Shown here: one piece after another, positions 1-25,792 of the stretch | How positions within the stretch are numbered: position 1 is the stretch's first letter | How the letters are laid out: every line of letters starts with the position of its first letter | IMG/VR virus record: IMGVR_UViG_3300033388_002964 | Span: 1 to 25,792 of that record | Length of the DNA: 25,792 nt | Origin: a virus | Reading direction: 5' to 3' (one strand) | The notes under the pieces: generated by a model | The model's database searches: none | Told to the model about the DNA's origin: nothing | The model's input: the letters and a program-made list of their open reading frames with translations, nothing else | Program-made: the position numbers and the translations under genes

Positions 1-2919
1 ATGTCCATCATCTACGTACAAATCCCCTTTCTCATAAATAACATCAATAGGGGGCATATCATCAATATCACCTTTTAAAATATGCGCATTCTCTAAATCA
101 TCGTCCCATTTTATCTTTAATATTTCTGGATCTACTTTCTGAAATCCATTAACATATCCGAAAGCAATTTCATCACTCCAGTCTTCTCTGTAAAAGGCCT
201 GTGCAAATTTTTCTGGAGATTCATACTCTTTAGCTTTTTCTCTTAGTTGTGATTCTTTTTCTTCCCTTTCAACTTCTGATAATTGTGCCGGCTGTGCTAA
301 AGTCTGAGGATCAACTGCTTCCGCTGTACCTTCTTGGAACTGTGTCATTCGTTCATCTGAGAATAGATTATCAAATACTCCAATAATCTCTGGAGATAAT
401 GTTTTGATCTTCCGGATACCGTCATAGATACTTTTAAGAAATTCCGCGAACTGCTGGAAGATACTCTTCATCTCTTCATGTTGAGTATCACCATTCCAGA
501 TATAATCCTCAAAACCTTCTGCAAAAGCTTCTTCCATCTTAACAGTCCAAACACCGTTCGTTGCAGTATCACCTGATTGGAGCTCTGCCCATGTTGTTGC
601 AGTCGTTAATTCTTCCGCGGTCAGTTCTTTCCGGAAGATATGCCCAAGCTCGTGTACCCATGAGGAAAAGTCTGTCTTCTCTGTTGCATGAAAGATTGCT
701 TTTCCGTCTTCAAAATGTACAGCTGCCCTGCCCGTTTTGCCCTGTCCAAGAAGTCCTTCCAGGCTCCCTCTTGGTGCAAATACTTCCGGTGCGAAGTTCT
801 GGTCAATCCATTCCTGGGGAGTAATCCCCAACTTGTTTGCTCTGATTTCTATCAGTGCTATAGAAGATTGCACTTCTTTGTCCGTAAATTGGGGTAAAGC
901 TGTCTTAACTTTTGTCCTGAATATCTGTCCTTCTGGTGTATTTATAAACTCATCCCTTGCTGCTTCCGGTTCTGCTATCCGGGCCTGGAACTCTTCTGGA
1001 GTCATCTTGAAAGGTTTTTCAGTCTCTACTCGGAAAGTCTCCTTACCTGCTTCCAGATCTGCAATTCCTTCCCTGCGGATCTGGATATCTTCCCTGGTCT
1101 GCTGCAGGTCATTATTCAGGGTATCAATCTGCTCCTGGGTACTTTCAGGATTCTCTTTCAATGCTGTTATCTGCGCCTTTACATCTTCTTCATGCTGCAG
1201 GGCTGTTGCAAGGTCACTCTGGAAAATATCAAGCTGTGCATTAATCTTCCTGACATTAACATCCAAATCCTCAACTGATCTCCGGACAACTTCTAATTGA
1301 TCTGTTTTATTTGTAAAAGTCAGTTTCTTCCCGGGGTAAGTTTCCTGTAACTCTGAAATAGCCTGTAATGCTGCCCTGGAATCTTCAATAGTTACACTGT
1401 TCACCAGGATCTCATCTGAAGAAGTTGTGTACTTAACAGCTCCTATTTGTTCGCCTTCAATATTCTTAGCGGTCACAGTTGTTGCAGTTACATCTATTTT
1501 CGCCTTATCAACAGTCTTGGCTTTTTCTTCATCCAGCATTATCTGAAGAGTCTGGTCAAAGTCTTCATCACGGAATTCCGCAATGGTATCTGCTGTGGTT
1601 TTTTGTGGTTCCACTCCCTGCTTTTTCTTCTCGGTATTAAACTCATCAATCCCCTGCTGTACAGAAGATCTGATTGTACCGGGTAAAGAAATAAGTAACT
1701 GTGCATTAAAGGTTTTTGAAATAATATCTTCCCACATTCGAAGATAATCTTCCTGTGTTGCCAGGGGAAGCTGTGAGCCTGTAATCTGGTTACTCATTGC
1801 CTTTGAGACTTCAGAAGAATACATTTCTATATTTTCCTGCATAAACTCCTGGATTATCTCTGTTGAAACATTGCCGGCATACTTTGAACCAAACCTGATT
1901 GCTGTATTTGTAACTGCGCCTGTTACCTGTAGCTTCCTGAGAGCTGCTGAACTGGCCTTCTCGACAGCTTTACCAAGAAAAGAGTTACCAGTTATCAGAA
2001 CATCCAAACTGAGTCTTTCAAGGGCTGATGATGCAAGGCCGCCTATTAGGGCTCCTGCTACTGCATACGGGTAAGGTGTCCGGTTCCCGTCTTTATCTTC
2101 TGATCTCCATGTATCCAGAAATATTCCACCGCTGGTTATTTCCATGGTTTTAACAGAAGATCCCCATTTAAAAGCCGCTACTCCTGCCGCGAACGCTGCC
2201 GTGGGAACCGTTACAACCTCTTCAGGAATTAAAACCTGCGGTCCTGCCTGTCCTAATGCTGCCGCAATTCCCCCCGCTGCTGCTCCCGCCGGGATTGCTG
2301 CACCCATGCCTGCGTTCATTATCTCCATTGTAAAGGGAAGTATTCCAGCTGCATCACTGAACATCTGCGTAACAAAACCATATTCAAAAGGATCATATGC
2401 AGGTTTTTGGTCTTCAATGGCTTCTATTTGCGCCATTAAATCTTCATTGTAGGGGTCAAGCATTAGCTGAAATCCTATTTCAGCCTGGTCCATTTCAAGA
2501 TTTGCCCTGGACCATGATTCCTGAATAGTCTTTAAATTGCTCGTGGATGGAGCTGTTTTGACTCCCAGATATTTTTCTGTAAAATAATCATGATTCTTAT
2601 ATATTTCTGCAACCGGTATCCCGTAAATCTGTGAGAAAAGTTCCGCTGTAGCAAGCCTGCTACCAGCCCCACCGGGATCTGCTGAAATAGAATCCAGTAC
2701 AATCTGCGCTGCATCATTTTGACTTTGGATCTCTCCACCGTCAAAAATAACAGTTGAACCTGGAGGCATAGTTTTCTGCAGGGGAACTGGATCAATAGGA
2801 GCTGCTGGATCAAATACTACTGTTGAACCTTCAGGAAGAAGAAAGTTTCTCTCCTGCTGGTTCCCTGGCTGTATTCCGGATCTGTCTAATCTTACTGATG
2901 GTTCTTTAAGTTCTGGCAT
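1..2919 (-). CDS. Giant internal virion (ejection) protein with zincin peptidase and ParB-like domains, partial
   Basis: The frame is open from an ATG at 2919 to the window edge: 973 codons without a stop, and the C-terminus lies outside. The ATG overlaps the stop of the preceding ejection-protein gene (TAATG), and its place at the end of a gp14/gp15-like series marks it as the T7 gp16 analogue. Visible parts are: an Ala/Gly-rich hydrophobic stretch (about 186-305) that could insert into a membrane; a long Gln/Glu-rich coiled coil (about 543-625); a zincin motif HELGH at 756-760 followed by EEAFAEGFEDY near 796-806, which can supply the third zinc ligand; and, in the last 20 residues, PPIDVIYEKG...YVDDGH, which looks like the start of a ParB/sulfiredoxin-fold domain. 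Families with this make-up are known as polyvalent proteins, delivered with phage DNA. The peptidase call is from the motif; ejection is inferred from position. T7 gp16 carries a transglycosylase instead, which I do not see here. Confidence 0.8.
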   Translation of the reverse strand, partial: MPELKEPSVRLDRSGIQPGNQQERNFLLPEGSTVVFDPAAPIDPVPLQKTMPPGSTVIFDGGEIQSQNDAAQIVLDSISADPGGAGSRLATAELFSQIYGIPVAEIYKNHDYFTEKYLGVKTAPSTSNLKTIQESWSRANLEMDQAEIGFQLMLDPYNEDLMAQIEAIEDQKPAYDPFEYGFVTQMFSDAAGILPFTMEIMNAGMGAAIPAGAAAGGIAAALGQAGPQVLIPEEVVTVPTAAFAAGVAAFKWGSSVKTMEITSGGIFLDTWRSEDKDGNRTPYPYAVAGALIGGLASSALERLSLDVLITGNSFLGKAVEKASSAALRKLQVTGAVTNTAIRFGSKYAGNVSTEIIQEFMQENIEMYSSEVSKAMSNQITGSQLPLATQEDYLRMWEDIISKTFNAQLLISLPGTIRSSVQQGIDEFNTEKKKQGVEPQKTTADTIAEFRDEDFDQTLQIMLDEEKAKTVDKAKIDVTATTVTAKNIEGEQIGAVKYTTSSDEILVNSVTIEDSRAALQAISELQETYPGKKLTFTNKTDQLEVVRRSVEDLDVNVRKINAQLDIFQSDLATALQHEEDVKAQITALKENPESTQEQIDTLNNDLQQTREDIQIRREGIADLEAGKETFRVETEKPFKMTPEEFQARIAEPEAARDEFINTPEGQIFRTKVKTALPQFTDKEVQSSIALIEIRANKLGITPQEWIDQNFAPEVFAPRGSLEGLLGQGKTGRAAVHFEDGKAIFHATEKTDFSSWVHELGHIFRKELTAEELTTATTWAELQSGDTATNGVWTVKMEEAFAEGFEDYIWNGDTQHEEMKSIFQQFAEFLKSIYDGIRKIKTLSPEIIGVFDNLFSDERMTQFQEGTAEAVDPQTLAQPAQLSEVEREEKESQLREKAKEYESPEKFAQAFYREDWSDEIAFGYVNGFQKVDPEILKIKWDDDLENAHILKGDIDDMPPIDVIYEKGDLYVDDGH

Positions 2920-4901
2920 TAGTTTGTCCCTGATCGTGGAAGCCTGTTGACATTTATAGGTATAAGAGCTGGTGCATTTGCAAAATCGGGTATAGGTGAG
3001 CCTCCTGTTTTTGCTTCTGGAGTCAAGAAATCAATAACTTTATCAAGTATTCCCGGACCCTTCTCTGGTTCTTCAACTGCCTGGTAAAGATGAAATACAT
3101 CCTCACCATTCCGAGTACCAAAATACTTATACCATCCAAGAATCTTTTTATCAGCACTTTCCATCCTAAGTGAAAACAATTCATTATTCTCATTCTGATA
3201 CATCGGATATCCATCTCTGTGCATCACAATTCTCATATTTGCTGCATTCATTCCAAGTTCTTTTACTGCAAGCTGCTTCCCTGATTCTGTAAAAGCTACA
3301 ACATCAAGATTCCTGTCAATATTACTCTGTTGTGCACTATTTAATTTCTCATAAGATCTACCATAAGCATTTCTGGAAAGAGATTCCTGCAGGTCTGCTG
3401 CTGTGGAAGGAGTAGGATCTGAGAAATATGTATTAAGCTTTTCAGGTTGCACTATTCCAATCAACCTGCCGGCCTCTGCTTCTATTGCCAGTTCTTCATA
3501 ACCGCTTATACTCCGGACATCTTTGAAATACTTTGCTTGACTCCCGTATATTTGTCTAATAGATTCATCAAACTTTATATTACCTTTTTCTGTTATCTGA
3601 TTATCAAGCCATTTATTTAAAGCATCTGTATCCTGAAGATTCTGATTATCCGGTCTAATAGCTCCCAATGCATCCGACTCCGCATATTGAACAAAATTCT
3701 GTTCCAATGCCAGTTTATCTGCATCAGTATATATTTTAGGATCAAGATCGTTTATCCGTTCAATCACTCCCTGAACAACTGGATTGAATACAGTGGTTCC
3801 AGCTTTTCTCTTTTCAAAAAGTAATGCTGAATACTTCGTATAATCATTAAAAGAAAGCTTATCTTCATCTCTGTATTTTCTCAGAGCGTTTGAAAACTCT
3901 GTAGCTGTCCCTGTAACAGAAAGATTTTCTATATCAAGCTGTGCTGAAGTATCTGATTTATCCGGTCTGTCATCATTTAATCCCTGTTTCCGTTTACCAT
4001 CATAGAAATACCAGTCTCTCCTTAAATCTTCCTGGTCATCCCCTGATAATACTGAAAGCTGTCCGGAAACGAGCTGTTGATTTAGTTCTTCAATAGTATT
4101 GTACTGCCCTGTAAATATCTGATTACCTGCAGCCTTAACAAGATTTTCATCCCTGGCTTTTACAGTTTCAGCCTCTTTTAATATTGCTGCTTCTCTGTTG
4201 GCTTCAAGTACCCTGATATTCTCATTTCTCTGTTCTGTGGTCAAATTTCCCTGTTCTCTTGTGAATTGAATAGATTCCTCAAAAGGTAGTGATTGAGCTT
4301 CTGCAAGTGCTTTTTGCTGGTCTACGTATCCAGTAAGAGCATCAACCTTGCTCCGGTCAAACAATCCTGTGACTTGCCCTTCTTCTATATATCCCTTTGC
4401 AGTTGCAAAATTTCCCTGCTGTGTCATAAACTCAATGCTGTCAACCATGTTATTACCCATGACAACGATATCTTCATCTATGGCCCTGTTAACAACTGAG
4501 CTGCGCTGATCTTCGGAAGCACCCTGCCACCATGAAGACATATCTTCCTGGAGTTGTTTATTATCTATTTTTCCTATTATGTCATTCTGGATCTTTTCGG
4601 AAAAATCGTTCCAGCTTCTTTCTTGTGCTCGTACAAAATCCTCACCCTCTTTCTGAACAACTGGAGTTTCTTTAAGTGATTCAAAATATAAATTAGCTTC
4701 CCTTTTAATTGCCGTTTCTGTATCTGTTTTGCCTGATGTATATTTAGCCTGTTCATACTGCTGCGCAAACTTACCAGCAACACCGGCAGCTGCCTGTGCA
4801 AACTGACCTATGGCAGCTGGCAATTGACTCTGAGGAGCTACAACACCTGTAACAGGATTAGGTAATCCTACCCGTTTTTGCAATACATTTATCTTAGCCA
4901 T
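2919..4901 (-). CDS. Internal virion protein, gp15-like
   Basis: A 660-residue, largely helical, Gln/Glu/Asn-rich protein without signal peptide or obvious enzyme motif. The N-terminus has an Ala-rich segment (about 28-50) followed by long polar helices through about residue 260; the C-terminus ends in a Pro-rich tail. In T7-like phages the middle ejection protein (gp15) lies between gp14 and gp16 and forms the periplasmic part of the DNA channel. Position and size fit this role: a gp14-like gene lies 9 bp upstream and the giant gene overlaps its stop by one base. The assignment rests on gene order and composition rather than a diagnostic motif. It could equally be described as a podoviral virion protein of unknown function. 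Confidence 0.7.
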   Translation of the reverse strand: MAKINVLQKRVGLPNPVTGVVAPQSQLPAAIGQFAQAAAGVAGKFAQQYEQAKYTSGKTDTETAIKREANLYFESLKETPVVQKEGEDFVRAQERSWNDFSEKIQNDIIGKIDNKQLQEDMSSWWQGASEDQRSSVVNRAIDEDIVVMGNNMVDSIEFMTQQGNFATAKGYIEEGQVTGLFDRSKVDALTGYVDQQKALAEAQSLPFEESIQFTREQGNLTTEQRNENIRVLEANREAAILKEAETVKARDENLVKAAGNQIFTGQYNTIEELNQQLVSGQLSVLSGDDQEDLRRDWYFYDGKRKQGLNDDRPDKSDTSAQLDIENLSVTGTATEFSNALRKYRDEDKLSFNDYTKYSALLFEKRKAGTTVFNPVVQGVIERINDLDPKIYTDADKLALEQNFVQYAESDALGAIRPDNQNLQDTDALNKWLDNQITEKGNIKFDESIRQIYGSQAKYFKDVRSISGYEELAIEAEAGRLIGIVQPEKLNTYFSDPTPSTAADLQESLSRNAYGRSYEKLNSAQQSNIDRNLDVVAFTESGKQLAVKELGMNAANMRIVMHRDGYPMYQNENNELFSLRMESADKKILGWYKYFGTRNGEDVFHLYQAVEEPEKGPGILDKVIDFLTPEAKTGGSPIPDFANAPALIPINVNRLPRSGTN

Positions 4902-4910
4902 GCCAGCTCC

Positions 4911-5354
4911 TTATTGTTTGAAGAATCCACTATTGCCAAATCCGGTCAAGAATGTTGAACCTCCACCCAAAATACCTCCAAGAAACGCACCTTGACCTTG
5001 TTTTCTAAAGGCTGCAGCTTGATTCCCTGCCAGTGTTGCTGCATTTTCTCCAGCTTCCTGTATCCTTTTCACATCCTGTTCAAGATTTTCTTCACTCTTT
5101 TTCATTACTGCCAAAGGGCTACCAGTATCAAGCTGTACACCTGCAGAAGCAAAACCCACCCTTTGACCTGAAAGGAATGATTCACCTTGTTCTCTAAACC
5201 GTTCCGCTTGATCAAGAGCTGAAGCTTTAGCAAAAGCTCCTTGTTGTTCTGTAATGTCTGCTTGAGATTCAGCTTGTTTTTTTGCCGAAATACCACCTGC
5301 TATTGCAGATACTCCACTTATTACTGCTCCTGCTATTAATATACCTGTAGCCAT
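4911..5354 (-). CDS. Internal virion protein, gp14-like
   Basis: A 147-residue protein with a short hydrophobic Gly/Ala N-terminus (about 4-22) that could span a membrane, a long amphipathic helical middle rich in Gln, Ala and Glu (24-120) and a Gly/Phe-rich C-terminus (about 122-147). This pattern, with the phrase GVQLDTGSPLAV in the middle, is typical of T7 gp14-type ejection proteins, which make the outer-membrane pore for genome entry. It begins directly on the stop of the preceding small gene and is followed by the gp15-like and gp16-like genes, completing the ejection set in the usual order. Confidence 0.75.
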   Translation of the reverse strand: MATGILIAGAVISGVSAIAGGISAKKQAESQADITEQQGAFAKASALDQAERFREQGESFLSGQRVGFASAGVQLDTGSPLAVMKKSEENLEQDVKRIQEAGENAATLAGNQAAAFRKQGQGAFLGGILGGGSTFLTGFGNSGFFKQ

Positions 5355-5611
5355 TATGATGCCTCCACCATATCGTATGTTTTTTTGAATATATGAGGCT
5401 TACGTGGATAAAACTTTCTTTCCTTATCAAATGGTTCTTTGATTATATAGTCACCAGGGCTCACTTCCATAATACCTTCGGATGTTATTATATTAGGATA
5501 CTTTAATTTATTATCATAGTTACCCTCAATAAACTCCCTGCACTCTTTGTAATTATCACCATCAAAAATTATAGCTTCAACCACTATCGGTTTCTTTCTG
5601 TATTTAGCCAT
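5354..5611 (-). CDS. PGDYIIK-motif phage protein (cargo gene in tail operon)
   Basis: This 85-residue protein starts MAKYRKKPIVVEAIIFDG, has MEVSPGDYIIKEP in the middle and ends with FYPRKPHIFKKTYDMVE. It belongs to a widespread family of small phage proteins recognisable by the PGDYII(K/R)G core and the terminal KPxIFxxTYE. Its role is not established to my knowledge. The gene is tightly placed (its ATG lies on the stop of the gp13-like gene, and its own stop meets the gp14-like start) but it has no counterpart in the T7 tail order. I read it as an accessory gene carried in the late operon. Confidence 0.75.
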   Translation of the reverse strand: MAKYRKKPIVVEAIIFDGDNYKECREFIEGNYDNKLKYPNIITSEGIMEVSPGDYIIKEPFDKERKFYPRKPHIFKKTYDMVEAS

Positions 5612-6003
5612 TATGATACCCTCGCCATTATATGATAATCTTTCCCATAAGCATATTTTCTCATTGTTCCTTCAATCTCCATCCCAAGATGCTTATTAAA
5701 TCCAACTGAAACAGAATCAACAATTACATGTGATTGGAGTCTGTGATAAGGATAATCATTAAATACCATATCAAATAACCTCTTTATTGCGTTAAACGCT
5801 CCAGGCCATTCTATTGCTGGCTCCTTGAATAATATCCATATCTCCCCGACACCCGGAATAATATTCTCAATCCCTGCGTAAAAAATGATCTTATGCTCAA
5901 AATAACCTTTAAATAAATCCCTGTGGATTCCTTCCATCATTGGAAAATCAACTTCCGGTGAGGTTTCTTCCTGATCCACAACCATTATATTTATCTTTCT
6001 CAT
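5611..6003 (-). CDS. gp13-like GNAT-fold virion-associated protein
   Basis: A 130-residue protein. Its C-terminal half (about 50-128) has the layout of the acetyltransferase-like fold seen in T7 gp13 and related podoviral proteins: a hydrophobic strand with GEIWILF, a helix, HRLQSHVIVDS, then HLGMEIEGTMRKYAYGKDYHIMARV, matching the usual LGFxxEGxxRxxxxDGxDxxxYA ending. The acetyl-CoA loop of true GNAT enzymes is not obvious, so catalysis is doubtful. It overlaps the stop of the nozzle gene by 4 bp (ATGA). In T7, gp13 is needed for assembly of the internal virion complex, and the neighbouring genes here are the ejection proteins. Confidence 0.65.
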   Translation of the reverse strand: MRKINIMVVDQEETSPEVDFPMMEGIHRDLFKGYFEHKIIFYAGIENIIPGVGEIWILFKEPAIEWPGAFNAIKRLFDMVFNDYPYHRLQSHVIVDSVSVGFNKHLGMEIEGTMRKYAYGKDYHIMARVS

Positions 6004-7691
6004 CTGTTAAAGGTCATCTCCACAACCATTGCCAATACTGTTAAAGGAAGAGGATCATTCTGAATAATAGTAATTTCCTGCTTTTCGCTGAAATTAGCAT
6101 CTATAGCATTATCTTTATCACCAGTAAAAAGATCTGTTTCACCTTCATAATTGATATCAACATATTTATCATCTACCCCAACTCGTCCACCTTGAGAATT
6201 ATAAAGCCTTAAAAGAGCTTTCCCAATATTCCTGGTTGATCCCATGGTTGAACTACCAGGAATCTCTATGCTTACTGGTGTTAAGGTTCCAATAAAAGGA
6301 AGTCCTGCTGTAATTGTTGTTGCTGTTCCGGTAATAGGTACTTTCCCACCTGAAACTGTCTGCTGTGTTTGGACAACTCCATCTGCCAATATTGAAACAA
6401 CTTCACCTTCAAGGTGATCTAGTCCATCTATTTCAGTTAATCCAACACCTACTTTTGTATATGAAGCATCATTGAATACAGCCTGGGCAAGTACTCCAAA
6501 GTCTCTTTTATTAAACTTCTCGATATACCGAATATCTGATCCTTGAATATTTCGCTTTATAGTAAAATAAACCTGATCTTCTCCATCCTGACCGGGAAGA
6601 ACGGCAACACTTTCAAACTCTCCGTCTGTAATATGTCTATGCCAGCCAGCAACACCCATAATTCTATCATATGTCATTCCGACTAAAACACCATCATCAC
6701 GTACACACCATAAGATAGGGTCCGGAGCCTGTTGATAGTCATATTCAACTATACCACTCTCTGAAATATGATCAGCAAAGAATGTAAGATCCGGAGCCTG
6801 ATAGGTTTGATTATCATTTGAATAAACAAATTCTCTCAGTTTCCGTCTTCCTCTCTGGAGGAAAATAACAGCATCAGATATTGCTACCGCATTTATAGCA
6901 GCTGATCCATAAGCTGATTGCCTGAATACCTGAATATTCCCTGCGGATACTCCCTGCATAAACAGGAGCTCTGAAGTCTTCGCACCTACTAAAAGAATAT
7001 CCTTATCCAGCAACCATCTAACCTGAGAAGATTTATCCGTAGCTAAAGTAAAAGCATAAGCAGCCGCGGATAAGGTTGGATCTTGAGTCATGTCCTCATA
7101 ACTGCCAATAACAGAGCCCCATATTGTCTGAGGTTGTTTTTCACTACCACCAAGTACAAGCCTTTGATCTTGAAAAGCACATGCAGCAGGGTATTCTCCC
7201 GGTGCGGACCATGGAGAATCTGTGAAAGTAACAGTTGCGTCCCACAACCAGGTAGTTCCGTCATAACTGATTTTTGCTACATCATAGCCGATATGTGTAA
7301 AATACATCACTCCTTCTGTTTGGACATACTGTATTTCAAACAGATCTGCTTCTAGATATGAAGTAAGAAACTCAGCTCCACCGCCGTAAATAGTAGTCAA
7401 CAGAACATCGTTCTTCCATACTCGGAGATACAGATTTCCAACTTCCAAGATAAACTGCTCACTGTCATTGACATCAAAAGGGATAAGTCTACATTTTTTA
7501 TCTGTGTATTTTGGCTGCCCTACATAAACTGTTCCGGGCCTCACCTCTGCACCACCCTGAGCCACCATGACGAAGTTTTCCATGGTTTTACATCCCTGAT
7601 AATATCCAGGGATATCTACACGCCCAGTTATCCTGTCAGAGAATTCACCTTTGGAAAAGTTGTTTAATATTACATTAAGTTTTTGTGCCAT
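6000..7691 (-). CDS. Tail nozzle / tail tubular protein B-like (gp12-like)
   Basis: A 563-residue protein. The first 65 residues carry the signature of podoviral nozzle or stabilisation proteins: an Asn-Phe-(S/T)-x-G-E-(F/L)-S start, GRVDIPGYYQGC, then TMENFVMVAQGGAEVRPGT. The rest is beta-rich, as expected of the propeller-like nozzle domains. In T7-type tails this protein (gp12) forms the lower ring that holds back the DNA and contacts the fibres. It starts on the stop of the gp11-like gene, so the two tail genes are translationally coupled, as in related phages. The N-terminal motif is distinctive and I am confident of the family. Confidence 0.85.
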   Translation of the reverse strand: MAQKLNVILNNFSKGEFSDRITGRVDIPGYYQGCKTMENFVMVAQGGAEVRPGTVYVGQPKYTDKKCRLIPFDVNDSEQFILEVGNLYLRVWKNDVLLTTIYGGGAEFLTSYLEADLFEIQYVQTEGVMYFTHIGYDVAKISYDGTTWLWDATVTFTDSPWSAPGEYPAACAFQDQRLVLGGSEKQPQTIWGSVIGSYEDMTQDPTLSAAAYAFTLATDKSSQVRWLLDKDILLVGAKTSELLFMQGVSAGNIQVFRQSAYGSAAINAVAISDAVIFLQRGRRKLREFVYSNDNQTYQAPDLTFFADHISESGIVEYDYQQAPDPILWCVRDDGVLVGMTYDRIMGVAGWHRHITDGEFESVAVLPGQDGEDQVYFTIKRNIQGSDIRYIEKFNKRDFGVLAQAVFNDASYTKVGVGLTEIDGLDHLEGEVVSILADGVVQTQQTVSGGKVPITGTATTITAGLPFIGTLTPVSIEIPGSSTMGSTRNIGKALLRLYNSQGGRVGVDDKYVDINYEGETDLFTGDKDNAIDANFSEKQEITIIQNDPLPLTVLAMVVEMTFNR

Positions 7692-8284
7692 TAATCAGTC
7701 CACCATATATTAGGCTGGTCATCCTGTCTGGAAGTTGAACCGTCCCGCTGTTTTGCGTTTTCATATGCTATAGAGAATTCCTGAACTATCATCTGGAATA
7801 ACTGTGCATCCTTTGTCAGAGACATACAAATTTTACTTGCAAGCCTTAAGTGTAAAGGAATTAGAAATAATTCGGGAAGTCCATCAACATCTGTAAACTG
7901 TTTAAGATATTTGATTGAGCATGGTGTTATGTCTGTATACAAAAATCCAGCCTCAATAATGTATTTAGAATCAGGCATATCTGCATAAGTCTCCCCTGCT
8001 TCATCAATCAAGGTAATGACTCGCATTACTACCGGGTCCAGGATTAAGTCAAACTTGTATTCAAAGGGTGTAAAGTTATCACCGGTATCAACGGTTAATG
8101 AATCCCTGGCAATTGCGAAGCTCCAATTATAATTCGTACTAAAGCTATCAATCAATTCATCCAGAGTTTGCTGGAAGAATTCATTGCATAGATCGGCTTC
8201 TTTCCCTGCGGGAGTCGTCACTGTTGTAAGCGGCTTTGCTCCCAGCCTCCGCAATGCTTTGTTATAAACATCTACAATTGCCAT
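7691..8284 (-). CDS. Tail tubular protein A-like (gp11-like head-tail adaptor)
   Basis: A 197-residue protein starting MAIVDVYNKALRRLGAKPL, followed by a helical segment with CNEFFQQTLDELIDSFxxNYNWSFA (about 33-57), a beta segment, and a C-terminal helix bundle (LPELFLIPLHLRLASKIC). This is the usual signature of the T7 gp11 family, the ring between portal and nozzle: N-terminal helices, then a 'dxLL...WxFA' type motif. It is followed without a gap by the gp12-like gene. A strong hairpin lies in the leader 15 bp upstream, so its expression may be set apart from that of the head genes. Confidence 0.85.
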   Translation of the reverse strand: MAIVDVYNKALRRLGAKPLTTVTTPAGKEADLCNEFFQQTLDELIDSFSTNYNWSFAIARDSLTVDTGDNFTPFEYKFDLILDPVVMRVITLIDEAGETYADMPDSKYIIEAGFLYTDITPCSIKYLKQFTDVDGLPELFLIPLHLRLASKICMSLTKDAQLFQMIVQEFSIAYENAKQRDGSTSRQDDQPNIWWTD

Positions 8285-8300
8285 AATTACCTCTTAAAAG

Positions 8301-8326
8301 GGGTGGTACCACCCATGGTACCACCC
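8301..8326 (-). terminator. Perfect 10-bp hairpin before the tail genes (partial terminator or processing site)
   Basis: Arms GGGTGGTACC and GGTACCACCC with a 6-nt loop (ATGGGT) form a perfect GC-rich stem. On the minus strand it is followed by CCTTTT, a short U-run. It lies between the last head gene and the tail genes, 17 bp upstream of the gp11-like start. A partial terminator, a stability element or an RNase processing site are all possible. Confidence 0.5.
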
Positions 8327-8342
8327 TAATCAATTCTTTCTT

Positions 8343-8585
8343 CTAATCATCATCATCTTCGGGCTGTACTTTAGCCTTTTTGAAATGATGAGGAATAAGC
8401 GTTCCCTTTGGAACCTTCAATTTACTGGGTCCACCAACATCGTTTTTATCCCGATACATCTGGATTCCATAGGTACATTTCTTCATGCAAATATACACTC
8501 CACCATCAGCTACAATGTAACCCTTTGGTGCTTTGGCTTTTTCAACCGGGGGTTTATTCCCGGTTGGTTTCTTCGGTGCTGCCAT
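8343..8585 (-). CDS. Small basic/acidic phage protein of the head module
   Basis: An 80-residue protein of unrecognised function. The first 22 residues are rich in Lys and Pro (starting MAAPKKPTGNKPP), the middle is a compact segment with two Cys (GGVYICMKKCTYGIQMY), and the tail ends in four Asp. ATG at 8585 is preceded by AAAGGAGTAAGTAAC. It sits 14 bp after the cement-protein gene and before the tail genes, a position where small head-completion or decoration proteins occur, but no motif proves that. Confidence 0.65.
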   Translation of the reverse strand: MAAPKKPTGNKPPVEKAKAPKGYIVADGGVYICMKKCTYGIQMYRDKNDVGGPSKLKVPKGTLIPHHFKKAKVQPEDDDD

Positions 8586-8599
8586 TGTTACTTACTCCT

Positions 8600-8995
8600 T
8601 TAGCTTACCGCAATATGTTCTTCGACGTCCGGAACAAGAGCTGCATAAAATGCTCCTGCGTCTGCACTTGTATTAACATCGTAATACATCCGGAGATACC
8701 TTTTAACTCCCAGGGGTACTCTGATTTTCATCAGTACTGCATTGGCTGTCATCTCTGCAAGCACAAAATTCTTAGTAAACAGTGTGGTTGTATCAGCATT
8801 GAAGTTGTCATCAGAAGTCTGGAAGCTAACATCAATTGAAACCGTAGCTCCAAAATCAGCAGGTCCAACTTTTAAAAACAGCCAGAGATTGTCATACATG
8901 CCGCCGGGTTTGATGTTATCAATTACAACAGCACTTGCAGCGTCAACGGTTACAGCCTGGTCATCAGACATAATTAAAGATTTATCAATTATCAT
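8600..8995 (-). CDS. Bbp16-family capsid cement protein
   Basis: A 131-residue, mostly beta protein starting MIIDKSLIMSDDQAVT, with DNLWLFLKVG (about 36-45), a central Thr/Ser-rich segment and a YLRMYYDV ending strand. The start, size and place immediately after the major capsid gene match the Bbp16-type cement (decoration) proteins of BPP-1-like podoviruses, jelly-roll proteins that clamp capsid vertices and subunits. The start is supported by AAAGGAGG 8 bp before the ATG. Family call from recall of the pattern, not from a search. Confidence 0.7.
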   Translation of the reverse strand: MIIDKSLIMSDDQAVTVDAASAVVIDNIKPGGMYDNLWLFLKVGPADFGATVSIDVSFQTSDDNFNADTTTLFTKNFVLAEMTANAVLMKIRVPLGVKRYLRMYYDVNTSADAGAFYAALVPDVEEHIAVS

Positions 8996-9008
8996 AGTGT
9001 GTCCTCCT

Positions 9009-9986
9009 TTACACTACACGAGCTTCAGAATTAAGAAGCTGGTCTACTCTACGAACAGGAACCTCATCGAACATTACGACTCGTTTTCCTGCCACATTGT
9101 CTACAGTCAGATTGACATTGCTATCAGTTCTGATCTGATGTCTTAATGCCGTTCTGATTTCCCGTCTCATGTAGAAAGCAGGGCGACCAGCTGACAGATT
9201 TGGGATCTGTTCCAGGGCATCAATCATAAACTTAACAAGGTCCGGAGCTGAAGTATCAGTAATTGTTGCTGACCAGTCAATATTAGCTATACGGATTGCA
9301 TATCTCCAGTCTCGAACAGTCAAGCCGTTCTTCCACTGGTAATGCGATCTGTAACCTTCATAAAGACCACCGGCTGCATCCTCAAGAGTCTGCTGACCTT
9401 TATCTTCATGCACAAATCCACCTACACTACCCTTTGGATAGATACCGTGAACATTATCACCCCAGCAAACAAGCCAGATTGAAGTATTATCAGTACCGGT
9501 ACCACCAGCATCAATAATATTGTATCCGGATTCCTGATCATTAGTACTCTTTACAGAATACCTGGGAGAAAGACCGGTAAACTTTTCAGGATCTACAGCT
9601 ACATTGCCATAAAACAATGTTTCAGCCATTTCCTGATTCATGGATTCCATGAAAGATTTATCTTCAGACAGTCTGAACTCTTCGGTATTACCGTTAAGAT
9701 CAGCCAGTTCCTTGTCAACTTCTGCATAACCCGCCAATTCACCAACTGTATCGGTGACTGGTTTGCTCTGAGACTTACTGGGCTGAACACCATAGTTCAA
9801 CAGTCTCCATGTTACAGAAGGAAGTCCGGTACGAACAACAGTTTTATGTCCGGTAAGAAGATTACCTTCCCTTGCTGCCATATCGTCAATAATTTCGTTT
9901 GTTTCGTTCATCATTTCGATGATCGTTGCAACTTTGTTCTCAGGATCTAATGTCCTTGCAAAGTCCAAATACGTTGGATTAGCCAT
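9009..9986 (-). CDS. Major capsid protein (BPP-1/GP7-like)
   Basis: A 325-residue protein starting MANPTYLDFARTLDP. The features expected of the HK97-fold capsid proteins of podoviruses of this group are present: an N-terminal helix with IIEMMNETNEIIDDM (about 22-36), the segment GLPSVTWRLLNYGVQPSKS (about 54-72), ETLFYGN (about 122-128) followed by the FTGLSPRYS loop, and the C-terminal P-loop region with YMRREIRTALRHQI. It follows the scaffold gene by 3 bp and precedes the cement-protein gene, the standard order. It should be the most abundant virion protein. Confidence 0.85.
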   Translation of the reverse strand: MANPTYLDFARTLDPENKVATIIEMMNETNEIIDDMAAREGNLLTGHKTVVRTGLPSVTWRLLNYGVQPSKSQSKPVTDTVGELAGYAEVDKELADLNGNTEEFRLSEDKSFMESMNQEMAETLFYGNVAVDPEKFTGLSPRYSVKSTNDQESGYNIIDAGGTGTDNTSIWLVCWGDNVHGIYPKGSVGGFVHEDKGQQTLEDAAGGLYEGYRSHYQWKNGLTVRDWRYAIRIANIDWSATITDTSAPDLVKFMIDALEQIPNLSAGRPAFYMRREIRTALRHQIRTDSNVNLTVDNVAGKRVVMFDEVPVRRVDQLLNSEARVV

Positions 9987-9989
9987 TAA

Positions 9990-10817
9990 TTACTCCGTTT
10001 TTTTCCCGTACATAATCTCTGCTTGGGATTTCTTAACTGGCTCTCCGCGGGGATCGTGAATACTATCCAGAGAATCCTCTGATATCATTCTACCTAATCC
10101 TACCATTACTCGTGTTATCCGGGGATCATTACCGAGTCCGGTTTCTTCCAGGTAGTCAGTAAGTTCTCCACCACCCAAGAACATGATACGTTTAGCCATT
10201 GCCACATTCTTATCATATTCATCTCCGTACTCTTTCCGAAGCTCTGTTTCAACCTTTTTAACGCCTTCAGCCCGTTCTGTGGCAATAGCGGCAGTCCGGT
10301 CAACAACTAATTGATTCCAAGCCTTGTATACTCCCTTGGCCTGTTCTGCAGACATATCCGAAGATAGCGCAGTCTGCCTGAACCAATTTTCTAATGCTTC
10401 ATCTTTAGCAAATCCCTCCGGTAAACTGTCCAGCTCATAATCTTCAGCTTTTGCAGGTATGCCGAGTGATTCTTTATATACAGCCACTTCATCCTCGGTG
10501 GCTCCCTCTCCAGGTTTGACAATGCCATTTTCAGCTTTTGATTTAAGGTCCATGTATGAATCGAATAGTTCAGGGAGTTTTGAAAATCCCTTCATGATCT
10601 CTCCATTCGTTTCCCTCTGCTCTGCTGTGGCTCCTGCCCATAAACCTGACAGTCCTGTTGGCTCTGGATCTCCTTCGCCGGGATTGGGATCACCCTCTCC
10701 GGGATCTGGGTCTGCGAACCATTGTAAATCCATGTTCTTAAACTTGCTGTTGTTCAAGCTGGAATAGTCATCTTCCAAAAGGTTGACAACTAAATCATCT
10801 TTTCCTTCAGTCTTCAT
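9990..10817 (-). CDS. Capsid assembly scaffolding protein
   Basis: A 275-residue acidic, helix-rich protein immediately upstream of the major capsid gene. Residues 37-53 hold a short repeat of the type DPxPGEG, encoded by a roughly 20-bp tandem duplication; the segment before it (MDLQWFADP, from residue 29) resembles the N-termini of scaffold proteins in low-GC phages. The middle has the common segment EVAVYKESLGIPAKAEDYEL seen in many podoviral scaffolds, and the C-terminus is basic, as in coat-binding scaffold tails. ATG at 10817 is preceded by AAGGAGATTAAGA, part of an exact 16-bp repeat that also starts the upstream DUF2829 gene. Confidence 0.8.
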   Translation of the reverse strand: MKTEGKDDLVVNLLEDDYSSLNNSKFKNMDLQWFADPDPGEGDPNPGEGDPEPTGLSGLWAGATAEQRETNGEIMKGFSKLPELFDSYMDLKSKAENGIVKPGEGATEDEVAVYKESLGIPAKAEDYELDSLPEGFAKDEALENWFRQTALSSDMSAEQAKGVYKAWNQLVVDRTAAIATERAEGVKKVETELRKEYGDEYDKNVAMAKRIMFLGGGELTDYLEETGLGNDPRITRVMVGLGRMISEDSLDSIHDPRGEPVKKSQAEIMYGKKTE

Positions 10818-10830
10818 TCTTAATCTCCTT
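10815..10830 (-). repeat. 16-bp direct repeat, copy 2 (RBS and start of scaffold gene)
   Basis: Minus-strand AAGGAGATTAAGAATG, identical to 11125-11140. It holds the ribosome binding site and ATG of the scaffold gene. The two copies bracket the DUF2829 gene exactly (period 310 bp), as expected if that gene was added by recombination at, or together with, a copy of the scaffold translation start. Confidence 0.85.
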
Positions 10831-10848
10831 AATAATACTCAATATATT

Positions 10849-11127
10849 TTATTCTGCTATTACCATCCAATCTTCAGAAAGGACATCATTCACAGAAGGA
10901 ACCCACATAGAATGTGAACCATTTACCATTTGAATCTGCAAATAAGGTTCACACTTAAATAAATCCCCCTCTTTCATGCCCCAGGCTTCTGCTGTATTTT
11001 TATTACAAGGGATTCCTTCAGGGTAACCTTTCTGATATACAACAAACATACCCTTGCCATTCCATCCTGAACGACAAATCTTTTCACCATTTTTTACTGC
11101 TTTTAATGCTACTGAAAAATCAACCAT
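10849..11127 (-). CDS. DUF2829 protein, Tad2-like (Thoeris anti-defence)
   Basis: A 92-residue protein that follows the DUF2829 pattern closely: N-terminal MxDFxxALKAVKNGEKI, then SGWNGKGMFVVYQKGYP (20-36), IPCNKNTAEAWG (39-50), PYLQIQMVNGS (61-71), and the ending LSEDWMVIAE. Tad2 of this family blocks the Thoeris defence by sequestering its cyclic ADP-ribose-type signal, and some relatives bind cyclic dinucleotides. These are published properties of the family, not shown for this protein. The gene overlaps the end of the Bbp19-like gene by 8 bp and sits inside the head operon, between connector and scaffold genes, where it has no structural role to play. It would be expressed late unless it also arrives on an early transcript. 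Confidence 0.8.
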   Translation of the reverse strand: MVDFSVALKAVKNGEKICRSGWNGKGMFVVYQKGYPEGIPCNKNTAEAWGMKEGDLFKCEPYLQIQMVNGSHSMWVPSVNDVLSEDWMVIAE

Positions 11128-11371
11128 TCTTAATCTCCTTCTCCATGTAAGGCATATTTAATAAGGCGTCAGTAATGCGTTTTGCATTATGCTCACGCCA
11201 GATTCCCATTCTTTCAAGAAGTGTTTTCGCATAACTCTGTAAAACAACTATCTCTTCAGAGACTTCTTCCGTCTGAAAAAAACCAAGATCATTCAATATG
11301 TGCATCAAAACTTTTCTTCCCTCTTCGGAGAGAAAAACTTTTCTGTAAACATCTCGATTATTGTCCTCCAT
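11120..11371 (-). CDS. Bbp19-like head protein
   Basis: An 83-residue protein with DVYRKVFLSEEGRKVLMHILNDLGFF at 7-32, then a helical C-terminal half with YAKTLLERMGIW. The pattern Y-R-x-V-F-x-x-x-x-G-R-x-V-L-x-x-I-L-x-x-x-G-F-F followed by a second helix is that of the Bbp19-like phage domain found directly after the portal gene in BPP-1-like podoviruses. The start at 11371 overlaps the connector gene by 14 bp; GGAAGG lies just upstream. Role in the virion not established. Confidence 0.6.
   Translation of the reverse strand: MEDNNRDVYRKVFLSEEGRKVLMHILNDLGFFQTEEVSEEIVVLQSYAKTLLERMGIWREHNAKRITDALLNMPYMEKEIKNG
11125..11140 (-). repeat. 16-bp direct repeat, copy 1 (RBS and start of DUF2829 gene)
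   Basis: Minus-strand AAGGAGATTAAGAATG, identical to 10815-10830. This copy also codes for the last residues (KEIKN) of the upstream Bbp19-like gene, so it is read in two frames. Confidence 0.85.
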
Positions 11372-13019
11372 TCTTCATTCCTTCCAATACTAATTCGCTG
11401 GGGCTGCCTTTCTCTGGAGCCTTTGCACCCTTATTAAGAGAATCAGCTTCTTTGTTCTGCTGTTCTGCTTGCAGGGCTTCCTGTGCTTGCTGTTTCTGTT
11501 GCTGTGTGATCTGCTCATACTCGTCTTTATCTCTCATGATCGAATGAGGCATACCACCGCCAATAAGTAAGGTTTTACCCAATTCATACGGCTTAATCAT
11601 ATTCATCATCTCTGGAAAAGCCTGTGCAACCGGTAAAAAGTTCTGAAGGGCATTAACAGGACCGGTAAGCTCAAGCATACGTTTCTGAGCCATTGGAAGG
11701 ATTCCCAGGTAATCAATTGATATTTCGCCACCCTGGGCCAATAATGATTCAGGAGGATCTGGTATCCATCTATTTCGGGCTGCTATCATAAACATTCTGT
11801 CAAATAACGGATCAAAGAATTCCTGTGTAAGCCGGGAAACCATGCCACCTATGACAGTTGCTTTCTCTCCCTGCATCTCAATAACCTGAGTTGCTGTGAG
11901 TTTCTGGCCTACTGCTGCAGACATTGAAAGAAAGAAGTTTGTGAAATAATGTTCTTTGACTATATCCTGGTAATGCTTCTCGCGGTCTATATCTACTGGA
12001 TATCCCTGCCCCATATTCAAGGCAACAGGTAATCGATTCATATTGTAAGCCTTAACTTTAAATCTTGGTTTAAGCTCAAAGTCATCATACATTTCAGCCG
12101 GTATAGCCATAGGAGGTTCACCGATAAGTTGTGCAAGCCTGGTAGTTGATTTGCTGACTGCGTTCAATCTTCTGATATCTGGATACCCTGTCAAAGTAGG
12201 TGACCATGGATAAACAGTCTCAGAAGCATGTTCATAACGCCATATTGCATAAGGGAATGAATCAAACCCTGAATCTCTCAGAATAACACTGTCATTCTTT
12301 AGAATATGTATTGATGCGAAAGGTTTATTAGGACCGTCTATTTTCTGGATATCGCGGTCCTTCCGGGAAAAACAGGCTTTAATAACTACAAACCGTGTGT
12401 ATGGATTCTTCTTTGCGGATTCCAGAAAATTCTTTTTAAGTTCCTTTTCTCCGTATCTTTCAATAATAGACCTGGCTGACATCGTGGTTTCGTAGAATAA
12501 CGTATCCACAACTCCCCGGTCATTAATCTCAATATAGACACCAGCAGGGCTGTAAGGTACAAAATCTATGCTTTCCTTCTCAAGATTCTCCCCGACATAC
12601 ATAACACCAAGTCCAGAGCCTCCTCCGTCCTGGTATACCTGCCATGCGCCTTGGTAGAAAGAGCTTTTACTGAACAGCTTATAAAAAGTGTTTTTGACTT
12701 CATCCATCCAAACTTTAACATTGTAATCGTCTTCAGCTTTTAACTTATCCAATGCCAGGTCAAACCATACTGCATTTTGCGAAGCTACATTACCCAGGAG
12801 TCCATTCGCCATGAGCTGTAGAGAAGTTGTTGCTGTTGCATCCTGTCTGTCATCGGAAATATTATATGATTTAGTTCCTGTGGTAACATCCATCTTGGAT
12901 CTTTGAGGAAGTACCAGGTTCATTGCAGTTGTAACATTAGCAGCCCATCCAGACCGTTCATTTTTTAAAGCTGTGAATTGCTTTAAAATTTTGACTGCCT
13001 TCTCTTTCTTATCTGACAT
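11358..13019 (-). CDS. Portal / head-to-tail connector protein
   Basis: A 553-residue protein of the podoviral head-tail connector family. The N-terminus has a helical segment then MNLVLPQRSKM (about 28-38). LMANGLLGNVASQNAVWFDLAL (about 70-91) is the hallmark 'aaxxL..gL....sp...WF.L' block, and YQDGGGSGLGVMYVGE (about 128-143), the KSTTRLAQLIGEPPMAIP segment (about 282-299) and ATQVIEMQGEKATVIGGMVSRLTQEF (about 375-400) are further conserved blocks. The C-terminal 50 residues are Gln/Glu-rich. It forms the dodecameric ring for DNA entry and exit and docks the terminase. The ATG overlaps the stop of the preceding gene (TAATG). Confidence 0.9.
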   Translation of the reverse strand: MSDKKEKAVKILKQFTALKNERSGWAANVTTAMNLVLPQRSKMDVTTGTKSYNISDDRQDATATTSLQLMANGLLGNVASQNAVWFDLALDKLKAEDDYNVKVWMDEVKNTFYKLFSKSSFYQGAWQVYQDGGGSGLGVMYVGENLEKESIDFVPYSPAGVYIEINDRGVVDTLFYETTMSARSIIERYGEKELKKNFLESAKKNPYTRFVVIKACFSRKDRDIQKIDGPNKPFASIHILKNDSVILRDSGFDSFPYAIWRYEHASETVYPWSPTLTGYPDIRRLNAVSKSTTRLAQLIGEPPMAIPAEMYDDFELKPRFKVKAYNMNRLPVALNMGQGYPVDIDREKHYQDIVKEHYFTNFFLSMSAAVGQKLTATQVIEMQGEKATVIGGMVSRLTQEFFDPLFDRMFMIAARNRWIPDPPESLLAQGGEISIDYLGILPMAQKRMLELTGPVNALQNFLPVAQAFPEMMNMIKPYELGKTLLIGGGMPHSIMRDKDEYEQITQQQKQQAQEALQAEQQNKEADSLNKGAKAPEKGSPSELVLEGMKNGGQ

Positions 13020-13558
13020 TAGTTACCTGCCGCCGCTCTTGCTGCTATTCGTCTTTCTCGTTCTGCATTTTCTTTTGCAAACTTATCCAATAGCTCTTGT
13101 CTTCTTTCTGCATTCTTCTTTGTAAGTGCAGCTTCTTCTTCTGCTTTCCTGGTTTCAACTGCGGCAGCGGATCTGGCTTGATAATCACCATAAAAGCCTG
13201 TATCTGATCTTGAACCTTTAATAGCATCCAGAACAGCTCTGCGTCTTGCAAGGGGGTCTGCGCCTTCAACGCCTAACTGTGACGCAACATCATCAAACTG
13301 TTCATCAGTGAATTTATCAAGATCTCCACTTGTAAATGTTCCATTAAAGTTTTCTCCAGAACCAGAGAGTTTTCCATCTGTCAGAGAATAAGTTATTGCA
13401 CCTTTCTTCTTAGGTTTGTTTAATATTTTTGAAGCTGCTGCCCCGGCTTTTCTTTCTACAACTTGACCAAAGGTTGATCTTGGTGCGTTAGCTGTAGCCT
13501 GTCCTGTTGCAAGGCCTCTTGATGCTACACTCTCTAAAAAAGATTCAAATAAAGGCAT
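13019..13558 (-). CDS. Unrecognised first gene of the head operon
   Basis: A 179-residue protein from the ATG at 13558, which has GGAGG 4 bp upstream; an earlier GTG at 13582 lies inside the terminator hairpin and is not likely used. The N-terminus is moderately basic (RSTFGQVVERKAGAAASKILNKPKKK), the centre (about 45-110) is a small acidic folded domain with LTDGKLSGSGENFNGTF, and the C-terminal 50 residues are a highly charged helix (KNAERRQELLDKFAKENAER). I do not recognise the family. Being first in the late operon, ahead of the connector gene, and having a long coiled-coil tail, it may be a minor head or assembly protein. Confidence 0.7.
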   Translation of the reverse strand: MPLFESFLESVASRGLATGQATANAPRSTFGQVVERKAGAAASKILNKPKKKGAITYSLTDGKLSGSGENFNGTFTSGDLDKFTDEQFDDVASQLGVEGADPLARRRAVLDAIKGSRSDTGFYGDYQARSAAAVETRKAEEEAALTKKNAERRQELLDKFAKENAERERRIAARAAAGN

Positions 13559-13570
13559 AAATCCTCCAAT

Positions 13571-13614
13571 AAAAAAAGGCACATCACTCCTAGAATTAGG
13601 AATAATCTGCCTTT
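13571..13614 (-). terminator. Rho-independent-type terminator (or attenuator) before the head operon
   Basis: On the minus strand AAAGGCA ... TGCCTTT form a 7-bp outer stem, with an inner stem TCCTA-ATTC-TAGGA, followed by seven Ts. It lies after the membrane peptidase gene and 13 bp before the first head gene. It would end the transcript of the cassette upstream. Late transcription entering from above, including any start in the 31-bp repeats, would have to read through it, so it may be a control point for antitermination. Confidence 0.7.
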
Positions 13615-13647
13615 AAATCGTACCTATACAATACAATTGTCTTTAAC

Positions 13648-13665
13648 ATGTCTACTATTGTATAC
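13648..13665 (-). repeat. 18-bp direct repeat, copy 2
   Basis: Minus-strand GTATACAATAGTAGACAT. It differs from the copy at 13679-13696 by one base and begins 31 bp away, that is three helical turns, so both copies face the same side of the helix. The layout suits an operator bound by a pair of regulator dimers. Confidence 0.75.
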
Positions 13666-13685
13666 GGTATTGGAGAATATGTCTA
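13657..13685 (-). promoter_or_regulatory. Sigma70-type promoter candidate built from the 18-bp repeats
   Basis: TAGACA (13685-13680, five of six consensus bases) is separated by 17 bp from TACAAT (13662-13657, five of six). The -35 belongs to repeat copy 1 and the -10 to repeat copy 2, so any protein binding the repeats would cover the promoter. It would drive the head operon, with the hairpin at 13571-13614 in its leader. Seen in sequence only; no start site is known. Confidence 0.5.
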
Positions 13686-13696
13686 CTATTTTATAC
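13679..13696 (-). repeat. 18-bp direct repeat, copy 1
   Basis: Minus-strand GTATAAAATAGTAGACAT. It overlaps the last codon and stop (TAA) of the membrane peptidase gene. Pairs with the copy at 13648-13665. Confidence 0.75.
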
Positions 13697-14224
13697 AGTG
13701 TATGATCTGGTATACACCCTTTTATGTGATATTTTCACTGTTTTCTGTTCTAAGTGCTTCTTCAATGCTCTGATTGTCATAATTGCAAGAATCTCCCAGA
13801 TATAATTCAACATCCCCAAAAATACATATAAGAACTTTATCATGCTTTCCCACTCGGGATTATGTCCTATTGCTATCTGGAAATCATCAGGCATAAATAT
13901 CCAAAAAGGGATACTCAAGATTAATACGTTGAATACCATGTATCCAATCATAAATGCTGCCAGATAGATTTTTTCCTTCCAAACAGCATAAACAAATATT
14001 GCACCGAAACTTATTAGCTCCCCGAAACCTCCAGCCAGGGACATTGAAATACTAGTATCCGCTGAAGTTACAGTTGTCCATGTAACTGAAGAGGGAACAT
14101 AGCCATGTAACAGTGAAAACAATACATGCCAGAATTCATGCAATGGAGCCAGGAGAAAGAACATTGCTGCAATAAAGCCTACAATCCCCATGAGTATTAA
14201 ACTACTTGTTGGATATTTGTTCAT
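13691..14224 (-). CDS. Integral membrane zinc metallopeptidase, M50-like (HEFWH)
   Basis: From the ATG at 14224 (GGAGG 5 bp upstream; ATGA overlap with the gene before) this is a 177-residue membrane protein. Four hydrophobic segments can be seen: about 9-27 running into LAPLHEFWHVLFSLLHGY, about 62-82 containing SLAGGFGELISFG, about 86-110, and about 131-155. HEFWH at 29-33 gives the HExxH zinc motif at the membrane boundary, and the AGG-containing second helix is what M50-type (site-2-protease-like) enzymes show. The third ligand is uncertain; the MPDD segment near 111 is a candidate. The C-terminus is basic and cytoplasmic in the likely topology. It is the last gene of a three-gene unit with its own promoter and terminator. 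An activity on a host or phage membrane protein is inference. Confidence 0.65.
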   Translation of the reverse strand: MNKYPTSSLILMGIVGFIAAMFFLLAPLHEFWHVLFSLLHGYVPSSVTWTTVTSADTSISMSLAGGFGELISFGAIFVYAVWKEKIYLAAFMIGYMVFNVLILSIPFWIFMPDDFQIAIGHNPEWESMIKFLYVFLGMLNYIWEILAIMTIRALKKHLEQKTVKISHKRVYTRSYTV

Positions 14225-14505
14225 ACCTTCCTCCATTCACCATCAATAAACTTTTCTACTGTCCCTTTCTGAACATCATTTATCTTATTTATATCTGGAA
14301 ATCCAGTTCTGATAGCCTCTACTTTTTGCCACCTTCCATCAATATATAATCTGCGCTCTCCGTTGCGATCCTGGTCAATACCTTTCAAATATCCGGAAGC
14401 CTGGATAATCATGTGTGCATCATCTATCTTCCAGTTATCCCCGGATAATATGTGCAGCTCTGTTTCCAGCTTGCTTGGTTCTACTATGTCCCAGGGATCG
14501 TACAT
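14221..14505 (-). CDS. Unrecognised 94-residue protein of the cassette
   Basis: A 94-residue soluble protein without Cys or membrane segments. It contains two related short segments, RRLYIDGRWQKVEAIRTG (about 46-63) and EKFIDGEWRKV (about 84-94), so the FIDG(R/E)W(Q/R)KV unit is repeated. This kind of beta-hairpin repeat occurs in small phage proteins. I do not recognise the family. It is coupled to both neighbours (TAATG at its start, ATGA at its end), so it is made together with the zinc ribbon protein and the membrane peptidase. Confidence 0.7.
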   Translation of the reverse strand: MYDPWDIVEPSKLETELHILSGDNWKIDDAHMIIQASGYLKGIDQDRNGERRLYIDGRWQKVEAIRTGFPDINKINDVQKGTVEKFIDGEWRKV

Positions 14506-14831
14506 TATTTGATAAGATCCTTTATAAAAGAAATATGTTTTCCCAGTTCTGAGTAAATATGTCCAGTAGCATGTTCTAAAGCTTCTTCGAAGTAATGCTT
14601 CTTGATAATCAGTTTATCTTTCTCAATATCTTTATATGGATTGGCTTTAATTTTGTCTTTATTTTCAGCATACACACCGTATTCAAACTCATCTTTTGTA
14701 ATAACTATAAATGCAGTAAATCCGCATTCACATTTAAAATTAGTAGTATTGATACCGCCCCCAAAAGAACCACCCATAAAAGAACTCTTAATTCCACAAC
14801 TCGGACATTCCATACCTTTTGTTAAATCCAT
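14505..14831 (-). CDS. Zinc-ribbon protein, first gene of the cassette
   Basis: A 108-residue protein from the ATG at 14831, preceded by GAGGGAG at 5 bp; an ATG six codons earlier lacks such a site. It has CPSC at 9-12 and CEC near 34-36, enough for a treble-clef or ribbon-type zinc site, with a Gly-rich link between them. The second half is helical and charged. No known function. It lies directly downstream of a good promoter (TTGACA/TAGTAT) and begins the small operon ending with the membrane peptidase. Confidence 0.7.
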   Translation of the reverse strand: MDLTKGMECPSCGIKSSFMGGSFGGGINTTNFKCECGFTAFIVITKDEFEYGVYAENKDKIKANPYKDIEKDKLIIKKHYFEEALEHATGHIYSELGKHISFIKDLIK

Positions 14832-14861
14832 ATAAACTCCCTCAACCATGTGATAATATCA

Positions 14862-14890
14862 ATACTAATACACAATATAGCACATGTCAA
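14862..14890 (-). promoter_or_regulatory. Sigma70-type promoter of the three-gene cassette
   Basis: A perfect -35, TTGACA (14890-14885), a 17-bp spacer and -10 TAGTAT (14867-14862). It lies in the short gap between the terminase nuclease gene and the zinc-ribbon gene, oriented with both. The transcript would start near 14855 and cover 14831-13691 up to the terminator at 13571-13614. Confidence 0.65.
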
Positions 14891-14900
14891 GCACTTTTCT

Positions 14901-15620
14901 TTATGTTTTGGGTAATTTTTTCTTTTCTTTCTCATAATCGGGGTATGTGTCGCCGCCCTGACTGATTGAGGATACTGGAGAATCACCATAAACCTCGTTC
15001 ATCCACCATACTGCAAGAGCTGTGGAAATAACTAAATCATCATGCAGCTTCTCTGTGTCGGCTTCATAGGCTATCATTTTGGTACGGTTGTTGACTTTCA
15101 TCTTAAACCCTGCCAGCTCGTCATTGAACCGGGACAGGTCTTTCCGCATAGCTTCTGATACTGAATTGATCTTGGGCATTTTGAACCGCTTAACCTGCAT
15201 TGCTACCAGAAGAGCTGTGATGATATCTACCTTTGGAACATTGTAATGATCCTTTGTAGCATTGGCCTGTTTGCCGCCGGTTATCATTACTCCGATGTAT
15301 GGAATATTCGCATTAGTCATTAACTGCGTAACAGGGATACCTACTCCGGTCCGGTCAACAACACAGTGGATCTGTCCTACCCATTCGGGATTGTTCATCA
15401 TCTCAGATACTTTCTGAACAATAATAGGATACTCAGTATGCAGGGGAATTTCCTTGATATACACCATATGCAGCTCATTGATGACTTTGCGCTTCTCTGT
15501 CTGTACACCATGGGAAGGTATTCTTTTATCACGCTCCTGGAACTTCTCAACCCGTTTTAATATTGTTATTGCTGCAGGATCTACTTCTGATCCAAGATCA
15601 AGTCCAAGAACGTATTTCAC
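14901..15620 (-). CDS. Terminase large subunit, nuclease half (separate gene)
   Basis: A 239-residue protein equal to the C-terminal RNase H-like nuclease domain of phage large terminases, coded on its own. It starts at GTG 15620 (AGGAG upstream, GTGA overlap with the previous stop), and the sequence goes straight into the first catalytic strand: KYVLGLDLGSEVDP with Asp 8, then HCVVDRTGVG with Asp 89, and LHDDLVIS with Asp 194/195. These are the acidic residues that bind metal in TerL nucleases. The ATPase half is a different gene ending at 16480, with two other genes in between. The break falls at the natural linker between the domains. An upstream TTG in frame (15644) is possible but has no better signal. 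Confidence 0.85.
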   Translation of the reverse strand: MKYVLGLDLGSEVDPAAITILKRVEKFQERDKRIPSHGVQTEKRKVINELHMVYIKEIPLHTEYPIIVQKVSEMMNNPEWVGQIHCVVDRTGVGIPVTQLMTNANIPYIGVMITGGKQANATKDHYNVPKVDIITALLVAMQVKRFKMPKINSVSEAMRKDLSRFNDELAGFKMKVNNRTKMIAYEADTEKLHDDLVISTALAVWWMNEVYGDSPVSSISQGGDTYPDYEKEKKKLPKT

Positions 15621-15988
15621 TTTACCACTCCTATTCGTTTCCAAAATCGCTGTATGATACTTAAAGGTTCCGGATCTCCCATATCATCCTCATTCCAATC
15701 TGGTTCAGGCTCATACTTCTCTTGCATCTTTCTAAGCTCTTCATGTGCATATCCATTATTGGCTTGTTCACTTTCATGAAGATATTTCCACTTCTCTACT
15801 TCTTTCTTTAAGGATGCTATCTGCCTCGTCCCTGGAGAAACTGGTAATGACATATCTTCAACATATTCCAATAACCAGTCTATATTACATTGATACTGAC
15901 ATGCTATCTGGAAGCACATTCCTTTCTCGGCTTTCTCATGTTCCCCTTGGAACTCTTTTATGTCTTTGATCATTTCTTTATCTGTCAT
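15617..15988 (-). CDS. Coiled-coil protein between the terminase halves
   Basis: A 123-residue acidic helical protein. Residues about 55-90 form a short coiled coil (SLKKEVEKWKYLHESEQ...), followed by an Asp/Glu/Pro-rich stretch and a C-terminal amphipathic piece (IIQRFWKRIGVVK). AGGGGG lies before two adjacent ATGs (15991 and 15988). Its stop overlaps the GTG of the terminase nuclease, so the two are translationally coupled. I do not recognise it. Coupling to the nuclease and a helical build make an adaptor to the split terminase conceivable, but nothing shows that directly. Confidence 0.65.
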   Translation of the reverse strand: MTDKEMIKDIKEFQGEHEKAEKGMCFQIACQYQCNIDWLLEYVEDMSLPVSPGTRQIASLKKEVEKWKYLHESEQANNGYAHEELRKMQEKYEPEPDWNEDDMGDPEPLSIIQRFWKRIGVVK

Positions 15989-16054
15989 CATTTCCCCCTG
16001 GCTCTTATTTCAATGTAGGTCATAATCTCTCAATCTCCTTATCTATAAATACCT

Positions 16055-16444
16055 TCATATTTTATAAATAAATTCTATTTGTATAAGATCTTCTATCTTA
16101 TAATCTGAATCACTTTTAGGATCATGATAATTATATTGACTCCCTTCACGTTCAAGTACAATCGCATGCTCATAATCTCTACCCTTTTTATGAAGAATCC
16201 CAATAGCCCTATAGTTTGTTTGTGATATATGAACTGGATATTTAATTGTCCCATTCTCCCATTCTATATCAAACATTATCCTTGCATACCCCAAACTTTC
16301 TAACCACTTATCATACTCCTGTATGTAGGTATTATTAATACCATCATCTTTCATATATTTATAAAATTCCGGTACTTCACTATAAGGAATATTTAATATT
16401 TCTGTAAGACATGCCTGTAGACAATCTTTTTCATGTTCTTGCAT
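16055..16444 (-). CDS. Papain-like (C39/NlpC-type) cysteine peptidase candidate between the terminase halves
   Basis: A 129-residue protein from the ATG at 16444 (GGAG 8 bp upstream). The N-terminus has Q2 and C8 in the papain spacing, within QEHEKDCLQACLTEILNIPYSEVP. A His follows at 93 (YEHAIVL) and an Asp at 108 (YHDPKSDS). This is the layout of a family of small phage and bacterial proteins of the type DCxxACxASxLxLPxxxVPxF ... HAVV ... xHDPHPxxxG, regarded as papain-like. Which Cys (8 or 12) would act is uncertain, and catalysis has not been shown in the family to my knowledge. It lies 35 bp after the terminase ATPase gene. Confidence 0.6.
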   Translation of the reverse strand: MQEHEKDCLQACLTEILNIPYSEVPEFYKYMKDDGINNTYIQEYDKWLESLGYARIMFDIEWENGTIKYPVHISQTNYRAIGILHKKGRDYEHAIVLEREGSQYNYHDPKSDSDYKIEDLIQIEFIYKI

Positions 16445-16479
16445 TTTCACAACTCCACCCCCTGAAATACCTTCATCCA

Positions 16480-17406
16480 TCATTTCCCCCATAAATCATC
16501 AAAAAAATCCACAACCTTTACCGCGGCTGATTGTACTTCTCCTGCTTCGTAATGCGCTGTAATATCATCTGTCATTGCTGACTCAATTAGTGACATTGAA
16601 AACATGCTCTCCTGGTCATCCATGAATTCACAACCGTATTCCCGGCGTACCCCAATAGGACCGATTGACAGTAATTCTTCATACAGCCAGTCTATCTCAT
16701 GCCGGGGAGAATAATAAGCTGATACACCTTTCTCTCTCCAGTAATCCACAAACTTCTTCTCAGGCATTGTCTCAACAAACTTATCATCAACCAGATCCCA
16801 TCTGGGCTTCACAAGTATTTTTTTCCAGATCGGATTCTTGGTCCATTCATTGTAAAAAAATCCCCTTTTCCCGAATGGAGTAGAAAGTAAAATAAGCTCC
16901 CCTTCTTTGTTTCCAGTCAACATTGGCCTGATAGCTTTATATGTTGCATCTTCCATCTGAGCTGCTTCATCCAGGATAATAGTCTTTGGTCCGGAATAAC
17001 CTCTTACACTCTTCTCAGTTCCCGGAAGTGCAATGATTCTTGAACCATTTCCAAACTCCTTCTCAAAAGCACTATCCTTACGCAAGAGGCTGTTAAGCTC
17101 CGGATCTGCTGCAATGTAGTCATTAACCTTCTTCATTGTCTCCTGTGACTGTTTTTCAGTGGGAGAGGTGATTATATTAAGTGACCTGGCATTGTACTTT
17201 GCTTTGTTGGTTGCCTTGCCAGCAACAACTGTGGATTTACCTGACTGTCTGGCGCAGAGTAGCATCATTCGCTTTACTCCGGGGTCCAGGGATTCATGCT
17301 GCCAATCAAACGGAGTTTCCGCTATGCTGGCAATATAAGCCGATGGATCTAATGCAGAAGATAGAGCATCAATCATTTGATCTAATAAGCTTGACTGCGT
17401 TAACAA
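16480..17406 (-). CDS. Terminase large subunit, ATPase half (separate gene)
   Basis: A 308-residue protein with the full packaging ATPase: Walker A CARQSGKST (about 51-59), Walker B TIILDEA (142-148) and the coupling motif LILLSTP (about 171-177), plus the end of the ATPase domain (REYGCEFMDDQESMFSMSLIESAM). Right after this, where an intact TerL would continue into the nuclease, it stops (VKVVDFFDDLWGK). It therefore lacks the nuclease domain, which is found as its own gene at 14901-15620. The start is uncertain: TTG at 17406 has AGGAGGG just before it; ATG at 17376 overlaps the TerS stop but has no binding site. Its partner upstream is the small terminase. Confidence 0.85.
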   Translation of the reverse strand: MLTQSSLLDQMIDALSSALDPSAYIASIAETPFDWQHESLDPGVKRMMLLCARQSGKSTVVAGKATNKAKYNARSLNIITSPTEKQSQETMKKVNDYIAADPELNSLLRKDSAFEKEFGNGSRIIALPGTEKSVRGYSGPKTIILDEAAQMEDATYKAIRPMLTGNKEGELILLSTPFGKRGFFYNEWTKNPIWKKILVKPRWDLVDDKFVETMPEKKFVDYWREKGVSAYYSPRHEIDWLYEELLSIGPIGVRREYGCEFMDDQESMFSMSLIESAMTDDITAHYEAGEVQSAAVKVVDFFDDLWGK

Positions 17407-18049
17407 TTTCCCTCCTGGTTTCCGGATGTGCAACTGTAATGTCTATGAGATTCTGAACTAATGTATTGAAAGCTGGCTGCAGGGTTAAATTCAGGGATAC
17501 ATTCTTGATATCTCCGTGAATACGTGCGAACAGTTCAAGCTGTTTGGAGAGTGTATTAGCAGCATTAAGAATGGTTCTTCGTGGATCTTCCTGCCGTGTT
17601 TCCAGGGTTATTGTGTGCATAGACCGGTCTTCCCCGGATGCCTTATCTTCCAGTTCTTTAATGAGTTGTTGCAAAGTACTCTTCCGCTTCCAGGACTTAT
17701 CACCTTCTCTTTCAATATAAGTAATCTTAACTTCATCAGCTCTTGGACCAAGATGCAGTTTATCAGGATCATCAGGATCTTGTAGATACTCTTCAGCAGC
17801 CTTTATCATCTTATCAGCAATACGGATATATGATTCCAACCGGTCCAAAAGATCAGAACCGCCTTGTAATTCTCGTGTTGCCTGGGCTTTAGATACCTGT
17901 GGAATAAGCTTCCCGGTCATATATCTTTGTAATGAAGCTTGCGAAAGTCCAAATTGCTTCGCTATAGTTCGGTAAGACTGACCCTTGATAAGTGCTTTAT
18001 CAATCTTGGCTTTATCGGGATGAAGAGATACTTCAGACTTTCTAGGCAT
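17369..18049 (-). CDS. Terminase small subunit candidate
   Basis: A 226-residue protein directly before the terminase ATPase. Residues about 12-45 form a helix-turn-helix (KIDKALIKGQSYRTIAKQFG then LSQASLQRYMTG), as in DNA-recognising small terminases. The middle is a charged helical region (about 68-150), and the C-terminal part (LNLTLQPAFNTLVQNLIDI, about 188-206) may be the oligomerisation or TerL-contact region. A transcriptional regulator is the alternative, but position and length favour TerS. ATG at 18049 has GAGG upstream and overlaps the YopX-like gene by 8 bp. Confidence 0.7.
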   Translation of the reverse strand: MPRKSEVSLHPDKAKIDKALIKGQSYRTIAKQFGLSQASLQRYMTGKLIPQVSKAQATRELQGGSDLLDRLESYIRIADKMIKAAEEYLQDPDDPDKLHLGPRADEVKITYIEREGDKSWKRKSTLQQLIKELEDKASGEDRSMHTITLETRQEDPRRTILNAANTLSKQLELFARIHGDIKNVSLNLTLQPAFNTLVQNLIDITVAHPETRREIVNAVKLIRSND

Positions 18050-18383
18050 TTGTATCCTCGTGAATGTTGTTGTAAATATTAAAATGTTCTGGGATTTTTT
18101 GGAAATTATCTATAACGCCTTGTTGTATCATCCACCCGTCATTATGCCATACAATTATCCAACCATCCCAACCAGCAGCAGCAACAATATCCCCTGCATA
18201 ACATTTCTGACCCTTACCATCACTTCTTCCAGTGTATTGCTCTTCAGAGCCGGGAATTAGTTCACCGTAATATCTGCCATTTTTGGAAAACCAAACTCCA
18301 TCCAATCCTCTCATATATACAAAGATACCTCCATGACCTTTATCATGACCATTCATTCTTGCTCTAAATCTAATCTCTCTCAT
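18042..18383 (-). CDS. YopX-family phage protein
   Basis: A 113-residue protein with the YopX layout: start MREIRFRAR, central EEQYTGRSDGKGQKCYAGDIV (usual form QYTGLKDKNGKEIYEGDIV), a beta segment (WDGWIIVWHNDGWMI), and end FNIYNNIHED (usual form VIGNIYENPE). YopX proteins are common in phages; their function is not known. The start at 18383 (GAGGATGAGGAAG before it) fits the family N-terminus; the gene overlaps the small acidic gene before it by 14 bp. Confidence 0.8.
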   Translation of the reverse strand: MREIRFRARMNGHDKGHGGIFVYMRGLDGVWFSKNGRYYGELIPGSEEQYTGRSDGKGQKCYAGDIVAAAGWDGWIIVWHNDGWMIQQGVIDNFQKIPEHFNIYNNIHEDTNA

Positions 18384-18465
18384 CTTCCTCATCCTCCTCA
18401 ATTTCCAGAGCCTCTTCAACAGCTTCCAGTTCTTCTTCTGATAGATCTATACCGTAGTTACTCAT
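18370..18465 (-). CDS. 31-residue acidic peptide
   Basis: A small frame from ATG 18465 overlapping the stop of the membrane gene before it (ATGA) and ending within the YopX-family start region. Nearly half of its residues are Glu or Asp (for example LSEEELEAVEEALEIEEDEE). No family is recognised. The overlap at the start and the fill of an otherwise empty gap support a real gene, but so short a frame may be chance. Confidence 0.5.
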   Translation of the reverse strand: MSNYGIDLSEEELEAVEEALEIEEDEEDERD

Positions 18466-18695
18466 GGCTTATCCCTGAATAGCACAACAAACCTGGAAGC
18501 ATCATCCTTATTAGGAAGAAAGATTGCTCCTGGAATACATAATAATCCAATATAAGTCCACCATGCAGGACTGCCTTTTCCATCCATTGCACAACCCATC
18601 CACCAGAGCCCCATTATTAAAGTCAATGCAACAGCTATCCCTACTAATAACCACTTAAGTTTCGGTAATAGATATTTCATCTGATCTTCTGTCAT
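18462..18695 (-). CDS. Small two-span membrane protein
   Basis: A 77-residue protein from ATG 18695, preceded by GGGGAGGAAGA; an upstream ATG (18722) lacks a site. It has two hydrophobic segments (about 14-36 and about 47-62) separated by a short loop with DGKGSPAWW, and a charged C-terminus. No family recognised. Neighbours include other tiny membrane proteins, a common group in this part of phage genomes. Confidence 0.6.
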   Translation of the reverse strand: MTEDQMKYLLPKLKWLLVGIAVALTLIMGLWWMGCAMDGKGSPAWWTYIGLLCIPGAIFLPNKDDASRFVVLFRDKP

Positions 18696-18774
18696 TCTTC
18701 CTCCCCGGATAATTATCAACAACTTTCATAATAGACCAGATAACTATACCTAATAGTATTAATATAAATATCAT
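18655..18774 (-). CDS. 39-residue single-span membrane peptide
   Basis: ATG 18774 starts a hydrophobic segment (MIFILILLGIVIWSIM) followed by a polar, Arg/Asp/Glu-rich tail of 22 residues. It begins 6 bp after the stop of the 53-residue gene and overlaps the next gene by 41 bp in another frame. Small N-in/C-out or N-out/C-in peptides of this form are common in phages. No clear ribosome binding site, so confidence is moderate. Confidence 0.45.
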   Translation of the reverse strand: MIFILILLGIVIWSIMKVVDNYPGRKNDRRSDEISITET

Positions 18775-18779
18775 AGTTG

Positions 18780-18941
18780 CTAATCCTTTACATAAACACT
18801 ATGCTCACACTGTCCAAAAGTGTTCATCTTCTCTGCCATTTCATCTTCTGTTAATCCTTCTATCTGGTCCAGGGCATATAGTTGCCATTCCGGGACTTCT
18901 ACTCTTAAAAGTTTTTTCATCTCTCTTAATGTTATATTCAT
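18780..18941 (-). CDS. 53-residue protein
   Basis: ATG 18941 begins 3 bp after the stop of the membrane gene before it. The product is mostly helical and charged (MNITLREMKKLLRVEVPEWQ at the start) with one Cys near the end. No family recognised. It fills the space between two membrane-peptide genes, and its frame is not broken by any other gene. Confidence 0.5.
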   Translation of the reverse strand: MNITLREMKKLLRVEVPEWQLYALDQIEGLTEDEMAEKMNTFGQCEHSVYVKD

Positions 18942-18944
18942 AAT

Positions 18945-19154
18945 TTATTTAAATACCCCCATTAATACTAATCCCCGGAAAATTAACGACAAACTTATCA
19001 TTACCGCAGATAGTATTAATAAAACATTAGAGGCATCTTTGTTAGTATCAGTAAGTTTTCCATCTGTATAAAAATTAGTAACTCGCTTCTCCCTTACAAC
19101 ACAGAAATGGTAAAATCTACCAAATATCATTACCCATTCATTCCTTAATATCAT
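18945..19154 (-). CDS. Small membrane-anchored protein
   Basis: A 69-residue protein from ATG 19154, which overlaps the previous stop (ATGA) and has GGAGG 4 bp upstream. The N-terminal 38 residues are polar and basic; the C-terminal part (about 41-66) is one long hydrophobic span ending in VFK. It looks like a tail-anchored protein. No family recognised. Confidence 0.55.
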   Translation of the reverse strand: MILRNEWVMIFGRFYHFCVVREKRVTNFYTDGKLTDTNKDASNVLLILSAVMISLSLIFRGLVLMGVFK

Positions 19155-19519
19155 AACTCCTCCAGTGCGCCATTGCACATATCTTCATAAGTCATTTCCA
19201 TAAGCTTATTAAATATAAGCTCTTCATCATCATCATATCTGGTTAATACTTCATGAGCATTTTTTACTATTTCACGTTCTGTTGCAAGTATATAATTTAC
19301 CTTTCTGACTGGTACATCTTCAAAGATACCATGAGGCATCTGACTAAAAGCTTTCAGTTTCTCTATTGATGCTAAATCAGTTAAATATTCTTTCTGGCGT
19401 TGCTGCACTGCATTTGCTGTCATGCGCTGTTGCTGTTGAGCTTTAATGCGCTGATTATTCATTGTGGCAATCTCTCTCAAGTTTGTTTCAGTTCCATCAA
19501 AATCAATTAAATTTACCAT
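19151..19519 (-). CDS. Unrecognised 122-residue protein
   Basis: A soluble, helical protein. The first 45 residues include a Gln-rich helix (MNNQRIKAQQQQRMTANAVQQ around 20-40), and the remainder is acidic with YDDDEELIFNKLMEMTYEDM near the C-terminus. No zinc or membrane motif. It ends with an ATGA overlap to the tail-anchored protein. No function can be assigned. Confidence 0.6.
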   Translation of the reverse strand: MVNLIDFDGTETNLREIATMNNQRIKAQQQQRMTANAVQQRQKEYLTDLASIEKLKAFSQMPHGIFEDVPVRKVNYILATEREIVKNAHEVLTRYDDDEELIFNKLMEMTYEDMCNGALEEL

Positions 19520-19521
19520 CC

Positions 19522-19761
19522 CTATATCCCGTAAAAGTTTCTTAATCTAAAAGATAATGAGTCCCTGGGAGTATCGGCAACTATTAAACCTATTCTGTAG
19601 ATTTCTTTTACAGCCAGGTTCTTCTCTTCTTTTACAGCTTTGTATTTCTTTTGAAGCTTTTGAGTACTGTTCATTAGTTTATCCTGGAGCTTCCCTGCTT
19701 CCATAAAACATGTCTGACAGTTACTTGCTTTTAATTGTTTCTTACATCCTTCACATTTCAT
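19522..19761 (-). CDS. Small zinc-binding coiled-coil protein
   Basis: A 79-residue protein with CEGC (3-6) and CQTC (15-18), a compact zinc knuckle, followed by a Lys/Glu-rich helix (about 22-52). ATG 19761 follows AGGAGAATAAAAAGAT. Its stop lies 2 bp before the next gene. The zinc knuckle plus coiled coil is seen in many uncharacterised phage proteins; no family is recognised. Confidence 0.6.
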   Translation of the reverse strand: MKCEGCKKQLKASNCQTCFMEAGKLQDKLMNSTQKLQKKYKAVKEEKNLAVKEIYRIGLIVADTPRDSLSFRLRNFYGI

Positions 19762-19767
19762 ATCTTT

Positions 19768-20181
19768 TTATTCTCCTCTGGATCTTATGGCTTCTGCGCT
19801 CAGATAAAATGCTGTAGATTGACCATATAACTGATTCCTACTTCCTATCATGCCAGGGTCCATATCATCAGCCTCTTTACGTGTTCGGTCACTTTCCTTT
19901 ATGTATAATTCTCTTAAAGCTTCCCTCTCATCCTCCACTATGTCCGACGCAATTCTCATAGTATTACAGATAAAATTCTCATAATACAAAATAAGGTCTC
20001 TCTGCTCCTGCATCTCGGATTCTGTGTATACTGTTATTTTGCCTTGATCACAATCAGGACAGTCAATCAAACCATCTATACAATCATAACAGGCTGACAT
20101 AGAATCAATCCAATGTGATTCATGAGGACAATCTGTTTCGCCTGTTCCCTCACACTCAGGGCAATCAATCTGTGTTGGCAT
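19768..20181 (-). CDS. DnaJ-type zinc-finger protein
   Basis: A 137-residue protein from ATG 20181 (AGGAG 7 bp upstream). The N-terminal 45 residues hold CPECEGTGETDC, then CYDC and CPDCDQGK, the CxxCxGxG-type repeats of DnaJ zinc fingers without a J domain. The remainder is a charged helical region (about 55-125). In phages such proteins often lie in the early accessory cluster; their role is not known. Its start follows the previous stop by 2 bp. Confidence 0.65.
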   Translation of the reverse strand: MPTQIDCPECEGTGETDCPHESHWIDSMSACYDCIDGLIDCPDCDQGKITVYTESEMQEQRDLILYYENFICNTMRIASDIVEDEREALRELYIKESDRTRKEADDMDPGMIGSRNQLYGQSTAFYLSAEAIRSRGE

Positions 20182-20183
20182 CT

Positions 20184-20420
20184 TTAGGCTCCTGTTCTCA
20201 TGATCTTCTGTGATCTGAAATGTAAACCAGGATGAAGTAACCATTTAATTGATTTTGGTTTATTCGCATAGAGTGCCCAATGCCATGTGATACTGTCTAA
20301 AGGATGACAGCTGCATACTACTATAGCATATTCGCTCTTACCTTCATTTCCAGATACCGGTCGAGGTTTTAAGTTCAACCCCAATATATAAGCAGCTATT
20401 CTTAATATGTATCCCTTCAC
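20184..20420 (-). CDS. Unrecognised 78-residue protein (GTG start)
   Basis: The frame is open further upstream, but the start is set by GTG 20420: GGGAGG lies 5 bp before it and it overlaps the stop of the 36-residue membrane peptide (GTGA). The product begins with a hydrophobic-basic helix (KGYILRIAAYILGLNLKPRP), followed by YAIVVCSCHP and a Trp-rich, basic C-terminal half. No family recognised. Confidence 0.5.
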   Translation of the reverse strand: MKGYILRIAAYILGLNLKPRPVSGNEGKSEYAIVVCSCHPLDSITWHWALYANKPKSIKWLLHPGLHFRSQKIMRTGA

Positions 20421-20527
20421 TCTCTCCTCCCTTTCCATCTCCCTACTATATAAACAATCACTAAGGTTACAACTACCACTGCGGATATGATTACTGATAT
20501 TATACAGATTAGTTTTAGTGGGTTCAT
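20417..20527 (-). CDS. 36-residue single-span membrane peptide
   Basis: ATG 20527 overlaps the stop of the preceding gene (ATGA), and the stop overlaps the GTG of the next (GTGA). One hydrophobic span of about 24 residues, starting at LKLICIISVII, is followed by a basic end (GRWKGRRE). The double overlap and the clean membrane-anchor shape argue for a real gene of the holin-like-size or small-anchor kind, but there is no functional motif. Confidence 0.6.
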   Translation of the reverse strand: MNPLKLICIISVIISAVVVVTLVIVYIVGRWKGRRE

Positions 20528-20892
20528 TTTGTTTGCTCCCATACATATTCCAGGGCGGCTTCTTTGGCTCTATCAGGACTCTTGGATAACCCATATGTTG
20601 TCTGCTGTTCGCCCCACTTATCAAAAACCTGACAACCTAAGTGATCTTGTTGAATCCTAAACTGTTTATTATTATGCCAGTATTCCCGATTCACACTCTC
20701 AATAGCTCTTTGAAGGAGTAAGGACATAATAGAATTATGAAACTCTTGCGGTTGAGTGTCTAAAAATCTTAGATTATACCCTGCCACAAAAGGAGTGTGA
20801 AGATAATAATGTTTTTCTTCATTGTGAAAATATTCCTCTATTTCAAACCCTTCGGCCTTCTCAACCATCCACTTGATAAAATCAATATTCAT
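20524..20892 (-). CDS. Unrecognised 122-residue phage protein
   Basis: A soluble protein starting MNIDFIKWMVEKAEGFEIEE, with a beta-rich middle (HYYLHTPFV) and a C-terminal segment GLSKSPDRAKEAALEYVWEQ. The pattern of a helix, beta segment and terminal 'AKxxALEYV' helix occurs in uncharacterised phage proteins. It overlaps the Lar-domain gene (ATGA) and the membrane-peptide gene (ATGA). No function can be assigned. Confidence 0.6.
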   Translation of the reverse strand: MNIDFIKWMVEKAEGFEIEEYFHNEEKHYYLHTPFVAGYNLRFLDTQPQEFHNSIMSLLLQRAIESVNREYWHNNKQFRIQQDHLGCQVFDKWGEQQTTYGLSKSPDRAKEAALEYVWEQTK

Positions 20893-21422
20893 CCTGATAC
20901 CTCCGGAGGGGCTGGTTTAGCCGTTTGAACTATATTCGGATTTAATGCAGCTCCCAAATCTTCAAAGAGGCTGGTTTTATTCTGTTTATTCCGATCATTC
21001 ACGAATGGTTCCGGGATTATATATAGCATCCAAGCGGTTATTTTTGTACTTGTATTTTCATAATCACCCTGAAGCATGAAAAAAGGTTTTTCATCTTCTG
21101 TTACAGCTTCAAATCCTTCATCTAAAGGATTGTACCATGTTAATACTTCGACCCATGTCCCAGTAATATTCTCTAATGTACAGTAGAATTGATTCCCGTC
21201 TTGATTCAGTTCCGGCAACCGATCATCAACACTTATCCATTCAGGTGTTCGGGTGTTCCATGCTTTGACAGCCTCATCCATAAAATCATATGTTCCTGAT
21301 GTTGCACCACATCCTAAGCACTCTACATAGTATTCGGACGAAGCGGCATTTGTCGGCTCTGGATTTGGATTCTGGAATTCCGCATCACTTCCACAAAACG
21401 GACATGCTTTTAATTCATTCAT
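20889..21422 (-). CDS. Lar-type zinc domain fused to DUF551 domain
   Basis: A 177-residue protein from ATG 21422. The longer upstream frame only shadows the gene before it. Residues 5-60 form a Lar/restriction-alleviation-type zinc ribbon: ACPFCGSDAEF, then VECLGCGA and the ending AVKAWNTR. Residues about 61-145 match the DUF551 pattern (EWISVDDRLPE ... VEVLTWYNP ... ITAWMLYI, usual form WISVxxxLPExxxxVLVxxxxxVTHWMPLP). Lar-type proteins of lambda-like elements reduce the effect of host type I restriction; that role is known for the Rac prophage protein, not for this one. The gene overlaps the zinc ribbon before it by 8 bp. Confidence 0.75.
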   Translation of the reverse strand: MNELKACPFCGSDAEFQNPNPEPTNAASSEYYVECLGCGATSGTYDFMDEAVKAWNTRTPEWISVDDRLPELNQDGNQFYCTLENITGTWVEVLTWYNPLDEGFEAVTEDEKPFFMLQGDYENTSTKITAWMLYIIPEPFVNDRNKQNKTSLFEDLGAALNPNIVQTAKPAPPEVSG

Positions 21423-21597
21423 CAGTTGTCTCCTTATCACAGATAATTTGACCTTTTTCATTAGTAGGCAAGACATCACCTGTTTTTTTATCAAAGAATG
21501 TACCACAGCCCTGCTCTGTACATCGTATGTAATAATAATCATATAAAGATTTATGATAGACACTACCACATTTAGGACACTTTATTGTTTGGCTCAT
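21415..21597 (-). CDS. 60-residue zinc-ribbon protein
   Basis: ATG 21597 overlaps the previous stop (TGATG). The protein has CPKC at 7-10 and CTEQGC near 26-31, consistent with one zinc ribbon, followed by a polar tail. No family is recognised beyond that. It sits between two other Cys-rich genes. Confidence 0.6.
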   Translation of the reverse strand: MSQTIKCPKCGSVYHKSLYDYYYIRCTEQGCGTFFDKKTGDVLPTNEKGQIICDKETTDE

Positions 21598-21827
21598 CAC
21601 TCATCGTCCTTTAGGGCTTTAAAATTATTACATGCAAATAGTCTCCCAACAGGCTCATATGGTGTTCCTCTGCCGTAACATCGCAAATGATCAAAACTTG
21701 TAGACTGGGCATGTTTGCAAACACCACACGTCCTCAGCTTCTTATTCTCTGCCTCAAGCTTAACTATTCTATCCTGTAATTCATGCCGGGATTCCATAGC
21801 TAATTCTGTAATTGTTGTTTCATCCAT
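21597..21827 (-). CDS. Coiled-coil and Cys-motif protein
   Basis: A 76-residue protein; ATG 21827 (a GTG lies just before it) follows AGGATGGTGA. The N-terminal helix (about 5-33) is a coiled coil ending AENKKLRTC. CGVC (about 33-36) with further Cys at about 50 and 66 could bind a metal. It shares a 20-bp sequence, coding for the same coiled-coil residues, with the gene just upstream. Confidence 0.6.
   Translation of the reverse strand: MDETTITELAMESRHELQDRIVKLEAENKKLRTCGVCKHAQSTSFDHLRCYGRGTPYEPVGRLFACNNFKALKDDE
21735..21754 (-). repeat. 20-bp repeat, copy 2 (codes for AENKKL in the coiled coil)
   Basis: Identical to 21880-21899, and read in the same codon frame in both genes. The repeat codes for part of a coiled-coil helix; see the finding on the duplicated segment. 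Confidence 0.8.
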
Positions 21828-21840
21828 CACTCACCATCCT

Positions 21841-22200
21841 TTACACATTCTCTAAATAGCATTCTTCCAGCTTTTCTCCCAGCTTCTTATTCTCTGCCTT
21901 GAGTTCTTCATTTTCACCCACCAGAGCTGCAATCTCTTCCTGCCAGTCATCCATGATTCCTGATTTGTTTTTGATTATGTTCTCAAGATCGGCAATCCTC
22001 TCCTGATGTGCTGTTAGTTCCTTGGGTATTCTCATGTCGTAATAAAAATATTCACCCCCAATATCCCATCCATCGTCACATTTTACCAAAGGGAGATTAT
22101 GAAAGTCTGATTTTGTATACGATTGCCAATAGTCTGCGACATTTATCCATATCTCTATAGATTGTCCATCATTCCACGCTTGTATGATTTTATCACTCAT
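21841..22200 (-). CDS. Unrecognised protein with C-terminal coiled coil
   Basis: A 119-residue protein from ATG 22200, which has TTGGAGGATACA upstream. The frame is open 14 codons further to a GTG, but that part lies in the tRNA-like element and is not used. The N-terminal half (about 1-60) is a beta-rich domain with several Trp (NVADYWQSY, CDDGWDIGGEYFYYD), seen in uncharacterised phage proteins. The second half (about 60-115) is a coiled coil with ELKAENKKLGEKLEE. No function assigned. Confidence 0.65.
   Translation of the reverse strand: MSDKIIQAWNDGQSIEIWINVADYWQSYTKSDFHNLPLVKCDDGWDIGGEYFYYDMRIPKELTAHQERIADLENIIKNKSGIMDDWQEEIAALVGENEELKAENKKLGEKLEECYLENV
21880..21899 (-). repeat. 20-bp repeat, copy 1 (codes for AENKKL)
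   Basis: Identical to 21735-21754; the distance between copies is 145 bp. Confidence 0.8.
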
Positions 22201-22233
22201 TGTATCCTCCAAAAACTCACCTACATTCGTTTT

Positions 22234-22294
22234 TACCAGCACGAGGGTTTGAACCTCTTAGGCTTCACACATTGTCTCAGTGTTCCCTGCTGGT
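22234..22294 (-). ncRNA. tRNA-like element without a D-arm (61 nt)
   Basis: On the minus strand, ACCAGCA and TGCTGGT pair as a perfect 7-bp acceptor-type stem. The T-arm is nearly canonical: GAGG-TTCAAAC-CCTC, with the invariant GTTC and the A at position 58. The middle holds a 4-bp stem ACAC/GTGT whose 9-nt loop contains GAGACAA; position 33 would be A instead of U. Only four bases (GGGA) lie where the D-arm should be, so it is not a standard tRNA. No CCA is encoded. It fits exactly between the ribbon-helix-helix gene and the next coding start. It could be a tRNA remnant, a mimic or a processing signal. Confidence 0.45.
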
Positions 22295-22299
22295 ACTTT

Positions 22300-22452
22300 T
22301 TATTTCTTCTCTGGATACTGGTCAATCAATATCTCAATCATGCTGGTCATAGATCGCCGTTCTTTCTTGGAAATACGCTCCAGTTTCTTTTTTAGATCTA
22401 TATCCATTCTTAGAGCCATGTTTGTGCTCTCATAATTCTTTGGTTTACCCAT
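22300..22452 (-). CDS. Ribbon-helix-helix (Arc/MetJ-type) regulator, 50 residues
   Basis: A 50-residue protein from ATG 22452, with AGAGG 7 bp before it and 2 bp after the stop of the MazG-like gene. The form is that of the Arc-type RHH fold: a basic start, a short strand (TNMALRMDID), helix 1 (LKKKLERISKKERR) and helix 2 after the SMTSMIEILID turn. Such proteins act as dimers that bind paired operator sites. Its targets are not known, but the paired 18-bp repeats at 13648-13696 are the sort of site such proteins recognise. That link is speculation. Confidence 0.75.
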   Translation of the reverse strand: MGKPKNYESTNMALRMDIDLKKKLERISKKERRSMTSMIEILIDQYPEKK

Positions 22453-22454
22453 AA

Positions 22455-22760
22455 TTATACCTCTATCTCTAGTATATCACGTGCGCAGTCTTTGTCAAGA
22501 ACTTTAACAAGTTTCAATATGGTCTTTACTCTTTCCGGATCTGCGAAGAAAACACAGAATAGAGCAATATCAGCAGCTTCAAGAATAGCATTTTCAAAAT
22601 CTCCATCTTCAATAGATGTGAAAAGCTCATTGATCTCTTTAAACATCAATCCCCTGCATTGTTCATTGGTTAGATTTCTCCATGTTCCCTTCCATTCGTT
22701 CTCTGCGTATTTCTGGTCAATAGCTGCATGTAATTTATCTACCAGTTCACGTTCTCTCAT
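22455..22760 (-). CDS. MazG-like NTP pyrophosphohydrolase
   Basis: A 101-residue all-helical protein from ATG 22760 (GGGAG 5 bp upstream, ATGA overlap with the gene before). It carries the metal-binding pattern ExxE (42-45) and ExxD (61-64), 15 residues apart, within EINELFTSI and EAADIALFCVFF, as in the MazG/dUTPase-like all-alpha pyrophosphatases. These hydrolyse nucleoside triphosphates (in phages often non-canonical or dATP/dGTP pools, or alarmones). The exact substrate cannot be told. It is a short, single-domain form. Confidence 0.7.
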   Translation of the reverse strand: MRERELVDKLHAAIDQKYAENEWKGTWRNLTNEQCRGLMFKEINELFTSIEDGDFENAILEAADIALFCVFFADPERVKTILKLVKVLDKDCARDILEIEV

Positions 22761-23311
22761 TTCAACTCCCATTCTGGATTCCGTTGGTTGCTCAATCTGC
22801 CAGTCTTGTTTTTGTTGTTATGGTTTACCATTTGAGCTATTGTAGATAATGATATCCCTAAATCTCTGCTCAAATCTTTTCGTGTTGAATACGTTTCTAT
22901 AAATCGGCCTTCACTGTCAAATCTATAAACAGGACTCCCCAGGTTTTCATAGGGCTTTTCTTTTCTTTCTGGGTGGCCTTCCCATGATGGTTTTCTATTC
23001 ATAGAAAAATAATGCTCTTTTATACTGTCTTTTATCTGATCCCTGCATCTCTTAGATATTGACGATGGACATACTCCAAAATAGTCACCAGCCTTTATCA
23101 TAGATTCAAATTCCCCCACATATTTACACTCAAGATCGAATATATAAACGACTTTACTCTGCGGGAAATCCTCCTTAATAACCTTCTTTTTCTTTTTTAC
23201 TTTCTTCGGTGCTGCTTTTTCCTTTTTCGGCAATCCAATATACCCGACCGGATCTGTCTGCAGTCGAGTAGGTGCATAAACCTCATTGTACGTATTCCCA
23301 AAATATTCCAT
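22757..23311 (-). CDS. Protein with two NUMOD1-like DNA-binding repeats
   Basis: A 184-residue protein. After a Lys-rich segment (28-48) there are two copies of the NUMOD1/IENR1-type motif: VVYIFDLECKYVGEFESMIKAGDYFGVCPSSISKRC (54-89, quoted in parts: strand VYIFDL, then FESMIKAG, then CPSSISKRC) and PVYRFDSEGRFIETYSTRKD with DLGISLSTIAQ (127-160). This is a strand-then-helix-turn-helix unit used for DNA contact in homing endonucleases. No HNH or GIY-YIG nuclease core is visible, so it is a DNA-binding protein or a remnant of a homing enzyme. It lies near an HNH gene, but with a 367-residue gene between. Confidence 0.65.
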   Translation of the reverse strand: MEYFGNTYNEVYAPTRLQTDPVGYIGLPKKEKAAPKKVKKKKKVIKEDFPQSKVVYIFDLECKYVGEFESMIKAGDYFGVCPSSISKRCRDQIKDSIKEHYFSMNRKPSWEGHPERKEKPYENLGSPVYRFDSEGRFIETYSTRKDLSRDLGISLSTIAQMVNHNNKNKTGRLSNQRNPEWELK

Positions 23312-24414
23312 TACATTAATTCCGCTGCTGTTTTAAGAATATCAACACACTGTTTCATAGCATTAATAGCTTTACCATTTGTAAATTCACCTCTCTGATC
23401 ATAAATATCTTTTGCAATCCTCATAAGTTTAACTTTCTGTGGAGCTGCAGCGGCCTCCTTCCGGTCCTCTAATTCCTGGGCTTCTTTCTTCTGGCGTTCT
23501 TCAGCATCTTTGATCCGCTGGTCATTAACCTTTTTAAGCTCTGCAGCATCATCATCCAGCTTCTTCTGGTGGGCTTCAGACTCTCGTTTGGTTTTGATCA
23601 TCTCAGCCTTAAGCTCTGTATATTCTTCCAGAGACATTCCAAGAGTTATCCGGTCCAGGACTCCATATTTTACATAACCCTGCATTGCTGTTTTACGCTC
23701 GGTATAAAGAACACTCTCAGCATCAATAGTTTTTTTCTGCTCAAATATTTCTGTACATCTCTTATCAAACTTTTCATCATTTAAGGATAACACCTCATCC
23801 TGATGAACCTTAATATCCTTATAAACCAGGCTATCACCATTGAAAGTTAATCCAATATCAAACAACTTCTTGAGCCTTGCATCTCTTACGGCCCATTTTC
23901 TATCTTCTTCTTCCTGATCCTCTTTAACCTTCTGCTCTGCAAGAAGAACATTCTCATAATTGCTCTTTGTGCCAGCAAGTAATTGGGTCCATACTTCATC
24001 CTGCATTGTTCCCAGTGCCATAGTTGTACCGTCAAAGTCATATTTCTCAAGCTCTGCTTCCCTGGATTCCTTCAGCTCTGCAATCCGGACTTCTTCTGCT
24101 CGTTCTTCAAAGAGCTTTATATCTTTGAGTTTTTCTTCCTTGGGAGTAAGTTTGCTTTTGAGAATATTATAGGCTCCGTCTATTGCTCTCCCTGCCTGGA
24201 GAAAATAATCCTTCTGTTCTTTTCGTTTCTTATCCGCGGTTGTTCGGACCTTCACAATCTGCTTGAGAAGTGCTGAAGCCTCGTCTGCAGCCTCCGGGCT
24301 CTGTTCCATTCCAACTACCTTCTGGAATTCCGGTTCCAGCCGGTCCAGCATCTCTGTCATAGGATCAAATACTGCTTTGATTGATTCTGCGCTTGTCATT
24401 TCTTTTTCCATCAT
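23311..24414 (-). CDS. Long coiled-coil phage protein of the replication region
   Basis: A 367-residue protein with a helical N-terminus, QIVKVRTTADKKRKEQKDYF (about 51-70), GRAIDGAYNILKSKLTPKEEKL (about 73-94), a middle domain without motif, and a long charged coiled coil (about 255-325) ending KVLMRIAKDIYDQRGEF-like residues. Proteins of this shape, with the 'VRxxAdKxrKexK ... GraIDgxyn ... ltpxEekLk' block, are common next to phage recombination and replication genes, but the role is unknown. It overlaps the HNH gene (ATGA) and the NUMOD gene (TAATG). Confidence 0.65.
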   Translation of the reverse strand: MMEKEMTSAESIKAVFDPMTEMLDRLEPEFQKVVGMEQSPEAADEASALLKQIVKVRTTADKKRKEQKDYFLQAGRAIDGAYNILKSKLTPKEEKLKDIKLFEERAEEVRIAELKESREAELEKYDFDGTTMALGTMQDEVWTQLLAGTKSNYENVLLAEQKVKEDQEEEDRKWAVRDARLKKLFDIGLTFNGDSLVYKDIKVHQDEVLSLNDEKFDKRCTEIFEQKKTIDAESVLYTERKTAMQGYVKYGVLDRITLGMSLEEYTELKAEMIKTKRESEAHQKKLDDDAAELKKVNDQRIKDAEERQKKEAQELEDRKEAAAAPQKVKLMRIAKDIYDQRGEFTNGKAINAMKQCVDILKTAAELM

Positions 24415-24761
24415 CCCTTCCTTAAAAATTGATTTAAAAATTCCTTATCCAACTTACCTGGTCTACTTTTAAATATTTCTTTATTAAACCGCTTACTCTC
24501 TGCCAGCCCAGCCACAAGCTGATAATAACTATTACATTCACCAGTAGGAGTATGCTCTATTTTATCGTGACAAAAATCACACACCACTTTTAAATCACTC
24601 ATTAATTCATTGTATAAATGATCATAATTTTTATGATGAACTTGAAGCCTTCTCCCGCTTCCGCAATTCTCACATTTATAACTTACTTTAAAAAGTTTAA
24701 TTGCTCTGGTGCTTTTCCAGTGAGCTATTTTTAAATATTCTTGATAACTTTCTTTATTCAT
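24411..24761 (-). CDS. HNH endonuclease
   Basis: A 116-residue protein from ATG 24761, 1 bp after the helicase stop. The frame opens 13 codons earlier, but the family start (YxxYLKxxxWKxxRxxKLFK) favours this ATG. The HNH core is complete: CENC (30-33), VHHKNY (41-46), and CDFCH (61-65), with the zinc and metal residues expected. Phage HNH enzymes act as homing nucleases, packaging partners or DNA-nicking enzymes. Here it lies between helicase and coiled-coil genes, and no intron or intein boundary is seen in either neighbour. Confidence 0.75.
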   Translation of the reverse strand: MNKESYQEYLKIAHWKSTRAIKLFKVSYKCENCGSGRRLQVHHKNYDHLYNELMSDLKVVCDFCHDKIEHTPTGECNSYYQLVAGLAESKRFNKEIFKSRPGKLDKEFLNQFLRKG

Positions 24762-24762
24762 A

Positions 24763-25792
24763 TCACCACTTAAACCCTTCATCGTCTTTCTCTCTCTCAT
24801 GAAATTTTACATATTCCTTCTTAAAGAAAACTGGAATATCTCCTGTCTTTCCATCTCTAGCTTTCTCTACACATAAGAAACTTTTCTCTTTTTCTGTTTT
24901 TGTTGCATCCTTATGATAAATCATGATTGCAATATCAGCATCTTTCTCAATCTGGGAAGAATCAGCGAAATCTGCCATAGTTGGCCGTTTCTTTTCCGTA
25001 TCCCTCCGGAGTTGTGCTGCTGATACTATTGGAATATTCAGTTCCCTGGCTAAAGCTTTTAAAGCCATACTGGTTTCTGATACCCGGTCCCGGACATTAT
25101 CAAATTCTTTATTACTGATCAGCTGCACATAATCTATGAAAAGAATATCACACTTATCTATCCGAACCATTTTCCGGGCTGCTCGCTTAAGAACCTGTAA
25201 AGATATATTAGGCTCATCACATACAAAACCTTCTCTGTTTGAAAACAGATCCAATAGATTACTAAACTCTCCAAAGAATCTTTTATCATAATTACCAGTT
25301 AAAAGGCTCATAGTGTTCATTTTACCTTCTTGACCGAAAGAACGCGTAAGGATCTCTGTAAGGGAACTTTCAGCAGATATTATACCAACTCTCTTATTCT
25401 CACGGATCATTGCATGTAAAGCCATATTTAGAAGTATTGCAGACTTCCCCCCGGATGGCCTGGCTCCAATGTAATATAAGAATTTCTTTTGAAATCCCAG
25501 GATATAATCATCCAACCTTGGAAGCCCTGTACTGATTCCGGGTATTGTTCCTTTCATCTCATAGCGTTTTTCAAGCTCTTCCAGAAATGCTGGCATAGAA
25601 TCTTTAAAAGTATGATTGCTCTTAACTTCAAAATCTCTCGCCATACTTGCAATCTCTGATTCTATCTTTTCAACCATTTCTTCCGGATGATGTTCTGATA
25701 TCTCATTCTTAATAATATCAGCCACAATCAACAATCTGTGTCTCATGGATGACTTTTTAACTTCATTCTCATAAAACTGCCAATTAGCAGCA
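24763..25792 (-). CDS. DnaB-type replicative helicase, 5' end outside the window
   Basis: The frame remains open upstream of the ATG at 25746 to the window edge (fifteen codons, starting AANWQFYENEVKK), and these residues match the end of the DnaB N-terminal domain, so that ATG is internal and the gene is longer. Visible parts: linker helices, Walker A GARPSGGKS (25461-25435), Walker B ILFIDYVQLI, the loop with AAQLRRDTEKKRP and the QIEKDADIAIM segment, as in RecA-fold hexameric helicases. It unwinds phage DNA at the fork. I see 342 residues; full-length enzymes are around 450. No primase domain is visible in this part. Confidence 0.85.
   Translation of the reverse strand, partial: AANWQFYENEVKKSSMRHRLLIVADIIKNEISEHHPEEMVEKIESEIASMARDFEVKSNHTFKDSMPAFLEELEKRYEMKGTIPGISTGLPRLDDYILGFQKKFLYYIGARPSGGKSAILLNMALHAMIRENKRVGIISAESSLTEILTRSFGQEGKMNTMSLLTGNYDKRFFGEFSNLLDLFSNREGFVCDEPNISLQVLKRAARKMVRIDKCDILFIDYVQLISNKEFDNVRDRVSETSMALKALARELNIPIVSAAQLRRDTEKKRPTMADFADSSQIEKDADIAIMIYHKDATKTEKEKSFLCVEKARDGKTGDIPVFFKKEYVKFHEREKDDEGFKW

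Follow-up and report, generated by a model that had tools for sequence, protein, structure and literature searches.

How a gene for a Tad2-like protein came to lie among the head genes of this virus, and whether an exact 16-base repeat, shared by its start and that of the gene behind it, played a part in its arrival, are the questions raised by this locus. The window, meaning the whole stretch of DNA analysed, is a linear virus record of 25.8 kb whose head operon on the minus strand has the gene order portal, Bbp19-like, Tad2-like, scaffold/protease-type, GP7-type major capsid and Bbp16. The tad2-like gene (10849..11127, minus strand) codes for 92 amino acids and matches PF11195. Its ATG overlaps the bbp19 stop codon by 8 bases, an arrangement that suggests translation of tad2 within the operon. 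The upstream neighbour (11120..11371, minus strand) matches the Bbp19-like family PF25181 at 22 bits, just under the cut-off of 25, and has orthologues in six distinct relatives. The downstream neighbour (9990..10817, minus strand), of the scaffold/protease type, matches phrog_3742 and phrog_458, and its homologues adjoin the gene of the major capsid protein (MCP) in 171 of 177 loci. In the window, the MCP gene (9009..9986, minus strand; GP7 family by Pfam match) follows next after the scaffold gene. The position of tad2 between a Bbp19-like and a scaffold gene, as given in a sequence-only reading of the window, was thus confirmed by Pfam and phrog matches. A search for Bbp19 among named phages produced no match, and a search for the scaffold protein in viral contigs returned nothing.

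Membership of the Tad2-like (DUF2829) family, likewise proposed in that reading, was borne out by profile score, fold and conserved motifs. The 92-residue protein aligned with positions 2-73 of the 73-position PF11195 profile at 80.9 bits (cut-off 25; E 1e-22). The closest solved protein by sequence was Tad2 of Myroides odoratus (E 6e-17), followed by other Tad2/AcrIIA7 entries. An AlphaFold monomer model of the protein reached a pLDDT of 95, and the predicted fold matched 24 PDB chains at E<=0.001, all of them Tad2/AcrIIA7, the best being 8v3e and 9eib, the latter a complex with His-ADPR. The residues invariant across 59 homologues (F4, R19, GWNGKG at 21-26, D81, D86 and W87) are all present, as are the motifs GWNGKGMF and W.PS..D.L.EDW. 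In SPO1 Tad2, as summarised in a review (PMC12043709), the gcADPR pocket consists of the beta1-beta2 loop, the beta3-beta4 loop, beta4, the beta4-alpha3 loop and alpha3. Upon alignment to characterised Tad2 proteins, the core motifs of the window protein fell in these pocket regions, namely the beta1-beta2 loop and the beta4-alpha3 region, a match at the level of motifs.

The sequence-only reading had named presence of the gene at this site in all relatives, with diverged start regions, as evidence against its proposal. However, tad2 is absent from six distinct close relatives with MCPs 74-79% identical to that of the window (L001, L002, L003/L178, L099, L428 and L431), and in all six bbp19 directly abuts or overlaps the scaffold start. 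A Tad2 profile run against 177 MCP loci found a head-operon Tad2 gene in the window alone, and the annotated head operons of BPP-1 and Tyrion carry no extra gene in the bbp19/scaffold slot. The six empty relatives and these two operons argue for a gain here rather than a loss in the relatives, and an insertion of tad2 between bbp19 and scaffold is supported by this comparison of sequences. Base composition was uninformative as a sign of recent arrival (GC content of 36.9% for both tad2 and bbp19), and no donor of the insert was found. A different Tad2-like gene, confirmed by Pfam, is flanked by a small gene and terL in L003 (592-837) and in L178, which is the same virus. Its product is 34% identical to the window protein over the alignment, and L002 provides the matching empty site, with the same two flanking genes overlapping by 4 bases. 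Given this separate gene at another location, these phages acquired Tad2 on at least two occasions, both at junctions between genes.

Several side observations were made in the same loci. In the distant relative L435, an unrelated ORF of 66 amino acids (3269-3469) occupies the bbp19/scaffold junction. A small phrog_419 gene in the tail region of the window (5354-5611, minus strand) has a homologue between terL and the portal gene of L003 (1825-2124) and, being differently placed in the two relatives, seems mobile. The window also encodes a protein with a NUMOD1 domain, of a type usually tied to homing endonucleases (22757-23311, minus strand). L178, virtually identical to L003, is part of a contig binned as Candidatus Stahlbacteria, a binning that may be wrong.

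The point of insertion can be traced to the scaffold start codon. The scaffold ATG of L428, L431 and L099 is located within the end of bbp19, and the tad2 ATGG of the window coincides in position with the scaffold ATGG of these relatives. The L428 start has the form AAGGAGA..AGAATGG, the same as that of the first copy of the 16-mer in the window (AAGGAGATTAAGAATGG). Both position and form of this copy argue that tad2 uses the ancestral scaffold start, leaving the scaffold with a second one. From the family, the fold, the absence in relatives and the position of the start codon, all observed here, we infer the function, the ligand and the origin of the second start as follows. The gene is probably a cargo (moron) gene for a signal sponge of the Tad2 family. 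It would have entered the head operon at the scaffold start and taken over the ancestral scaffold translation start, whose Shine-Dalgarno sequence falls within the end of bbp19; the scaffold would now be translated from a second start signal of the same 16 bases. Like other Tad2 proteins, the protein itself would most likely act as a small oligomer, binding an ADP-ribose-derived signal produced by a TIR protein and thereby blocking a Thoeris-type defence. Functional Tad2 is a homotetramer with two ligand pockets.

As claimed from the sequence alone, the 16-mer AAGGAGATTAAGAATG occurs exactly at the tad2 start (copy 1, 11125..11140, minus strand) and at the scaffold start (copy 2, 10815..10830, minus strand), with the ATG of the respective gene as the last three bases of each copy. 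Every other site in the window differs from it at three or more positions. Copy 1 codes for the bbp19 C-terminus (KEIKN) and supplies the tad2 Shine-Dalgarno sequence and ATG, whereas copy 2 provides the same signals for the scaffold and is non-coding before the ATG. Among the start regions of 40 plausible window genes (780 pairs), this was the sole pair identical at 16/16 positions, the next best reaching 14 and 12, and the two best pairs are both formed by neighbouring genes. The second-best pair consists of adjacent small genes (21415-21600 and 21597-21830, minus strand) with near-identical starts (TAAAGGAYGRTGAGTGATG, 17/19). Start regions were then compared over all fetched loci, with genes called by a simple script and loci centred on MCP and tad2 genes, which inflates the rates for those genes. 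Identity at 16/16 positions was found for 5 of 3833 adjacent pairs (the window pair included) and for none of the 8315 pairs at a distance of two to five genes. At least 15/16 positions were identical in 13/3833 adjacent same-strand pairs versus 3/8315 non-neighbours, an approximately 9-fold enrichment (Fisher p 6e-5). With a rate of about 0.1% per gene pair, the identity of the tad2 and scaffold starts is unlikely to have arisen by chance, but it is not unique.

Comparable starts were seen elsewhere. Adjacent non-paralogous genes with exact 16/16 starts are present in L291, L294, L318 and L382, with identity at all 23 bases in L382, and a Tad2 gene in L022 (5001-5273, followed by 5275-5625) is bounded by starts identical at 15/16 positions (TAGGTAAATTAGTATG, GAGGTAAATTAGTATG). 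Start-associated sequences of Cluster K mycobacteriophages (PMC3203893) are also repeated just upstream of start codons; however, they comprise 13 bases, occur in many copies per genome and are presumed regulatory, whereas the window 16-mer has two copies that bound one gene. Tandem gene duplication was rejected as the cause of repeated starts, as the neighbours showed no paralogy, and a repeated element was rejected because each of the 80 viral contigs listed has a single copy of the 16-mer.

As to how the second start arose, we tentatively consider that a single event duplicated the 16 bases, or that recombination proceeded through the repeat, although we would not regard either as the expected outcome. 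The insert would then be the unit of 310 bases between the two copies, and the empty site would be restored by collapse of the repeat. The spacer ATTAAGA, common to both copies, is unlike that at every relative's junction and speaks for a derivation of copy 2 from copy 1; the coding and positionally ancestral nature of copy 1, set against a non-coding copy 2, fits copying in this direction. The enrichment of identical starts among neighbours without paralogues indicates that some local copying process may exist. Joining across the repeat leaves a bbp19 gene ending in KEIKNED and a stop codon as well as an intact scaffold ORF, so that loss of the gene in frame is possible on paper, as had been suggested, although no single-copy allele was found. 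By contrast, a doubled 16-mer (searched for with N 280-310 spacing) is absent from all other viral contigs, starts are not repeated around the independent Tad2 insertion in L003, and the scaffold leader described below is extra beyond copy 2. Moreover, repeats of the same grade also bound essential genes, namely that of the MCP in L291 (16/16), L001 and L007 and that of the scaffold in L190, so that a repeated start is not diagnostic of cargo. Of the earlier proposal that the gene was inserted by recombination through the 16-mer, the insertion is therefore upheld by an empty site in 6/6 close relatives found, whereas recombination is not, as no fetched relative has the 16-mer at the junction and neither a single-copy relative nor a donor was found. 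The 16-mer is a possible but unproven agent of the insertion.

The scaffold leader raises a second possibility. The window scaffold starts 84 bases (28 codons; 10734..10817, minus strand) upstream of the starts in relatives: the distance to the conserved domain is 201 nt from codon 1 and 117 nt from codon 29, the latter agreeing with what is measured from the start codons of relatives (108-123 nt). Since this leader lies beyond copy 2 and is absent in relatives, the acquired block may extend past copy 2. Tad2 and the 5' end of the scaffold gene might thus have been transferred together from a phage with tad2 before a DUF4355-type scaffold, although we consider this rather unlikely. The joints would, just as doubtfully, be the overlap of bbp19 and the scaffold start on the left and the low-complexity scaffold N-terminus on the right, making copy 2 internal and its identity secondary or accidental. 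The scaffold N-terminus (NSKFKNMDLQWFADPDPGEGDPNP) contains the motif DLQWFADPDP and resembles those of L024 (LLNLDLQFFADPTDPPADPP) and L036 (MPLDIQLFADPEPTEP). The pattern [LMI]Q[WFLHMY]F, found in 0/170 scaffolds of the window's own capsid family, is present in scaffolds of the tad2-carrying L024, L036, L038 and SpaA1. Furthermore, a tad2 gene of the window's subfamily immediately precedes the scaffold gene in 6 of the 43 Tad2 relatives with a same-strand downstream gene (L026, L031, L032, L036, L038 and L057) and also in SpaA1. Yet the resemblance of the N-termini lacks statistical significance (phmmer E 0.2-0.5, low complexity), scaffold N-termini differ among tad2-less relatives too, and a transfer of this kind does not account for the match of copy 2 to a native-looking copy 1. 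No match to the leader was obtained among named phages as possible donors.

It is equally improbable, in our estimate, that the identity of the 16 bases reflects convergence plus chance among strong head-gene starts (AAGGAG, an A-rich spacer and ATG), with tad2 arriving by ordinary illegitimate recombination. AAGGAG and ATG are under selection, so just seven spacer bases need to coincide, and the starts flanking the MCP genes mentioned above are near-identical as well. Spacer identity also falls smoothly with gene distance (0.38, 0.365, 0.345, 0.324), as local selection or composition would give. However, the lack of any 16/16 pair among non-neighbours and the neighbouring position of both best pairs in the window speak against such an origin.

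Relatives of the window protein have gcADPR, His-ADPR or cyclic dinucleotides as ligands. The best match in both sequence and fold, ModTad2 from a Myroides odoratus prophage (PDB 8v3e/9eib), is a His-ADPR sponge acting against type II Thoeris. It shares GWNGKGMF and W.PS..D.L.EDW with the window protein but is only 36% identical in a structural alignment and is without the insert YPEGIPCNKNTAEAWG of the window protein. Tad2 of SPO1 (PDB 8sme/8smf/8smg), a gcADPR sponge acting against type I Thoeris, has the Pfam family and fold in common with the window protein but is about 30% identical, has a shorter middle region and comes from an unrelated phage. The solved Tad2 structures included in a tree, ModTad2 among them, all branch outside the window's subfamily (98/97; few columns, so that the tree is rough), which has its own insert, YQKGYPxGIPCNK. 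With no solved member in this subfamily, the ligand of the window protein and even its target system are unproven. It may therefore bind another signal or target, such as the cyclic dinucleotides of CBASS, or have another role under the AcrIIA7 name. SptTad2 and HgmTad2 bind CBASS cyclic dinucleotides, and some PDB entries of homologues contain cGG while others are labelled AcrIIA7. Nevertheless, with His-ADPR-binding ModTad2 as the best match, we think it unlikely that the protein counters a system other than Thoeris. The subfamily is common in phages and still lacks a structure or a known ligand.

The preferred reading, a cargo sponge gene on the ancestral scaffold start, involves a gene type and a manner of addition that are of known kinds, and the position ahead of the capsid genes is the interesting part. 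The commonest identified downstream family among the 43 Tad2 relatives is the capsid scaffold (three PF06810 and three DUF4355), and, counting the window, at least three unrelated scaffold types are preceded by tad2. The Tad2 protein of SpaA1 (NC_018277 P7) is 63% identical to that of the window, and its gene is located in the head operon between head morphogenesis and scaffold genes; however, these head genes are unrelated (DUF4355-like scaffold), and the start regions are not repeated. Small extra ORFs ahead of the scaffold or capsid genes are also known from other phages. In PhiNM1, the portal gene gp39 and the minor head gene gp40 are followed by gp41, a small ORF of no known function, scaffold gp42 and Mhp gp43 (PMC12578639), and SPP1 has morons just ahead of the capsid module (PMC6316719), in a definition wider than the classical one of a gene with its own promoter and terminator. 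SPP1 ORFs 8-10 and PhiNM1 gp41 differ from the window gene in having no known function and are not described as Tad2. In staphylococci, Thoeris is activated by the major head protein of the phage (PMC12578639). The scaffold-adjacent slot might therefore allow the sponge to be made together with the trigger of the alarm, although generally high late expression, or a junction that tolerates inserts, would explain the position of tad2 as well. We regard it as no more than a speculative and quite unlikely proposition that sponges of the subfamily have been recruited repeatedly to a single slot right before the scaffold and capsid genes of unrelated phages because Thoeris is activated by the MCP, the antidote thus being produced together with the trigger or just before it, and that small genes enter by a process copying neighbouring start sequences. 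For a Tad2 gene, the locus provides an empty-site comparison, an insertion point traced to the scaffold start codon and a second, independent insertion in the same phage group. It also offers a testable reason for the position of tad2, namely that the sponge would be co-expressed with the capsid trigger of Thoeris.
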